Below, piece after piece: positions 1 to 64,000 of a DNA stretch of 64,000 nucleotides. The notes under the pieces were generated by a model. The model did no database searches. It was not told the origin of the DNA and saw nothing but the letters and a program-made list of their open reading frames with translations. Source of the stretch: Lachnospiraceae bacterium. GTDB taxonomy: Bacteria > Bacteroidota > Bacteroidia > Bacteroidales > Muribaculaceae. The stretch is from the NCBI GenBank assembly GCA_023663655.1, contig JAMPGZ010000005.1, forward strand, positions 1 to 64,000. Reading direction: 5' to 3'. Positions within the stretch are counted from its first letter, which is position 1, and every line of letters starts with the position of its first letter. The translations under genes and the position numbers were made by a program.

Positions 1-91
1 CGAAGCTGCCGTCACTACCGGTTTCGGGGATACGCATTCATTCCCCATACGCCCCCAGAGCTCCCGATGGTCCACTTTTTTCACAAAGTTA
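1..91 (-). other. GC-rich stretch at left edge, downstream of a -7-like box
   Basis: A minus-strand TAACTTTG box (84-91) matches the Bacteroidetes -7 consensus, but no TTTG box lies at the right distance. Downstream, running off the window, is GC-rich sequence with a GGGGA/TCCCC stem (about 27-47). No protein is visible. It could be the start of an RNA gene or a leader; I cannot name it. Confidence 0.25.
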
Positions 92-97
92 GGCAAC

Positions 98-135
98 AAA
101 AAAGGCGCCACCCCCTATAGGGAAGCACCTTTTTC
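98..135 (-). terminator. Rho-independent terminator after nuoN
   Basis: On the minus strand the stem GGTGC/GCGCC (one G-U pair) is followed by CCC/GGG pairing and then a run of six T (positions 98-103). It lies about 20 bases past the nuoN stop codon and would end the long nuo-atp transcript. Confidence 0.6.
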
Positions 136-154
136 ATGTATCATGATTCGTTAC

Positions 155-1633
155 TTAGTTCGCGAATATTGTAAACACATATTCAGGTAAAATTCTCGTT
201 GCCTGGATAAGGAAATCATATATGCAACTTGCCAAGCCCACCAAAATGATACCGGCAACACATACCGTCATTCCCACTCTTTCAGAGAGTGCTGAAGTAA
301 AGTTGCCGATGACACACGGCTCCTGATTCTTGATAAACATAGCCTTGACCACCAACAGATAGTAATAAAGAGAAACTATAGTATTGATCAATGCGATAAG
401 CACCAGAATATAGAGTGCCGGAGTGCCGGGCTGAACGGCTGCCGAGAATATGAAGAACTTGCTGAAGAATCCTGCAAACGGAGGAATACCGGCGAGAGAG
501 AACATCGCGAGCATCATCGTGAACGCAAGCTTGGGATTGGTAGAGTAAAGATTATTGTAAGAATCCATATCCACCTTTCCGGTCTTGTTCTCCACAGCTT
601 GAATCACACCGAAAGCGGCAAGATTGGAGAATATGTACACCAGAATATAGAACATCAGCGATCCAAGTCCGAGAGCGCTTCCGGCAACAACGCCAAGCAT
701 GATATAACCTGCCTGAGAGATTGACGAGAACGCAAGGAAGCGTTTAAGATTCTTCTGACGCAGAGCAAACAAGTTACCTACAGTGATTGTCAGGATAATC
801 AAGCCATACAGCATCCATTCCCAGATTTTTCCGTAGAACGGTCCGAAAACCTGAACCATGACTACGAAGAAAGAGAATGCTGTGGCACCCTTGGAAATCA
901 CCGACAGATAGGAAGTGACCGAAGTGGGGGCACCTTGATAAACATCGGCAGTCCACAAGTGGAACGGCACGAGCGACAGCTTGAATCCGATACCGGCGAT
1001 CACAAATGCGATTGCCACAATCAGAAGAGCGCCGCCGTCAGCGATGGAAGCTGCGATATCGGCAAAATACAATGTGCCGGCAAGTCCGTAGACAAAGCTC
1101 AATCCCATCATGAAAATAGCCGATGAGAACACTGCGGTAAGAATATATTTAGCGGCTGCTTCATGGCTCTCATAATGCTTTTTGTCAAATGCGACAAGAG
1201 CGGCAAGAGGAAGAGACGCTGTCTCAAGACCGATGATGAACAGAAGGAAATGACGTGCGGAAATCATGAAATACATTCCGAGCAATGTGATGAGAAGAAG
1301 TTCATAGAACTCTCCGCGACGTATGCGCATATACTCGCTGTCGGCCCACTGCATCGCTTGGATAAGCACGATAAGCACACCGATGTTAAGAATATTCTTT
1401 ATCGATCCCATGACCGGAGAAGTGGCATACATTCCTCCGAATGCCGATGTCGTTTCTCCAAACCAAGGCTGAACAAATCCCAGCAAAGTCACTACGGCAA
1501 AACCACACACTGTGAGATAAGACACCCCCTTGGTGGCTGTGGTGTTGCTGAATGTATCATAAAGGAAGACCAATAAGATTAGTACAAGGAGTCCAATCTC
1601 TTGATGCATTACCAAAAACTGTGAATAATCCAT
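155..1633 (-). CDS. nuoN: NADH-quinone oxidoreductase subunit N
   Basis: Antiporter-like membrane subunit of respiratory complex I, inner membrane. The 492 residues are almost entirely hydrophobic helices, as expected for NuoN/M/L (about 14 segments). The conserved intramembrane glutamate of this family is visible in FIIGLETASLPL (near residue 137), and lysines of the proton path in the second repeat (KGATAF, KNLKRFLAFSSISQ). It is the last gene of the nuo-atp block, 10 bp after nuoM, and is followed by a terminator. The length is normal for the family. Confidence 0.95.
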   Translation of the reverse strand: MDYSQFLVMHQEIGLLVLILLVFLYDTFSNTTATKGVSYLTVCGFAVVTLLGFVQPWFGETTSAFGGMYATSPVMGSIKNILNIGVLIVLIQAMQWADSEYMRIRRGEFYELLLITLLGMYFMISARHFLLFIIGLETASLPLAALVAFDKKHYESHEAAAKYILTAVFSSAIFMMGLSFVYGLAGTLYFADIAASIADGGALLIVAIAFVIAGIGFKLSLVPFHLWTADVYQGAPTSVTSYLSVISKGATAFSFFVVMVQVFGPFYGKIWEWMLYGLIILTITVGNLFALRQKNLKRFLAFSSISQAGYIMLGVVAGSALGLGSLMFYILVYIFSNLAAFGVIQAVENKTGKVDMDSYNNLYSTNPKLAFTMMLAMFSLAGIPPFAGFFSKFFIFSAAVQPGTPALYILVLIALINTIVSLYYYLLVVKAMFIKNQEPCVIGNFTSALSERVGMTVCVAGIILVGLASCIYDFLIQATRILPEYVFTIFAN

Positions 1634-1643
1634 ATCTTATATC

Positions 1644-3149
1644 TTATTTAGTCAAAGCGTCAATAATAGGTAGTGTCGCATTGTGGATAAGGTCACTGAA
1701 GAAGTTGGGGAAGCAACCGATAGCAGCAACACACACAATCAAGGTGATGGTCGAAAGACGCTCCCACCAGGTTGCGTCGGTCAGCGACAGATGATGTTCG
1801 TCATATACCGGACCGAAGAGCAACTTGCCAACAACACGGAGAATATACACTGCGGTGATCACGATTGAACAGCAGGCTACGATTGTAAACACGCGATGGA
1901 ACATATCGGCGTGCTGGAACGATCCCACAAAAATCGTCATTTCGGCTACGAAACCTGAAAGACCGGGAAGACCCAGAGATGCCATACCGGCGATCACATA
2001 ACATACGGCAAGGAACGGCATGATCTTCATCAATCCACCCATCATGCGGATGTCACGTGTATGTGTACGTCCGTAGATCATACCGATCAAGGCGAAGAAC
2101 AATGCTGTCATAAGACCGTGGGAAAGCATCTGCATCACGGCACCGGTCATTGCGGTAGTGTTGAGCATGAGGATCGCGAAAAGCACAAGACCGCAGTGGC
2201 TCACCGATGAATAAGCATTGATATACTTCAAGTCGGTCTGAACACAAGCGCTGAAAGCACCGTAAACGACCGAGATACCGGTAAGAATCAAGAATATCCA
2301 GGCAAGTTCATTTGCCGCGAAAGGCATCAGATAAATAGCCACACGGAAACATCCGTAACCTCCGAGCTTCATCAACACACCTGCGTGGAGCATTGACACG
2401 GCGGTAGGAGCCGAAGCATGACCGTCAGGACTCCATGTGTGGAACGGGAACATAGCGCCAAGCACACCGAATCCCACAAAAGTCATCGGGAACAGGAAGT
2501 ACTGCCAGTTATGGTCAATAGCGTCGTTGGCTCTGATCTCAAGAAGATTCATTGTCAACTGTCCGCCTTCAGGAGCCGAATGATAATAGATGCCGAGGAT
2601 TCCAAGCATAAGGAATGCGGAACCGCCCATAAGCATCAATGTAAGCTTCATTGCTGAATACTCCTTGCGGCCGGTGCCCCAAAGACCGATGAGAAGATAC
2701 ATCGGGATAAGAGCCACCTCATAGAACATGAACATGGTGAAAAGGTCGATCGAAATAAAGAATCCGAACACACCTGTCGAAAGTAGGATGAGCCAAAGGA
2801 AGAAATCCTTAGGCAGAGGAGTTATTTTCCAGGAAGCGAAAGATCCCGCAAACACTATGATCGCAGAGAGAAGCAACATCACTACCGAGATACCGTCAAC
2901 ACCCACTGCAAGGTGAATGTTAAGAGGACGGAACCACATCCACGATCCGGTATAGAGCATGATGTCATTGACACCTGCCGCACGGAGCTGGAGAAAATCA
3001 ACGGTAAGATAGATTGACAGCGCCACCAATGCCGAAGAGCCGACAACAGCCACTGTGCGTATCTGCTTCATGTCTCTGCAGAGGAAGAGCAATCCGAGCA
3101 TCACCAACGGGATGACTACGAAATATATCAGTATGTTAGAGAATATCAT
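1644..3149 (-). CDS. nuoM: NADH-quinone oxidoreductase subunit M
   Basis: Antiporter-like proton-translocating subunit of complex I. The 501 residues carry the typical glutamate in MFYEVALIPMYLLIG (near 144) and the broken-helix region GAMFPFHTWSPDGHASAPT with conserved His/Pro, followed by SMLHAGVLMKLGGYG, which holds the family lysine. It lies between nuoL (30 bp gap) and nuoN (10 bp gap) in the usual L-M-N order. Nothing is missing compared with the family. Confidence 0.96.
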   Translation of the reverse strand: MIFSNILIYFVVIPLVMLGLLFLCRDMKQIRTVAVVGSSALVALSIYLTVDFLQLRAAGVNDIMLYTGSWMWFRPLNIHLAVGVDGISVVMLLLSAIIVFAGSFASWKITPLPKDFFLWLILLSTGVFGFFISIDLFTMFMFYEVALIPMYLLIGLWGTGRKEYSAMKLTLMLMGGSAFLMLGILGIYYHSAPEGGQLTMNLLEIRANDAIDHNWQYFLFPMTFVGFGVLGAMFPFHTWSPDGHASAPTAVSMLHAGVLMKLGGYGCFRVAIYLMPFAANELAWIFLILTGISVVYGAFSACVQTDLKYINAYSSVSHCGLVLFAILMLNTTAMTGAVMQMLSHGLMTALFFALIGMIYGRTHTRDIRMMGGLMKIMPFLAVCYVIAGMASLGLPGLSGFVAEMTIFVGSFQHADMFHRVFTIVACCSIVITAVYILRVVGKLLFGPVYDEHHLSLTDATWWERLSTITLIVCVAAIGCFPNFFSDLIHNATLPIIDALTK

Positions 3150-3179
3150 AATTACTATATTTTATTTGCATCTTAATTA

Positions 3180-5207
3180 TTACAGAAGACATAGCCAAAC
3201 GATCGATGCCATGACAAGCGCTCCCATAAGATAGAGCCAGACATACATCTGAACATTTCCCGACTGAAGACCCTTGATTGCCGAAGATGTTTTCTGCGTA
3301 ACGGTGGCAAACATATCCATAGTTCCATCGATAATGTGACGGTCAAACCATGCGATAGGCTTGCAGATGCCGTTGAAAATGATCTTGTGGGTGATGAACA
3401 TATAAAGCTCGTCCCAATAGAAACGGTGGAAACACCAGTTCCAAAGCGCGGGCATTGCATTCTTGAACTTGGCAGGAAGCGGATTCTCCTTGCGATACAT
3501 CACTGTAGCGATAGCGATGGCGATGATAGCCACGGCAAGCGACACGGCTGCTACCGACCAATTAAGGTGCTCAAGGTTGGTGAAGAACGATACATGGTCA
3601 AACATCGGATGACCGTTCCAAGTAACAAGATTTCCGAACGGAACAAATCCGGCAACACATGAGATAACCGAAAGGATAACCAACGGCAATGTCATGGTCC
3701 AAGCCTGATCGTGAGGAGCATGATGTCCTTCGGGGATCTTGTGTTCCTTCCACCAGAATATGAGATAATAAAGGCGGAACATATAGAACGCGGTCAAACC
3801 GGCAACTGCCGACATCCACACATACCACAACATCGAGTTGCCGAAGCATGCTGTAAGAATCTCATCCTTAGAGAAGAATCCGGCAAACGGTATGATACCG
3901 GCGATGGCAAGACAGCCGATAAGGAAGCTGATGTGAGTGATGGGCATATACTTGCGAAGACCGTGCATCGCTGTATAGTCGTTTGATCCGATGGCATGGA
4001 TAAGAGCACCGGCACAGAGGAAGAGCAACGCCTTGAACATGGCATGAGTGAACAAGTGGAACATTCCCGCCATGTAGCCGATTCCGTGATGGAACTCAGG
4101 ACGAGCCACACCAAGCGAAACCATCATAAACGCAATCTGCGAGATGGTAGAGAACGCAAGAACGCGCTTGATGTCGATCTGCGTGCAGGCAACCATCGCG
4201 GCATAGAGTGCGGTCAACGCTCCCACCACTGTGATAATCTCAAGCGAGGTGACCTCCATGAGATAGAGCGGGAACAGACGTGCCACAAGATATACACCGG
4301 CTACAACCATTGTAGCTGCGTGGATAAGCGCTGACACAGGGGTCGGACCCTCCATCGCGTCGGGCAACCATATATGCAACGGCAACATGGCTGACTTACC
4401 CATACCGCCCATGAAGATCAATACAAGAGCCCATGTCATAACCGACGCACCCATGAACATAGGAGCGGCGCTGGTGGCAAACACGTTCTTCACGCCCTCG
4501 GCAGTGAGCGAGCTCACCTGGAACACATCCTTCAATCCCTCAACCGGCACAGAAGTGAGCTCGGTGAAGTTGAATGTTCCGGTATAGAATGAAAGAATCA
4601 ATATACCGATGAGGAAGCCGAGGTCGGCGAAACGGGTCACGATAAACGCTTTCTTGGATGCCGACACAGCCGAAGGCTTGGTGTAGTAGAATCCAATCAA
4701 CAGATAGGACGACGCACCCACAAGCTCCCAGAAAATATACATCTGGAAAATGTTGGTAGCGACAACAAGACCGAGCATTGAGAAGCTGAACAACGAAAGG
4801 AAAGCGTAGAAACGCTGGAATCCGTGTTCAAACACTCCATGGTGGTCGCGCATATAACCCATGCTGTAGAGATGCACCATGAATGAGATTGTGGTGATCA
4901 CCACAAGCATCATCGCCGAGATGGGATCCAACAGGAATCCGAGTTTTATCTCAAGCTTGTCAGTAAACTGCAACCAGGTTTCATTCCACAACAGATGTTG
5001 GAGACGCTCACCTGCAGCATTGATAAACAAGGGATCGCCGCTGAAAAAATAATTGAAAGCTACAGAGTAGGCAAGCACCAAGGTGACACCCATGCCGCAG
5101 CATCCGAGTATTCCGGCAAGTCTGTGACTCATCTTCATGCCTGTCAGTCCGAGCAGCAGGAACATGAACAATGGAATACAGAGTATGAATATAGACATTG
5201 TTACCAT
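3180..5207 (-). CDS. nuoL: NADH-quinone oxidoreductase subunit L
   Basis: The largest antiporter-like subunit of complex I, at the distal end of the membrane arm. The 675 residues contain FWELVGASSYLLIGF (conserved Glu), the broken-helix segment LPLHIWLPDAMEGPTPVSAL, and ALIHAATMVVAGVYLVAR. The C-terminal part after about residue 490 fits the long lateral helix plus final membrane segment that separates NuoL from NuoM and NuoN. It starts 5 bp after nuoK. Confidence 0.96.
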   Translation of the reverse strand: MVTMSIFILCIPLFMFLLLGLTGMKMSHRLAGILGCCGMGVTLVLAYSVAFNYFFSGDPLFINAAGERLQHLLWNETWLQFTDKLEIKLGFLLDPISAMMLVVITTISFMVHLYSMGYMRDHHGVFEHGFQRFYAFLSLFSFSMLGLVVATNIFQMYIFWELVGASSYLLIGFYYTKPSAVSASKKAFIVTRFADLGFLIGILILSFYTGTFNFTELTSVPVEGLKDVFQVSSLTAEGVKNVFATSAAPMFMGASVMTWALVLIFMGGMGKSAMLPLHIWLPDAMEGPTPVSALIHAATMVVAGVYLVARLFPLYLMEVTSLEIITVVGALTALYAAMVACTQIDIKRVLAFSTISQIAFMMVSLGVARPEFHHGIGYMAGMFHLFTHAMFKALLFLCAGALIHAIGSNDYTAMHGLRKYMPITHISFLIGCLAIAGIIPFAGFFSKDEILTACFGNSMLWYVWMSAVAGLTAFYMFRLYYLIFWWKEHKIPEGHHAPHDQAWTMTLPLVILSVISCVAGFVPFGNLVTWNGHPMFDHVSFFTNLEHLNWSVAAVSLAVAIIAIAIATVMYRKENPLPAKFKNAMPALWNWCFHRFYWDELYMFITHKIIFNGICKPIAWFDRHIIDGTMDMFATVTQKTSSAIKGLQSGNVQMYVWLYLMGALVMASIVWLCLL

Positions 5208-5212
5208 AGCCG

Positions 5213-5527
5213 TTAAAATTTCATTTTAATGAGATCGCGCACATCGATATTGCGTGCCACGCGGAAGATGTTGACGATGATGGCAATCGCAAGAGCGGTC
5301 TCAGCCGCAGCGATGGCAATTGCAAACAGTGTGAACATCATGCCCTCCAACTGTCCCGGATATAGGAAGCGGTTGAACACTACAAAATTAATATCGACTG
5401 CATTAAGCATCAATTCAAGCGAAATAAGCATCGCAATCATATTCTTACGGGTGATGAAGCCGTAAACCCCACAGCAGAACATGATCAGCGCGGGGATGAG
5501 ATAGAGCATCATTGATAATTTGTCCAT
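5213..5527 (-). CDS. nuoK: NADH-quinone oxidoreductase subunit K
   Basis: Small membrane subunit of complex I with three predicted helices in 104 residues. Two buried glutamates that form part of the proton path are visible: one in LISLELMLNAV (near residue 38) and one in AAAETALAIAI (near residue 74). It is 8 bp after nuoJ and 5 bp before nuoL, so translation is probably coupled. Confidence 0.95.
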   Translation of the reverse strand: MDKLSMMLYLIPALIMFCCGVYGFITRKNMIAMLISLELMLNAVDINFVVFNRFLYPGQLEGMMFTLFAIAIAAAETALAIAIIVNIFRVARNIDVRDLIKMKF

Positions 5528-5535
5528 AACCTAAA

Positions 5536-6054
5536 TCAACGCTTACGGGCGACAACGACGCCACCGATTATACATGCGAGCAATAACACACTGACGGCTT
5601 CAAACGGCAACAGATACTGATACTTTTCTGTCCCGAGCATAATTTCGCCAAGACGGTGCATCGTTATTTCCTGTTCAAAAGGCTTTGTTACGGCACTCCA
5701 GAACTCCGGACGGCCCAAAAGAGCGAATCCGGCAACAACGAGCGACAGAATTGACGCTGCGAAACCGATTAATTTTTTCTTTGAAGTAAGACTCGCACTA
5801 TTGTCACCGGGTTTGCTTGTGAGCAAGATAGAGAACACAAACAATACTACGATACCGCCGGCGTAAACCGCGATCTGCACAGCCCCAAGAAATTCATAGT
5901 CGAGCTTGAAATAAAGCCCGGCTGTTGCGAAGAGCACGAAAAGCAGATAAGTTGCGGCACGCAAGATGCGGCGGGTGGTGACAGTAAGTATCGAGAAGAT
6001 GACAATCGCAGCCGCGATTATCCCATACATAACAATACTTCCTACTGATTCCAT
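5536..6054 (-). CDS. nuoJ: NADH-quinone oxidoreductase subunit J
   Basis: Membrane subunit of complex I (172 residues, about five helices). The conserved third helix region appears as LGAVQIAVYAGGIVVLFVF, which carries the pi-bulge Tyr/Gly pattern of this family. It lies between nuoI (32 bp) and nuoK (8 bp). The loop TSKPGDNSASLTSKKK is a hydrophilic break before helix 4. Confidence 0.95.
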   Translation of the reverse strand: MESVGSIVMYGIIAAAIVIFSILTVTTRRILRAATYLLFVLFATAGLYFKLDYEFLGAVQIAVYAGGIVVLFVFSILLTSKPGDNSASLTSKKKLIGFAASILSLVVAGFALLGRPEFWSAVTKPFEQEITMHRLGEIMLGTEKYQYLLPFEAVSVLLLACIIGGVVVARKR

Positions 6055-6086
6055 ATATTTAATTAAAATTTTATTCTTCTCTTTTA

Positions 6087-6593
6087 TTAAGCGCCGGGAG
6101 CAACATAACCCTCAGGCTTGGGAGCCGGATCATCGGGTTGCTCAGGCAAAAAGTTCAACTGCTCCACAAGCTTCGAACGCGTGAACACCGCCTGCTCGAA
6201 ATCATTACTGAACTCAATCGCATCCTGTGGACAAGTGCGCACACACAGTTCGCAGAACGTGCACGACCCCAGGTCGTACATATACTTGTCAAGTTTGCGT
6301 TTCTTCTTCCCGTCGGGAAGGTCTACCATTTTAGTCGTGATGGAAATAGTACCGTTAGGACAATTACGCTGACAGATACCGCAAGCGATGCACCTGTTGC
6401 GACCATCGGATTCGTAGATGAACTGGAGCTTGGCGCGGAAACGCGGTGCCGCATACTGAATAGTGTCGCGATGATCGGGATACTCTTCAGTCACTTTAGG
6501 GGTAAGGAATTCTTTACCTGTCACACCCATACCTTTTACAAGGCTAACAATACCGCTACCAAGCGATGAGAAATAATCTTTTACACTGCCCAT
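6087..6593 (-). CDS. nuoI: NADH-quinone oxidoreductase subunit I, two [4Fe-4S] clusters
   Basis: Peripheral-arm iron-sulfur subunit that relays electrons to the NuoB cluster. Two ferredoxin motifs are present: CIACGICQRNCP (near residues 68-79) and CTFCELCVRTCP (near 111-122), which ligate N6a and N6b. The 168-residue length is normal. It is the first nuo gene after the ATP synthase genes (43 bp after atpG), so the peripheral and membrane nuo genes are split by atp. No promoter-like box is visible in that gap. Confidence 0.96.
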   Translation of the reverse strand: MGSVKDYFSSLGSGIVSLVKGMGVTGKEFLTPKVTEEYPDHRDTIQYAAPRFRAKLQFIYESDGRNRCIACGICQRNCPNGTISITTKMVDLPDGKKKRKLDKYMYDLGSCTFCELCVRTCPQDAIEFSNDFEQAVFTRSKLVEQLNFLPEQPDDPAPKPEGYVAPGA

Positions 6594-6636
6594 ATTTTCT
6601 TATATTCGGCTTTATTGTGTTGAAGTTAGAATTAGT

Positions 6637-7518
6637 TTACTTTACCTGACCGCCAAGAATATCAAGGAGCTCTGATGTGATCGCTTGCTGACGCAACTTA
6701 TTGTATTCAAGCTGCAATTGTTCCATGAGCTTCTTGGCATTGTCATTGGCGCTTTGCATAGCCATTACTCTCGCAGCCTGCTCAGAGGCGCGGTTCTCGG
6801 TGAACACCTCCTGCATCACCGACAGGATGAACAGCGGGAGCACCGAATTAAAAATAGTGTTGGGATCCGGCTCAAATATGTAGGGACGGCACGACACCTT
6901 CACGTCGTTGTCGGTCAATGTCTCAGGAACTATAGGGAGCAACTGCTCGGAGCGCAGCAACTGCTTGCTCACGCTCTTATAGCTCATATACACAATGCCC
7001 AGCATATCGATTATGCCGTCAAGATACTGCTGACGCAGATCAAACGTGAAGTCCTTCACAGCCTTTCCATCGCTCTTTGAGCTTACATTGTCGGGACGTA
7101 CGACTTTAATATGCGCCCCGACAAGTTTACTCACAGCCTTAAACATCTTCATGCCCACGGGATACAGAGTGAAATCGACATTTTCGCCATATTTCTCCCT
7201 GTAGCCGTTGAGCGTCAGCAGAAGGCCTTTAAAGATATTGATGTTGTATGCTCCGCAAAGACCGTCGTCAGAGCCAAATACCACTATTGCGATATGCTTC
7301 ACTTCGCGACTCTCGGTAAGAGGGGAAGAAAATTCGGCATCAGCCGACAAAAGGTTACCTATGATTGTCTGAATCTGAGCTCTGAATGGCAATAGCTTGC
7401 GCAACGACTGTTCAGCCTTGTGCATCTTTGCCGATGATATCATCTTCATCGCTCCGGTAATCTTCTCGGAAGACTTTACCGACCCGATTCTTCCTTTCAA
7501 CTCGCGTAATGTAGCCAT
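6637..7518 (-). CDS. atpG: ATP synthase F1 subunit gamma
   Basis: Central rotor stalk of F1Fo ATP synthase (293 residues). The N-terminal coiled-coil helix is recognisable in RIGSVKSSEKITGAMKMISS and the C-terminal helix in ITSELLDILGG. FGSDDGLCGAYN corresponds to the conserved SD.GLCG motif. It follows atpA by 15 bp and is the last of the eight atp genes; the next gene is nuoI. Confidence 0.95.
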   Translation of the reverse strand: MATLRELKGRIGSVKSSEKITGAMKMISSAKMHKAEQSLRKLLPFRAQIQTIIGNLLSADAEFSSPLTESREVKHIAIVVFGSDDGLCGAYNINIFKGLLLTLNGYREKYGENVDFTLYPVGMKMFKAVSKLVGAHIKVVRPDNVSSKSDGKAVKDFTFDLRQQYLDGIIDMLGIVYMSYKSVSKQLLRSEQLLPIVPETLTDNDVKVSCRPYIFEPDPNTIFNSVLPLFILSVMQEVFTENRASEQAARVMAMQSANDNAKKLMEQLQLEYNKLRQQAITSELLDILGGQVK

Positions 7519-7533
7519 CTTTCAGTATTCTTT

Positions 7534-9108
7534 TTATTTGTATCGACTTGCAATTTCACTCGCCGCTTCCTTAAGCTTGGCAGCGACATCGTCAGTGAGC
7601 TGACCGCTTTTAATCACGTCAAGGACATCGCTCTGATACTTGGCATGAAGAAGCTGCAGGAACAGCTTTTCAAATTCAGCCACCTTGTCGAGGGGCACAT
7701 TGCCAAGCAATCCTTGGGTACCGCAGAAGATCACGGCAACCTCGTCCTCTACCGCCATAGGGCTGTACTGAGGCTGGATGAGCAACTGCTCGTTCTTACG
7801 TCCTTTGTCTATGACACGCGCTGTCACAGGGTCAATGTCACCACCGAACTTGGTGAACGACTCGAGCTCACGGAACTGAGCCTGGTCGATTTTCAATGTT
7901 CCGGCAACTTTCTTCATTGACTTTATCTGAGCGTTACCTCCCACACGCGACACCGAAATACCCACATTGATAGCGGGACGGATGCCTCGGTTGAACAACG
8001 CTGTCTCAAGGAATATCTGACCGTCGGTGATAGAAATCACGTTGGTCGGGATGTAAGCCGACACGTCGCCCGCCTGAGTCTCGATGATAGGAAGCGCTGT
8101 AAGCGAACCTCCACCCTTCACTTTGTCCTTCAAAACTTCAGGAAGGTCATTCATTGAAGCGGCAACCTCCTGATTGTCGATAATCTTGGCGGCACGCTCC
8201 AACAGACGTGAGTGAAGATAGAAGATATCGCCGGGATATGCCTCACGACCTGAAGGACGCTTCAAGATGAGTGAAATCTCACGATAGGACACAGCCTGCT
8301 TTGACAAGTCATCATAGACGATGAGCGCGTCGCGGCCGGTGTCACGGAAATATTCGCCGATCGCTACGCCGGCAAATGGAGAATAGTAGCGCATTGAAGC
8401 CGAGTCAGATGCATTGGCAGCCACGACAACGGTGTAGTCGAGAGCGCCATGTTCGCGCAGGGTCTGCACGAGCGCCGCTACCGAAGAGGCTTTCTGACCG
8501 ATAGCCACATATATACAGTAGACGGGCTTGCCCTCTTCATAATTCTTGCGCTGATTGATGATGGTGTCGATGGCGATTGCCGTTTTACCGATCTGGCGGT
8601 CGCCGATTATAAGCTCACGCTGACCGCGACCGATTGGCACCATTGAATCGACCGCCTTTATACCGGTCTGAAGCGGCTGCTTCACCGGCTGGCGGAAAAT
8701 TACTCCCGGAGCCTTGCGCTCCAAAGGCATTCTGAAAAGCTCTCCGGTGATGGGGCCAGCACCGTCGATAGGTTCACCCAACACATTTATGACACGACCC
8801 AAGAGACCCTCGCCCACAGGAATAGAAGCAATCTCTCCAGTGCGGCGTACAGTCATATTTTCAGTCACGCGATCAATGTTGTTAAGCAAAATGACACCGA
8901 CGTTGCTCTCCTCAAGGTTCATCGCAACGCCTTTCACACCATTTTCAAACTCGACAAGCTCATTTGAGAGTACGTTTTCGAGCCCATATACATGAGCCAC
9001 TCCGTCACCTACTTCGAGAACCGTTCCAACCTCCTCGAAGCTCACCTTCTTATTGACGCTTTCGAGCTGTTGTTTTAATACTTCCGATATTTCGCTTGGG
9101 TTAATCAT
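7534..9108 (-). CDS. atpA: ATP synthase F1 subunit alpha
   Basis: Non-catalytic nucleotide-binding subunit of the F1 head (524 residues). The Walker A motif is GDRQIGKTA near residue 170; most homologues have GDRQTGKT, so an Ile replaces Thr inside the loop but the GxxxxGKT pattern is intact. The alpha signature [14 protein letters not shown] is at the expected place. It lies between atpH (9 bp) and atpG (15 bp). Confidence 0.97.
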
Positions 9109-9117
9109 TACTTTGTG

Positions 9118-9666
9118 TTAGTTGCTTAAAAGTTGAAGACGCAATTGTTTTAATTCATTGCTTACAGAAGCGTCGAGACGCTCGGAATTGATGTTGATCA
9201 CAAAACCACCTATCAAGTCCGGGTCAATCGATTGAGTAAACTCCATGGAAGCACCTTTGAGATGCTTTTCCACGAGGTCATGAAGACGCTTAATCTCATC
9301 AGCGGGCAGTTGTGCCGCAGTTACAATATTAACTTTATAGATGTTGTTCTCACGGCGATAGAGCGTCTCGTAGGATAGCGCCATCTGCCTGATAAGATCT
9401 ATGCGGTTATTATCTTGGAGTAAGCGGAGAAAATCGACAAAACAAGTGTCGGTTTTACTGTCGGCACAAGCGGCTGTAATGAGCAGCTTAGTCTTATCTT
9501 CGACCGGCACAAAAGGATTGGCAATCACTTGCTGGAGATTCTGCTCCCCGGCAAATGTCGCAGCCAAATTCTTCATAAGTTCATATACTCTCTGAGCCTG
9601 CCCTTTTTCAGTGGCAAACTTATAGAGCGCTTTAGCGTAACGATTTGGGACAAGACCTTGATCCAT
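9118..9666 (-). CDS. atpH: ATP synthase F1 subunit delta
   Basis: Stator subunit (OSCP) that joins F1 to the b subunits; 182 residues. The N-terminal helical domain begins with RYAKALYKFA, and the C-terminal signature DPDLIGGFVININSERLDAS matches the delta/OSCP family. It is 5 bp after atpF and 9 bp before atpA, the standard F-H-A order. Confidence 0.93.
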   Translation of the reverse strand: MDQGLVPNRYAKALYKFATEKGQAQRVYELMKNLAATFAGEQNLQQVIANPFVPVEDKTKLLITAACADSKTDTCFVDFLRLLQDNNRIDLIRQMALSYETLYRRENNIYKVNIVTAAQLPADEIKRLHDLVEKHLKGASMEFTQSIDPDLIGGFVININSERLDASVSNELKQLRLQLLSN

Positions 9667-9671
9667 TGCGT

Positions 9672-10169
9672 TTAGTTTTTATTTTCGATTTCGTCCAACA
9701 GGGAATTCACCAACCGGCTCTGAGCCTTTTCGTCGTCAAGCTGCTTTCTGACAACCTTGGCGGCGATCTCCAGAGCGAAAGAGCTTACCTCGTCGCGGAA
9801 CTGCAATTCCGCTTCCTTGCGAGCCTGCTCAATAGAGATCTTGGCTGCATCCATCTGCTTCTTAGCCTCCTTAGAGGCCTCAGCACGGGCTTCCTCGATA
9901 ATCTGTGTTTTCATGCGGTCAGCTTCGCGGAGCATTTCCGCTTGCTGCTTACGCGCTTCATCAATATATTTCTCAGCCTCTTCGCGGGCGTGATTCAGTT
10001 GCTCCTGTGCGCTTTGAGCATACTCCACACCCTTGTCGATGAGGTCAGCTCGACCTTCAATCATCTTCATGATCGCAGGCCAACCCCACTTGGCGAGTAC
10101 CAGAAACAGTATCGCAAAAGCGATAAACATCCAGAAAACCAAGCCCAATTCAGGCGTGAAAAGTTCCAT
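9672..10169 (-). CDS. atpF: ATP synthase Fo subunit b
   Basis: Peripheral stalk subunit (165 residues). One N-terminal membrane segment (about residues 7-27) is followed by a long charged helix rich in Glu, Ala, Lys and Arg, predicted to form a coiled coil (about 35-150). The gene lies between atpE (15 bp) and atpH (5 bp). Only one b-type gene is present, so the stalk is probably a b2 homodimer. Confidence 0.94.
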   Translation of the reverse strand: MELFTPELGLVFWMFIAFAILFLVLAKWGWPAIMKMIEGRADLIDKGVEYAQSAQEQLNHAREEAEKYIDEARKQQAEMLREADRMKTQIIEEARAEASKEAKKQMDAAKISIEQARKEAELQFRDEVSSFALEIAAKVVRKQLDDEKAQSRLVNSLLDEIENKN

Positions 10170-10184
10170 AAGGAATGCTTGAGA

Positions 10185-10436
<252 letters not shown>

Positions 10437-10459
10437 TTAAATTTAAAGTTTAAGAATTT

Positions 10460-11584
10460 TTATTTCGTTTTAATTTGTTCAACTGAAGCCTCCGTGGCTT
10501 CCTCATGCTTTTCATGATGCCCCTCTTCCTGAGCGAGAGAGATGAAAAGTGTGGAGAGCATTGTGAACACGTAAGCCTGAATGAAACTTACGAGCACATC
10601 AATAAGAAGCATAAAGATAGAGAATAGAACCGACACCACCGTAGTCATTCCGGTCACGGCAGGACCGAGAGCCGCAAGAATGAAAATCAGCAATGTGAGA
10701 ACAATCACGATTATGTGACCACCCATCATATTGGCGAAAAGACGGATAGTGAGGGCTGCCGGCTTCGTGAACACGCCGAATATCTCAATCACCGGCATGA
10801 TCGGAATCGGGAACTTAAGCCACAGAGGCACATCGGGCCAGAAAATATCTTTCCAGTAATGTTTCGTGCCAAAGACGTTGACGATGAAGAATGTGATCAA
10901 CGACAACACCAGCGTCACGGCGATATTTCCGGTGAGATTGGCACCTCCGGGGAATATGACGATAAGCCCCAGCAGGTTCATGACCAAAATGAAGAAAAAC
11001 ACCGTCAGAAGGTAAGGCGCGAATCTCGGCGCCTTCACTCCGAGAGTGGGCTTCACGACCCCGTCATAGACAAACACGATAAGCGCTTCAATAGCGCCGG
11101 TGAATCTGCGCGGAGCCTTATAACCGGCTTTCTTGTACCACACCGCCACCTGAATTATCATCCAAGCCACGAGCAGGACTGTTATGAACAAAGCCAGCAC
11201 ATTTTTGGTGATCGACAGATCGATGGGACGGTATTCCACCATCTCCTCCTTGCCGTCGATCATCTCGGGACGCTCGCCGACAATCTTGTTGTGCCACTTG
11301 CTATCCTTTCCGCCAAGACGGAAACCGTCATATTCAGCGCCATGCTGAATACGGGCAGAACTGAAAACATGCCAATGACCTTCATAGTCGCGCACGATGA
11401 CAGGGAGCGGAATACGCAGATCATGGCTGAAAGGCACTTCCCATCCATATCCGTCGCCAAGGTGCTCGAAGATAATCTCTTTCGGAGACACCTCTTTGCC
11501 GTCGCCGGAAGCGGAAGCGTGCACGCGTGCCGGTGATAGAATCACGGCACACATAATCGTCAGCAAAAATATTAAACGTCTCAT
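10460..11584 (-). CDS. atpB: ATP synthase Fo subunit a, with signal peptide and periplasmic N-terminal extension
   Basis: Stator channel subunit, 374 residues from the ATG at 11584. An in-frame start at 11683 also exists but overlaps atpC by almost 100 bp and precedes a clear signal peptide (MRRLIFLLTIMCAVIL..HASA), so 11584 is preferred; it leaves 1 bp after the atpC stop. Residues about 25-130 form a soluble domain (DGYGWEVPFSHDL onwards) before the helices. The essential arginine is in LTIRLFANMMGGH. The end (HHEKHEE) is His/Glu-rich. The extension fits subunit a of Bacteroidetes. No atpI-like gene lies between atpC and atpB. Confidence 0.94.
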   Translation of the reverse strand: MRRLIFLLTIMCAVILSPARVHASASGDGKEVSPKEIIFEHLGDGYGWEVPFSHDLRIPLPVIVRDYEGHWHVFSSARIQHGAEYDGFRLGGKDSKWHNKIVGERPEMIDGKEEMVEYRPIDLSITKNVLALFITVLLVAWMIIQVAVWYKKAGYKAPRRFTGAIEALIVFVYDGVVKPTLGVKAPRFAPYLLTVFFFILVMNLLGLIVIFPGGANLTGNIAVTLVLSLITFFIVNVFGTKHYWKDIFWPDVPLWLKFPIPIMPVIEIFGVFTKPAALTIRLFANMMGGHIIVIVLTLLIFILAALGPAVTGMTTVVSVLFSIFMLLIDVLVSFIQAYVFTMLSTLFISLAQEEGHHEKHEEATEASVEQIKTK

Positions 11585-11585
11585 A

Positions 11586-11819
11586 TTAATAAATACACAC
11601 TGATACCACATCTTTATCGACATCAACGAGTCCACCCTCGACAGCGACCTCTCCCCTCTTTCCGTCATGCTCATAAACCACATTACCCTTCACCAGGGTG
11701 GAAATCAAGGATGCGTGATGGGGAAGCACCATGAAGGTGCCTTCAGCTCCCGGCAGCGACACGGAGTCGACCTGCCCCTGAAACATTATGTTTTCAGCCG
11801 ATATTATTTTTAGTATCAT
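11586..11819 (-). CDS. atpC: ATP synthase F1 subunit epsilon, short form
   Basis: Rotor subunit at the foot of gamma, only 77 residues. The visible part is the N-terminal beta-sandwich (FQGQVDSVSLPGAEGTFMVL, HHASLISTLVKG). The C-terminal helical hairpin that inhibits ATP hydrolysis in E. coli and Bacillus is absent: the protein ends right after the beta domain. Short epsilon subunits are usual in Bacteroidetes as far as I know. It is 15 bp after atpD and 1 bp before atpB. Confidence 0.92.
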   Translation of the reverse strand: MILKIISAENIMFQGQVDSVSLPGAEGTFMVLPHHASLISTLVKGNVVYEHDGKRGEVAVEGGLVDVDKDVVSVCIY

Positions 11820-11834
11820 AGAGTTTTTACTTTA

Positions 11835-13355
<1,521 letters not shown>

Positions 13356-13378
13356 TTAGAATTATTAATTGAGTGCTT

Positions 13379-14455
13379 TTAGAAATGCAATCCGTAACAG
13401 ATAACAATTACCATAAGCACAAGGTTGGCTAAATTAATGGGAAGAAGATACTTCCACTCAAGGCTAAGGAGCTGGTCGATGCGAAGACGGGGGAATGTCC
13501 ACTTGAACCAAATGATTACAAATGAGAGCACTACCGCCTTAGCGATGAACCAAATAAGAGAGGGGATGTAGTCCATGACGTTGTTAAACGCATCCCATCC
13601 CGGAATGTGAAGCGGCATCCATCCGCCGAAGAACAGCAGCGACGCCACACCGGCAACGATAAACAGGTTCAAATACTCAGCGAGGTAGAAGAAACCGAAG
13701 TGGATACCTGAATACTCGGTGTGGTAACCGGCAGTAAGCTCACTTTCAGCCTCGGGAAGGTCGAAAGGTCCACGGTTGGTTTCGGCAGTACCGGCTATAA
13801 TATAGATAATGAAGGCTATTATTGCCGGAACGTGTCCGGAAACGATGAACCACATATCTTTCTGAGCCATGCAGATGTCGGTAATCGACATTGATCCGGC
13901 AAACGCCACCATAGTAATCACTGACAAGCCTATTGAAAGCTCGTAGCTGATCATCTGGGCACCTGAACGCAACGCACCGATCAATGTGAACTTATTGTTA
14001 CTTGACCATCCGGCGAGCAATATACCAAGCACTCCGATTGAAGAAACCGCAACAAGGAAGAAGATTCCTATGTTGAAGTCTATCACCTGAAGACCGTTGC
14101 CCCAAGGCAGAACCGCGAAACAGAGCATCGACGCAATGATCACAAGATAGGGGGCGAGAGCAAACAGGAACTTGTCGGTGTACTTCAAGGAGATCAACTC
14201 CTTGATAAGTATCTTGAACATATCGGCTACACTCTGGAAGATTCCGGCGGGTCCCACACGGTTAGGTCCAAGACGGCACTGGAAAGCAGCACAGACTTTT
14301 CGCTCAAAGTAGATGTAGAACAATGCTAAAAGCGCGTAAGCCAACAGGAGGACCACTCCTATCAGCACACACTCAATCACCACTGATACCCAGGGTGCGC
14401 AAAAACCGTTAAGCCATTGATTGAGCCAGTCGGCTCCTTTTGATAAATCGTACAT
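13379..14455 (-). CDS. nuoH: NADH-quinone oxidoreductase subunit H
   Basis: Complex I membrane subunit that forms much of the quinone chamber (358 residues, about eight helices). The family signatures [20 protein letters not shown] and the acidic loop [20 protein letters not shown] are both present. It is 17 bp after nuoCD. Instead of nuoI, the next gene downstream is atpD, which marks the upstream boundary of the nested ATP synthase genes. Confidence 0.97.
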
Positions 14456-14472
14456 ATCGGTTTATTGGTTTA

Positions 14473-16101
14473 TTATCTGTCAATATCGGGCACGACATAG
14501 TCAAGCGTACCTCCAATAGTTATCAAATCGGCAATTTTTCCACCACGTGTGATGTGATCCACCACTCCGGCGAGATTCATGCACGGCGAGTTGTATTTAA
14601 CACGCCACGGAGTATTGGCGCCACGGCTTTCGATGTAGACACCAAAAGCGCCACGGCTTGCCTCTACCTGCTGGAACCAGTGTCCTTCGGGGAGCTTGAT
14701 CACCTTGGGCACCTTAGCGCAGATGTCGCCTTCGGGAATCTTATCGATAAGCTGCTCTATGATGCGGCAAGATTGCTTAATCTCTTCGACACGGGCTATG
14801 AATCGAGCCATACAATCGCCCTCTTCAAGCACCACTTCGTCGAAGTCAAGCTCGGCGTATATGCCGTAGGGTGTGGTCTTACGCACGTCGCACGCCCATC
14901 CTGAAGCGCGTCCGGCAGGACCGGTGACACCGTAGGATATGGCATCGCCCTTGGTGAGCTTACCTACACCGATCATACGGTTGTGGGCGATGACGTTGCC
15001 GGTGAATACAGTGTTGTACTCCTTGATAGCCTTAGGCATTATCTCAAGCAGGTGCTTCACATCTTTCACGAAGTCAGCGTCAAGATCTTCCATCACACCG
15101 CCGATGCAGTTATAGTTGAAAGTCATGCGGGCGCCGCAAGTCTTTTCAAAAATGTTCAATATGGTTTCGCGCTCACGAAGAGTGTAGAACAACATTGTGG
15201 TCGCGCCAAGGTCCATACAGAAAGTGCCCATGAAGAGAAGGTGGGATGAAATACGCATCAACTCGTCCATAAGCACGCGAATCACCTGGGCACGTCGTGG
15301 AACTTCAATGCCAAGAGCCTTTTCGATGCACAGGCACAGGCAGTGGCGGTTCTGTTGAGCCGAAAGATAGTCGAGACGGTCGGTGAAATGCAGATTCTGG
15401 GGATAACCCAATCCTTCACCGAGTTTTTCAATGCCTCGGTGGATATAGCCCAGATACAGGTCGATCTTCTTGATGGTCTCGCCATCGACAGCCGTGCGGA
15501 AACGCAACACGCCGTGAGTGGCGGGGTGCTGCGGACCGATGTTGACCACAAAGTCCTCAGGCTTGAATATTGTGAGTTCTTTTTTTACTATACTTCCGTC
15601 GGGCTCTTCAACGTAGCTTACCGTAGTGTCCTCCACCTCTTCATGGTCGAGGCGCACAGGGTTGACATTTGGAGAATCGTCATAATCCTTACGCAAAGGA
15701 TAGCCTACCCAATCGTTTCTCAAGAAGAGACGGCGCATATCGGGATGGTTGATGAACTTGATTCCGAAATAGTCATAGACCTCACGCTCATAAAGATTAG
15801 CCACCGCCCAAAGGTCGGATATAGAATGAAGCATAGGATTTTCGCGGTCGCTTGTGGCGACTTTCACCGACACATGAGTGTCATGCACTGTCGAAGTGAG
15901 GTAGTACATACAACCAAGAGTCTCGGTCCAATCCATTCCGATCAGAGACACAAGATAGTCAAAGCGCAGTTCCGGATCCTCTTTAAGGGTTTTGGCAAGA
16001 CTGTGCCACTCGCTGTCGGGGACACTGACGGTCAACCATTCCCCATCCTCAAATACTGCATCAGGGAACAACGCGGCTATCTTTTCCTTAACATTTGCCA
16101 T
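14473..16101 (-). CDS. nuoCD: NADH-quinone oxidoreductase fused subunits C and D
   Basis: A natural fusion of two peripheral-arm subunits (542 residues). Residues 1 to about 150 are NuoC-like (ERE.YDYFGI.F, then LRNDWVGYPLRKDY). The NuoD part begins at VVNIGPQHPATHGVLR and ends in the usual DYVVPDIDR. His residues of the quinone site are in GPQHPATHG. The fusion is normal in Bacteroidetes and in E. coli. It is 30 bp after nuoB and 17 bp before nuoH. Confidence 0.96.
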   Translation of the reverse strand: MANVKEKIAALFPDAVFEDGEWLTVSVPDSEWHSLAKTLKEDPELRFDYLVSLIGMDWTETLGCMYYLTSTVHDTHVSVKVATSDRENPMLHSISDLWAVANLYEREVYDYFGIKFINHPDMRRLFLRNDWVGYPLRKDYDDSPNVNPVRLDHEEVEDTTVSYVEEPDGSIVKKELTIFKPEDFVVNIGPQHPATHGVLRFRTAVDGETIKKIDLYLGYIHRGIEKLGEGLGYPQNLHFTDRLDYLSAQQNRHCLCLCIEKALGIEVPRRAQVIRVLMDELMRISSHLLFMGTFCMDLGATTMLFYTLRERETILNIFEKTCGARMTFNYNCIGGVMEDLDADFVKDVKHLLEIMPKAIKEYNTVFTGNVIAHNRMIGVGKLTKGDAISYGVTGPAGRASGWACDVRKTTPYGIYAELDFDEVVLEEGDCMARFIARVEEIKQSCRIIEQLIDKIPEGDICAKVPKVIKLPEGHWFQQVEASRGAFGVYIESRGANTPWRVKYNSPCMNLAGVVDHITRGGKIADLITIGGTLDYVVPDIDR

Positions 16102-16131
16102 ATTTTATTATACTGGAGCGTTAATTCTATG

Positions 16132-16746
16132 TTAGTTATTCTTATTGAGTTCCTCTTCAGGGTGAGCTGCCAAGAAGTCGGCTATCTTTTCCTGACGGTT
16201 CACACCTCCGAAAAATTTCTCGACCTTCACCTTTCGCGACAACTGCATGATGCCATATATCATTGCCTCAGGACGAGGAGGACAGCCGGGCACATAAACA
16301 TCGACCGGAATAATCTCCTCAACGCCTTTCACCACGTGGTATGAGTTTTTGAACGGTCCGCCGGAAATGGCGCAACCGCCACAAGCGATGACATATTTCG
16401 GCTCGGCAAGCTGGTCGTAAAGACGACGCACCACCGGCGCCATGCGGTGAACGATAGTTCCTGCAACCATCATGAAGTCGGCCTGGCGAGGTGAGGCGCG
16501 AGCCACTTCCCAGCCAAAGCGCGCCATGTCGTAGCGCGCCGCTCCAAGCGATATGAATTCAATACCGCAGCAACTGGTTGCGAATGTGAGCGGCCATAAA
16601 GAGTTACTGCGCCCCCAGTTGATAACATTGTCAAGAGTGCCGACAATGACATTCGTGCCATTGTCCTTCAACTCTTTCACCAATGATTCAATATACTCAT
16701 TGTCTTTCCATTCGGAATACGGCATTCCTTGAGCTGTTACTTCCAT
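16132..16746 (-). CDS. nuoB: NADH-quinone oxidoreductase subunit B, cluster N2
   Basis: Carries the terminal [4Fe-4S] cluster N2 next to the quinone. The four ligands are visible: the Cys-Cys pair in [11 protein letters not shown] (near 60), one Cys in [12 protein letters not shown] and one in [11 protein letters not shown]. 204 residues, normal length. The start overlaps the end of nuoA by 10 bp, which suggests translational coupling. Confidence 0.97.
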
Positions 16747-17111
16747 TCAAGAGCTCCTTTCCGCCAGGCATAGCACAAGCCCAGCACTAAAATTCCAAAA
16801 AACACCGCTATGCACATAAGCCCGTCAACGCCGAGAGAACGCACGTTGACCGCCCATGGATAGAGGAATACCGTCTCTACATCAAACATCAGGAAGAGAA
16901 TGGCGTAAAGGTAATATCCGACCTTAAACTGCGCCATACTTGCTCCTCGTGTAGGAATACCGCACTCATAAGCCTCGCCTTTCTGTGGATTGTAGGACTT
17001 TGGAGAAATAAGCCCTGCCACAATCAATGCCAACGCGACAAGAGCCACACCGGTCAAAGCTGCCACTACAGCGAGCGTAGAGTTCTGAATACCAAAGATT
17101 AGTGATACCAT
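16737..17111 (-). CDS. nuoA: NADH-quinone oxidoreductase subunit A
   Basis: First gene of the block. 124 residues with three membrane helices; the loop [20 protein letters not shown] holds the conserved Cys-containing segment, and [13 protein letters not shown] the conserved Glu. A Bacteroidetes-type promoter lies about 75 bp upstream. No nuoE, nuoF or nuoG is present anywhere in the window. Confidence 0.96.
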
Positions 17112-17183
17112 AAATTTTGTTATCTATTCTTGTAAAGCTGCATAACGATGCAGCATTGCACTGATTTTTTCTCAAATCTTCTG

Positions 17184-17215
17184 CAAATATACCAAATTTT
17201 TTCAGAACGCCTAAA
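17184..17215 (-). promoter_or_regulatory. Probable promoter of the nuo-atp operon
   Basis: On the minus strand, a TATATTTG box (17184-17191) fits the -7 consensus TAnnTTTG. A TTTA box (17212-17215, one mismatch to TTTG) stands 20 bases upstream. The 5' leader to nuoA would be about 65 nt. Confidence 0.6.
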
Positions 17216-17280
17216 TATCACTGTCAAAATTTACAGATTTTACACAAGTAAGAATCAGAAGAATCGATGCCTCGGCAACA

Positions 17281-17317
17281 TAAAACGAGTACGGCACACC
17301 TCACGGTGTACCGTACT
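17281..17317 (-). terminator. Rho-independent terminator after the lipoprotein gene
   Basis: A near-perfect inverted repeat (AGTACGG, one mismatch, ACACC, 4-nt loop, then the complement) spans 17288-17317, with a T-run on the minus strand at 17281-17285. It separates the receptor-lipoprotein pair from the nuo promoter. Confidence 0.65.
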
Positions 17318-17376
17318 GCAATCAATCCTATGAAAAAATTGAGAAGAGAGTATTTCTTTATTTATTAATCAATCTC

Positions 17377-18240
17377 TTAATTATTGTTTGTGTTACCGCC
17401 ATTAGAGGTCGATGACAATACATTCTTGAGGGTTGAGCGAACCTGATAGTCGGTTGCGTTTCCGTCGCTGTCGATTTCTCTCCAAACGAACGACACTGAA
17501 TAATCACCGCCGATTTTTCCTGTTCCGGAAAGATTCAAAATCTTGTAGTAGCTCAGAGGATCTTTATCAGTGGTTCTCTTATACACCGGCAGATCTGCGG
17601 CAGAGAATTGCATACGGTCGCCCACGATCTTGAAGTTGATATTCTTCGTGGCAAGATCAGCGATAAGTTCGCCATCTTTGAACCGAGCATTCGCCATCAC
17701 AAAGTTGATGGTGCGGTTGGGAGTGTTTATGTTTTCTTCATTAATTTGAATCTGGAAGAGATTCTCATTAACCTGAGAAGTACTTACAGCGTTTCCTTCA
17801 GGATCCACTGAATTGGTTATGCTGTAAAACGCCGGACCACGATTCACTGCCAAAATATCGGCATTTCCGTCCTTAACAGTGAAAGTTGTGTTCATATAAG
17901 GACCGTCTATGGCACATGAAAGTTTGGATGTAGCCTGCGAAGCGCTCACGAGCTTGAAACCGGTGTTGGATCCGGTCAAAATGAGGTCGTCATACTTGAA
18001 TGTCATAGCATTACCCGCACCCGGAACCAATACCTTATTGGCAGTGATGCTGCAATCTCCGGTATTGGAGTAATCAAAATGAAAATCAGCAGTTCCTATA
18101 GAATATGCCTCACCCGACGCAGAAGTCGTGTAGTAAAGCACTCCCATCGAGAAGTCCTGAGTGTTTGATCCTCCACTGTCACACGATGTCATCAAGAGCA
18201 TCGACAGAGCGGCAAAAGATAAATATTTAAGTATTTTCAT
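17377..18240 (-). CDS. Lipoprotein of unknown function, downstream of a TonB-dependent receptor
   Basis: 287 residues with a lipoprotein signal (LLMTSCDSGG; lipidated Cys near 20), so it is membrane-anchored. The rest is polar and beta-rich, with no motif I recognise. It is 22 bp after the receptor gene at 18263 on the same strand and is followed by a terminator, so the two form a likely two-gene operon. A surface or periplasmic ligand-binding partner of the receptor is a reasonable guess, not shown by the sequence. The C-terminus is Asn/Gly-rich. Confidence 0.8.
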   Translation of the reverse strand: MKILKYLSFAALSMLLMTSCDSGGSNTQDFSMGVLYYTTSASGEAYSIGTADFHFDYSNTGDCSITANKVLVPGAGNAMTFKYDDLILTGSNTGFKLVSASQATSKLSCAIDGPYMNTTFTVKDGNADILAVNRGPAFYSITNSVDPEGNAVSTSQVNENLFQIQINEENINTPNRTINFVMANARFKDGELIADLATKNINFKIVGDRMQFSAADLPVYKRTTDKDPLSYYKILNLSGTGKIGGDYSVSFVWREIDSDGNATDYQVRSTLKNVLSSTSNGGNTNNN

Positions 18241-18262
18241 TTAGTTTTATTCGTTGTTTAAA

Positions 18263-20485
18263 TTAAAAATTCATACGCAGGGTCATCCCCAGACGCATCG
18301 GTTTTCCTTTCTGCAGAAAAGCGTTCCCAATACTAACGAAATAAAATGTGTCATATTGCGCATCGGTAAGATTTTCTCCCCACACCGAGAGAGAACAGTT
18401 ATTGTGTACAGCCGTGACGGAAGCTCCAAGGGTGGCGTAAAACGGTTGCTTTACAGTGTTGGATTCATTCCACATAATATCGCCGGCTCCGCGACAATTC
18501 ACATCAAATTTTATCTCATTTACCCATCCTCTGACGGGCTGCGTATATTTTACGGCTGCAAAAATAGTATTTTTAGGTGAATATGGAATAGATTTTCCTC
18601 GATAATTTTCAACACCATCATAATATTTAACGAATTTTGCATTTGTGTAACCGTATGCAACATTTACGTCGAGACGGTCAATCGGCGAGTAATAGGCTGA
18701 CAATTCGGCACCATAGCTCCTTGTTTTACCGGCATTAGTCATAATTCGTCCGGTGGTGAGCCCGTCGGGGAAAGATGTCAACTGCTGGTCACGGCAGTCT
18801 ATGTAGAATAGCGCAGCCTGTCCTCTGAGCTTACCGTCGAGCAATAACAGATGGGCTCCAAGCTCATAATTCCAACTGTATTCCGGTTTATAAGACATGA
18901 TTTTGTCAGCATCATATTTTTCCGGCGTTCCCATCACGCTCATGAGCTTCTGCTGAAGCACATCGCTGAACATCTGGGTATTGTAGCCGCCGCTCTTATA
19001 TCCTCGCGCCACCGACAGATACACGTTTGAACCCGAAAGCGAAGGGATATCATAGGTCACTGACACTTTTGGGAGCACCTCCACAAAAGTGCTTGTCAAC
19101 TTATCGGCATCCTTCAGGTCGACCGGCATACTCATCATAGGCACCCATTTGTCGCCCATCTTCCGCGATACAGTGAATGAAGTCTCGCAATCGCTGAAAT
19201 ATCTCAGCGTGTTCTTTTCCACATCAAGCCTGATGCCAGCTGAAAAGTTCCACTGCCCGGCACGGAATCCGCTCTGATGATATGCTGCCACGCCCCATAC
19301 GGGATTTTTGAACCGGCTGCCAAGCCTCAATTCATCGTCATCGCATGAGAGCATCATCCCTTTCGGATTCATCCCTTTGTTGGCGTTATCCAGAATAAGA
19401 TTGTCGATGCCATCCTTTTTGAAGGTCACCGGAGCCTCCATGCGTGTCTTTTTATAGAAGCCAAACAATCCCGCGAGCCAATTATAGGCGCCCGCCGAAC
19501 CCTTGCCGATAAAATCCTGCGTCAACGCCCATTCATGGCGTTTCTGAGTCAGCGTGAAATAAGATAGCGGCAGGAAGTCCTGGTCAAGAGTCATGTTGTC
19601 ATCGACATACTGGAAGCTCGTTATGCTCGACAGCTCCACATTTCCGAGATTCAATTTTACCGTAAGCCCGTCGGTCACTCCCGTGCGGCGGTAAAAGCAG
19701 GTGTCGTTATAGTTTATTTCACCACGGTCAATATTCTCGTATGGATAACCGCTCTGTTCCGACCACGAAAAAGAGGCGGCATTTTCAATCTTGACATTAG
19801 AAGCCGGATACCACACGGTTTTCCATCGAGCGGCAGCCTGCTGCTCTTTCCCGCAGTCACTGTCATTGTATTTATTGGTGAAATATCCGTCGCTTCTTCC
19901 ATAAAATCCGGTCACAGCCATGGCGAGCCTCGGAGAAATCTTATCATAATATCCCACCGACGCCCGGAAGCTGTTGGCAGTTCCGTATTCCAGCATGGTC
20001 CTCATGCCTTGGTATTTCATAGGAGAGAGCGTGTAGACATTGACCAAGCCGCCCATGGTGTTGCGTCCGTAAAGAGTGCTTTGCGGCCCCCGCAGCACCT
20101 CAATCCGGTCGATGTCCTCAATGTCAAAGTCATAACCGTCCTTGTTCAGAAATGGCACGTTGTCGACGTTGAATCCCACGACAGGCTGGTCGATCCTCGC
20201 CCCCATTCCTCTCACATAAATAGTGGATGTCATGCGTGAGCCATAGTCGGGCACAAAAAAATTAGGCGACACCTCGCTCATGTTCTTAATCGTCTTTATG
20301 TTTAGACTCTCTATCATGGGCGAAGTCACCACCGTAGAAGCCACCGGCATACGGTCGATGGTCGATGCGCCTTTAATGGCGGTTACGGAAACTTCGCTCA
20401 ACGTAAGCGTAGTGTCGGGAGCCTCCTCGGCAAATGCAGCCCCCTGAAAAGCGCAAAACAAAACAACAATACCTATACTCTTCAT
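18263..20485 (-). CDS. TonB-dependent outer membrane receptor
   Basis: 740 residues. Signal peptide about 1-19 (MKSIGIVVLFCAFQGAAFA). A TonB-box-like segment (LTLSEVSVTA) precedes the plug domain (about 35-150), which contains YVRGMGARIDQPVVGFNVD and the plug motif IEVLRGPQSTLYGRNTMGG. A beta-barrel follows and ends with a terminal Phe (LRMNF). It lacks the carboxypeptidase-like N-terminal domain of SusC proteins and has no SusD neighbour, so it belongs to the siderophore/cobalamin-like group; the ligand is unknown. A TAATTTTG box lies only 7 bases before the ATG, so a leaderless or very short leader is possible. Confidence 0.9.
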   Translation of the reverse strand: MKSIGIVVLFCAFQGAAFAEEAPDTTLTLSEVSVTAIKGASTIDRMPVASTVVTSPMIESLNIKTIKNMSEVSPNFFVPDYGSRMTSTIYVRGMGARIDQPVVGFNVDNVPFLNKDGYDFDIEDIDRIEVLRGPQSTLYGRNTMGGLVNVYTLSPMKYQGMRTMLEYGTANSFRASVGYYDKISPRLAMAVTGFYGRSDGYFTNKYNDSDCGKEQQAAARWKTVWYPASNVKIENAASFSWSEQSGYPYENIDRGEINYNDTCFYRRTGVTDGLTVKLNLGNVELSSITSFQYVDDNMTLDQDFLPLSYFTLTQKRHEWALTQDFIGKGSAGAYNWLAGLFGFYKKTRMEAPVTFKKDGIDNLILDNANKGMNPKGMMLSCDDDELRLGSRFKNPVWGVAAYHQSGFRAGQWNFSAGIRLDVEKNTLRYFSDCETSFTVSRKMGDKWVPMMSMPVDLKDADKLTSTFVEVLPKVSVTYDIPSLSGSNVYLSVARGYKSGGYNTQMFSDVLQQKLMSVMGTPEKYDADKIMSYKPEYSWNYELGAHLLLLDGKLRGQAALFYIDCRDQQLTSFPDGLTTGRIMTNAGKTRSYGAELSAYYSPIDRLDVNVAYGYTNAKFVKYYDGVENYRGKSIPYSPKNTIFAAVKYTQPVRGWVNEIKFDVNCRGAGDIMWNESNTVKQPFYATLGASVTAVHNNCSLSVWGENLTDAQYDTFYFVSIGNAFLQKGKPMRLGMTLRMNF

Positions 20486-20606
20486 AACAGCGCAAAATTA
20501 CCATCAAGTCATTTTCCCCACAATCCCTATATGTAGTGAATTGCAATCGAACAAATCACCTCGCTAATTTGTCATCTTATAAAGTAATTTAAAATTTCAT
20601 TGCATT

Positions 20607-22091
20607 ATGTTCAACATCCCGATGTCTATTTCACCAGCTCAACCCAGCACACAAGCGGACATAGCATTGCAAACCATTGCACCCGACGCTCACAACACCA
20701 CTTATACCGTGGCGACATATCTGCTTGACATATCCGACTGGATATTGAGCTTTGTAGGGCTCTCCGGCAATAAAGTCGCTGAAACCTGGGTATATGCCAT
20801 TGTAGTATTGGCAATATCGATGATCGTGGGCTACATCACCAAATGGATTGTGCTCGGATTGCTAAAACGATTCGGGAAAAAACTCACCAGCGATCTATAC
20901 AATTATCTCACGGGGGAACATTTCTTCACAAAACTGTGCAGAATGATTCCCGCACTCACATTCCTGGTGCTCATACAGGTGACCCTTGTGGAAACACACA
21001 CTCAGATAGCCGACATACTCACAAAACTGACCCTGCTGTATGTGATCTATGTGACGGGCGTGGCACTCACGGCATTGGTGAGCGCGATATGGAAGCATGT
21101 CGACACCCAGCGCAACACACGCCATCTGCCCCTCAACGGGCTTATACAGCTTATAAAAGGAGCCATCTGGATCATAATCCTGATTATAGCCGTAGCGATA
21201 ATCGTGAACAAGTCGCCGGGATCGCTTCTTGCCGGACTTGGAGCGTTTGCCGCCGTGCTTATGTTGATATTCAAAGACAGCATCCTCGGTCTTGTCGCAG
21301 GAGTGCAGTTATCGGAAGATGACAGCCTCCATGTGGGCGACTGGATAAAAGTAAACGGCACTGACGCCAACGGCACAGTGATCGAGGTGTCGCTCACTTC
21401 CATCAAAGTCCTCAACTGGGACAAGACCACTACCAGCGTGCCGCCATACAGCCTTGTGAGCGGAAGTTTCACCAACTACAGGTCAATGCAATTGAGCAAC
21501 ACCCGACGCATACAGCGCAGCTATGTCATAGACTATGACAGCATCCTACCTGCAACACCGGAAATGCTTGAATCATTGAGGAAGATACCTTTCATGGACG
21601 AATTCATCACAAAGAAACTCGCCCAGAAGGCTGCCGGCAAAGTGGAGGATGTGAACAATTCCGAAGGACTTGTCGACGGCACAATCGACACCAATCTCGG
21701 ACTGTTCAGAGCCTATATAAGAATGTGGCTTGACGCATCGCCCTACGTATCGCACGACGACACCTGCTTCGTATCGACATTACAGCAGACCGAGAACGGA
21801 GTGCCATTGCAGATCTATTGCTTCACGTCGACCTCAGCATGGTTGCCTTACGAGGCTATGATGGACACCATCTTCGAACATATCTCGGCAATGATGATTC
21901 CATTCCAGCTCATCGCTTACCAGGCAGCTTCGGGACGCGACACAATCCTCGAAGGCTTTGTGACCAACCAAGATCCACAGAAGATCTATGGTATGCCGCA
22001 ACCTATCTATAAGAGCAACGCACTTAGCGAAGTCGCCGACACCACCAATGAAGAGTCAGGAGCCCAACCCACGACCGGGTCCAATTCTTAA
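20607..22091 (+). CDS. Mechanosensitive ion channel, MscS family (YbdG-like)
   Basis: 494 residues. Four or five hydrophobic segments occupy the N-terminal half (about 30-240). The MscS signature follows: pore helix GLGAFAAVLMLIFKDSILGL, then the beta domain VGDWIKVNGTDANGTVIEV and the segment VPPYSLVSGSFTNYRSM. The long cytoplasmic tail (about 300-494) resembles E. coli YbdG more than MscS itself. It should release solutes on hypo-osmotic shock. It is transcribed divergently from the receptor gene. Confidence 0.9.
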   Translation: MFNIPMSISPAQPSTQADIALQTIAPDAHNTTYTVATYLLDISDWILSFVGLSGNKVAETWVYAIVVLAISMIVGYITKWIVLGLLKRFGKKLTSDLYNYLTGEHFFTKLCRMIPALTFLVLIQVTLVETHTQIADILTKLTLLYVIYVTGVALTALVSAIWKHVDTQRNTRHLPLNGLIQLIKGAIWIIILIIAVAIIVNKSPGSLLAGLGAFAAVLMLIFKDSILGLVAGVQLSEDDSLHVGDWIKVNGTDANGTVIEVSLTSIKVLNWDKTTTSVPPYSLVSGSFTNYRSMQLSNTRRIQRSYVIDYDSILPATPEMLESLRKIPFMDEFITKKLAQKAAGKVEDVNNSEGLVDGTIDTNLGLFRAYIRMWLDASPYVSHDDTCFVSTLQQTENGVPLQIYCFTSTSAWLPYEAMMDTIFEHISAMMIPFQLIAYQAASGRDTILEGFVTNQDPQKIYGMPQPIYKSNALSEVADTTNEESGAQPTTGSNS

Positions 22092-22116
22092 TGAAAGTGA
22101 ATAATCGGCATTAGCT

Positions 22117-22147
22117 TTTGTTAATTCACGGCAATTAAGTAAATTTG
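22117..22147 (+). promoter_or_regulatory. Promoter of the sigma factor operon
   Basis: TTTG (22117-22120), a 19-base spacer and TAAATTTG (22140-22147) match the Bacteroidetes primary-sigma consensus exactly. The transcript would start near 22154, giving a leader of about 23 nt. Confidence 0.75.
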
Positions 22148-22176
22148 GCATCTGTAACAAACCGAGCCAATATACA

Positions 22177-22737
22177 ATGAGCACTGATACGATAAAAGAT
22201 GACCCACTCTTGATAGAACGCCTTCGCGACAGTTCCACCTGCCGCGAAGCGTTTGGTGAAGTCATCAAACGCTACAGCGAGCCGTTATATTGGCAGATAA
22301 GGCGTATGGTGGAAAACCATGATGATGCCAACGACCTGCTCCAAAACACCTTTATGAAAGCATGGAGCTCCATCGAGAATTTCCGAGGCGATGCCAAGCT
22401 ATCCACATGGCTCTACAAAATCGCCATCAACGAAAGCATCTCCCACCTTGCCCGTGAGAGAAAACGCCTCCACCTGTCACTCGACGACGAGGAATCGCAC
22501 CTTGTAGATCTCATCGAATCCGACACATTTGTCGACGGCGATGAGCTTGCCTTAAAACTGAGAAAAGCTATCGCCACACTCCCCGAAAAACAGCGCATAG
22601 TTTTCAATATGCGTTATTATGACGAGATGAAATATGAGGATATGTCGGAAATACTCGGGACATCGGTAGGAGCGCTGAAAGCATCATATCATATCGCCGC
22701 AAAAAAAATCGAACAATTTTTTGCTGACAATGATTAA
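22177..22737 (+). CDS. RNA polymerase sigma factor, ECF (sigma-70 family)
   Basis: 186 residues. Region 2 is visible in DANDLLQNTFMKAWSSIENF and KLSTWLYKIAINESISHL (core binding and -10 recognition). Region 4 is in LPEKQRIVFNMRYYDEMKYE with its helix-turn-helix in DMSEILGTSVGALKAS. The gene starts a set of three genes with a membrane protein and a Spy/CpxP-like periplasmic protein, an arrangement suggesting envelope-stress control. A housekeeping-type promoter lies upstream; autoregulation cannot be judged. Confidence 0.93.
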   Translation: MSTDTIKDDPLLIERLRDSSTCREAFGEVIKRYSEPLYWQIRRMVENHDDANDLLQNTFMKAWSSIENFRGDAKLSTWLYKIAINESISHLARERKRLHLSLDDEESHLVDLIESDTFVDGDELALKLRKAIATLPEKQRIVFNMRYYDEMKYEDMSEILGTSVGALKASYHIAAKKIEQFFADND

Positions 22738-22789
22738 ACCTATGCGCTACTATTAAGTCAAATAATTGAAACAACTATAAAAAACATCA

Positions 22790-23194
22790 ATGATGAAGGA
22801 AAGACAAGATATACTGGATCGGATTGACCGTCGCTCAGGGATGACGGTTCCGGAACACTATTTCGCTGATTTTTCGGCAGAAATGATGTCTCGCCTGCCT
22901 GAAAAGCCTGCGGAACCAAGCGGAAAGGTATTGCCTCGCGGTGTGTGGCAACGCGTGCGTCCCTACATCTATCTCGCGGCGATGTTTAGCGGCGTGTGGC
23001 TGATGATGTGGTTGTTCAATGATATAAGCGGAAGAGTCGGAAATTCCTCAATGGAGGAGAATCCGATATTGGCTGAAGGATTTTCCAACGACCAATTCTT
23101 TGATTCATATATCTCTAACGAAGTAGATCAATATGATCTGCTTGAAGATATGTACAACGACGGCGTTACACTTACGAGTTTTCAACAATTATGA
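22790..23194 (+). CDS. Single-pass membrane protein, possible anti-sigma factor
   Basis: 134 residues. The N-terminal part (about 1-55) is charged and could be cytoplasmic; one hydrophobic segment (YIYLAAMFSGVWLMMWLF, about 58-76) follows; the tail is acidic (DQYDLLEDMYNDG). Its place directly after an ECF sigma factor and its topology fit a membrane anti-sigma factor, but no zinc-binding or other anti-sigma motif is visible, so the role is inferred from context. Its stop overlaps the next start (ATGA). Two adjacent ATG codons are possible starts. Confidence 0.7.
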   Translation: MMKERQDILDRIDRRSGMTVPEHYFADFSAEMMSRLPEKPAEPSGKVLPRGVWQRVRPYIYLAAMFSGVWLMMWLFNDISGRVGNSSMEENPILAEGFSNDQFFDSYISNEVDQYDLLEDMYNDGVTLTSFQQL

Positions 23195-23700
23195 TGTTTA
23201 TGAGACGACTCACTATTATCTCTCTGCTCATGCTTTTAGTCTCGGCTATGAGCTTGCACGCTTCTGACAATCGCGACAAATGGTTTAAAGAGCTGCGTCA
23301 GTACAAGCAGGAATTCATGATCAAGGACCTTGAACTGACCAAAGAACAGCAAGCCAAGTTCTTCCCCATTTACTCCGAGATGACGAGGAAAATAATGAAG
23401 TTGAATGATGATACACGCGCTCTTGAAAACAAAATCGACAGGAGCAAAACCGAGGTATCGGATGTAGAATATGAAAAAGGCGCTGAAGCTCTGCTTGAAT
23501 TAAAAGCGAAAGAAGCTAAAATCGAAGCTGAATACTACCAGAAGTTCAAGCAAATCCTTTCGCCCAAGCAGATGTATAAGCTGCCTAAAGCCGAGAAGAA
23601 GTTCACCCGGCAGCTTATGCGTCATCATAACAAAGCCAAAACCGGCGGGAAAAAAACTCCAAAGACGGCATTCGTCCCTTGTAGCGACTGCAACGCATAA
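23191..23700 (+). CDS. Spy/CpxP-like periplasmic protein
   Basis: 169 residues. Signal peptide at the N-terminus (cleavage near SLHASDN). The mature part is strongly helical and charged, with two LTxxQ-like motifs, LTKEQQAKFFPIY and LSPKQMYKLP, as in the Spy/CpxP family of periplasmic chaperones and stress sensors. The C-terminus is Lys-rich with a CSDCNA end, an unusual close Cys pair. It overlaps the preceding gene by 4 bp and ends at a strong terminator, so it completes the sigma operon. Starts at 23191, 23194 or 23200 are all possible. Confidence 0.8.
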   Translation: MMFMRRLTIISLLMLLVSAMSLHASDNRDKWFKELRQYKQEFMIKDLELTKEQQAKFFPIYSEMTRKIMKLNDDTRALENKIDRSKTEVSDVEYEKGAEALLELKAKEAKIEAEYYQKFKQILSPKQMYKLPKAEKKFTRQLMRHHNKAKTGGKKTPKTAFVPCSDCNA

Positions 23701-23725
23701 AACCCACTTATAAACGACCTCTCAT

Positions 23726-23763
23726 ACAGATACTTTCCACCGGGAGGTATCTGTTCTTTTTTT
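23726..23763 (+). terminator. Rho-independent terminator of the sigma operon
   Basis: Stem ACAGATAC (23726-23733) / GTATCTGT (23747-23754) followed by a T-rich tail to 23763. It separates the sigma operon from the macroglobulin gene, whose ATG is 20 bases further on. Confidence 0.75.
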
Positions 23764-23782
23764 CACATCACACTATTACGTC

Positions 23783-26700
23783 ATGAAAAAATTATTTATA
23801 GCATTTACTATTATTCTCTATTCACTCATAATGAACGCACAAAGCCTTCCGAAACAACCCGATTTCGCCTTTCCTAAAAAAGTAAAAAGCGAAGCTATCG
23901 CAGATTATCATAAAGCTCTGCAAGAAAACGACGGCGACCGGATAATAAACTCCCTCGTAGCCTACGAGCTTGCCGTCGCCTCAATTGACCGCGACAGCGT
24001 CCTGCAACCACTCAACCTCATCGCCAAAACCGCGTCAATGACCGACGCCTCCACATCAGCCATACTCAATATACTTCTTGCCGATATATATGCCGATATA
24101 TACACATCAGCGCGATATAAGTATGACCGGCGTGAGCTTCCTGACAATGATATGCCGGAAGATTTCCAACTATGGAGCGGCGACCAGTTCAAATTGAAAA
24201 TCAATTCACTCATAGACTCCGCTCTCATTTCACCGGAGACACTCAAAGTTACAAAACTTGCCAAATATCCCCGGGCAATCACGGCTGACAGCAAAACACT
24301 CGATTTTTATCCTACCGTATATGATTTTGTTGCCACTAAGGCAATCATGTTGCTCAACAGGATGTCGCCGATGCAGCATGATTTCTCGGTCAACCTGTTG
24401 TGCCGCTATGATTTCTACACCAAGTTGTCATTCAACTATCAGGACCCGACAGCACAACGCATATTAAACTTGTATCGCGACCTGTTGGTGTTTCACGAAA
24501 ATGAGACCGCTCCATTCATAATCACGGATATAAACCGCATAAATTTCATCTCCGGCAATGTTTTTCAAGATGGCGATCCTGAGCCGAAGGAATCAAAACG
24601 CGAAGAACTCCTCTACGCATTGTATGACCGCTATAAGTCGTCACCATTCTCAGGAGAAGCGTTGATCGAGCTTGACCGACCCGAATCAACCGACACTGTC
24701 GCAATCAAGAAATATTTCGATACGCTCACCGGCTATGTGTCGGCACATCCGGGATATTTCCGCATCAACTGCATAAAAAACTCTCTCGCCGCCGTCACAA
24801 ATCCATATATCGAACTATCGTTCCCCCGCACTATTGTGCCCGGCCAGGAGATGAAAATTACCGTCAAGGCATTTAACACCGCGAAATATGAACTGCTAGT
24901 TTATAAAGTGCCCTATTCCTCTTATTCCGCCAAGGTAAAAGGAGGAACGCCGATGAAACGCGTGCAACACAGCATCAACCGGAAAGCGCCGTTCTTCTGC
25001 ACTCATGAAGAGTCGCTGATACTGGAACAGCCGGGAACATACGCTATTGTACCAGTAATCAACGGCATTCCCGATCTGTCACGCCATTACGAGGTCACAC
25101 AATGCACCAATCTGACTGCCGCGACAGCAACATTTGCCGGAAAGACATGGGGATATGCCGTCAATCCATTTTCAGGCGCCCCTCTTGGACAAAACGTGGA
25201 ATTCATCATCACAGGCAACAGAAACACGGTTGCCGGCAAGTTGCCGGTAAAAGCCGACGGCATAACACCGATCACCGTAAAGGGCAACTTCATGTATGCA
25301 ACATCAGGCAATGACCGTTCCGACAATGCCTATATATTAAACTCATCACCGGTATCAACAAAACCGGCATATAGTGTAACGGCATTCACTGACCTTGCCA
25401 TTTATCACCCGGGCGACACCGTTCAGTGGAGCGCTGTGCTTCAACGCAGCATGAACAAGAGCGTTGAAGCAGTGCCATCAGTTGAAATTGAAGCCACACT
25501 GCGCAGCGCGAACTACGAACTGATTGACACAGTGACTTGCACAACCGATGAATTTGGCAGAGCCAAAGGCTCATTCAAGATTCCTGACGAAGGGCTCACT
25601 GGCTATTATTCAATTCAATTCCGCCATATTGATTCAAACGGGAAACCATCCACCTATGGATCTAAAAATTTCATGGTATCGGACTACAAACTTCCTACCT
25701 ACACCGTGGAAATCACCGATGTGCGCCGCGATTATCCATCGAAAGGCGATGTGACCATCGACGGAACGGCAAAAAGTTATTCAGGATTCCCGCTCGGAGA
25801 TTGCGGCGTTGCAGTAAACCTCAGCGGAATTAAATATTCCTGGTGGATGCGGTCGATGCAGAAATCATTCTATTCGACCGAGACAAGCACATCAGCCGAC
25901 GGCAAATTCTCGGTCACATTCCCCTCGGAGCTGCTCGCCTCTTCTCCGATTGAAGGCGGAATATATGAAGCGGAGTTCATTGCCACATCGCCGTCAGGAG
26001 AAAACCGGTCGGCAACGCGAGTATTTTCACTCGGTACACCCTATCTGCTCAACGCTTCAATACCTAAAAATATAGATGCGTCAAAGCCGTTCAGATTTGC
26101 CGTTGAACTTACCGACCTCATGAGCAAGCCGGTAAACAAGCCAGTAATTTACTCAATCACCAAAGGCAATGACACCATCGCATCGGGCAGAGTGAACGAT
26201 AAAGCGCTGACAGTCGATCTTGACGATGTTCCATCAGGAACTTACGACATTACTTTCTCCACCCTCGATCCTTCGCTTGCCAAGCCCTATACCGCGAAAG
26301 GGATCAACATATACCGTCCCGGTGACGCGCTTCCCCCGGCAACCGAAGAGCCGATATGGCTCCCAGAAAACAGGTATGTGATATCGTCTCGCAAAGTCTC
26401 CATACTCTACGGAACAAGAGCGGATGTCTGCCACATACTTTGCGCCATATCCACGCCGGACTCTTTGCTTGAACAACACTGGATAGAGGTAAAGCCGGGA
26501 ATGCATCATTTCGATTACGAACTGCCGGATGGTGTTGACGAAGCGACAATCACGCTATACTCAGTCAACAATTACCTTACATCATCGCATTCGGTCAATG
26601 TGATCCGTGATGAATCAATAAAACAGATAAATCTTTCGATTGAAAGTTTCCGAGACAAAATTGTCCCGGGAGAAAAAGAGAGATGGACCCTGAAGGTGAC

Positions 26701-29389
26701 AGACCGTTCAGGCAACGGCACACGTGCTGCGATAATGCTCGATATGTATTGCAAGGCTTTGGATGAACTCCTCCCCTATTCGATGCAGTTGCAGCGTATG
26801 CAGCCGGGACGCAATATGTTCCGAATCTCCACTTCATCTAATTTCGGCAACACGGAGAGCTATTTCTCTGCCAAAAGTCCGAGATACTTGAAGTGCAAGA
26901 ATCTGCTGTCACCGGAAATACAGCATTGGAATCGCCCCTATTATCTGGAAGAGATACTAACCACTGTACGCACAACCTCGGCAAGATTGTATGCCGCAGG
27001 AGCGAGCGACATGATGTACAAAAAAGCGGCTGTCAATGGAATGCTTAAAGAGGAAGCCGCCGACGATGCAGTGGAAATGGAAGCTGAAGCACCGATGGCT
27101 GATGCCGGAGCGGCTGCACGGGAACAAAGCAATGACAATTTCCAATATCGTCCCGCTGAAATTCCTCTTGCATTCTTCGAACCGTCGTTAGTCACAGGAA
27201 ATGACGGCACTCTTGAATTTTCATTCACGGCCCCGAATGCCAATACCACATGGCAACTCTGCGCTCTTGCTTTTACCCATGACGTAGTCACATCATCGCT
27301 ATCACGCGAGATAATATCGTCGAAGCCGGTAATGGTTCAACCCAACCTTCCGAGATTCCTGCACGCAGGCGACAAGGCTATAATAAGCGCAATGGTGATG
27401 AATAATTCCGACATTGATCAAACCGTAAAGACCACTGTTGAAATTTTCGAGCCTGTCACCGGAACAATAATCAACACGTTTGATTATTCCGACTCAATTG
27501 CCGCCGGAGAGTCAACCACAATAAACACCAATGTTTCAGCACCAACCAACGGCGCCATGCTCGGCTACCGCATAAAGTCATCTATCCCGAACTTTGCCGA
27601 CGGCGAACAGAGCATACTCCCCATCCTACCCTCAATAGCTCCGGTAATCGATGCAAAGACATTCTACATTCCCGCTACCGAGAAAGATTTCGAGCTTAAA
27701 CTGCCTGAAATCGCCAAGGATGCCGCAATGACACTGCAATATTGCAATAATCCGATATGGTATGTGGTAACTGCATTGCCCGGGTTGCGCAATGACAACA
27801 ACACAGACGCATTGTCGCAAAGCGCAGCAATTTTCTCAGCTGCAATCGCCGAGGGAATCGTATCCACCGACAAGGAGATCGCAGCCGCATTGAAAGAATG
27901 GAGCGACAATCCATCGGATTCAACCCTCACATCGATGTTAAACAAAAACAGCGATCTGAAAACAATGCTGCTGAATGCGACCCCATGGAGCATGGATGCA
28001 AAAAGCCAAACCGAGCGGATGGCACGGCTCGCACTATTGTTTGACAAGTCGGAGATAGAATCCACCTACTCATCGGCAATCAAACGACTGTCGTCGCTCG
28101 AATGCGCCGGCGGAGGATGGGCATGGACCGAACACTATAAAGAACCGTCGCACTGGATCACATTGAATATTCTCGGCAACCTCGGGAAAGCACGCCATTT
28201 AGGATTCGGACCTAAGGATGCAAAACTATCCAACATGGAGACAAGAGCCATAGGATACCTTGACCGTGAAGCTGCAAAAACACTGAAGAACAATCCTAAA
28301 GCCACCGGCTTGGAGTATCTTATAGTACGCGACTATTATCCATCGATCCATGTGCCGTCATCAGCTCAAGGCATCATCAGCAACACCATAGCCGACGTGC
28401 GTAAAGAGTGGAAAAACTACAATGCTCCGATGAAGGCTATCGCCGCAATTGTCATGTATAACCACAATGAGAAAGCTATCGCACAGTCAATCATCTCCTC
28501 ATTGAGGGAATATGCTGTCACCTCTCCTGAAAAAGGAATGTGGTGGCCTTCACTTGACAACATGACAGCATGGTCAATGGGAAAAATCTCGGCGACATCA
28601 TTGATTCTTGACGCATTCTCAACCGTCGATCCGGCATCGGCAGAGATCGACCTGATACGCCAATGGCTCATTTTGCAAAAAGAGGCAAAAGACTGGGGCA
28701 CTTCAGTGTCTACATCCGATGCAATATTCTCAATTCTATCCTGCGGATCTTCATGGGTGAAAAAGTCAGGAATGCCGCAAATGAAAATCGGAAGAAAGCA
28801 GATCAAATTGACCGACACCGACTCTCGCCTCGGATATGTCCGCACTGATATATCGGAATTGCATCCGTCCAAGAACACCCTCTCAGTGTCATCGCATGAC
28901 TCTATTCCGTCATGGGGAGCGATATTCATCCAGTATGACAGTGAGATTTCAGAAATAAAAGCTGCCGGATGTGATGATGTTTCCATCAACAAGCAATTAT
29001 TCAAAAGAGTCATCGACCCGACAGGAGAAAAATGGACCGAAGCCGACACAATGACTGTAGGCGATGTGATTCAAGTCAATATCACCATCGAAACCAAGCG
29101 TGACATGGATTATGTAGTGATAACCGATGACCGCGGCGCCTGCTTCGAGCCGGTGGAGCAACTACCCGCTCCGATATTCTCTGAAGGGATCTGCTTCTAT
29201 CGTGAGAACCGCGACGCATCGACCAACATATTCGTCGACCACCTGCCCAAAGGTGTCTACAGACTGAGCTACGAGCTTAACGTGAACAATGCCGGAAGAT
29301 ACTCAGCCGGTGTCGCAACGCTCCAAAGCCAATATGCTCCGGCAATGACAGCACACTCGGCAGGATCGATAATCACTGTCGGCAGATAA
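23783..29389 (+). CDS. Alpha-2-macroglobulin family protein lacking the thioester cysteine
   Basis: 1868 residues. Signal peptide about 1-19. An MG2-type domain appears near residue 540 (AIYHPGDTVQWSAVLQ). A low-complexity Ala/Glu/Met stretch near 1075-1115 sits where a bait-like region is expected. The A2M domain follows (FFEPSLVTGNDGTLEFSF near 1131; NTTWQLCALAF). Homologues with a thioester have C-x-E-Q after a TALP-like segment; here the aligned residues are Ala1343-Leu-Ser-Gln1346 in WYVVTALPGL..DALSQ, so the thioester should not form. The helical domain with GGGWAWTEHY is intact. The family is thought to trap proteases in the periplasm. It stands alone between two terminators, without pbpC. 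Confidence 0.88.
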   Translation: MKKLFIAFTIILYSLIMNAQSLPKQPDFAFPKKVKSEAIADYHKALQENDGDRIINSLVAYELAVASIDRDSVLQPLNLIAKTASMTDASTSAILNILLADIYADIYTSARYKYDRRELPDNDMPEDFQLWSGDQFKLKINSLIDSALISPETLKVTKLAKYPRAITADSKTLDFYPTVYDFVATKAIMLLNRMSPMQHDFSVNLLCRYDFYTKLSFNYQDPTAQRILNLYRDLLVFHENETAPFIITDINRINFISGNVFQDGDPEPKESKREELLYALYDRYKSSPFSGEALIELDRPESTDTVAIKKYFDTLTGYVSAHPGYFRINCIKNSLAAVTNPYIELSFPRTIVPGQEMKITVKAFNTAKYELLVYKVPYSSYSAKVKGGTPMKRVQHSINRKAPFFCTHEESLILEQPGTYAIVPVINGIPDLSRHYEVTQCTNLTAATATFAGKTWGYAVNPFSGAPLGQNVEFIITGNRNTVAGKLPVKADGITPITVKGNFMYATSGNDRSDNAYILNSSPVSTKPAYSVTAFTDLAIYHPGDTVQWSAVLQRSMNKSVEAVPSVEIEATLRSANYELIDTVTCTTDEFGRAKGSFKIPDEGLTGYYSIQFRHIDSNGKPSTYGSKNFMVSDYKLPTYTVEITDVRRDYPSKGDVTIDGTAKSYSGFPLGDCGVAVNLSGIKYSWWMRSMQKSFYSTETSTSADGKFSVTFPSELLASSPIEGGIYEAEFIATSPSGENRSATRVFSLGTPYLLNASIPKNIDASKPFRFAVELTDLMSKPVNKPVIYSITKGNDTIASGRVNDKALTVDLDDVPSGTYDITFSTLDPSLAKPYTAKGINIYRPGDALPPATEEPIWLPENRYVISSRKVSILYGTRADVCHILCAISTPDSLLEQHWIEVKPGMHHFDYELPDGVDEATITLYSVNNYLTSSHSVNVIRDESIKQINLSIESFRDKIVPGEKERWTLKVTDRSGNGTRAAIMLDMYCKALDELLPYSMQLQRMQPGRNMFRISTSSNFGNTESYFSAKSPRYLKCKNLLSPEIQHWNRPYYLEEILTTVRTTSARLYAAGASDMMYKKAAVNGMLKEEAADDAVEMEAEAPMADAGAAAREQSNDNFQYRPAEIPLAFFEPSLVTGNDGTLEFSFTAPNANTTWQLCALAFTHDVVTSSLSREIISSKPVMVQPNLPRFLHAGDKAIISAMVMNNSDIDQTVKTTVEIFEPVTGTIINTFDYSDSIAAGESTTINTNVSAPTNGAMLGYRIKSSIPNFADGEQSILPILPSIAPVIDAKTFYIPATEKDFELKLPEIAKDAAMTLQYCNNPIWYVVTALPGLRNDNNTDALSQSAAIFSAAIAEGIVSTDKEIAAALKEWSDNPSDSTLTSMLNKNSDLKTMLLNATPWSMDAKSQTERMARLALLFDKSEIESTYSSAIKRLSSLECAGGGWAWTEHYKEPSHWITLNILGNLGKARHLGFGPKDAKLSNMETRAIGYLDREAAKTLKNNPKATGLEYLIVRDYYPSIHVPSSAQGIISNTIADVRKEWKNYNAPMKAIAAIVMYNHNEKAIAQSIISSLREYAVTSPEKGMWWPSLDNMTAWSMGKISATSLILDAFSTVDPASAEIDLIRQWLILQKEAKDWGTSVSTSDAIFSILSCGSSWVKKSGMPQMKIGRKQIKLTDTDSRLGYVRTDISELHPSKNTLSVSSHDSIPSWGAIFIQYDSEISEIKAAGCDDVSINKQLFKRVIDPTGEKWTEADTMTVGDVIQVNITIETKRDMDYVVITDDRGACFEPVEQLPAPIFSEGICFYRENRDASTNIFVDHLPKGVYRLSYELNVNNAGRYSAGVATLQSQYAPAMTAHSAGSIITVGR

Positions 29390-29405
29390 TTGCAGGATAA
29401 AACAA

Positions 29406-29447
29406 GCAGCCGGACACTCAAGCATCATGCTCAGGGTGTCCGGCTGC
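29406..29447. terminator. Bidirectional terminator between convergent genes
   Basis: A perfect 12-bp stem (GCAGCCGGACAC, 29406-29417; GTGTCCGGCTGC, 29436-29447) lies between the convergent macroglobulin and OmpA-like genes. It has no long T-run on either side but is placed to serve both. Confidence 0.65.
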
Positions 29448-29487
29448 AATATTTGGTAGTTGTTTATAACTCCAGTCGGGAATGTCA

Positions 29488-30357
29488 TTAATGTGCTGAC
29501 GAATCAGATTCCGGAGCTTTGTCAATCAATTCCATGAACTGGTCAAGCTTCGGAGTTATGATAATCTCGGTGCGGCGGTTGCGCTGACGACCAAGGTCGG
29601 TGGTGTTGTCGGCGATAGGATTATACTCTCCGCGTCCGCCGGCTGTTAGACGCTGCGGATTCACACCGAAATCATTCTGCAACACTTGCACCACTGATGA
29701 TGCACGAAGAGCCGAAAGGTCCCAATTGTTGCGGATATTGGTCTGAGAGATGGGCACAGTATCGGTGTTGCCCTCTACAAGCACATCATAATCGCCATAG
29801 TCAGTTATGATTTTCGCAATTTTGCTCAAAGTTTCCATAGCACGACTGTTTATCTCATAGCTGCCTGAACGGAAAAGCATATTGTCGGCAAGCGAAATAT
29901 AAACAACGCCCTTCAGCACCTTGATATCAACCTCACGGAGCTCGTCGCGTGTGAGTGAGCGAGTCAGATTATTGGTCAACACCATGTTCAGCGAATCTGA
30001 CTTAGACTTGGCGTCAACAAGCTGCTTGATATACTGATTTGACGCATTTATCTCATCCACAAGTTTTGAGATATTGATACTTCCCTGAGCACTCTGTCGG
30101 AGGCTCTGGTCAAGCGAATTTTTCAAATCGGCGTAACCTCTTTTCAAATCATCAGCCTGGCTGCGGGCATCATCAAGACGAGCCTGAAGATTGCGGCTTG
30201 TGGCATTACACTCAGTCAGATCAATCTGAGACTGGTTATAATCCTTGCTCAATGAATCATAACGATCCTGAAGCTGAGCATACTTCTTTGAACTGACACA
30301 GCTTGAAAATGTAAGAACTGAAATCAATCCGAGAACAACCGGAATACGTACTTTCAT
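29488..30357 (-). CDS. OmpA-family lipoprotein
   Basis: 289 residues. Lipoprotein signal (LTFSSCVSSKK; Cys near 20). Residues about 25-120 are a heptad-like, Gln/Asp/Ser-rich coiled coil (LQDRYDSLSKDYNQ). The C-terminal OmpA domain (about 155-270) holds the peptidoglycan-binding segment NNWDLSALRASSVVQVL and GRQRNRRTEIII. It probably tethers the outer membrane to the cell wall, as Pal-like proteins do. Its promoter is at 30404-30411. Confidence 0.9.
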   Translation of the reverse strand: MKVRIPVVLGLISVLTFSSCVSSKKYAQLQDRYDSLSKDYNQSQIDLTECNATSRNLQARLDDARSQADDLKRGYADLKNSLDQSLRQSAQGSINISKLVDEINASNQYIKQLVDAKSKSDSLNMVLTNNLTRSLTRDELREVDIKVLKGVVYISLADNMLFRSGSYEINSRAMETLSKIAKIITDYGDYDVLVEGNTDTVPISQTNIRNNWDLSALRASSVVQVLQNDFGVNPQRLTAGGRGEYNPIADNTTDLGRQRNRRTEIIITPKLDQFMELIDKAPESDSSAH

Positions 30358-30403
30358 AAAATTTTAGTTATAATTGTTATATTTTATCCTTTGATTTGAC
30401 CGA

Positions 30404-30411
30404 CAAAGGTA
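30404..30411 (-). promoter_or_regulatory. -7 promoter box of the OmpA-like gene
   Basis: TACCTTTG on the minus strand fits TAnnTTTG; the expected upstream TTTG is not clear. The leader to the ATG at 30357 would be about 40 nt. Confidence 0.5.
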
Positions 30412-30525
30412 CGGAATTATTCGTTCAGTTATAACGCCTACATGGGTTTAAATTGTTTTCATAATGTGCATAAAAGCTCCTAATAGTTAAAAAGAGTTAA
30501 CTTATGAAATTTTTAAGCACATATT

Positions 30526-30556
30526 TTTGGTGAATTAAATTTAATCCGTACCTTTG
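30526..30556 (+). promoter_or_regulatory. Consensus promoter facing a gene-free region
   Basis: TTTG (30526-30529), a 19-base spacer, TACCTTTG (30549-30556): an exact match to the Bacteroidetes consensus. No protein-coding gene follows for 1.7 kb on this strand, so the product is probably RNA. Confidence 0.7.
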
Positions 30557-30562
30557 TAACAG

Positions 30563-30626
30563 TTTTTCATGGTATTAGATTTAAGGTAAAAAGATTATTC
30601 GTCGTGATGACGAGTAATTTTTTTTT
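30563..30626 (+). ncRNA. Short RNA or attenuated leader ending at an intrinsic terminator
   Basis: Starting about 7 bases after the promoter box, the transcript would contain GGTATTAGATTTAAGGTAAA (30571-30590) and then the stem ATTATTCGTC (30594-30603) / GACGAGTAAT (30609-30618) followed by nine T. All parts of a small terminated RNA are present in 64 bases. I have an impression that the GGTATTAGATTTAAGG element recurs in Bacteroidales genomes, but I cannot confirm it here. It could also be an attenuator for a longer RNA that reads on into the structured block. Confidence 0.5.
30594..30626 (+). terminator. Intrinsic terminator close to its promoter
   Basis: A 10-bp stem with one G-U pair, a 5-nt loop and a T9 run, only about 40 bases from the predicted transcription start. 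Confidence 0.7.
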
Positions 30627-30679
30627 ATTATCCTATCCGAAAATTCCCCCAAAAAGAAATAAACCGAAAGTATATAGTA

Positions 30680-31020
30680 ATACTGTCGGGGTTAAAAGTT
30701 TAAATACGGAATCCCCGCCGACAACGATGGCGGCTTCGTGTTGGTGGTCTGTGCACATTGATTAAAGGACCAATTTCAAGCAGTCTTTCAGGTCATCTCC
30801 TGAAACTTAGCGAAGTGTAACTTCGGGCGACTCCATCTGCTTCCGCTGTCGTTGTCGGTCGGGTTCTGCGGGTGAGGTGCCTGTCGGAGTACTCCAACGG
30901 ATCCGTGCATTCGCGGCGTGGCTCTCGGGGCTGACTGTAGCCGGCTGATGTCAGCGTCCTTCGGGCGTGTTGCCGTGATTATGGCGGAACCGTGACGGGA
31001 TTCCTCTCCCGCAGATTGAT
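30680..31020. other. GC-rich, hairpin-dense block: candidate structured RNA
   Basis: The block stands out from its AT-rich flanks and shows several exact stems: TTTCAGG/CCTGAAA (near 30787), CGAAGT/ACTTCG (near 30810), GCTGAC/GTCAGC (near 30930), CGGGA/TCCCG (near 30996), and a long-range near match CCGACAACGATGGCGG (near 30718) to CCGCTGTCGTTGTCGG (near 30846). No open frame looks like a protein. I looked for RNase P, tmRNA and SRP signatures and did not find them. Strand unknown: a consensus promoter lies to the left on plus, and a TATCTTTG box at 31036-31043 on minus. Confidence 0.4.
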
Positions 31021-31049
31021 ACCGTTATGTTTGGGCAAAGATAGTGAGG

Positions 31050-31200
31050 GTTTGTCGGGGATTTACCCACTTTTTATCCCCATGTGTCGATTTTTTTTTG
31101 TAACACAGGCTCGTCCCGTCCGGGACTCGTTTTTTTGTGGGTCGTCCCCCCCGACTTCGCTTGCTCAGTCGGGGATAAAAACGGATTCGTGCCTATCGGC
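31050..31200. other. Hairpin-rich intergenic DNA
   Basis: Contains GGGGAT/ATCCCC around 31057-31081, GTCCC/GGGAC near 31120, CCCCGACT/AGTCGGGG near 31150-31175 and GTGCC/GGCAC near 31190, and two T-runs (31091-31099 and 31131-31137). These may be terminators or extragenic palindromes. No gene is supported. Confidence 0.4.
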
Positions 31201-31262
31201 ACTTAGCTCATTTGGGTCTAGTCCGTTGGTGGACGACATTTTGACAGGGTAGTTCGTGGGAT

Positions 31263-31320
31263 GCGGTCTGCAGGACCGTGAGAGCTTAGCCCGGCATGTA
31301 GCGCCAGCGGAATGCCGGGT
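31263..31320 (-). repeat. Inverted partial copy of the 136-bp repeat
   Basis: Reads on the minus strand like the first about 58 bases of the tandem unit (ACCCGGCATTCCGCTGGCGC onwards, then a CGGTC/GACCG hairpin). It faces copy 1 across a 90-base spacer, so the two could form a large cruciform. The hairpin loop differs but the stem is kept. Confidence 0.75.
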
Positions 31321-31410
31321 CACAGATAGTATCTCCAAAATATATAGAGTTCCGGAGGAACGAGACAATTGTATCGCTCTTACAGAGCTTAATTTTAATT
31401 GTCGACCAAT

Positions 31411-31875
31411 TTACCCAGCATTCCGCTAGCGCTACATACTGGGCTAAGCTCTTGCGGTCATACTGACCGCTTCTTATACAACACAAACAATACGGAATCG
31501 ACTCACAACTCGATATAAACATACAACCCGGATTACCCGGCATTCTTTACCCGGCATTCCGCTGGCGCTACATACTGGGCTAAGCTCTTGCGGTCATACT
31601 GACCGCTTCTCATACAATACAAACAATACGGAATCGACTCACAACTCGATATAAACATACAACCCGGATTACCCGGCATTCTTTACCCGGCATTCCGCTG
31701 GCGCTACATACTGGGCTAAGCTCTTGCGGTCATACTGACCGCTTCTCATACAATACAAACAATACGGAATCGACTCGCAACATGGCATCAACATACAACC
31801 CGGATTACCCGGCATTCTTTACCCGGCATTTTGCTGACGCTACATACGGCTGATGTCTTGCGGTCATACTGACCG
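31411..31875 (+). repeat. Tandem repeat, 136-bp unit, three copies plus a partial fourth
   Basis: Copies start at 31411, 31547, 31683 and 31819 (partial, to about 31875), all spaced exactly 136 bases. Copies 1 and 2 differ at about four positions; copy 3 diverges in one short block (near 31776-31791). Each unit holds the hairpin GCGGTCA-TAC-TGACCGC and begins and ends with an ACCCGGCATT element. No protein frame runs through the array. It resembles an extragenic palindromic element amplified in tandem. Confidence 0.9.
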
Positions 31876-31965
31876 ATTTTATTGTTGGAAGTAGTATTTT
31901 ACGGAGTTAAGTTGAGTTGGTTTGCTTTTTGAGGGATATTGAGCTATTTGCAAGGGAAAATATGT

Positions 31966-31973
31966 TATATTTG
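31966..31973 (+). promoter_or_regulatory. Possible -7 box before a small RNA
   Basis: TATATTTG fits TAnnTTTG. The nearest upstream TTTG (31947-31950) is only 15 bases away rather than 19-20, so the promoter is uncertain. Confidence 0.35.
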
Positions 31974-31979
31974 CAGGAA

Positions 31980-32119
31980 AATAAAGCGGTTGTAGGTAGA
32001 GTGCATGATAGTTTGGAACGGAGCATTGTTGCCAGTGGCATCAACATGAGGGCGTCGACAACCCCGCTTACAATCGCGTAATTAAAATAACTTCAGGATT
32101 AATCCAGAAGTTATTTTTT
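31980..32119 (+). ncRNA. Candidate small RNA of about 140 nt
   Basis: Between the TATATTTG box and a strong terminator, the sequence can fold with outer pairing GCGGTTGT (31986-31993) to ACAACCCCGC (32058-32067, two-base bulge) and an inner GTTGCC/GGC..CAAC hairpin (near 32028-32045). The end is the hairpin AATAACTTC/GAAGTTATT with T6. It has no tRNA, SRP or known riboswitch signature that I recognise. The terminator may instead serve the decayed minus-strand gene beside it. Confidence 0.4.
32086..32119. terminator. Strong hairpin terminator, usable in both directions
   Basis: Stem AATAACTTC (32086-32094) / GAAGTTATT (32107-32115) with the palindrome GGATTAATCC in the loop, flanked by a T-run on plus (32114-32119) and by TTTTAATT on minus. 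Confidence 0.7.
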
Positions 32120-32124
32120 ATATT

Positions 32125-32205
32125 TTATTTCATAAACTTCATTATTTCTTTGAATATTTCAGGTGTCATATCGGAAGCTGATTGGTGGGCGTTAATTTTG
32201 TAGGC
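32125..32205 (-). pseudogene. C-terminal remnant of a lost gene
   Basis: The minus strand reads 26 sense codons, ending ..QSASDMTPEIFKEIMKFMK and then TAA, directly before a terminator. Codons and composition look like a real protein end. Just upstream an in-frame TGA (32206-32208) stops the frame and no larger gene continues. The sequence vaguely recalls the last helix of an alpha/beta hydrolase, but it is too short to assign. It may also be chance. Confidence 0.35.
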
Positions 32206-32223
32206 TCATGCGAAAAAGCTAAA

Positions 32224-32253
32224 TTTGCCATCGGTTTTGAACCGTATGGCAAA
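32224..32253. other. Hairpin upstream of the M16 peptidase gene
   Basis: Perfect outer stem TTTGCCAT (32224-32231) / ATGGCAAA (32246-32253) with an inner GGTT/AACC. It lies 44 bases before the start at 32298. It has no adjacent T-run on plus; on minus the flank is T-rich. The role is unclear (operator, leader hairpin or terminator). Confidence 0.4.
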
Positions 32254-32297
32254 CGATAAAGAGTAATATTCTTTTTACTTGATTATTTTTCATAGGA

Positions 32298-33524
32298 ATG
32301 GCAACACCTCTAAATATATATCATACATTGAACAATGGGCTCCGTGTGGTCCACCGCCACTCTGACTCGCCGGTAGAATACTGTGGACTTGCCGTGAGAG
32401 CCGGAAGCCGCAATGAGGCTCCTGAGGAATACGGGCTCGCTCACTTTGTGGAGCATACCATATTCAAAGGCACGCAGAAGCGTAAATCCTGGCACATTAT
32501 AAATAGGATGGAATCGGTGGGTGGCGAATTGAATGCCTACACTTCGGAGGAGGTGACAATGGTGTATTCAGCATTTCCCAAAGGAAACGCCGAAAGATGC
32601 GTGGAACTGATATCCGATCTTATTGCCAACTCTCGATTTCCGCAAAATGAGATAGATAAGGAGCGAGAAGTGGTGCTTGATGAAGTGGCTTCCTATCTCG
32701 ACACTCCTGCCGATGCTATATTTGACGAATTCAACGACCTTATTTTTGCAGGATCATCTTTGGGGCACAATATCCTTGGGACCGAAAAGACCATCAGCAG
32801 TTTCTCTCCCGAGATATGCCGGAACTTCCTGTCACGATACTACACGCCCGGCAACATGGTTCTGTTCTATATGGGTCCCATGAGCGACAGCAGATTCATA
32901 AAGCTCGCTGAAAAGCATCTGGGAGCACTCGATCACCTTTCCAACATAACCCCTCCCACCCCTCCTGCCGAGGTGAAACCGTTCAACATCTCACGCCGCC
33001 TCGACACACACCAAAGTCATACTGTGGTCGGGACAAGAATTCCTGGCATGTATGACGACTCGCGTCATGCTTACGCTCTTCTTACCAATATAATAGGCGG
33101 TCCGTGCATGAATTCATTGCTGAATATAGCACTCAGGGAACGTCACGGATATGTCTATTCAGTCGATGCATATTCATCGATGTTCACCGACTGCGGACTT
33201 TTCACGGTATATTTCGGTTGCGACGACAACCATGTGAAACGGTGCTTAAAACTCATTTTCGAGACATTTGACCGACTCGCTTCAACGCCGCTTAATCCAA
33301 AGGCTTTACAGGCATCAAAAAAGCAATATTTAGGACAGACCATCGTAGCCGGAGAAAACCGCGAGCAACTTGCCTTGTCGATAGGCAGAGCCACTCTGTT
33401 TTACGGTCATGCAATATCAGCCAATGAAGTGATCGAACGCATCAACTCCATTTCCGCAGAAGAATTACGCAGCGCGGCAGAACGATTACGACCTGAGCTA
33501 TGCTCAACCCTTACATTCGCATAA
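32298..33524 (+). CDS. M16-family zinc metallopeptidase
   Basis: 408 residues. The inverted zinc motif HFVEH is at residues 49-53, with the third ligand expected in EREVVLDEVASY (near 126). The C-terminal M16 domain includes RERHGYVYSVDAYSS (near 278), the conserved R...Y substrate-binding pair. This is a complete two-domain, PqqL/mitochondrial-processing-peptidase-like protein of normal length. No signal peptide is seen, so it is cytoplasmic. It is 22 bp before crcB. Confidence 0.92.
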   Translation: MATPLNIYHTLNNGLRVVHRHSDSPVEYCGLAVRAGSRNEAPEEYGLAHFVEHTIFKGTQKRKSWHIINRMESVGGELNAYTSEEVTMVYSAFPKGNAERCVELISDLIANSRFPQNEIDKEREVVLDEVASYLDTPADAIFDEFNDLIFAGSSLGHNILGTEKTISSFSPEICRNFLSRYYTPGNMVLFYMGPMSDSRFIKLAEKHLGALDHLSNITPPTPPAEVKPFNISRRLDTHQSHTVVGTRIPGMYDDSRHAYALLTNIIGGPCMNSLLNIALRERHGYVYSVDAYSSMFTDCGLFTVYFGCDDNHVKRCLKLIFETFDRLASTPLNPKALQASKKQYLGQTIVAGENREQLALSIGRATLFYGHAISANEVIERINSISAEELRSAAERLRPELCSTLTFA

Positions 33525-33546
33525 CCTCCATCCCAACAACTATAAT

Positions 33547-33918
33547 ATGCTAAAAACAATCGCTCTCATAGGCATAGGCAGCTGCTTAGGCGGAATTGCA
33601 AGATACGGAGTAACCAAAACCGCCACCCACATAATAGGCATACAATCAATGTGGGGCACATTTGCGGCGAATATGCTTGGATGCTTGCTGATCGGGATTT
33701 TCTACGGCATATTTGAGCGCCACAATATGATCGGCGAACACTGGAGGCTGCTGTTCACTGTCGGTTTCTGTGGCGGCTTCACCACATTTTCCACATTCAT
33801 CCACGAGAATTACTCCATCTTTTCCGACGGACGTTTTCTTCATGCCGCACTTTACACTGCGGTAAGCCTTTTCTTAGGTTTAATTATGGTTTATCTCGGT
33901 CATTTAATGACCCGCTAA
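33547..33918 (+). CDS. crcB: Fluoride exporter CrcB (Fluc)
   Basis: 123 residues with four membrane helices. Family motifs are clear: GGIARYGVT near the N-terminus, GTFAANMLGCLLIGI (the conserved Asn) and GFCGGFTTFSTF (the Phe box and sodium site). It works as a dual-topology dimer that lets fluoride out of the cell. It sits 22 bp after the M16 gene. No fluoride riboswitch is evident. Confidence 0.94.
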   Translation: MLKTIALIGIGSCLGGIARYGVTKTATHIIGIQSMWGTFAANMLGCLLIGIFYGIFERHNMIGEHWRLLFTVGFCGGFTTFSTFIHENYSIFSDGRFLHAALYTAVSLFLGLIMVYLGHLMTR

Positions 33919-33935
33919 ATTTTTTCACTTAAATA

Positions 33936-33967
33936 TTTGCACATTCAATTTATTAAACATACCTTTG
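33936..33967 (+). promoter_or_regulatory. Promoter of the 968-residue outer membrane protein gene
   Basis: TTTG (33936-33939), a 20-base spacer, TACCTTTG (33960-33967). This matches the consensus exactly and gives a leader of about 40 nt. Confidence 0.75.
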
Positions 33968-34015
33968 CATTATCCCCCCCCACATACGATTTATTAACCA
34001 AATAAAGCAAAGACC

Positions 34016-36922
34016 ATGAAGCGAAACTCGTGGGGATTAATCATTACATTCCTTGCCATTCTTGCCGCATTGCCGGCATTTTCACAATCCGACAACAGCT
34101 TATATCTCAGAGGGCGTGTAAGAGACGCCGTGACAAAAGATGATCTTATCAACGCAAAGATTATCCGCTATGATGTCAACGGAAATGCCACCGACACCAT
34201 AACAGCCAACGGAAGAACCTACCGCAACGGCGAAATGATTGAAAATGCCTCATTCTGGATGCGGGTAGAACGAAAGGATTCAGTCTACACTTTCGACGTG
34301 ACTTATCCCGGCTATAAGACAGAAACAGTAGTATTTCCGGTAACAAATGTTGGTAAGCGGGAAGAGAACCGCGAGATTCCGGTAATATTTCTTGAACGAG
34401 CAGCAAAAAAACTTGACAATGTCACTGTCACCGCATCCAAAGTGAAATTTTACAACCGTGGAGACACGCTGGTTTTCAACGCTGACGCATTCCAGCTCGC
34501 CGAGGGTTCGATGCTCGACGCCCTCATAGCCCAACTTCCCGGTGTCGAGATAAAAGACGGAGGTCAAATCTATGTCAATGGCGAATTTGTGGAAACACTT
34601 CTCCTCAACGGAAAAGACTTCTTCAAGGGCGACAACAAAATAATGCTTGACAATATCGGTGCCTACACCGTTAAAAACGTAGAGGTGTACAAAGGACAGA
34701 CCGACAAGGAAAAATGGGAAAATGATCCGACGGTAGAAAAGCACCTCACCATGAATGTAAAACTAAAGAAGGAGTACAGCATGGGCTGGATAATCAATGC
34801 TCAAGCTGCCGGAGGAACAAAGGACCGATACCTCGGCAGACTGTTTGCCTCATGGTTCACCCCCACCACCAACATCACCATATTGGGGAATGCCAACAAC
34901 CTAAACGACAACCGCCAACCGGGGAAAAACGACTCATGGACCCCCGAGATGCTCCCGACAGGAACCAGAACCTACAAAATGGCATCAATGAACTACGATT
35001 ATCAAAGTCCCGACGAGAACCGCAAGTTCAACGGATATGTCAAATTTGAAGGCAACTCCAACAACAGCCTCACCACCACCAACCGCACCAACTTCTTTGC
35101 CTCAGGCGACACCTACGACAATTCCTTCTCCCGCAGGAAGAACAACGACATAAAACTGGAAACCAGAAATTATGGATCATTACGCAATCCCCGATGGTAC
35201 TGGTGGCACATGGTGCTCGCCCGCTACATGAAGAGCGACAACAAGTCGTCGTCCATATCGGCATCATTCAACCGTGAGCAGACCGATATTACAGCAAAAG
35301 TCCTCGAAGCCATCTACAGCGACGGCTCGCCAGAGCTTCTTGACGCAGTGATCAACCGCTCGATATCGAAATCAGAGACCAGCAGCCAAAACTGGGAAGT
35401 ACAATTCTATCCTGACTTTCAAGTGCGCATTCCCGGCACAAACGACCGTCTGCAATTCCAGCTCGGAGTGAAATACCAGGACCGCCGCGACGAGGAGTGG
35501 CACGACTACAACATCAATTACGGTGCCGACCCGAAGCCCGCAGAACTGAGAAGGCAATATTTTGACAACTCTCCCATAAGAACCCTCACCCTTGACGGGA
35601 CCACAAGCTATTACGCCACGTTCCGATCATTCAGAATAGGACTCTCCTATAGCTACCGCTTCTTGAGCAGAGACAGAAATTCATCAATGTATGCGCTCGA
35701 CCAGCTCGCCGACATGGGCATATTCGGCACTCTTCCCACCGGATATCAATCCACATTTGACCCTTCCAACAGCTATACATCACGCACTATCGAGAACAAG
35801 CATGAAATCAGCCCCTCGATAGGCTGGGCTAAAACATCCAAGAAGTATAATGCATTCATCAGCTTTGCTCCGGTATTCTCAATCATACACCAAAACCTCG
35901 ACTACAAGCGCAACAACCATGCATATCCGGTGAAACGCACCTCATTTCTTGCATCATCAGGGCGATACAATCTATCGGCGAGGGTAGACTTAGCTCCCAA
36001 ATATGAGAACCGCCGCACGATGTCGGAACACTCACTGCAATACAATCTCAAATTTGACACCAAGACCCCCAACCTGATGCACCTCATCGATATCGTGGAC
36101 GACAACAACCCGCTTAACATATCGTTGGGCAATCCCGATCTGAAAAGCGCCTTCACAATGAGCCATGACCTGTCATGGAGATTTTCTCCGAGAGGAAAGC
36201 ATCTTAATAACAATCTCAAGCTATCCTACGAGACTACATACGACGCCCTCGTGCGCGGCTACACCTACAATACCTCGACCGGTGTGCGTCATAACCGCAC
36301 ATACAACGTGGACGGCAACAATTCATTTTCAGCATCCAACTATTTCAACATCCAGTTCGGTTCCAAAGAGCAATTCACATTCTCCTCATCGACCACCGAG
36401 CGCATCATGAAATATGCCGACATGATCGGAGTGAACCAGAAAGAACCCACAAAATCAAGCGTGAGCTCCAACCTTTTCACTCAAGGGCTCTCAATCGCAT
36501 GGCAAATAGGGAAACAACAGCTCAGGCTCAGCGGCAGCGGCACACACCGCCACACCTCATCGTCACGCGAGGATTTCCGCACAATCAATGCCAACCATTT
36601 CCAATACGGCATTATCGGAAATTTCCGTCTCCCGGCAGGATTCGGCATAAACACTGACTTCATGCTATACACCCGCGACGGTTACGGATCGAAAGAACTC
36701 GACACGACCGACATGATATGGAATATGCAACTGAGCTACACTCCAAAGGGCGGCCACTGGGTATTCATGATCGACAGTTTCGACATCCTTCACCAGCTAT
36801 CCAATGTAAACTACGCCGTCAACGCCTCAGGCCGCACCGTCAGCTACACCAACGCTCTTCCGCGATATGTGATGCTCTCGGCTCAATACCGGCTCAACCT
36901 ACAGCCAAAAAAGCGCAAATAG
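34016..36922 (+). CDS. Outer membrane beta-barrel protein, TonB-receptor-like
   Basis: 968 residues. Signal peptide about 1-23 (ends PAFSQSD). A carboxypeptidase-regulatory-like beta domain (YLRGRVRDAVTKDDLINAKI, about 28-125) is followed by a plug-like region (LDALIAQLPGVEIKDGG, KDFFKGDNKIMLDNI, near 165-220) and a long barrel of alternating aromatic strands. This is the outer membrane beta-barrel family common in Bacteroidetes. There is no SusD partner and the substrate is unknown. The C-terminus is Lys/Arg-rich (LQPKKRK) rather than ending in an aromatic residue. Confidence 0.88.
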   Translation: MKRNSWGLIITFLAILAALPAFSQSDNSLYLRGRVRDAVTKDDLINAKIIRYDVNGNATDTITANGRTYRNGEMIENASFWMRVERKDSVYTFDVTYPGYKTETVVFPVTNVGKREENREIPVIFLERAAKKLDNVTVTASKVKFYNRGDTLVFNADAFQLAEGSMLDALIAQLPGVEIKDGGQIYVNGEFVETLLLNGKDFFKGDNKIMLDNIGAYTVKNVEVYKGQTDKEKWENDPTVEKHLTMNVKLKKEYSMGWIINAQAAGGTKDRYLGRLFASWFTPTTNITILGNANNLNDNRQPGKNDSWTPEMLPTGTRTYKMASMNYDYQSPDENRKFNGYVKFEGNSNNSLTTTNRTNFFASGDTYDNSFSRRKNNDIKLETRNYGSLRNPRWYWWHMVLARYMKSDNKSSSISASFNREQTDITAKVLEAIYSDGSPELLDAVINRSISKSETSSQNWEVQFYPDFQVRIPGTNDRLQFQLGVKYQDRRDEEWHDYNINYGADPKPAELRRQYFDNSPIRTLTLDGTTSYYATFRSFRIGLSYSYRFLSRDRNSSMYALDQLADMGIFGTLPTGYQSTFDPSNSYTSRTIENKHEISPSIGWAKTSKKYNAFISFAPVFSIIHQNLDYKRNNHAYPVKRTSFLASSGRYNLSARVDLAPKYENRRTMSEHSLQYNLKFDTKTPNLMHLIDIVDDNNPLNISLGNPDLKSAFTMSHDLSWRFSPRGKHLNNNLKLSYETTYDALVRGYTYNTSTGVRHNRTYNVDGNNSFSASNYFNIQFGSKEQFTFSSSTTERIMKYADMIGVNQKEPTKSSVSSNLFTQGLSIAWQIGKQQLRLSGSGTHRHTSSSREDFRTINANHFQYGIIGNFRLPAGFGINTDFMLYTRDGYGSKELDTTDMIWNMQLSYTPKGGHWVFMIDSFDILHQLSNVNYAVNASGRTVSYTNALPRYVMLSAQYRLNLQPKKRK

Positions 36923-37004
36923 CAGGATTTTCCATCAAAAATATCTCCGATTTGACATATTTTAGCTAACTTAGCACATATATTAGGTGTTAATTTGCAG
37001 AGAT

Positions 37005-37994
37005 ATGAAAATCGGAGATATTGATTTAGGAACACGTCCGGTGATGCTTGCCCCGATGGAGGATGTCACCGACCACTCTTTCCGGCTCATTTGCAAGGAG
37101 CAGGGAGCCGACATGGTTTATACTGAATTTGTATCAGCCGACGCTCTGATCAGAAACATCGCCGCGACCACCCGCAAGCTCCACATAAACCCGCAGGAAC
37201 GCCCCACCGCAATACAGATATACGGCAGGGAGATCGAACCGATGGTCGAAGCCGCTAAAATAGTGGAACAGGCTAAACCCGACATACTCGACATAAATTT
37301 CGGCTGCCCCGTGAAAAAAGTCGCCGGAAAAGGCGCCGGAGCGGGAATGCTACGCGATATCCCAAAGATGCTCGAAATAACCAAGGCTGTGGTAAACGCG
37401 GTCAATATACCCGTGACAGTCAAAACCCGCCTCGGTTGGGACCATGAATCAAAGATAATCGTGACACTTGCCGAGCAGCTTCAGGACTGCGGCATACAGG
37501 CGCTCACCGTACATGGCCGCACGCGCTCACAGATGTACACCGGCGATGCCGACTGGGAGATGATAGCCCGGGTGAAAGAGAATCCACGATTGACCATACC
37601 GCTTATAGGCAACGGCGACATCACCACGCCTGAAAAAGCTGAAGAGGCATTCTCACGCTATGGCGTAGACGGTGTCATGGTGGGCAGAGCATCGATAGGA
37701 GCGCCCTGGATATTCCGCGAAATAAAAAATCACCTTGAAGGCAACTCTTCGGAAGGATTGTCATTATCCGACAAGTTCTCACTGCTGCGCAGGCAGATCA
37801 CCGAAAGCATCGGAAATATCGACGAATACAGAGGCATTCTGCACATACGCCGACACCTTGCCGCATCACCTTTGTTCAAGGGAATACCCCATTTCCGCGA
37901 CACGCGCGTGGCGATGCTGAGAGCCGAAACCTGGGACGAACTTGACAAGATTCTGTCAAACATAGAACATAATATTTTACCACAATTCAATTAA
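37005..37994 (+). CDS. dusB: tRNA-dihydrouridine synthase (DusB type)
   Basis: 329 residues from the ATG at 37005; a GTG six codons upstream (36987) is in frame but less likely. FMN-dependent reduction of uridines in tRNA. The TIM-barrel motifs are intact: LAPMEDVTDHSFR, the catalytic-Cys segment DINFGCPVKKVAGKGAGAG, TVKTRLGWD, TVHGRTRSQMY, and GNGDITTPEKAEE with VDGVMVGRAS for FMN binding. It lies about 80 bp after the beta-barrel gene and 18 bp before the first DUF2807 gene. Confidence 0.93.
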   Translation: MKIGDIDLGTRPVMLAPMEDVTDHSFRLICKEQGADMVYTEFVSADALIRNIAATTRKLHINPQERPTAIQIYGREIEPMVEAAKIVEQAKPDILDINFGCPVKKVAGKGAGAGMLRDIPKMLEITKAVVNAVNIPVTVKTRLGWDHESKIIVTLAEQLQDCGIQALTVHGRTRSQMYTGDADWEMIARVKENPRLTIPLIGNGDITTPEKAEEAFSRYGVDGVMVGRASIGAPWIFREIKNHLEGNSSEGLSLSDKFSLLRRQITESIGNIDEYRGILHIRRHLAASPLFKGIPHFRDTRVAMLRAETWDELDKILSNIEHNILPQFN

Positions 37995-38012
37995 TTCAGT
38001 TACGTAGACACA

Positions 38013-38846
38013 ATGAAAACTGCACTTATTACAATCGCACTATTGGCAACCGCAATATCAGCCAACTCCCGCGAGCACATCAAGCTCGACATGGGCAAAG
38101 AATTCTCCGGAATAAAAACATCGGCTCCCGTTGACATATACCTGTGCAACAAAGCCGATTCAGCCGGTTTTGTCACCTACGACATAGATCCATCGATCAA
38201 CGACATCCTGAAGATTGAAGTCATCGACAAAACCCTCACTTTCTCCCTCGAAAACAATAACCGCGAGGTGATGAATGATTTTTTCAAGAAAGTTTCGACC
38301 GTGAAAGTCTACCTTCCGGTGCCGTTGGAGAATATCACCCTTTCTGGAGCAGGCGACATTGATGCCGCATCATCACTTTCCCTTGCCGACAATGTAAACA
38401 TCAAAATCTCGGGAGCGGGTGACATTGAGATGGAACAGGTCAAGACAGGAACTCTCGACCTCTCCATAACAGGAGTAGGCGACATCGAAATTGACGGACT
38501 CACGACAGAAACCGCCGACATCAATGTGAGCGGAGCAGGCGACATTAAAATCAAGCATCTCGTAGCACAAAGCGCCGATATCACAGTGACCGGATCGGGC
38601 GATGTGAAAATCGACGGACAGTGCAAAGCTGCCTACATGATCGTTTCAGGCGCCGGCGACATATCCTGCCGCAAACTGATAGCCGATCTCGCCACAGCCA
38701 AGGTGTCGGGAAGCGGTGACATAAGCTGCTATGCTTCAGAAATGGCAACGGCAACCTGTTCGGGCGTCGGCGACATCGATATATACGGCGAACCGGCTAC
38801 AGCTAAAATATCCGGGAAAAAAGACAATATAAACATTATAAAATAA
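38013..38846 (+). CDS. DUF2807-type exported protein with eight GDI repeats
   Basis: 277 residues with a signal peptide (about 1-20). From about residue 108 to 262 the motif SGAGDI or a close variant recurs eight times at about 20-residue spacing (LSGAGDIDAA, ISGAGDIEME, ITGVGDIEID, VSGAGDIKIK, VTGSGDVKID, VSGAGDISCR, VSGSGDISCY, CSGVGDIDIY). This fits the right-handed beta-helix of the putative auto-transporter adhesin, head GIN domain family. The function is unknown. It is followed after 7 bp by a diverged paralogue. Confidence 0.88.
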   Translation: MKTALITIALLATAISANSREHIKLDMGKEFSGIKTSAPVDIYLCNKADSAGFVTYDIDPSINDILKIEVIDKTLTFSLENNNREVMNDFFKKVSTVKVYLPVPLENITLSGAGDIDAASSLSLADNVNIKISGAGDIEMEQVKTGTLDLSITGVGDIEIDGLTTETADINVSGAGDIKIKHLVAQSADITVTGSGDVKIDGQCKAAYMIVSGAGDISCRKLIADLATAKVSGSGDISCYASEMATATCSGVGDIDIYGEPATAKISGKKDNINIIK

Positions 38847-38853
38847 ATCGGTT

Positions 38854-39579
38854 ATGTACAAGTCGATAGTTATTGCAATTGCTGCAATGTTAGGAATATC
38901 CTCGGCAAGCGCTGACGGATTGAAACGCTACAACATCAACGTAAAGGACTTCCATGAACTGCGCGTGATCGAAGGCTTGAAAGTGAATTATGTGTGCAAT
39001 GACGATTCGGCAGGAATAGCCTCGTTTGTCACTGAGCCGGAACTTGCATCAGTGCTTATGTTCACAAACAACAAGAACCGACTCGACATCCAGATATCAA
39101 CCGACGGCATCGACTATGACAATCTTCCGTTAATAACCGTATATTCCCGATTCCTCACCAAAGTGGAAAACAGCGGAGACTCTCTGGTGAAAGTGCTTTC
39201 ACTAAAACCTACGCCTAAATTCCATGCGCGTCTCATCGGCAACGGCCGTCTCGCTATACATGGTATCGACGCAAGCAACATCGACGCAAGCCTCGAAACC
39301 GGCAACGGCACAATGCACTTGCAGGGAAAAGCAGGAAAAGCATCGCTGAAAGCAGTGGGAACCGGCTCAATACAAGCCGATGAAATGCAAGCCGATGATA
39401 TTAACTGTACCCTGCTCGGCACAGGATACATAGGCTGCGCGCCTATTAAGTCGCTGAACGTGAAAGGAGTCAACGGCAAGGTGTACTACCATGGAACCCC
39501 CGAGAAAATCAAGAATCACTCCTTAGGCGTAAAACTGATACCGCTCGATGAGAATTCAGCGCCTATAGAAGAGAAATAA
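38854..39579 (+). CDS. Second DUF2807-type exported protein, diverged
   Basis: 241 residues with a signal peptide (about 1-20, ISSASA). It aligns with its upstream neighbour in the first half (VKDFHELRVIEGLKVNYVCN) but its repeats are degraded: GNGRLAIHGI, GNGTMHLQGK, GTGSIQADEM, GTGYIGCAPI, so GNG/GTG replaces GAG/GSG and the Asp is lost. It is probably a tandem duplicate that has diverged. It ends at the terminator at 39606. Confidence 0.8.
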   Translation: MYKSIVIAIAAMLGISSASADGLKRYNINVKDFHELRVIEGLKVNYVCNDDSAGIASFVTEPELASVLMFTNNKNRLDIQISTDGIDYDNLPLITVYSRFLTKVENSGDSLVKVLSLKPTPKFHARLIGNGRLAIHGIDASNIDASLETGNGTMHLQGKAGKASLKAVGTGSIQADEMQADDINCTLLGTGYIGCAPIKSLNVKGVNGKVYYHGTPEKIKNHSLGVKLIPLDENSAPIEEK

Positions 39580-39605
39580 AAAGTCCACACCATAAAACAC
39601 AATTA

Positions 39606-39645
39606 CGCCGCACTAACCATCAGATCAGTGCGGCGCTTTATTATT
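39606..39645. terminator. Bidirectional terminator before ridA
   Basis: Stem CGCCGCACT (39606-39614) / AGTGCGGCG (39627-39635), 9 bp perfect, followed by TTTATTATT on plus. It lies between the convergent DUF2807 and ridA genes. Confidence 0.7.
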
Positions 39646-39667
39646 CTGAGCTTGTCAAATAATCACA

Positions 39668-40042
39668 TTATCTAACAGCGATAACCTCAATCTCCACAAG
39701 CACATTCTTGGGAAGAGTCTTCACTGCAACTGCCGAACGAGCCGGGAACGGTGCGGTGAACACCTCAGCATACACTTCATTCATCGCTGCGAAATCGCCC
39801 ATATCTGCAAGAAACACGGTAGTCTTTACCACATTGTCGACAGTAAGACCGGCTTCGGCAAGGATAGCCTTTACATTAGCAAGTGACTGCTTGGTTTGGG
39901 CAGTGATACCTTCGGGAATAGTGCCGTCGGCAGGATTGATGGGAATCTGACCTGAAGCAAAAAGCATTGAACCTGTGTCAATAGCCTGGCTGTAGGGACC
40001 GATAGCCCCGGGAGCGGCAGTAGTTGAAATCTGAGTTTTCAT
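39668..40042 (-). CDS. ridA: RidA-family enamine/imine deaminase
   Basis: 124 residues. The family signature is PARSAVAVKTLPKNVLVEIE, with the catalytic Arg in PARSAVAV, and GPYSQAIDTGSMLFASGQIP at the N-terminal side. It hydrolyses the reactive enamines made by PLP enzymes such as threonine dehydratase. Length and active site are normal. It lies 21 bp after the YihY gene and could be co-transcribed with it. Confidence 0.94.
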   Translation of the reverse strand: MKTQISTTAAPGAIGPYSQAIDTGSMLFASGQIPINPADGTIPEGITAQTKQSLANVKAILAEAGLTVDNVVKTTVFLADMGDFAAMNEVYAEVFTAPFPARSAVAVKTLPKNVLVEIEVIAVR

Positions 40043-40063
40043 TGTTTTGTTGGGTTAAAATGA

Positions 40064-41467
40064 TTAATGTTTTTTTATTGACGGGTCGGGAGTGCCTTCA
40101 ATATTGACAGGAATATCCATAAGCAATATATCGGACTTACCCTTTATCACATCCTCACTTATATCATTAAGCAATTTCAATAGAGGAGCGAACTCATCCT
40201 TGAAATGCGGAATGAACTGCGCCGAACCGGTTGTGTCGATCTTTTTCATCACATATCCGAGTGACAGTTGATGAATATCGACTGCCGGTTGGTAGGCACG
40301 CTCTTCATTGTTCTTGCCAAGGTACACCTCGCTCAGCAAACCTGCCTCCACAAGCTCGATTATCACATCATTCACAAGCCGTGCTGGCATGTGATAAAGA
40401 GCGGCAAAATCAGAGATTCTCAACGGCTGGTATTGCTTGTCAAAACGCTGCGTCACGATAGCCATTATCACCACGGCAATCTTGCGTTTGTAATCGGGCG
40501 AGATTGAATTTATGTCGCTGTTGAAGCTAAACTGGAATATATTTTGAGAGGAATAGCACAGCACCACTCCTGCCAATGTAATGGTCCACACAAGCTGGAG
40601 CCACAGCAACAGCAACGGCAGAAACGCGAAACTACCGTAAATGGCGTTGTATTTCGACACATACAACTGTCCTGACACAAAGAGATATTGCAGAATCTGG
40701 AATCCGGTTCCCGCAAGCACTCCGCTTAACAAGGCATACTTAAACTTCACCTTGGTATTGGGAAATAGCATATACATTCCGGTAAACGACAGCCAACACA
40801 AGAAAAATGGAGCCAGATCAAGAATCACCTTCAATGCCGGAGAAAATATCTTGAAAATCGTATGCTCAAGCATCGTGCTCGACATCATAAGCGATATACC
40901 GCTTGAACATATCATCAGAATCGGGAGCAAAAACAATATAGCGGTATAATCGATCACCTTTCTTGCCATGGAACGGTCAGATGACACTCCCCATATAAGG
41001 TTGAAAGTGCTCTCGATATTACTCATCAATGAAATCAATGTCCAAAGCAGGAACACAAGACCCACACCGACAAACACGCCCTGCGATGCCTGTTCAAGAT
41101 ACTGGTCGACAAATCCAAGAGCCGCGTCAAGAGCTCTCTTTTGCGACGGCAACGAGTTGAATAACTGCGATGTCAATATATTCTGAAAGCCGAATCCTCG
41201 CCCTATCGCAAAAAGAATGGCAAGCGCCGGCACTATTGCAAGAAGCGTATTGTAGGTGAGCGATGATGCCTGATTCTGCAATTTAGTGTTCATAAACGAC
41301 CTAACTGACAGATTTATAGTCTTTATCGTATCTACTTTCCAATTGCTGCGAGTGTCGTTCCACACCTCGTCACTGCAATATGCCCATATCTTTTTCCATC
41401 TCTCAGGCAAGCCCTTGATGGTGCTGATAAGGGAGCTTAGTCGTGTTTTTTTAGAGTCATCCGTCAT
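40064..41467 (-). CDS. YihY/BrkB-family inner membrane protein
   Basis: 467 residues. Six membrane helices lie in about residues 60-320; the family motif LQNQASSLTYNTLLAIVPALAILFA opens the first helix, and AIYGSFAFLPLLLLWLQLVW matches the most conserved stretch. The C-terminal about 130 residues form a soluble part (RISDFAALYHMPARLVNDVI) that looks like a winged-helix domain, often seen in Bacteroidetes members. Older annotations as ribonuclease BN are not supported for this family. Function unknown. Confidence 0.88.
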   Translation of the reverse strand: MTDDSKKTRLSSLISTIKGLPERWKKIWAYCSDEVWNDTRSNWKVDTIKTINLSVRSFMNTKLQNQASSLTYNTLLAIVPALAILFAIGRGFGFQNILTSQLFNSLPSQKRALDAALGFVDQYLEQASQGVFVGVGLVFLLWTLISLMSNIESTFNLIWGVSSDRSMARKVIDYTAILFLLPILMICSSGISLMMSSTMLEHTIFKIFSPALKVILDLAPFFLCWLSFTGMYMLFPNTKVKFKYALLSGVLAGTGFQILQYLFVSGQLYVSKYNAIYGSFAFLPLLLLWLQLVWTITLAGVVLCYSSQNIFQFSFNSDINSISPDYKRKIAVVIMAIVTQRFDKQYQPLRISDFAALYHMPARLVNDVIIELVEAGLLSEVYLGKNNEERAYQPAVDIHQLSLGYVMKKIDTTGSAQFIPHFKDEFAPLLKLLNDISEDVIKGKSDILLMDIPVNIEGTPDPSIKKH

Positions 41468-41540
41468 GTCTTTTCACAAAACTGTTTTGCAAAATAACAA
41501 AATTTCTGCGTGAAAAGTCGGATTTATTGGTAAAAACATT

Positions 41541-41548
41541 TAATTTTG
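41541..41548 (+). promoter_or_regulatory. -7 box immediately before the fur gene
   Basis: TAATTTTG fits TAnnTTTG. The ATG at 41556 begins only 7 bases later, so the mRNA would be nearly leaderless if this box is used. Confidence 0.4.
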
Positions 41549-41555
41549 CATAATA

Positions 41556-42026
41556 ATGTTGGATGAAAAGTCATTGATTGCATTGCGTGCCGCATTGACG
41601 GAGTATCTTCGGGTTAAAAAGCTAAGGAAAACTCCGGAGCGTTTTGCCATTCTTGACAAAGTAGCTGAAATGAACCGGCACTTTGACATCGACACACTGT
41701 ATGCGGCAATCGATGCTGACGGTTTTCATGTGAGCAGAGCCACGCTCTACAACACCATGGATCTGTTCTGTGACTGTGGAATAGTACGTCGCCATCAATT
41801 CGGCACACAACCGGCGCAATATGAAGTAGCGACGGGCATCTCTTCCAATCATCTGCATTTAATATGCCGTCAATGTGGCAAAATAAAGGAGGTCAAAGAC
41901 CCCGAGTTGGTGCAATTCATAAACACGAGGCACTATTCGGCTTTCCAAAACTCCTATTTCAGCCTTTACGTTTACGGCACTTGCAATGCGTGTGTGCGCC
42001 GCAATAAGCGCCAAAGAAAAAAGTAA
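41556..42026 (+). CDS. Fur-family transcriptional regulator
   Basis: 156 residues. The N-terminal winged helix contains LRKTPERFAILDKVAEM and VSRATLYNTMDLFCDCGIVR (recognition helix). The C-terminal dimerisation domain has two CxxC zinc pairs, CRQCGKIKEV and CNACVRRNK, and HLHLIC as part of the metal site. Whether it is Fur, Zur or PerR cannot be told. It is 25 bp before purA and heads the run that includes the rnf genes. Its end is strongly basic (RRNKRQRKK). Confidence 0.92.
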   Translation: MLDEKSLIALRAALTEYLRVKKLRKTPERFAILDKVAEMNRHFDIDTLYAAIDADGFHVSRATLYNTMDLFCDCGIVRRHQFGTQPAQYEVATGISSNHLHLICRQCGKIKEVKDPELVQFINTRHYSAFQNSYFSLYVYGTCNACVRRNKRQRKK

Positions 42027-42051
42027 TTAGAACCAACAACAGTAAATAAAG

Positions 42052-43317
42052 ATGAAAGTTGATGTTTTGCTCGGGCTCCAATGGGGCGATGAGGGAAAAG
42101 GCAAAGTAGTTGACGTGTTGACACCGAAATATGATGTGGTGGCACGTTTCCAAGGAGGTCCGAATGCCGGACATACTCTTGAGTTCGAAAGCAAAAAATA
42201 TGTGCTCCGCTCAATTCCGTCAGGCATTTTCCAACATGGGCAGACCAATATCATCGGCAACGGAGTCGTTCTCGATCCCGTTCTCTTCAAAGAAGAAGCC
42301 GAAGCACTTGAAAAAAGCGGTGTGCCATTGAAGAATATCCTCAAACTTTCAAAGAAAATCCATCTTATCCTTCCTACCCACCGTCTGCTCGACGCCGCTA
42401 ACGAAAAAGCCAAAGGCGGAGCTAAAATCGGAACGACAGGAAAGGGTATCGGACCCACTTATACCGATAAAATCAGCCGTAACGGACTGCGTCTTGGCGA
42501 TACATTCCACAATTTCGAGTCAAAATATGCGGCAGCACGCGACCGCCACGTTGCAATCCTGAAATCAATGGGCGAAGATCCGCAATTTGCCGAGCTTGAA
42601 AAGAAATGGCTTGATGCCATTGAATACATAAAGGGCTATGACATCATCGACAGCGAGCATCTCGTGAACCGCCTCCTTAAAGAGGGCAAAAGCGTGCTAT
42701 GCGAAGGCGCACAGGGCACTCTGCTCGATGTGGATTTCGGCAGCTACCCGTTCGTGACATCAAGCAACACCATCTGCTCGGGAGCTTGTTCAGGTCTCGG
42801 TGTGGCACCTAATAAAATCGGCGAAGTATTCGGAATCTTCAAGGCATACTGCACCCGTGTAGGAGCCGGACCATTCCCTACCGAGCTTTTTGACGAGACA
42901 GGAAAACTCATCCGTGACCTCGGTCATGAATATGGAGCCGTGACAGGACGTGAACGCCGATGCGGCTGGATCGACCTTGTGGCATTGAAATATGCGATCA
43001 TGATCAACGGAGTCACCCAATTGATCATGATGAAGAGCGACGTTCTTGACGGCTTTGACGAAATAAAGGCTTGCGTGGCTTATGAAATCAACGGTGAGCG
43101 TGTGGAAGAATTCCCGTTCTCTATCGAAGAAGATGAAATCAAGCCGATATACGTGACCCTTCCGGGATGGAAAACCGACATGACCTCTTTCCGCAGCGAA
43201 GACCAGTTCCCGCAAGCATTCAAAGACTATATCGCTTTCCTCGAAAAAGAGCTTGAGACACCAATCACCATCGTATCGATAGGTCCCGACCGCGAGCAGA
43301 CAATTATTAGAAAATAA
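42052..43317 (+). CDS. purA: Adenylosuccinate synthase
   Basis: 421 residues. First committed step from IMP to AMP (IMP + Asp + GTP). The GTP-binding loop GLQWGDEGKGKVVDVL with the catalytic Asp, the His in GPNAGHTL, the IMP site TTGKGIGPTYTDKISR and the segment VTGRERRCGWIDLVAL are all present. The length is normal. It lies 25 bp after the Fur gene and 21 bp before the DUF1015 gene. Confidence 0.97.
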   Translation: MKVDVLLGLQWGDEGKGKVVDVLTPKYDVVARFQGGPNAGHTLEFESKKYVLRSIPSGIFQHGQTNIIGNGVVLDPVLFKEEAEALEKSGVPLKNILKLSKKIHLILPTHRLLDAANEKAKGGAKIGTTGKGIGPTYTDKISRNGLRLGDTFHNFESKYAAARDRHVAILKSMGEDPQFAELEKKWLDAIEYIKGYDIIDSEHLVNRLLKEGKSVLCEGAQGTLLDVDFGSYPFVTSSNTICSGACSGLGVAPNKIGEVFGIFKAYCTRVGAGPFPTELFDETGKLIRDLGHEYGAVTGRERRCGWIDLVALKYAIMINGVTQLIMMKSDVLDGFDEIKACVAYEINGERVEEFPFSIEEDEIKPIYVTLPGWKTDMTSFRSEDQFPQAFKDYIAFLEKELETPITIVSIGPDREQTIIRK

Positions 43318-43338
43318 TACCTTTAAAACTAAAAAACA

Positions 43339-44586
43339 ATGGCTAAAATCAAACCGTTCAAAGGGCTTCGTCCACCGAGAGAACTCGTGACCGAGGTAGC
43401 ATCACGCCCCTATGACGTGTTGAATTCCGAAGAAGCGAGAGCCGAAGCGGGCGACAATCTTAAGTCACTCTACCATATTATAAAGCCGGAGATTGACTTT
43501 GAGCCCGGCATGGATGAGCACGCGCCTGAAGTCTACGACAAGGCTGTGGCTAATTTCAAGGCATTCCAGGACAACGGATGGCTTGTGCAGGACGATAAGG
43601 AACACTACTATATCTATGCCCAGACGATGAACGGACGGACACAGTATGGTTTTGTAATCGCTGCCAACGTCGCCGACTACATGGAAGGCAGAATCAAAAA
43701 GCATGAGCTCACCCGCCGCGACAAAGAGGAGGACCGCATGAAACACGTGCGCATAAACAATGCCAACGTAGAGCCGGTGTTCTTCGCTTTCCCTGACAAT
43801 GAAGAGCTTGAAAAGATCATCAAGGATGTGACCGCAGGAACTCCGGAATATGATTTTGTGTCGGCAGACGGCTTCGGTCACCATTTTTGGGTGATTGACA
43901 ACGACGACACCATCAGCCGCGTAACTGAACTGTTTGCCGCGATACCATCGTTATACATAGCCGACGGGCATCACCGCACAGCGGCTGCCGCTCTCGTGGG
44001 AAACGAAAAAGCCCAGAATAATCTCGAACATAAAGGTGACGAAGAGTATAACTACTTCCTTGCCGTGGCTTTCCCGGCATCTCACCTCAAGATAATCGAC
44101 TACAACCGCGTGGTAAAGGATCTCAACGGACTCACCGCACAGCAATTCCTTGATGCACTTGAAAAGGATTTTGTAGTAGAATTGAAAGGCGAAGATGAAT
44201 ATCGACCTGCCGCACTGCACAATTTCTCATTGTATCTTGATGGGAAATGGTACAGCCTCACGGCACGCGAAGGACGATATGATGACAATGATCCTATAGG
44301 CAAATTGGATGTAACCGTGTCAAGCGACCTTATCCTACGCGACATTCTCGGCATTCATGACCTACGCAGCGACAAGCGCATTGATTTCGTAGGCGGAATC
44401 AGAGGGTTAGGCGAGTTAAAACACCGCGTAGACTCAGGCGAGATGAAAGTAGCACTCGCACTATATCCGGTGACTATGCAGCAACTGATGGATATCGCCG
44501 ACAGCGGAAACATCATGCCACCGAAGACCACATGGTTTGAGCCTAAACTGCGTTCAGGTCTCATCATCCATAAACTCGACGATTGA
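43339..44586 (+). CDS. DUF1015-family protein
   Basis: 415 residues, cytoplasmic, without signal or membrane segments. Conserved features are VASRPYDVLNSEEARAEAG at the N-terminus and the IADGHHRTAAA segment (near 208) that looks like a metal or phosphate site. The family is widespread; its biochemical role is not established to my knowledge. In many genomes it sits near serine biosynthesis genes, but here it is between purA and the RseC-like gene. Its stop codon shares one base with the next start. Confidence 0.9.
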   Translation: MAKIKPFKGLRPPRELVTEVASRPYDVLNSEEARAEAGDNLKSLYHIIKPEIDFEPGMDEHAPEVYDKAVANFKAFQDNGWLVQDDKEHYYIYAQTMNGRTQYGFVIAANVADYMEGRIKKHELTRRDKEEDRMKHVRINNANVEPVFFAFPDNEELEKIIKDVTAGTPEYDFVSADGFGHHFWVIDNDDTISRVTELFAAIPSLYIADGHHRTAAAALVGNEKAQNNLEHKGDEEYNYFLAVAFPASHLKIIDYNRVVKDLNGLTAQQFLDALEKDFVVELKGEDEYRPAALHNFSLYLDGKWYSLTAREGRYDDNDPIGKLDVTVSSDLILRDILGIHDLRSDKRIDFVGGIRGLGELKHRVDSGEMKVALALYPVTMQQLMDIADSGNIMPPKTTWFEPKLRSGLIIHKLDD

Positions 44587-45005
44587 TGCCTCAGCAATTA
44601 TCCCATCTGGGCACTATCGAGGCTGTGCTTCCGGGAGTACTGAAAGTGCACGTGGGCGATGGAGGAGAGAAATGCGGAGGATGCAGCGTGAAATTCATGT
44701 GCAAGCCGAATGGAGAATCAGGATCAGTGATCGAAGTCCCGGTCAAGGATTCATCGATATATTCTCCCGGTCAACACGTGATTATCACGTTGGATGACTC
44801 GAAACAATACTCAGCCACGCTCATCGCCATGGTACTGCCGTGCATCATGCTGTGCATCGGTGTTGCCGCAGCCTACTTTGCCGGACTCGACGAGGGCTTG
44901 TGTGCCGTTTCAGGACTACTTTTCACAGCCATATACTTTGTGATACTTTACCTACTGAGGAAAAAGCTCAACCGCAAATTCCTCTGGAAAATCGAAAAAC
45001 GATAA
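44586..45005 (+). CDS. RseC/SoxR-reducing-family membrane protein
   Basis: 139 residues from the ATG at 44586; a TTG one codon earlier is also in frame, but the ATG overlaps the preceding TGA by one base. The Cys cluster CGGCSVKFMC (near 34-43) matches the RseC pattern. Two membrane helices (about 80-120) follow and the end is basic. RseC homologues are linked to Rnf/Rsx complexes that reduce SoxR in enterobacteria; here the gene directly precedes rnfB (35 bp), so it probably serves the Rnf complex. Confidence 0.85.
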   Translation: MPQQLSHLGTIEAVLPGVLKVHVGDGGEKCGGCSVKFMCKPNGESGSVIEVPVKDSSIYSPGQHVIITLDDSKQYSATLIAMVLPCIMLCIGVAAAYFAGLDEGLCAVSGLLFTAIYFVILYLLRKKLNRKFLWKIEKR

Positions 45006-45040
45006 CTAACTAATTTTTTATACCAACAAATTACCGTGAG

Positions 45041-45877
45041 ATGTCACCAATTATTATTGCAATCTTGATTTTAGGAGGCATAGGCATTTTAAGTGCCTTG
45101 ATCCTCTTTGTTGTCTCGAAGCGGTTCTATGTGAAGGAAGACCCACGCATCGAATTGATCGAAGCGGTTCTTCCGGGCGCCAACTGCGGAAGTTGTGGCC
45201 GTTCAGGATGCCATGACTTTGCTTGCGCTTGCGCCACTGCCGACTCGCTTGACAATCTGATGTGTCCCGGTGCCGGCAATGACGCCATGAAGAAAATCGC
45301 CGACATTGTAGGACTGACCGCCACCGCTTCCGAACCTATGGTAGCCGTGTTGCGTTGCAACGGTTCCTGCGAGAACCGTCCCACAACATCTAATTACGAC
45401 GGTCCGAAGTCATGCGCCATTCTGAGCTCAGTAAGCGCCGGAACCACCGACTGTCCTTATGGATGTCTCGGATGCGGCGACTGCGTGTCTGCTTGTAAGT
45501 TTGACGCGTTGCACATGGATCCCGTGACCGGACTTCCTGTAGTCGACACTGAAAAGTGTACCGGCTGTGGAGCTTGTACAAAAGCTTGTCCCCGCCACAT
45601 CCTTGAACTCCGCAAGAAAGGACCTAAAGGAATGCGCGTGTGGGTTGCCTGCGCCAACAAAGACCGTGGAGCAATCGCTATGAAAGAATGTAGCGTAGCT
45701 TGTATCGGCTGTGGCAAGTGTAAGAAAGTCTGTCCGTTTGAAGCAATCACCGTTGCCGACAATCTTGCTTACATCGACTACACCAAGTGCCGTCTGTGTC
45801 AGAAATGTGTAGCTGAATGCCCCACAAAGGCTATTCACACCACACGAGTAATTAAGGAAGTAAAAGTAACAGAATAA
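45041..45877 (+). CDS. rnfB: Rnf electron transport complex subunit B
   Basis: 278 residues. One N-terminal membrane anchor (about 3-28), then the first cluster motif NCGSCGRSGC with a further Cys in NLMCPG. Four CxxCxxCxxxC ferredoxin motifs follow: CLGCGDCVSAC, CTGCGACTKACP, CIGCGKCKKVCP, CRLCQKCVAECP. It is the probable entry point for electrons from ferredoxin. This is longer than the E. coli RsxB (two ferredoxin motifs) and similar to Bacteroides and clostridial forms. It is 4 bp before rnfC. Confidence 0.96.
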   Translation: MSPIIIAILILGGIGILSALILFVVSKRFYVKEDPRIELIEAVLPGANCGSCGRSGCHDFACACATADSLDNLMCPGAGNDAMKKIADIVGLTATASEPMVAVLRCNGSCENRPTTSNYDGPKSCAILSSVSAGTTDCPYGCLGCGDCVSACKFDALHMDPVTGLPVVDTEKCTGCGACTKACPRHILELRKKGPKGMRVWVACANKDRGAIAMKECSVACIGCGKCKKVCPFEAITVADNLAYIDYTKCRLCQKCVAECPTKAIHTTRVIKEVKVTE

Positions 45878-45881
45878 CACC

Positions 45882-47234
45882 ATGTTGCATACATTTCACA
45901 AGGGTGGTGTACATCCACCTGAGAGTAAATTGACAGCATCTGCCGAAATTATTCCGGTAGATCTGCCGCGCGAAGTGGTAATCGCTTTTGCGCAACATAT
46001 CGGAGCTCCGGCAAAATGTGAACTCAAGAAAGGCGACCACGTGAACCGTGGCGACCTTGTGGCTGCTGCCGGTGGATTTGTTTCGGCAAATGTTCACGCA
46101 TCAATTTCAGGAACTGTCACAAAAATCGACAAGAGCAAAACCGCATTCGGACTCCCCATCGACACAGTGACTATCGTAGCAAGCGACGAGGATCATGAAC
46201 GCGACCTCGAAGCCGTAAAGAATCCTGTAGCTGTACGCACCGATGAAGAGATAGCCGCTCTTGATCCAAAAGAGATTATCGGAATCATCGACAACGCAGG
46301 TATCGTGGGTCTTGGTGGCGCCACCTTCCCCACAAAGGTTAAATTATGCCCTCCTCCCGGAAGTAAAGCTGAAGTGGTGATCATCAACGCAGTCGAGTGT
46401 GAGCCTTATCTTACCAATGACCACGCATTGATGCTTCAGCACCCTGATGAAATCCTTGAAGGAGTGAAATTGCTTATGAAAGCAGCAGGCGTTGACCGTG
46501 CTATCATCGGCATCGAAAACAATAAAGCCAACGCCATCGACCTGCTCACCCAGAAGGCGTCATCTGACAGCCGCATCGAGGTGATGCCGCTACAGGTGAA
46601 ATATCCGCAAGGTGGTGAAAAGCAGCTCATCGCTGCCACTATTGGCAAAGAGGTTCCTTCAGGAGCGCTCCCTATTGCCACCGGCGCGATCGTGCAAAAC
46701 GTGGCAACAGCCTATGCCGTATATGAAGCGGTCAAATTTGGCAAGCCGCTGATCGAACGAGTAATGACCATCACCGGTCCGTCGGTTGAACGTCCCGGCA
46801 ATTATCTCGTTGCTCTCGGCACCAACCTCAAGGCTGTCATTGATGTAGCCGGAGGCGTGCCCGCTGACACCGGCAAGATCATCCTCGGCGGTCCGATGAT
46901 GGGTAAGAGCGCTGTCAATATCGACGCGCCGACCATCAAAGGCACATCAGCAGTGTTGATGCTGCCGGAGTCCGAAGCCAAGCGCAACAAGGTCGAGCCC
47001 TGCATCCGCTGCGCATCATGCGTGAGTGCGTGCCCCATGGGACTTGAGCCTTACTTGTTGAGCACATTGTCACGCTTCGAACAATGGGAGGAAGTGGAAG
47101 CCAATAAAGTCATGAACTGTATTGAATGTGGCTGCTGCAGCTACATCTGCCCTTCTACCCGTCCGCTACTTGATTATATAAGACTTGGTAAAACGACTGT
47201 CGGCGGCATTATCCGTGCAAGGCAGCAAAAATAA
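45882..47234 (+). CDS. rnfC: Rnf electron transport complex subunit C
   Basis: 450 residues. NADH/FMN-binding subunit with a NuoF-like fold: GLGGATFPTKVKLCPP and INAVECEPYLTNDHALML match the nucleotide and flavin sites. Two [4Fe-4S] motifs are at the C-terminus, CIRCASCVSACP (near 376) and CIECGCCSYICP (near 415). It is the point of contact with NAD+. It lacks the long Ala/Lys-rich tail of the proteobacterial protein. Confidence 0.96.
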   Translation: MLHTFHKGGVHPPESKLTASAEIIPVDLPREVVIAFAQHIGAPAKCELKKGDHVNRGDLVAAAGGFVSANVHASISGTVTKIDKSKTAFGLPIDTVTIVASDEDHERDLEAVKNPVAVRTDEEIAALDPKEIIGIIDNAGIVGLGGATFPTKVKLCPPPGSKAEVVIINAVECEPYLTNDHALMLQHPDEILEGVKLLMKAAGVDRAIIGIENNKANAIDLLTQKASSDSRIEVMPLQVKYPQGGEKQLIAATIGKEVPSGALPIATGAIVQNVATAYAVYEAVKFGKPLIERVMTITGPSVERPGNYLVALGTNLKAVIDVAGGVPADTGKIILGGPMMGKSAVNIDAPTIKGTSAVLMLPESEAKRNKVEPCIRCASCVSACPMGLEPYLLSTLSRFEQWEEVEANKVMNCIECGCCSYICPSTRPLLDYIRLGKTTVGGIIRARQQK

Positions 47235-47245
47235 ACGATGGAAAA

Positions 47246-48202
47246 ATGAATCCAATGCTAACTATTTCGGCGTCGCCACACTTCCACACCCGTCGCACGG
47301 TGTCAGCCTGTATGTGGCACGTCATTATCGCGCTTTTGCCGGCGCTCGCTTGCTCGATTTATTTCTTCGGAGTAGGCGCACTGATTGTAATCGTCACCGC
47401 ACTACTCGGTTGCATGGCTACTGAGTATGTCATAAACCGATGGATGTTTGGCAATGAGGATGCCACACTTGCCAATGGCAGCGCTATCCTCACCGGACTT
47501 CTGCTTGCCTTCAACCTTCCCTCCAACCTTCCCGTGTGGATCGTGTTGATCGGTTCGGTTGTTGCTATCGGAATCGGTAAGATGTCATTCGGAGGTCTCG
47601 GATGCAACATCTGGAATCCCGCCCTCGTGGGTCGTGTGTTCCTCTTGATTTCATTCCCGGTTCAGATGACTTCATGGCCTATCCCCGGAGAAAACACCTG
47701 GAACTATCTTGACGCAACCACCGGAGCCACCACTCTTGGTATGCTCAAACTCGGAGAAACCACTCCTGATGCCATCAACCTTGCTCACAACGCAATCGGT
47801 TTCATGGGAGGTTCTCTTGGCGAAGTAAGTGCTATCGCGTTGCTCATAGGCTTCGTGTACCTCCTATGCGTGAAAGTAATCACTTGGCACATTCCTGTTG
47901 CCGTGCTTGGAGCAGTAGCTCTCTTCACACTATGCATCGGCGACAATATAGCAATTGAATTGCTCTCAGGAGGTCTTATCCTCGGCGCCTGCTTCATGGC
48001 TACCGACTACGTGACTTCGCCTATGTCACACAAGGGAATGATCGTATTCGGAGTTCTCATCGGCGTGATCACTGTTATAATCCGTAAATGGGGCGCTTAT
48101 CCCGAAGGCGTGTCATTCGCTATCCTGCTTGCAAATAGCGTAGTGCCCTTGATTGACCGTTACATTAAGCCGTCTAAGTTCGGAGAAAGGAGTAAAAAAT
48201 GA
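47246..48202 (+). CDS. rnfD: Rnf electron transport complex subunit D
   Basis: 318 residues, mostly membrane helices (NqrB-like). The flavinylation motif for covalently bound FMN is DATTGATTLGML (near 156-167, the attachment Thr within TGAT). FGGLGCNIWNPALVGRVFLL is another signature. It is 11 bp after rnfC and its stop overlaps the rnfG start by 4 bp. Confidence 0.95.
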   Translation: MNPMLTISASPHFHTRRTVSACMWHVIIALLPALACSIYFFGVGALIVIVTALLGCMATEYVINRWMFGNEDATLANGSAILTGLLLAFNLPSNLPVWIVLIGSVVAIGIGKMSFGGLGCNIWNPALVGRVFLLISFPVQMTSWPIPGENTWNYLDATTGATTLGMLKLGETTPDAINLAHNAIGFMGGSLGEVSAIALLIGFVYLLCVKVITWHIPVAVLGAVALFTLCIGDNIAIELLSGGLILGACFMATDYVTSPMSHKGMIVFGVLIGVITVIIRKWGAYPEGVSFAILLANSVVPLIDRYIKPSKFGERSKK

Positions 48203-48804
48203 AAAAGCTCGCATCTACATTGCCCAATATGATCGTGTCGCTGGGCGTAATCACCATCGTTGCGGCATCATTGCTCGCATGGGCACATGGCGTCACCGCC
48301 GAGCCTATCGCACAAGCTGAAAAGCAGACCCGCGTCGATGCCATCAAGGATGTGCTTCCTGCATTTGACAATGATCCGCTCGCCAATGCCACTGAGATAT
48401 ATCAACTTGGAGAAACCAACGCTCCATTCACTGTATATCCAGCTTACGAGGGCGACAAATTTGTCGGAGCCGCAGTAGAAGGTTATACCAAAAGCGGATT
48501 CTCGGGTGAAATCAAAATCATGTACGGATTCGACGCTCAAGGAGTGGTAAGCGGATTCCAGGTACTGTCCCACGCCGAAACTCCAGGACTTGGAGCCAAG
48601 ATGAACGAATGGTTCCGCATGGAAGAGGGCAACCGCTCTGTTCTCGGCAAGGATCCCGCCGTTGTCAACATGACCGTGGCTAAAGACGGAGGCGCGATTG
48701 ACGCAATCACCGCCGCCACCATCAGCTCACGTGCGTTCCTGTCGGCATTAAATGATTGTTTCCACGCATTTGAAACATATAAAAAAGACCTCAACAATGA
48801 ATAA
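48199..48804 (+). CDS. rnfG: Rnf electron transport complex subunit G
   Basis: 201 residues. One N-terminal membrane anchor (about 8-30), then a periplasmic flavin domain. The covalent FMN site is in IDAITAATISS (near 172-182), with the Thr in AATIS; TPGLGAKMNEWF is a second signature. The FMN is attached by ApbE, which is not in this window. Overlaps rnfD by 4 bp and rnfE by 8 bp. Confidence 0.95.
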   Translation: MKKLASTLPNMIVSLGVITIVAASLLAWAHGVTAEPIAQAEKQTRVDAIKDVLPAFDNDPLANATEIYQLGETNAPFTVYPAYEGDKFVGAAVEGYTKSGFSGEIKIMYGFDAQGVVSGFQVLSHAETPGLGAKMNEWFRMEEGNRSVLGKDPAVVNMTVAKDGGAIDAITAATISSRAFLSALNDCFHAFETYKKDLNNE

Positions 48805-49384
48805 ATTACGCATTCTTACTAACGGAATCGTCGCGGAGAATCCTACATTTGTTCTCCTGCTCGGTATGTGTCCTACATTAGGAACCACCGGCTCGGCGAT
48901 GAATGGTATGTCAATGGGTCTTGCCACTACCGGGGTATTGATTTGCTCTAACATAGCTATTTCAGCCATCAAGAGCCTTGTCCCTGATAAAGTGCGTATT
49001 CCCGCCTTTATTGTGGTAATCGCAACATTCGTGACATTATTGCAAATGATAATGCAAGCCTATCTGCCTGCTCTCAATGCAAGCCTTGGGCTTTTCATCC
49101 CTCTTATTGTCGTTAACTGTATCGTGCTTGGACGTGCCGAGGCATTCGCATCTCGTCATTCCGTAGGCGATTCACTGTTCGACGGTATCGGAATCGGACT
49201 CGGATTCACCATCGCCCTCACCCTTCTCGGCGCAGTGCGTGAAATCCTTGGTACCGGCTGTGTGTTTGGCGCCCAAATCTATCCCGAAACTTTCGGTTCG
49301 CTCGTGTTCGTGCTTGCCCCGGGAGCATTCATCGCATTGGGATTCCTTGTGGCTTTGTTTAACTACATCCGTAAACGCTCATAG
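48797..49384 (+). CDS. rnfE: Rnf electron transport complex subunit E
   Basis: 195 residues from the ATG at 48797, which overlaps the end of rnfG by 8 bp; an in-frame start at 48752 exists but lies deep inside rnfG. Six-helix membrane subunit related to NqrD: NPTFVLLLGMCPTLGTTGSA carries the conserved Cys (iron site with RnfA) and VNCIVLGRAEAFA is the second signature. It is 2 bp before rnfA. Confidence 0.95.
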   Translation: MNKLRILTNGIVAENPTFVLLLGMCPTLGTTGSAMNGMSMGLATTGVLICSNIAISAIKSLVPDKVRIPAFIVVIATFVTLLQMIMQAYLPALNASLGLFIPLIVVNCIVLGRAEAFASRHSVGDSLFDGIGIGLGFTIALTLLGAVREILGTGCVFGAQIYPETFGSLVFVLAPGAFIALGFLVALFNYIRKRS

Positions 49385-49386
49385 TC

Positions 49387-49968
49387 ATGCTTGCTTATCT
49401 TTCAATTATCGTAACGGCAATATTCGTAAATAATATTGTCTTCGCGCAATTCCTCGGAATATGCCCGTTCCTTGGCGTGTCCAAGAAGTTGTCATCGGCA
49501 ACCGGTATGGGCGCTGCCGTAACTTTCGTAATGCTACTCGCCACTTTGGTGACATGGCTGTTGCAGATCTACGTACTGAATCCGCTGGGACTCGCCTATA
49601 TGCAGACCATCGTTTTCATTCTTGTGATTGCAGCCCTTGTTCAGATGCTTGAAATCATCCTGAAGAAGATCGCCCCCGCGCTTTATCAGGCACTGGGAGT
49701 GTTCCTGCCGTTGATCACCACCAACTGCGCCGTACTTGGTGTGGCAATCCTTGTGATTCAAAAAGGATATAACCTTGGCGAATCATTGGTTTATGCCATC
49801 GCTACCGCTATCGGCTTCACACTCGCTCTGGTTATCTTTGCCGGAATCCGTGAGAAGCTTGCCATCATCGACGTTCCCGCCCCCATGCGTGGTGTGCCCA
49901 TCGCATTGATATGCGCCGGTATGCTCGCATTGGCATTCATGGGATTCGCAGGAATCACCATCGGCTAA
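49387..49968 (+). CDS. rnfA: Rnf electron transport complex subunit A
   Basis: 193 residues, six helices, NqrE-like. The two conserved Cys segments are FAQFLGICPFLGVS (near 25) and ITTNCAVLGVAIL (near 112); together with RnfE they hold the intramembrane iron centre. It is the last rnf gene and is followed at once by a strong terminator. Confidence 0.96.
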   Translation: MLAYLSIIVTAIFVNNIVFAQFLGICPFLGVSKKLSSATGMGAAVTFVMLLATLVTWLLQIYVLNPLGLAYMQTIVFILVIAALVQMLEIILKKIAPALYQALGVFLPLITTNCAVLGVAILVIQKGYNLGESLVYAIATAIGFTLALVIFAGIREKLAIIDVPAPMRGVPIALICAGMLALAFMGFAGITIG

Positions 49969-49983
49969 TTATCTGAAAATACG

Positions 49984-50024
49984 TGAGGGGAAATGCTTTT
50001 ATGTTCATGAGGCATTTCCCCTCA
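49984..50024 (+). terminator. Terminator after the rnf operon
   Basis: Perfect 13-bp stem TGAGGGGAAATGC (49984-49996) / GCATTTCCCCTCA (50012-50024), 15 bases past the rnfA stop. The T-run is weak (TTCTATATTC). Confidence 0.7.
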
Positions 50025-50095
50025 TTCTATATTCAATTGATTCTTATTTCTAATATCGCGCATGGCAATAAGCTCATGCCTAACAACTCTAAAAT

Positions 50096-51496
50096 ATGCA
50101 TTCCAATATCTTAAATTTATCGGCAGTCGCGGCAACAGCCACAACTTTGCTTCTGTCATGCTCACCGAAAGAGGTCACTCCTTGGGATGAGATGAACAAT
50201 GTGCTTTCACAAATCTCTGCCCCGGTGTTTCCTGACACCACCTACGTCATCACCGACTATCACACCGAAGGAGACTCGCTGTTCACCAAAGCTATAAACA
50301 ACGCTATTATCGCTTGCTCGGAAAACGGCGGAGGAACAGTGTTAATTCCTAACGGAACATTCAAGACCGCTCCTATCAGACTCCGCTCCAACGTCAATCT
50401 TCATCTCTCTGACAGCACATTGCTGAAATTTGCCACTGATCCGGCTCTTTTTGACACAGTGCTCACCCGCATAGAGGGTATTGACTGCTACAACATCTCA
50501 CCCCTGATTTACGCCTATGAAGCTACCAATGTCGCTATAACAGGCAACGGCGTGATGGACGGGTGCGCCGACACTACCAACTGGTTCACACCGACACGGC
50601 TAAAAGGCACAATCAACGAAAAAGGGGAAAAGATAAACGAAAAGACTCTGCTCTACCAGATGAAGGAGGACTCGCTTCCCGTGGCTCAACGTGTGTTCAG
50701 CGGAGAAGCAGGAATCCGCCCGCAGTTCATCAACCTATACCGTTGCAACAATGTGCTTCTCGAAGGTTTCACCCTTCATAACTCACCATTCTGGCTCATA
50801 CATCCTCTCATGTGCGAAAACGTGACTGTGAAAAACGTAAAAATGCAGAGCCACGGCGTGAACAATGACGGATGCGACCCTGAATCATGTCGCAATGTTC
50901 TTATTGACAGCTGCTACTTTGATACCGGAGATGACTGCATCGCAATAAAATCGGGTCGTGATCAGGATGGTCGCCGCTGGAATATCCCTTGCGAAAACGT
51001 AGTAGTGCGCAACTGCTCTATGAAAGACGGACACGCCGGTGTAGCTATGGGTAGCGAAATCACAGGCGGTGTGAACAATGTGTGGGTGGAAAACTGCACC
51101 ATGGACAGCCCCAACCTTGACCGCATCATCCGCATAAAATCCAATGCCGAACGAGGTGGAGAAGTGCAGAATATCTTCGTGCGTGACATCACTGTGGGAG
51201 AATGCCGCCAGTCGATCCTCGGGTTTGAATTGCAATACTGGTATGTCTATGACGGTCCCTATCCTCCATATTTCCACAACATCCATCTGGAAAACATCAC
51301 AAGCAAGAAGAGCCGTTATGTGCTCAATCTTGAAGGATTCCCCGACAAGGTCCAAGCACGCGACATAGTGATCAAGAACTGCACGTTTGACGGTGTGACC
51401 GATCCTGAAATCAACCACATTGTCGGAGTCGAAGACATCACATTCGAAAATGTGATCGTCAACGGCAAACCATTCCACTACCCCACCCAGGAATAA
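50096..51496 (+). CDS. Glycoside hydrolase family 28 (polygalacturonase-like) lipoprotein
   Basis: 466 residues. Lipoprotein signal (LLLSCSPKE). Right-handed beta-helix enzyme with the GH28 catalytic motifs: NNDGCDPESC (NxD), DTGDDCIAIKSG (Asp pair and KSG), GHAGVAMGSEITGG and RIKSNAERGG (RIK). Retaining all these residues, it should hydrolyse galacturonan or rhamnogalacturonan-type pectin linkages. No SusC/SusD pair is next to it, so it is not in an evident polysaccharide utilisation locus. It converges with the peptidase gene downstream. Confidence 0.92.
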   Translation: MHSNILNLSAVAATATTLLLSCSPKEVTPWDEMNNVLSQISAPVFPDTTYVITDYHTEGDSLFTKAINNAIIACSENGGGTVLIPNGTFKTAPIRLRSNVNLHLSDSTLLKFATDPALFDTVLTRIEGIDCYNISPLIYAYEATNVAITGNGVMDGCADTTNWFTPTRLKGTINEKGEKINEKTLLYQMKEDSLPVAQRVFSGEAGIRPQFINLYRCNNVLLEGFTLHNSPFWLIHPLMCENVTVKNVKMQSHGVNNDGCDPESCRNVLIDSCYFDTGDDCIAIKSGRDQDGRRWNIPCENVVVRNCSMKDGHAGVAMGSEITGGVNNVWVENCTMDSPNLDRIIRIKSNAERGGEVQNIFVRDITVGECRQSILGFELQYWYVYDGPYPPYFHNIHLENITSKKSRYVLNLEGFPDKVQARDIVIKNCTFDGVTDPEINHIVGVEDITFENVIVNGKPFHYPTQE

Positions 51497-51521
51497 AAAT
51501 CCAATATCCCACTACATACAA

Positions 51522-51563
51522 CAAGGAGGTTGAACCGATGATCTTTCCGGTACAACCTCCTTG
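51522..51563. terminator. Bidirectional terminator between GH28 and peptidase genes
   Basis: Stem CAAGGAGGTTG (51522-51532) / CAACCTCCTTG (51553-51563), 11 bp perfect, extended inward by ACCG/CGGT. It lies between convergent genes. Confidence 0.75.
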
Positions 51564-51585
51564 TATGTTTCATGAGGCCTATTTG

Positions 51586-54500
51586 TTATCGTACTACTAT
51601 CTTGGTAGAATAACTGCGGTTGTTGCCAAGAACATTGACCACATACACTCCCGGCATAAGAGAAGCCTCAATACTATCGGAGGTACAATCCATACCAATA
51701 CATTTACGCCCGTCAATAGAGTAAATATCCACTATGTCCCCCGGCTCCGTCCCCTTCACGATGCATACCATGCCATCAACGTAAACCGTGATATTCATGT
51801 CAGAAGTGATATCCGAAATTCCTGAGTTTCCGAAATTCACATAAGTCGATTCCTTGTAATCGACCGGATTCAGAATTACTGACTTCCAATAATCACCATC
51901 CATAAAGGTAAATTGCACCATCGCCATCAGCTTCATTTTTTCAACATCTTCCGTATAGGAGCCTATATATGCTGATGTCGTGATTGTTGTTTCTTCACCC
52001 GGATTCAAAACCTTCTTTCCGTAAGCGAAATCGGTACCGTAACCAATGTTATCATCTGACGACGGGTCACGAGTAAACTTCAAGCTCATCCATGCATTAT
52101 CACCCTCAAAATTTATACCGGTATTTGACTTAACGGTAAATGAAATCGGGAAATATTGATCGGTCTTCACCGGATTGCCATTGTTTATGATCATCGGAGA
52201 TGATAGCACAAGGTCATACTCAGGCTTATCCTCAACCACAGTGAAACTACCCTTATTAGCAGGTGCATCGAGATATACCCATTCATCGCCCGACTTATAC
52301 TTAAGATAGAAGTCATAGACACCGGGAGTCTTCCAAAGTAAGTTGGCATAGTCCCAGATTATATATGATTTCTGAGAAGTAAAATACATCTCAGCGGCAT
52401 CCACCTCTCGAAGAAGGAACTCGGCATCTTCGCTACCACGGCGCTTAGCCCAGAACTGAAGAGTCTTATCCTGATAAAACCAATCACGCCAGTTATCATT
52501 AACAACATATCCAAACTCATATCCCACCCAGCAATCGGTATTTGTCACCTCATCAGGATTTAGCATCAGATTGGTAGTCAACACAAACGGATGATTATCT
52601 GGAAGCTCCGTTATCTCGAAATAGACAGGTTGCGACATTTCAACCAACTTGTTGGCATAAGTGAATGCAAGACGATGCTTGCCCAACGCCATCGAATTGA
52701 ATTTGGACTCCCAAGGTGTTGTAAAACTACAAGCTTTTGAAGCTCCGGGATAAATGCCGACCAACGAAATATAGCCTATATGTTCAGCTTCAGCAGGCAA
52801 TTCCGTGAAAGATTCCGGAGCATTATCGGGCAATACATAGACCCAAGCCTCCCCAGTCAGAGTGCTATTACCATTATTACGGAATACCACATCCATCTGT
52901 AGCTTACTGTCTTGAGTATTGTATTTCGGAGCAGTCTGTTCAAGGCTGATCAACTCAATGCTATACTCTGAGTATTCCTTAGCCTCTCTCGGCAACAGAA
53001 GTTTGCCATCGCACTTGATCACAGGGTAATATGGGTCAGACGCATAAAAAATATCCTGCTTATATCCCGACTCCTCATTGGCATAATAACCTAAATATTC
53101 AAATTGATTATTTAGACACAAGTAATATTCTCCATCTGCCACATTAGTGAAGTCACATTTATTTGCCATTAAAGGATCAGCAGCTTGCGGATAACGCTCA
53201 GTAGCGTAATAATTCCGTCCAAGATTTCCTTGTGTACCACTGAGGAAATTGGGATCAATAACATTCTTGTCTTTGTCCAAAAGCGAGAAAGTCAACTTGA
53301 TAGTCCTTGCTTTTAATTCCTTATCAGTGAGATTAGCAAAATCAAAATACATGCTCATTTTCATTCCATCCACCCAACCGTCATCATCAGTAGTTGCCAT
53401 AGCCTTGAAATTGTAGAAATAGAGCATTCCTGGGTATTGAGCATTGTCAGCATCAGCATCACCGGGATGGATATTTATCAACATAGCCTGATTCTTGTTA
53501 TAGGAACCGTCGCCACCACCTATGCCTGTGCTATAAGGTTCAAGAGAGTTGATATCAAAATATCCGTCAGCCATGCCGCCCCAACCCCAATTGACATGAA
53601 CATATCCATTATTATCAATACCGTCGAGCACAAATTCATGACCGCTTGAAGCACTGCTTCCTGAGTAGACAATGGGCCACCCCTTCATGAGATTATCTTG
53701 AATCATCGACATCCATTCCGATGATTTATATGTGTCACGAAAGAGCATCTGCATATCCTTGGAATAATTGAAGTGACGGAACAGCCCCGGCAGCACCGCT
53801 TGATGTGGAGCACCTGATTGCTCTCTGCCATAATCCATGCACACAGCGGCACCGACATCATGCATTAACCGTGACACGGCATCAGCCTGAACCTGCGTGT
53901 ACTCCATAGATTCATAATCGTCAATCATATTTGCCCAATCATAAACATGGTTCAAATCCACGTTATATCCATTCCATGAACCCTCCTTATATGCAACAGC
54001 CCCCTTGCCTTGAGGTGGAAAATTATGGACTTTCATCACCTGTGCGACTGCTGTGGCAACACAACCGGTAGGAGCCGGGTATTCATCTCCCGGGTATTTG
54101 GGACAGAGACTATTGTAAGGTAAATCCTGATTCCACTTCGTTTTCATGATTGGAGACACCGGAGTAGCTACAAAGTCGGAAGTCAACGTGACTCCACCGG
54201 CTTTCACGGTATTTTCATAACTTTCCAGAAACCATTCAAGCTGCGGAGGCAGATTGTCACTCTCCAGTTTTGAGTCAAGCGAATAAGCCACTATCGGATT
54301 ACGGTCATCATCACCCGACACAATCACGAAACCAGAAGCATCGTTGAAAAGATAATAAGGTTGAGCAGTATCTTCTGATTGGACTTTCGATGAATACTTC
54401 TCCGTGGTTTTAGACGTCAATTTTACAACTTCAGGCACCAAGGCACCCTTTGCACTATTGCTTTTTGAGGCAAAAAAATCTTTAGCGATTACAGCAGCCT

Positions 54501-54639
54501 CTTCAAGCGAAATACTTTTTGCTGAAACGCCTGCCGGGATGAGAAGATTTGAGCCGAGGAATGTCGCGGTTAAAAGAAGTCTTATACTCATCCTTCTTAG
54601 CGTCATGAATCCAGGCCCACGTTGGGTCAGATTTGTCAT
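51586..54639 (-). CDS. C10-family (streptopain-like) cysteine peptidase with sorting-like C-terminal tail
   Basis: 1017 residues. Signal peptide near 17-40 (starts at codons 12 or 17 are also possible). The prodomain (about 41-155) includes PYYLFNDASGFVIVSGD. The peptidase domain has the nucleophile Cys193 in PTGCVATAVAQVM, catalytic His334 in SSGHEFVLDGID and the conserved NWGWGG at 350-355, so it should be active. The long middle part is beta-rich, unassigned. The last about 75 residues (VDIYSIDGRKC, LMPGVYVVNVLGN, TKIVVR) look like a type A sorting domain of type IX secretion. A consensus promoter lies upstream. Confidence 0.9.
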   Translation of the reverse strand: MTNLTQRGPGFMTLRRMSIRLLLTATFLGSNLLIPAGVSAKSISLEEAAVIAKDFFASKSNSAKGALVPEVVKLTSKTTEKYSSKVQSEDTAQPYYLFNDASGFVIVSGDDDRNPIVAYSLDSKLESDNLPPQLEWFLESYENTVKAGGVTLTSDFVATPVSPIMKTKWNQDLPYNSLCPKYPGDEYPAPTGCVATAVAQVMKVHNFPPQGKGAVAYKEGSWNGYNVDLNHVYDWANMIDDYESMEYTQVQADAVSRLMHDVGAAVCMDYGREQSGAPHQAVLPGLFRHFNYSKDMQMLFRDTYKSSEWMSMIQDNLMKGWPIVYSGSSASSGHEFVLDGIDNNGYVHVNWGWGGMADGYFDINSLEPYSTGIGGGDGSYNKNQAMLINIHPGDADADNAQYPGMLYFYNFKAMATTDDDGWVDGMKMSMYFDFANLTDKELKARTIKLTFSLLDKDKNVIDPNFLSGTQGNLGRNYYATERYPQAADPLMANKCDFTNVADGEYYLCLNNQFEYLGYYANEESGYKQDIFYASDPYYPVIKCDGKLLLPREAKEYSEYSIELISLEQTAPKYNTQDSKLQMDVVFRNNGNSTLTGEAWVYVLPDNAPESFTELPAEAEHIGYISLVGIYPGASKACSFTTPWESKFNSMALGKHRLAFTYANKLVEMSQPVYFEITELPDNHPFVLTTNLMLNPDEVTNTDCWVGYEFGYVVNDNWRDWFYQDKTLQFWAKRRGSEDAEFLLREVDAAEMYFTSQKSYIIWDYANLLWKTPGVYDFYLKYKSGDEWVYLDAPANKGSFTVVEDKPEYDLVLSSPMIINNGNPVKTDQYFPISFTVKSNTGINFEGDNAWMSLKFTRDPSSDDNIGYGTDFAYGKKVLNPGEETTITTSAYIGSYTEDVEKMKLMAMVQFTFMDGDYWKSVILNPVDYKESTYVNFGNSGISDITSDMNITVYVDGMVCIVKGTEPGDIVDIYSIDGRKCIGMDCTSDSIEASLMPGVYVVNVLGNNRSYSTKIVVR

Positions 54640-54679
54640 AGCTTATTTTTTTTTTGTGATAATGAATTGTGGTAATTCA

Positions 54680-54711
54680 CAAATTTAGCGACAAGTTCTT
54701 TTATTTACAAA
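54680..54711 (-). promoter_or_regulatory. Promoter of the C10 peptidase gene
   Basis: On the minus strand, TTTG (54708-54711), a 20-base spacer and TAAATTTG (54680-54687): an exact consensus match. The leader to the ATG at 54639 is about 35 nt. Confidence 0.75.
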
Positions 54712-54741
54712 AATTCAGGTGGTAAATTGTAGGTTTTTGCG

Positions 54742-54749
54742 TACCTTTG
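54742..54749 (+). promoter_or_regulatory. -7 promoter box of alaS
   Basis: TACCTTTG fits TAnnTTTG; a matching -33 box at 19-20 bases is not evident. The leader to the ATG at 54788 is about 33 nt. It is back to back with the peptidase promoter. Confidence 0.5.
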
Positions 54750-54787
54750 CACTCTAAATTGGAAATATAAATACAAGATACATAAAA

Positions 54788-57418
54788 ATGCTGACAGCTA
54801 AGGAAATCAGAGAGTCATTTAAGGACTTTTTCCGTGAGAAGGGTCACCAGATTGTCCCTTCAGCACCGATGGTAATCAAGGACGACCCCACACTCATGTT
54901 CACCAACGCCGGAATGAACCAATTCAAAGATATTATTCTTGGCAATGCTTCGGCTAAGCACACCCGTGTAGCCGATTCTCAAAAGTGCCTCCGTGTGAGC
55001 GGCAAGCACAACGACCTTGAGGAAGTGGGTATGGACACATACCACCACACCATGTTTGAGATGCTCGGCAACTGGTCATTTGGCGATTACTTTAAGAAAG
55101 AAGCTATCGACTGGGCTTGGGAATATTTGGTTGATGTATTGAAATTGAATCCGGAAAACCTTTACGCTACTGTTTTTGAAGGCTCTCCTTCCGAGGGGCT
55201 TAGCCGCGACGATGAAGCAGCCTCTTTCTGGGAAAAACATCTTCCAGCCGATCACATCATCAACGGCAACAAGCATGATAACTTTTGGGAAATGGGTGAC
55301 ACCGGTCCTTGTGGTCCCTGCTCGGAAATCCACATCGACCTGCGTAGCGAAGAAGAGAAAGCAGCCATTCCCGGACGCGATCTCGTGAACCACGACCATC
55401 CGCAGGTGATTGAGATATGGAATCTTGTGTTCATGCAGTACAACCGCAAAGCCGACGGTTCGCTTGAACCGCTGCCCGCCAAGGTAATTGACACCGGCAT
55501 GGGATTTGAGCGTCTTTGCATGGCATTGCAAGGAAAGCGTTCCAACTATGACACCGACGTGTTCACTCCGCTCATCAACAAGATAGCATCACTGTCAGGA
55601 AAGCGCTACGGCGACGACAAGAAGGTTGACATCGCCATGCGAGTAATCGCCGACCACGTGCGCACAATCTCATTCTCCATCGCCGACTCACAGCTTCCCG
55701 GTAATGCCAAAGCGGGATACGTGATACGCCGCATCCTCCGTCGTGCTGTCCGTTACGCCTATACTTTCCTGGAACAGAAACAGGCATTCATGTATCGCCT
55801 TGTCGACACCTTGATCGAAAGCATGGGTGAAGCCTATCCCGAACTTCCGCAGCAGCGTGAACTCATCATGCGAGTGATCAAGGAAGAGGAAGATGCATTC
55901 CTGCGTACTCTCGACAACGGTATTAGACTTCTCGACAATGCCATCGCAATGGCAAAATCGCAGGGCAAAGATATTATTTCAGGTAAAGAGGCATTCGTAT
56001 TGTATGACACTTACGGCTTCCCCCTCGACCTCACAGAGCTTATCCTCAAGGAAAACGGCATGACTCTCGACCATGCTGAATTTGAAAAAGAGATGGACGC
56101 GCAGAAAGCACGTGCCCGCAATGCCGCTGCCGTAGAAACCGGTGACTGGATCCAGGTGCATGAAGGCGAATCGGAATTCGTGGGTTATGACACTCTTTCT
56201 TCTCCCGGCAAAATATTGAAATATCGAAAGGTAAAACAAAAAGGAAAAGAATTCTATCAACTGATTCTCGACCGCACTCCTTTCTATGCTGAAATGGGTG
56301 GTCAGGTAGGAGACCGTGGCACATTGTCATATCTTGACGGAGAGGAAATCGAAGTATTCGACACCAAACGCGAGAACGGTGTGACCGTGCATCTTGTGAA
56401 ATCCCTCCCTGAAGAAAATTATCCTGAGTCAACATTCATTTCAAAAGTTGACGAAGAGGCACGTCTCGCAACATCATGCAACCACACCGCCACCCATCTT
56501 CTTCACGAGGCTCTGCGCGAAGTGCTCGGAAGCCATGTTGAACAACGAGGTTCATTCGTGTCACCCGATGTGCTGCGTTTCGACTTCTCCCACTTCCAGA
56601 AACTGACTCCGGAAGAGATCAAGAAAGTTGAGCATCTTGCCAATGAGCGTGTGCGCAAGGCAATCGCCCGCGACGAAGCTCGCAATGTTCCCATCGACAA
56701 AGCACGCGAAATGGGTGCCATGGCTCTTTTCGGAGAGAAGTATGGCGACGAAGTGCGCGTGATACGTTTCGGCGACTCAGTGGAGCTTTGCGGTGGAACC
56801 CATGTGGACAATACCGGAAACATCGGCATCATCAAGATTGTATCCGAAAGCAGCATCGCGGCAGGTATTCGCCGCATCGAGGCTATTACCGGAAAGAATG
56901 TGGAACTTGCCATTGAGCACATGCAAGATACATTGCACCAGATAGGCGCCATGTTCAACAACTCGCCAAATCTTGTTCAGGCTCTCCGCAAATCAATCGA
57001 GGAGAATGCCGAGCTCAAACGCCAAGCCGAAGAATATTTCAACGAAAAGGCAAACAGTACTGCCGACCGTCTTTTGGACAAAGCATATAATTCCAATGGC
57101 ATAACAGTGGTTGAACTCCGTGGCACGGTATTGCCTGATATGGTTAAGACCGTAGCATTCAATGTAAGAGCCAAGTCACCGGAGCATACTGTGTTTATCG
57201 GAGCGACTTCTGACCCGTCGGGCAAACCGCTTCTCACACTTATGATCACAGAAGACCTCGCCAAAGACGGCATGAACGCATCCACCACAATCCGCACAGC
57301 AGCTAAACTTATCAAAGGAGGCGGTGGCGGTCAGCCCGGATTCGCACAGGCAGGTGGAAAGGACAAAGAGGGTCTTACACAAGCCTTTGAGAACATTCGC
57401 GCCACTTTGGGGTTATAA
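54788..57418 (+). CDS. alaS: Alanyl-tRNA synthetase
   Basis: 876 residues, full length. Class II catalytic core at the N-terminus (motif 1 [15 protein letters not shown], and [12 protein letters not shown]-like [13 protein letters not shown]). The editing domain has the zinc/catalytic residues in [11 protein letters not shown] and [13 protein letters not shown]. The C-terminal DHHA1-like domain has the glycine-rich [14 protein letters not shown]. Normal in all parts. Confidence 0.97.
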
Positions 57419-57422
57419 TCTA

Positions 57423-57446
57423 TATAGAGGCGACCACGCTTCTATA
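57423..57446 (+). terminator. Hairpin after alaS, possible weak terminator
   Basis: Stem TATAGAGGCG/CGCTTCTATA (10 bp, one G-U) with a 4-nt loop, directly after the alaS stop. It has no T-run, so termination is uncertain. Confidence 0.4.
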
Positions 57447-57471
57447 ATTAAGTTATAATCATTATTCGCTC

Positions 57472-58515
57472 ATGAAACATACATTTATCTCTATAATTGC
57501 AATGGTCGGCATAATTTTGCCGACCATTGTGTCTTGTAGCGGTACATCACAGGTTCAAAATCTGGATTACAGCAACGCATGGCAACCCGATATTCTTGGC
57601 GATGGCTATGAGATGCGTTATGTGCATCAACCCGATGACTACAGCGGAGCCGTGCGTTCGACCATCATACGCAAGCAAAGTCCTTGCGGCGGCTCCCGTG
57701 GAGTTCTCTATGTGCACGGCTTCAACGACTATTTCTTCCAGTCGGAGATGGGCGACCGCTTTGTGGATTCATGCTACAATTTTTATGCAGTCGACCTCCG
57801 CAAATACGGCAGATCAATCATGCCGGGGCAGAAAATGTTTCAAGTGCGCGACATGAGTGAGTATTTTCCCGACATAGATTCTGCCCTTGTGCAGATGAAG
57901 CGTGACGGTATTGACGAAGTGGTGCTTATGGGACATTCCACCGGAGGGCTCACCACCTCGCTTTTCATGAACGCCACGCCCGACAGCATCATTAAAGCTC
58001 TAATACTCAACAGCCCGTTTCTTGACTGGAACTTGAGTCCGTTTTTGGAAAAAGCTGCTGTGCCGGCTGTTGATATTGCAGGTTCAATATTTCCAAACAT
58101 CAAAATTTCGCAAGGGAAAAGCCGGGAATACAGCGAGAGTCTGCTGAAGAAATATGGCGGCGAATGGGATTACAACACTTCATGGAAACTTGAAGAATCG
58201 CCCGATGTAGATGCAGGATGGATAAGAGCGATTGAAGAGGGACAGGAAAAACTGCACAAAGATTCGCATATCAGGGTGCCGATTCTGCTTTTGCATTCTG
58301 ACTCATCATACGTGGACGGAGATAATCCTGAAAAAGCAAAACGTGCCGACGCAGTCCTCGATGTAGCCGACATATCGAAATACGGCAGATTGCTTGGCGA
58401 AAATGTAACCGAAATAACTGTCGCCGGCGGTCTCCATGACCTTGCATTATCACGCAAGGAAGTCAGAGACTCAATGTATGTGATAATATTCAATTGGCTC
58501 AACCACAATCTCTGA
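57472..58515 (+). CDS. Alpha/beta hydrolase lipoprotein (monoacylglycerol lipase-like)
   Basis: 347 residues. Lipoprotein signal (PTIVSCSGTS; Cys near 22). The nucleophile elbow is GHSTGG (Ser near 163), preceded by the oxyanion strand GVLYVHGFNDYF. The catalytic Asp is probably in LLLHSDSSYVDGD and the His in AGGLHDLALS. The pattern is closest to serine aminopeptidase S33/lysophospholipase-like enzymes. The substrate is unknown. It starts about 50 bp after alaS. Confidence 0.85.
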   Translation: MKHTFISIIAMVGIILPTIVSCSGTSQVQNLDYSNAWQPDILGDGYEMRYVHQPDDYSGAVRSTIIRKQSPCGGSRGVLYVHGFNDYFFQSEMGDRFVDSCYNFYAVDLRKYGRSIMPGQKMFQVRDMSEYFPDIDSALVQMKRDGIDEVVLMGHSTGGLTTSLFMNATPDSIIKALILNSPFLDWNLSPFLEKAAVPAVDIAGSIFPNIKISQGKSREYSESLLKKYGGEWDYNTSWKLEESPDVDAGWIRAIEEGQEKLHKDSHIRVPILLLHSDSSYVDGDNPEKAKRADAVLDVADISKYGRLLGENVTEITVAGGLHDLALSRKEVRDSMYVIIFNWLNHNL

Positions 58516-58612
58516 ATATCTTAGTCACAGCCATAAACAATGTATAATTCTTTTTTGTTAAAGAATTGATGGAAAGTCCATCAGCATATGTTAAACTTAA
58601 AATTTTAGAATT

Positions 58613-58774
58613 ATGAAAAAGTATAGATGTGAGGTATGTGATTATATCTACGATCCGGAACTCGGCGATCCTGAAGCAGGCGTTAAACCCGGCACAGCAT
58701 TTGAAGATCTTCCCGAAGATTGGGTATGCCCGCTGTGTGGTGTAGGTAAGGACGAATTTGTTCCGGAAGATTAA
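58613..58774 (+). CDS. Rubredoxin
   Basis: 53 residues. The two iron-binding pairs are clear: [18 protein letters not shown] (Cys6, Cys9) and [14 protein letters not shown] (Cys39, Cys42), with the usual aromatic residues. It is a small cytoplasmic one-electron carrier, often serving in oxygen or peroxide detoxification in anaerobes. It stands alone with its own terminator. The gene is short and easily missed. Confidence 0.95.
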
Positions 58775-58784
58775 TTATAATCTC

Positions 58785-58817
58785 ATGGCTGTGTCGGTGA
58801 TAAAAAGGCACAGCCAT
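58785..58817 (+). terminator. Terminator after the rubredoxin gene
   Basis: Perfect 9-bp stem ATGGCTGTG (58785-58793) / CACAGCCAT (58809-58817), then TTCTTCAACTTTT. Confidence 0.6.
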
Positions 58818-58840
58818 TCTTCAACTTTTAGTACAACATT

Positions 58841-59263
58841 ATGCTTAAGATTAAAGAAATATCTACCGTCACAATCCTGTTGTTGCTCATAGCTTGCAGC
58901 AACAGCCTGTGGGATGAACTTCCCGCTCCTATCTCAACATTTGTGTCCACTTACTATCCGATGTCGGGTATAAGCAAATATGACGAGTCAAATGACACAT
59001 ATTATGTCACAATCAAAAACGGAGCATCGCTCGTTTTCGATTCCAATTATGAGTGGAAAAATATCAATGGCAACGGCACCACACTGCCGGAAATATTCGT
59101 CACCGACAAACTTCCCGAAAAACTTGTGAAATATCTCACAGAACTTGAATTGACCAAGGATGTATATGCCGCCGAAAATGAACCGCGCGCCATAATTCTA
59201 TCCATGATCAATTACAAGATAAAGTATGTCAAAGAGACGGGAGCTATAAGCCAGGAAGAATAA
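58841..59263 (+). CDS. Small lipoprotein, PepSY-like
   Basis: 140 residues. Lipoprotein signal (LLLLIACSNSL; Cys near 19). The pattern LPAPISTFVSTYYPMSGISK, then YYVTIKNGASLVFDSNYEWK and LPEKLVKYL resembles the PepSY-like proteins of Bacteroidetes (formerly DUF2874), which are thought to be periplasmic inhibitors or binding proteins. Only one copy of the repeat is clear. The assignment is by pattern and moderately sure. Confidence 0.7.
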   Translation: MLKIKEISTVTILLLLIACSNSLWDELPAPISTFVSTYYPMSGISKYDESNDTYYVTIKNGASLVFDSNYEWKNINGNGTTLPEIFVTDKLPEKLVKYLTELELTKDVYAAENEPRAIILSMINYKIKYVKETGAISQEE

Positions 59264-59322
59264 CCGTATTGCGTCGTTAACCTCAGTATAATTTTCATTT
59301 ATAGCACCACAAGCCTCTTCTG

Positions 59323-60387
59323 CTATTTGTTGAAATTTTCGGTGTAGAACGCGGCAATCTCATCCATAGGTATTATATCAAGCTGATCGTAAAGATCGCA
59401 GTGCGATGCTCCTTTCACTGTAAGCATCTGCTTATTGTCTCCTTTAAGTTTGGCAAATGTATCTTTCCCAAAATAATAAGAGTGGGCTTTGTCTCCGTGA
59501 ACAATGAGAACTGCATTCTCCAGCTCGTCGGCATACTCGAAGAACTTGAAGTTCAAAAACGGAAGATTGGACGTTACGTTCCATCCATTATTGGAGTTTA
59601 GCGAACGCGGATGATAGCCTCGCGGAGTCTTGTAATAAGCATAATAATCCTTGACGAACTGCGGTGCATCCTCAGGCAGCGGATCAACAACGCCTCCACC
59701 AAGTTTGTAGCTGCCGTTACGATAATCCTCAGTACGCTGCGCGCACATCGCAGCACGTTTGGCATTGCGTTGACCGGCAGTATTTTCAGCGTCAAAATAG
59801 CCGTTGGCATTGACACGAGTCATGTCATACATCGTAGAGGCAACAGTAGCCTTGATGCGCGGATCATTAATCGCCGCCTGAATCGCAATTCCTCCCCAAC
59901 CGCATATTCCAAGTATGCCCACACGGTCAGCATCCACATCTTCACGATTGAGAAGATAATCAACGGCAGCCGAAAAATCCTCAGTATTAATATCGGGCGA
60001 AGCGACATAGCGCGGATAGCCAGAACTTTCTCCGGTATAGGACGGATCGAATGCTATCGTCAGAAAACCACGTTCTGCGAGCTGCTGGGCATATAGTCCT
60101 GATGATTGCTCCTTCACCGCACCGAAAGGTCCACTGACTGCAATTGCCGGCAACTTCCCGCCGACATTTTTCGGCTTATACATATCGGCGGCAAGCGTCA
60201 CGCCATAGCGGTTAACGAAAGTGATTTTTGAGTGATCGACCTTATCACTTTCCGGAAACACCTTGTCCCATTCCTGAACCAGTGTCAAATTTTCTATCTT
60301 CATCATATTCTTTGAATTTTTAGTTGTCTGTGCGTAAAGTGGAATTGCAAGCATAGCTGCAATAATTCCGGTTACATATTTTCTCAT
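59323..60387 (-). CDS. Exported alpha/beta hydrolase with a Cys nucleophile
   Basis: 354 residues. Signal peptide about 1-19 (ends PLYAQ). The expected nucleophile elbow reads GILGICGWGG, so Cys stands where Ser is usual, as in dienelactone hydrolases and YcjY-like proteins. The acid is probably in VLIVHGDKAHSYYF and the His in VKGASHCDLYD. AVSGPFGAVKEQSSGLYAQQ and FDPSYTGESSG are also typical of this group. Its reaction is unknown. It is transcribed away from an AraC regulator gene, which may control it. Confidence 0.85.
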   Translation of the reverse strand: MRKYVTGIIAAMLAIPLYAQTTKNSKNMMKIENLTLVQEWDKVFPESDKVDHSKITFVNRYGVTLAADMYKPKNVGGKLPAIAVSGPFGAVKEQSSGLYAQQLAERGFLTIAFDPSYTGESSGYPRYVASPDINTEDFSAAVDYLLNREDVDADRVGILGICGWGGIAIQAAINDPRIKATVASTMYDMTRVNANGYFDAENTAGQRNAKRAAMCAQRTEDYRNGSYKLGGGVVDPLPEDAPQFVKDYYAYYKTPRGYHPRSLNSNNGWNVTSNLPFLNFKFFEYADELENAVLIVHGDKAHSYYFGKDTFAKLKGDNKQMLTVKGASHCDLYDQLDIIPMDEIAAFYTENFNK

Positions 60388-60515
60388 TGTAGGTCATGTT
60401 TTATTACGATGCGAAATTACACTTAATTCCCCGACAGAGAACTACCATATTTCTCGTTTCCTCAACCAAAATCACTTTTATATGTTAAATATGTCATAGC
60501 AGGCAAAAGTTTCAC

Positions 60516-60523
60516 TAACTTTG
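60516..60523 (+). promoter_or_regulatory. -7 box of the AraC-type regulator gene
   Basis: TAACTTTG fits TAnnTTTG. Transcription would begin near 60530, after the upstream in-frame ATG at 60527 and before the ATG at 60542; this supports the later start. Confidence 0.5.
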
Positions 60524-60541
60524 TAATTGAAAATCAGAGCT

Positions 60542-61435
60542 ATGGCTAATATCCTCAAAATTGAAACCCCTATAGATTATTGTGCATTCGTGGGTGCAGC
60601 CGGTCGGCATCCTCTTGTAGGTGTCATTGATTTTGAAAAGGTAACCCCCATTCGTTCCAGCCTTAACAGCTATGGAGTGTATGGCATTTTCATGCACAGC
60701 CATGTCCGCGATGATCTAACCTACGGGCGAGGGGCATTCGGGCATAGTTCAGGCTCCCTTATATGCGTGGCTCCGGGACAGATAGGCGGCCGTGAAGATG
60801 ACGGCAACCTTATAGATATTGACGGATGGGCACTATTGTTCCATCCCGACCTCCTGTCAGGCACACACCTTGAAAAAGAGATCAGGCAATTCTCATTCTT
60901 CGACTACAGTGCTAATGAAGCTCTCTACATGGATGACTCTGAAAAAGAAGCGCTGGTGTCACTCATAAAAAATATACGCGATGAAATCGACCGACCGAGA
61001 GACAATGAACAAAATAGTATTATCGTGAGTTTCATCTCCGCAATGCTGCACCTGTGCAACCGCGCATATTCCCGACAATTTCACCAGATCAGGCAATCAA
61101 GCGACGACATTCTTGTAAAACTAAGCGCGTTGCTGAACGATTATTTCGATAACGGACTACAACTCAAAGAAGGGATACCGGGTGTGCAGTATTTCGCCGA
61201 CAAACTATGTATGTCGCCCAATTATTTCAGTGATATGCTGAAGAAAACCACCGGAGAAAACGCAAGCAATTTCATCCGTGACCATATCATCAGAATAGCA
61301 AAAAACAAACTCACAGCATCGGGCAATGTTTCGCAAGTAGCCTACGATCTCGGATTTGAATATCCTCAGCATTTCAGCCGAATGTTCAAAAAACACACCG
61401 GAATGACTCCAACCCAATATCTCGCCAACATCTGA
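60542..61435 (+). CDS. AraC-family transcriptional regulator
   Basis: 297 residues from the ATG at 60542. The N-terminal about 190 residues form a sensing domain (VGVIDFEKVTPIRSSLNSYG, HVRDDLTYGRGAF). The C-terminal domain has both helix-turn-helix units: FADKLCMSPNYFSDMLKKTT and VSQVAYDLGFEYPQHFSRMF, followed by HTGMTPTQYLANI. It is divergent from the exported hydrolase gene and 90 bp before an O-acetyltransferase gene; either could be its target. The effector is unknown. Confidence 0.92.
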   Translation: MANILKIETPIDYCAFVGAAGRHPLVGVIDFEKVTPIRSSLNSYGVYGIFMHSHVRDDLTYGRGAFGHSSGSLICVAPGQIGGREDDGNLIDIDGWALLFHPDLLSGTHLEKEIRQFSFFDYSANEALYMDDSEKEALVSLIKNIRDEIDRPRDNEQNSIIVSFISAMLHLCNRAYSRQFHQIRQSSDDILVKLSALLNDYFDNGLQLKEGIPGVQYFADKLCMSPNYFSDMLKKTTGENASNFIRDHIIRIAKNKLTASGNVSQVAYDLGFEYPQHFSRMFKKHTGMTPTQYLANI

Positions 61436-61494
61436 TTCATTGATTTTGGTTGTCATTGCATGAGAACTGGTAGCTGATTCACATTTGAAACAAG

Positions 61495-61502
61495 TAACTT
61501 TG
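61495..61502 (+). promoter_or_regulatory. -7 box of the O-acetyltransferase gene
   Basis: TAACTTTG fits TAnnTTTG; no clear TTTG at 19-20 bases upstream. The leader to 61526 is about 17 nt. Confidence 0.45.
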
Positions 61503-61525
61503 TTCCATCATAAAAATACAAAACA

Positions 61526-62092
61526 ATGACCATCGAGAAATTCCAACAGATGATAGCCGAGGGCACACCTCTTGAAGGCAATGACATGATCCAATTCATG
61601 CGTAGGGAAAGTGATGCTTCACGCCGCATTCAATGCGAATTAAATTGCAAATACCACACTCCGGAAGAAATACGCGAACTGTTTGGCAAGATCATCAATC
61701 AGGAAATGGATGATGAATTTGCTTTATTTCCTCCTTTCTATACTGACTTCGGACGTAATACACACATCGGGAAAAAAGTTTTCATCAATTCATGCTGTCA
61801 CTTCCAGGACCAAGGAGGTATTTTCATTGGCGACAATTGCCTGATAGGACATTGTGTCGTTATGGCGACTTTAAATCATAATCACGAGCCATCAAAACGT
61901 CAGAATCTTCATCATAAACCTATCAGAATAGGCAACGGAGTATGGATAGGAGCTAACGTAACCATAACAGCCGGTGTCACTATCGGCGACAACGCAATCA
62001 TAGCGGCAGGCGCTGTGGTAACTAAAGATGTGCCTGCCGACATGATAGCCGGAGGAGTGCCCGCAAAAATCATAAAAAGCATATATGATTGA
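61526..62092 (+). CDS. Sugar O-acetyltransferase (maltose/galactoside acetyltransferase type)
   Basis: 188 residues. N-terminal helical mac domain (about 1-60), then a left-handed beta-helix of hexapeptide repeats ([60 protein letters not shown]). The catalytic His is in [10 protein letters not shown]. It transfers acetyl from acetyl-CoA to a sugar. The end matches the family ([10 protein letters not shown]). It converges with the unknown gene at 62119. Confidence 0.93.
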
Positions 62093-62118
62093 TATGCCGT
62101 GCATCAGGAAGTCGTCAA

Positions 62119-63120
62119 TCATTCCTTAACATCATTCATCAGCACAGGCTCAGGCATTGAGGTTTTATAGAATCTCAATGAGCTTTTGTGAATCGGGAAT
62201 GACACGGTCAATATTCCCTCACTGTCAAGCGAAGCGCTACATTCATCGCCAACCAGATTCATCATCGCATCATACCATTTTACATCGAAATGCCCTATAA
62301 ACGGTGTTTCAATAAGCTCTCCTTTAACCATCATCTGACTCCATTTCCCGGAATTGACTTTTGCACCGGAATGGTACAATATCAGATAGCGGCTTCCCTC
62401 TTTCACAACACATACCGTATAAATTCCACCGAGACGCGCTCGTGTATCATCGGTCACTCGATCAAGATATGTCCATGTACCTTCAACCGGGTCGGTACTG
62501 TTCTCAAACCGCTCCATCAAGCAATCGGTATCATAGCCAGTGGCAAGATGTTTCGACATATCGCTTTTATTTTCAACTACCAGCGTTCTGAGCATAAGAT
62601 TCCCGGTGGAAAATACCCTGCATGAATCCACCGAGGGAATATCACCACCGATCTCAAATGCCTCTATCAGTATTTTTTCACCTGAGAACACCCTCATCTT
62701 TCCGTCAAACCACTCTACCGCGATGGTATTGTCACCACCTCTGAGATTATGGGCTTTTTCTATAGTGACAAGTTTAATCACCGAGTCGGTGCCTGATTGA
62801 TGATGCCCATACTCAATTTCAGCAGCTCTGAAATCAGTGATATTCCCGAAGTCAGTATTTTTAAGCCTGAGCGCCACATAATCAAAACTGCCGCCATTGT
62901 CTTTACAATTCCACGCAATACCCCAGCATGCTCTTGAGCGACGTGGAGAATTGCCGCCAAAATCGAAAGCAGCCCGAGCCTCTATGGCAAGCTCGACCGA
63001 TAATGTGTCGATATTGAACGCATAGCAGTCCACCACTGAATCGACCTGCACATATCTACGCTGACCGCCGTAAGAGGAAACCGCCCACAGGATAGAGATA
63101 AGGAAAAAAGTAAATTTCAT
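62119..63120 (-). CDS. Exported protein of unknown function
   Basis: 333 residues with a signal peptide (about 1-18, ISILWAVSSYGG). The rest is beta-rich; the segment about 30-190 (VELAIEARAAFDFGG, CWGIAWNCKDNGG, NTIAVEWFDGKMRVFSGEK) has the alternating pattern of a concanavalin-like jelly roll, as often found before or after carbohydrate-binding domains, but I cannot assign a family. It is 22 bp after miaA and is probably co-transcribed with it. Confidence 0.75.
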   Translation of the reverse strand: MKFTFFLISILWAVSSYGGQRRYVQVDSVVDCYAFNIDTLSVELAIEARAAFDFGGNSPRRSRACWGIAWNCKDNGGSFDYVALRLKNTDFGNITDFRAAEIEYGHHQSGTDSVIKLVTIEKAHNLRGGDNTIAVEWFDGKMRVFSGEKILIEAFEIGGDIPSVDSCRVFSTGNLMLRTLVVENKSDMSKHLATGYDTDCLMERFENSTDPVEGTWTYLDRVTDDTRARLGGIYTVCVVKEGSRYLILYHSGAKVNSGKWSQMMVKGELIETPFIGHFDVKWYDAMMNLVGDECSASLDSEGILTVSFPIHKSSLRFYKTSMPEPVLMNDVKE

Positions 63121-63142
63121 AGGATCAAATATTCCGGAGTTT

Positions 63143-64000
63143 CTAAGTGGATGTTTCTAGAAAGAGTTTCACTTGGTCAATAAACTCATCGCGAGACATA
63201 TCGTAAGGAAGCCAATGAATAGGGATGCCGCGTCTTTCCATTCCACGGAACCATGTCATCTGGCGTTTGGCAAACTGATGTATAGCTATCTCAAGCTCCC
63301 TCACCATCTGATCATAAGATATTTTTCCGGTGACATAGAGAGTGAGATACTTATATTCCAGCCCATAATAAATAAGATTCTCAGGATCCACCCCTGAATC
63401 AATCAATGATTTCACCTCATCGACCATTCCATCGTCAAGACGCTTTATAAGACGTTGGGAGATGCGTTTGCGACGTTGCTCCCGGTCAATATCAACCCCT
63501 ACAACAAGGAATTTAGATGACGGTTCCCGCATAGAACTTTCAAGCGGAGCCTCTTCAGGATGCTGAATATAATAAGTCTGAATCTCGATGGCACGCACCG
63601 CCCTCTTTTCTGTATCAATATCGGTGACATTGTGGAGGGTTTTCATAGACGCGAGTATTTCAGCAAGCTCATCAAGCGACTTTCCTTGCAACGACTCTCT
63701 AAGCTCTCTGTTTTCCGGAACTTCAGGAAGTTTCATTCCGGTCAACGCGCTCTCCACATAAAGTCCGGTACCTCCACATAAAATCGGGAACTTCCCGCGT
63801 GCCTTTATATCATTGACAGCTTTGTCATAATCGCGCAGATAGGCATAGAGATTATATTTTTCACCCGCCGGCAGAAGATCAATCAAGTGATAAGGCACAT
63901 CGCCATACTCATCCAGATCCTTCCCGGTGCCCAGATCCATGCCTGAGTACACCTGTCTTGAATCACCACTAATGATTTCGCCTGACAGCGCTCGCGCAAG
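63143..64000 (-). CDS. miaA: tRNA dimethylallyltransferase (5' part outside the window)
   Basis: Isopentenylates A37 of tRNAs that read UNN codons. The visible 285 residues begin with LARALSGEIISGDSRQVYSG, which is the region just after the P-loop, so the first about 20 residues, including the ATP-binding loop, lie beyond base 64000. Further motifs are MDLGTGKD, ILCGGTGLYVESAL and KRQMTWFRGMER near the C-terminus. The GTG codon at 63952 is not the start. Confidence 0.95.
   Translation of the reverse strand, partial: LARALSGEIISGDSRQVYSGMDLGTGKDLDEYGDVPYHLIDLLPAGEKYNLYAYLRDYDKAVNDIKARGKFPILCGGTGLYVESALTGMKLPEVPENRELRESLQGKSLDELAEILASMKTLHNVTDIDTEKRAVRAIEIQTYYIQHPEEAPLESSMREPSSKFLVVGVDIDREQRRKRISQRLIKRLDDGMVDEVKSLIDSGVDPENLIYYGLEYKYLTLYVTGKISYDQMVRELEIAIHQFAKRQMTWFRGMERRGIPIHWLPYDMSRDEFIDQVKLFLETST

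Follow-up and report, generated by a model that had tools for sequence, protein, structure and literature searches.

Most dispersed repeats of bacteria are either remnants of transposons or short palindromes in the DNA. Repeats of the ERIC/MITE type are short, intergenic, non-coding or weakly coding, strongly structured, present in many copies and restricted to particular clades, and the guide RNAs associated with IS200/IS605 elements (omega RNA, HEARO) are structured RNAs carried inside dispersed mobile DNA. Bacteroides additionally has multicopy small RNA families under one shared promoter, and FopS, an RbpB-associated RNA of ~70 nt, represses SusC-like transporters in Bacteroides thetaiotaomicron (PMC11697453). 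The locus described here, found in a 64,000-nucleotide stretch of contig JAMPGZ010000005.1 (the window), has the appearance of a new, dispersed RNA element as opposed to a single housekeeping RNA gene; a literature search returned no relevant report of similar repeats.

The body of the element (30704–31030, minus strand) is read from right to left and is predicted to yield a two-domain RNA of ~330 nt. The preliminary description had drawn attention to a GC-rich block at 30680–31020 that was unlike its flanks, and the GC profile agrees, rising from 0.23–0.33 (30450–30700) to 0.65 (30850–31000) and falling to 0.42 by 31000–31100. The block is therefore real, with edges that were slightly misplaced: aligned copies share a sharp edge at ATACGGRATCCCCG (30704–30717), before which the sequence is unique, such that the 3' edge of the body (CGGGGATTCCGTATTT) falls at ~30704 and the repeat unit extends to ~31030, or to 31070 if the promoter is included. 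Inverted repeats corresponding to the reported stems are likewise present, and the block's folds are more stable than all 100 dinucleotide shuffles on the plus strand (MFE −142.9 kcal/mol, z −4.10) and on the minus strand (MFE −115.2 kcal/mol, z −3.94) alike.

A long-range pairing enclosing about 140 bases had also been proposed, and two were found, one for each domain. Domain II (30713–30863) is closed by an inverted repeat of 21 nt (30713–30733/30843–30863; 81 per cent, arms 109 nt apart) and domain I (30865–31015) by one of 13 nt (30865–30877/31003–31015; 92 per cent, arms 125 nt apart), so that two long-range stems with 110–125 nt inside each split the block in two. The core of domain II (30778–30842) combines an invariant AAGCAG/CTGCTT stem and a conserved junction (ATGGAGTCGCC and CTAAGTT) with two covarying hairpins (30811–30825 and 30786–30805) taken from the sequence and its folds. 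Further inverted repeats lie at 30930–30955 and in the palindrome at 30883–30898, which forms a domain I hairpin (GTTGGAGT/ACTCCGAC). When copies are folded one by one, an outermost stem also appears, between a 3' arm at 30706–30713 and a 5' arm at 31018–31025. R1, a covariance model for domain II, recovers the window copy at 30716–30863 with 166.5 bits (E 1e-37), the window copy having been included in its construction.

Comparison of lineages (window type A, subtype B, the sister species G149 and two copies from G151) indicates that much of this fold has been maintained. Duplex energies were summed over the cognate arms of each stem and set against the sums for every permuted set of partners, and the cognate arms ranked best for the outer stem of domain II (1/120), for its hairpin hp3 (1/5040; four A variants, G149 and the two G151 copies) and for the outer, mid and apical stems of domain I (1/24 each). 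Picking the arms in folds of these very sequences favors pairing generally but gives cognate partners no advantage over non-cognate ones. The GGAG hairpin of domain I (30883–30898; 4/24) and the outermost stem (3/24) were not discriminated by this test, and the latter is thus a stem that folds but is weak under permutation. In a model-fitted alignment of domain II 92.7 per cent of cells pair, and 13 pairs and 50 cells have changed on both sides (0/500 shuffles); an unfitted MAFFT alignment agrees, with a weaker signal (20 cells, 0/500 shuffles; 8 pairs, 22/500). Compensatory base-pair changes consequently exceed chance, as in a structured non-coding RNA.

A known RNA family was rejected as an identity for the element. 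Rfam 15 gave no match over 30704–31070 at the gathering threshold or at E<5, and homologues of the element in 11 loci gave none at E<0.5, the single tRNA recovered (L009) lying outside the element. A sub-threshold match to GibS starts within the neighboring FopS gene and ends at 30697, again outside the element. The earlier suggestion of a large structured RNA of no known family is thus supported, both by these searches and by covariation across copies and species.

What is not supported is the setting proposed for that RNA, a single gene following a promoter–attenuator pair. The supposed pair is a complete FopS-family sRNA gene on the plus strand (30560–30627; RF04319, 62 bits against a gathering score of 56), with a promoter and a terminator, outside the element and convergent with it. 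Transcription of the element from this upstream position was rejected, given that FopS ends at its own terminator. The element belongs to a dispersed multicopy family with its own promoter on the opposite strand and at the other end, GTGGGTAAATCC-N15-TATCTTTG (31036–31070, minus strand), and at that end most copies carry GTGGGTAAATCC, 15 bases and then TAYCTTTG, reading the minus strand. TAYCTTTG fits the TAnnTTTG consensus of the Bacteroidetes −7 box. It is this conserved promoter that favors a reading in which the RNA would be made from the minus strand, from ~31028 to 30704, since a comparison of G-U with A-C appositions was mixed: domain II columns hold 11 G-U and 7 A-C, a weak minus lean in an alignment that is itself minus-biased, whereas window-type copies lean toward the plus strand, with minus-sense A-C, which on the plus strand is G-U, outnumbering G-U. 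The latter count, together with the plus strand being at least as stable on folding and an inverted repeat (GGGGAT...ATCCCC) with a T-run behind it on that strand at the promoter end, might indicate that the fold acts at the level of DNA or through the plus strand and not as a minus-strand RNA, be it as MITE-like hairpins, a bidirectional terminator or a site bound by a DNA-binding protein. We regard this as highly improbable, as no conserved promoter directed into the element along the plus strand was seen, the N15 spacing to TAYCTTTG is fixed in most copies and species, and the internal loops have conserved sequences.

The assemblies were fragmented in all comparisons, and the copy numbers given here are lower bounds. 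In the element's own genome blastn of the block returned 44 matches, many of them partial and at contig ends, as expected of repeats, and 8 matches besides the window copy are near full length (85–93 per cent identity); R1 detects one partial copy and 18 that are complete or nearly so. Copies are dispersed in both orientations, and the promoter pattern GTGGGTAAATCC-N15-TAYCTTTG occurs 25 times (13 forward, 12 reverse) against 0 for a reversed control. Among 14 genomes of the genus the promoter is confined to the own genome and the three sister species G149 (6), G150 (1) and G151 (3), with 10 genomes lacking it, and the element body is found in the same four species. R1 matches 3 of 397 genomes of the family; the fourth species, G150, has partial copies only. 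An exact 20-base core occurs in contigs of G149 and also at places such as L065, L067 and L071, where it resembles unrelated coding sequence. A phage origin was set aside: viral contigs are without the conserved core, and the one promoter-pattern match (L143) is coding-like and has no element. That the best candidate for an RNA gene can prove to be a repeat argues for checking copy number early.

The promoter is not restricted to the element: it stands before an unrelated multicopy gene family in G149 and before one gene in G151 as well, which suggests a regulated promoter with a role outside the repeats. The latter, a single-copy-looking gene (MISSIPEIK...), is at L121 (G151:C15). The former, a gene beginning MRNTVHIPRPRREV..., is found at L113, L117, L145 and L149–L151 in G149 and G150, with the same promoter in G149. 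Its product is at least ~300 aa (the longest single-copy open reading frame is 331 aa) and its conserved 3' tail ends in GGCAGCAAAA; it has no Pfam match and no convincing PDB match, and none was obtained among 393 genomes from the order, a set from which G149 and G150 may have been missing.

Such a promoter would fit a reading of the copies as a functional multicopy family of trans-acting regulatory RNAs under one regulated promoter, in the manner of a larger FopS, with copies made together and kept uniform by dosage and concerted evolution. This is the main rival to a mobile element and, on balance, a rather unlikely one. It gains from the conservation of the promoter beyond the body, from the invariant unpaired motifs of domain II, from recurrence of the element in the interval between the MG2 and M16 genes in three species, and from the precedent of shared-promoter multicopy sRNA families in Bacteroides (PMC11697453). 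It is opposed by the 10 other genomes of the genus without the element, by the variation of structured parts between copies and the frequency of partial copies, and by the fact that no candidate target or partner was found.

The surroundings of the copies bear on the same choice. Full copies in the own genome are 85–94 per cent identical among type A and 72–77 per cent identical to subtype B, whereas the window copy differs from a G149 copy at ~41 per cent of aligned sites. A G149 element 97–98 per cent like that G149 copy sits near the end of the MG2 gene that flanks the window copy, G150 elements adjoin the MG2 and M16 orthologues in the orientation seen in the window, and the MG2–M16 interval holds the element in three species in one orientation. 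Copies that are alike within a species although their neighborhoods are shared between species imply concerted evolution or rapid turnover, and hairpin variants common to subfamilies A and B suggest exchange between the two. Upstream of thiD the elements of the own genome and those of G150 and G151 are in opposite orientation, judging by ORF coordinates. The thiD gene and a TPP-riboswitch-like sequence also lie downstream of an apparent internal-deletion derivative of the element (L114, G150:C23; L118, G151:C11) in which the start and end of an open frame are joined. Downstream of the sister-species element (L092, L104, L045, L048, L051) is a hairpin whose GGGCCC loop is conserved while its arms vary. 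A comparison with an empty site by way of an OmpA-like gene gave no synteny, and a workable one came from the M16/FopS side of G150, where some two dozen bases separate a nearly identical FopS from the M16 peptidase gene that follows it (L108), as against ~1.67 kb with the element and a repeat block in the window; this difference is either an insertion in the window or a loss in G150.

That repeat block, second to the element and separately dispersed, lies outside the RNA at 31260–31880. The sequence at 31264–31880, which recurs at L021–L040, contains a 136-bp tandem array (31410–31847) and CCGGCATNCCGC palindromes, and a query of 31020–32100 gave 115 matches in the own genome. The block often adjoins the element and has a weak, sub-threshold resemblance to Acido-Lenti-1.

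A riboswitch or cis-acting leader was rejected. The neighboring genes are unrelated and in either orientation, and the next gene 3' of the RNA, 0 to several hundred bp away, is co-oriented in about half of the copies and convergent in the others, at distances of 0–268 bp in the convergent cases. The reading we prefer, and hold to be somewhat probable, is that of a dispersed, intergenic, promoter-bearing element of a small Bacteroidales clade, non-autonomous as far as was seen, with an RNA fold selected for the element's own maintenance. Each copy would consist of the promoter and, after it, an RNA of ~330 nt whose two covarying domains are probably enclosed by the outer stem; copies would spread by copying into intergenic sites and would be homogenised by recombination or turnover. 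Because the genes beside the element are not the same from copy to copy and may face either way, the fold would serve the propagation or stability of the element and not the regulation of its neighbors.

There is also evidence against a mobile element. The recurrence in the MG2–M16 interval in one orientation would fit an old functional site too, and no known mechanism of transposition is supported, given that no transposase, consistent target-site duplication or long terminal inverted repeats were seen. ORFs were listed around the copies, and no TnpB, IscB or TnpA was noticed next to those examined. No consistent duplication of 11 bp or more emerged from the 10 copies with both flanks, one of which has a flanking direct repeat of 20 bp that is a likely site duplication. 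This repeat, CTAACGACATTAGAGCCTTG, lies on both sides of the copy (L002:1478 and L002:1947), and a similar hairpin sequence occurs beside L007 and L008. As for terminal inverted repeats, just one 8-bp pair, AATCCCCG/CGGGGATT, was seen near the element ends, and the outer end is not fixed, with neighboring repeats adjoining. It is conceivable, although we think it doubtful, that these copies represent a new class of mobile element that is spread or kept by way of a large structured RNA that has a promoter to itself, the copies being made uniform inside each species while compensatory changes maintain the fold; in such a class the RNA is possibly catalytic or protein-recruiting.

A different origin is raised by the copies of G149, G151 and subtype B, which share an open frame of 120–130 codons from a matching ATG with a common motif, RKQMESP. 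The copies could then be a degenerate family of protein genes with a basic product of 120–130 aa in the sister and subtype B copies, the window-type copies being pseudogenes, and in keeping with this the G149/G151 alignment has gaps whose lengths are divisible by three and equally long frames are found in only 3.6, 0.5 and 0.6 per cent of shuffled sequences. Substitutions, however, are spread evenly over codon positions (22/20/23 and 19/20/19) with no third-position excess, so no constraint on amino acids is seen; all nine of the window-type copies that were checked are interrupted by stops in each of the three frames while retaining fold and promoter; survival of the frame under random substitution is not very improbable (13–19 per cent); and the product has no Pfam or NCBIfam match. 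A protein gene was set aside on the family searches and the codon positions, and the degenerate form of the idea appears improbable. By its reading frames, the RNA may carry, or may once have carried, a weakly constrained frame.

The preferred, self-maintaining element can be placed among the known systems as follows. With the FopS family it has in common that these are intergenic, multicopy RNA genes of the Bacteroidales with a common promoter; FopS, however, is ~70 nt long, carries its seed single-stranded at the 5' end and has a terminator (PMC11697453), and the element is ~330 nt long and matched no Rfam model. Like omega RNA and HEARO it places a structured RNA in dispersed DNA, but it matches neither HEARO nor any other Rfam family and no TnpB, IscB or TnpA was noticed beside its copies. 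A clade-confined, species-uniform, two-domain repeat of this kind amounts to a natural series of compensatory mutants, and raises the question of whether its RNA drives spread, regulates genes or encodes a little-constrained peptide. The likeness to ERIC/MITE-type repeats lies in dispersal, intergenic location, many copies, secondary structure and clade restriction. The element differs from them in that long terminal inverted repeats and a consistent target-site duplication were not found and no related transposase was noticed beside the copies, and further in its ~330-nt length, its two separately covarying domains and a conserved promoter of its own.
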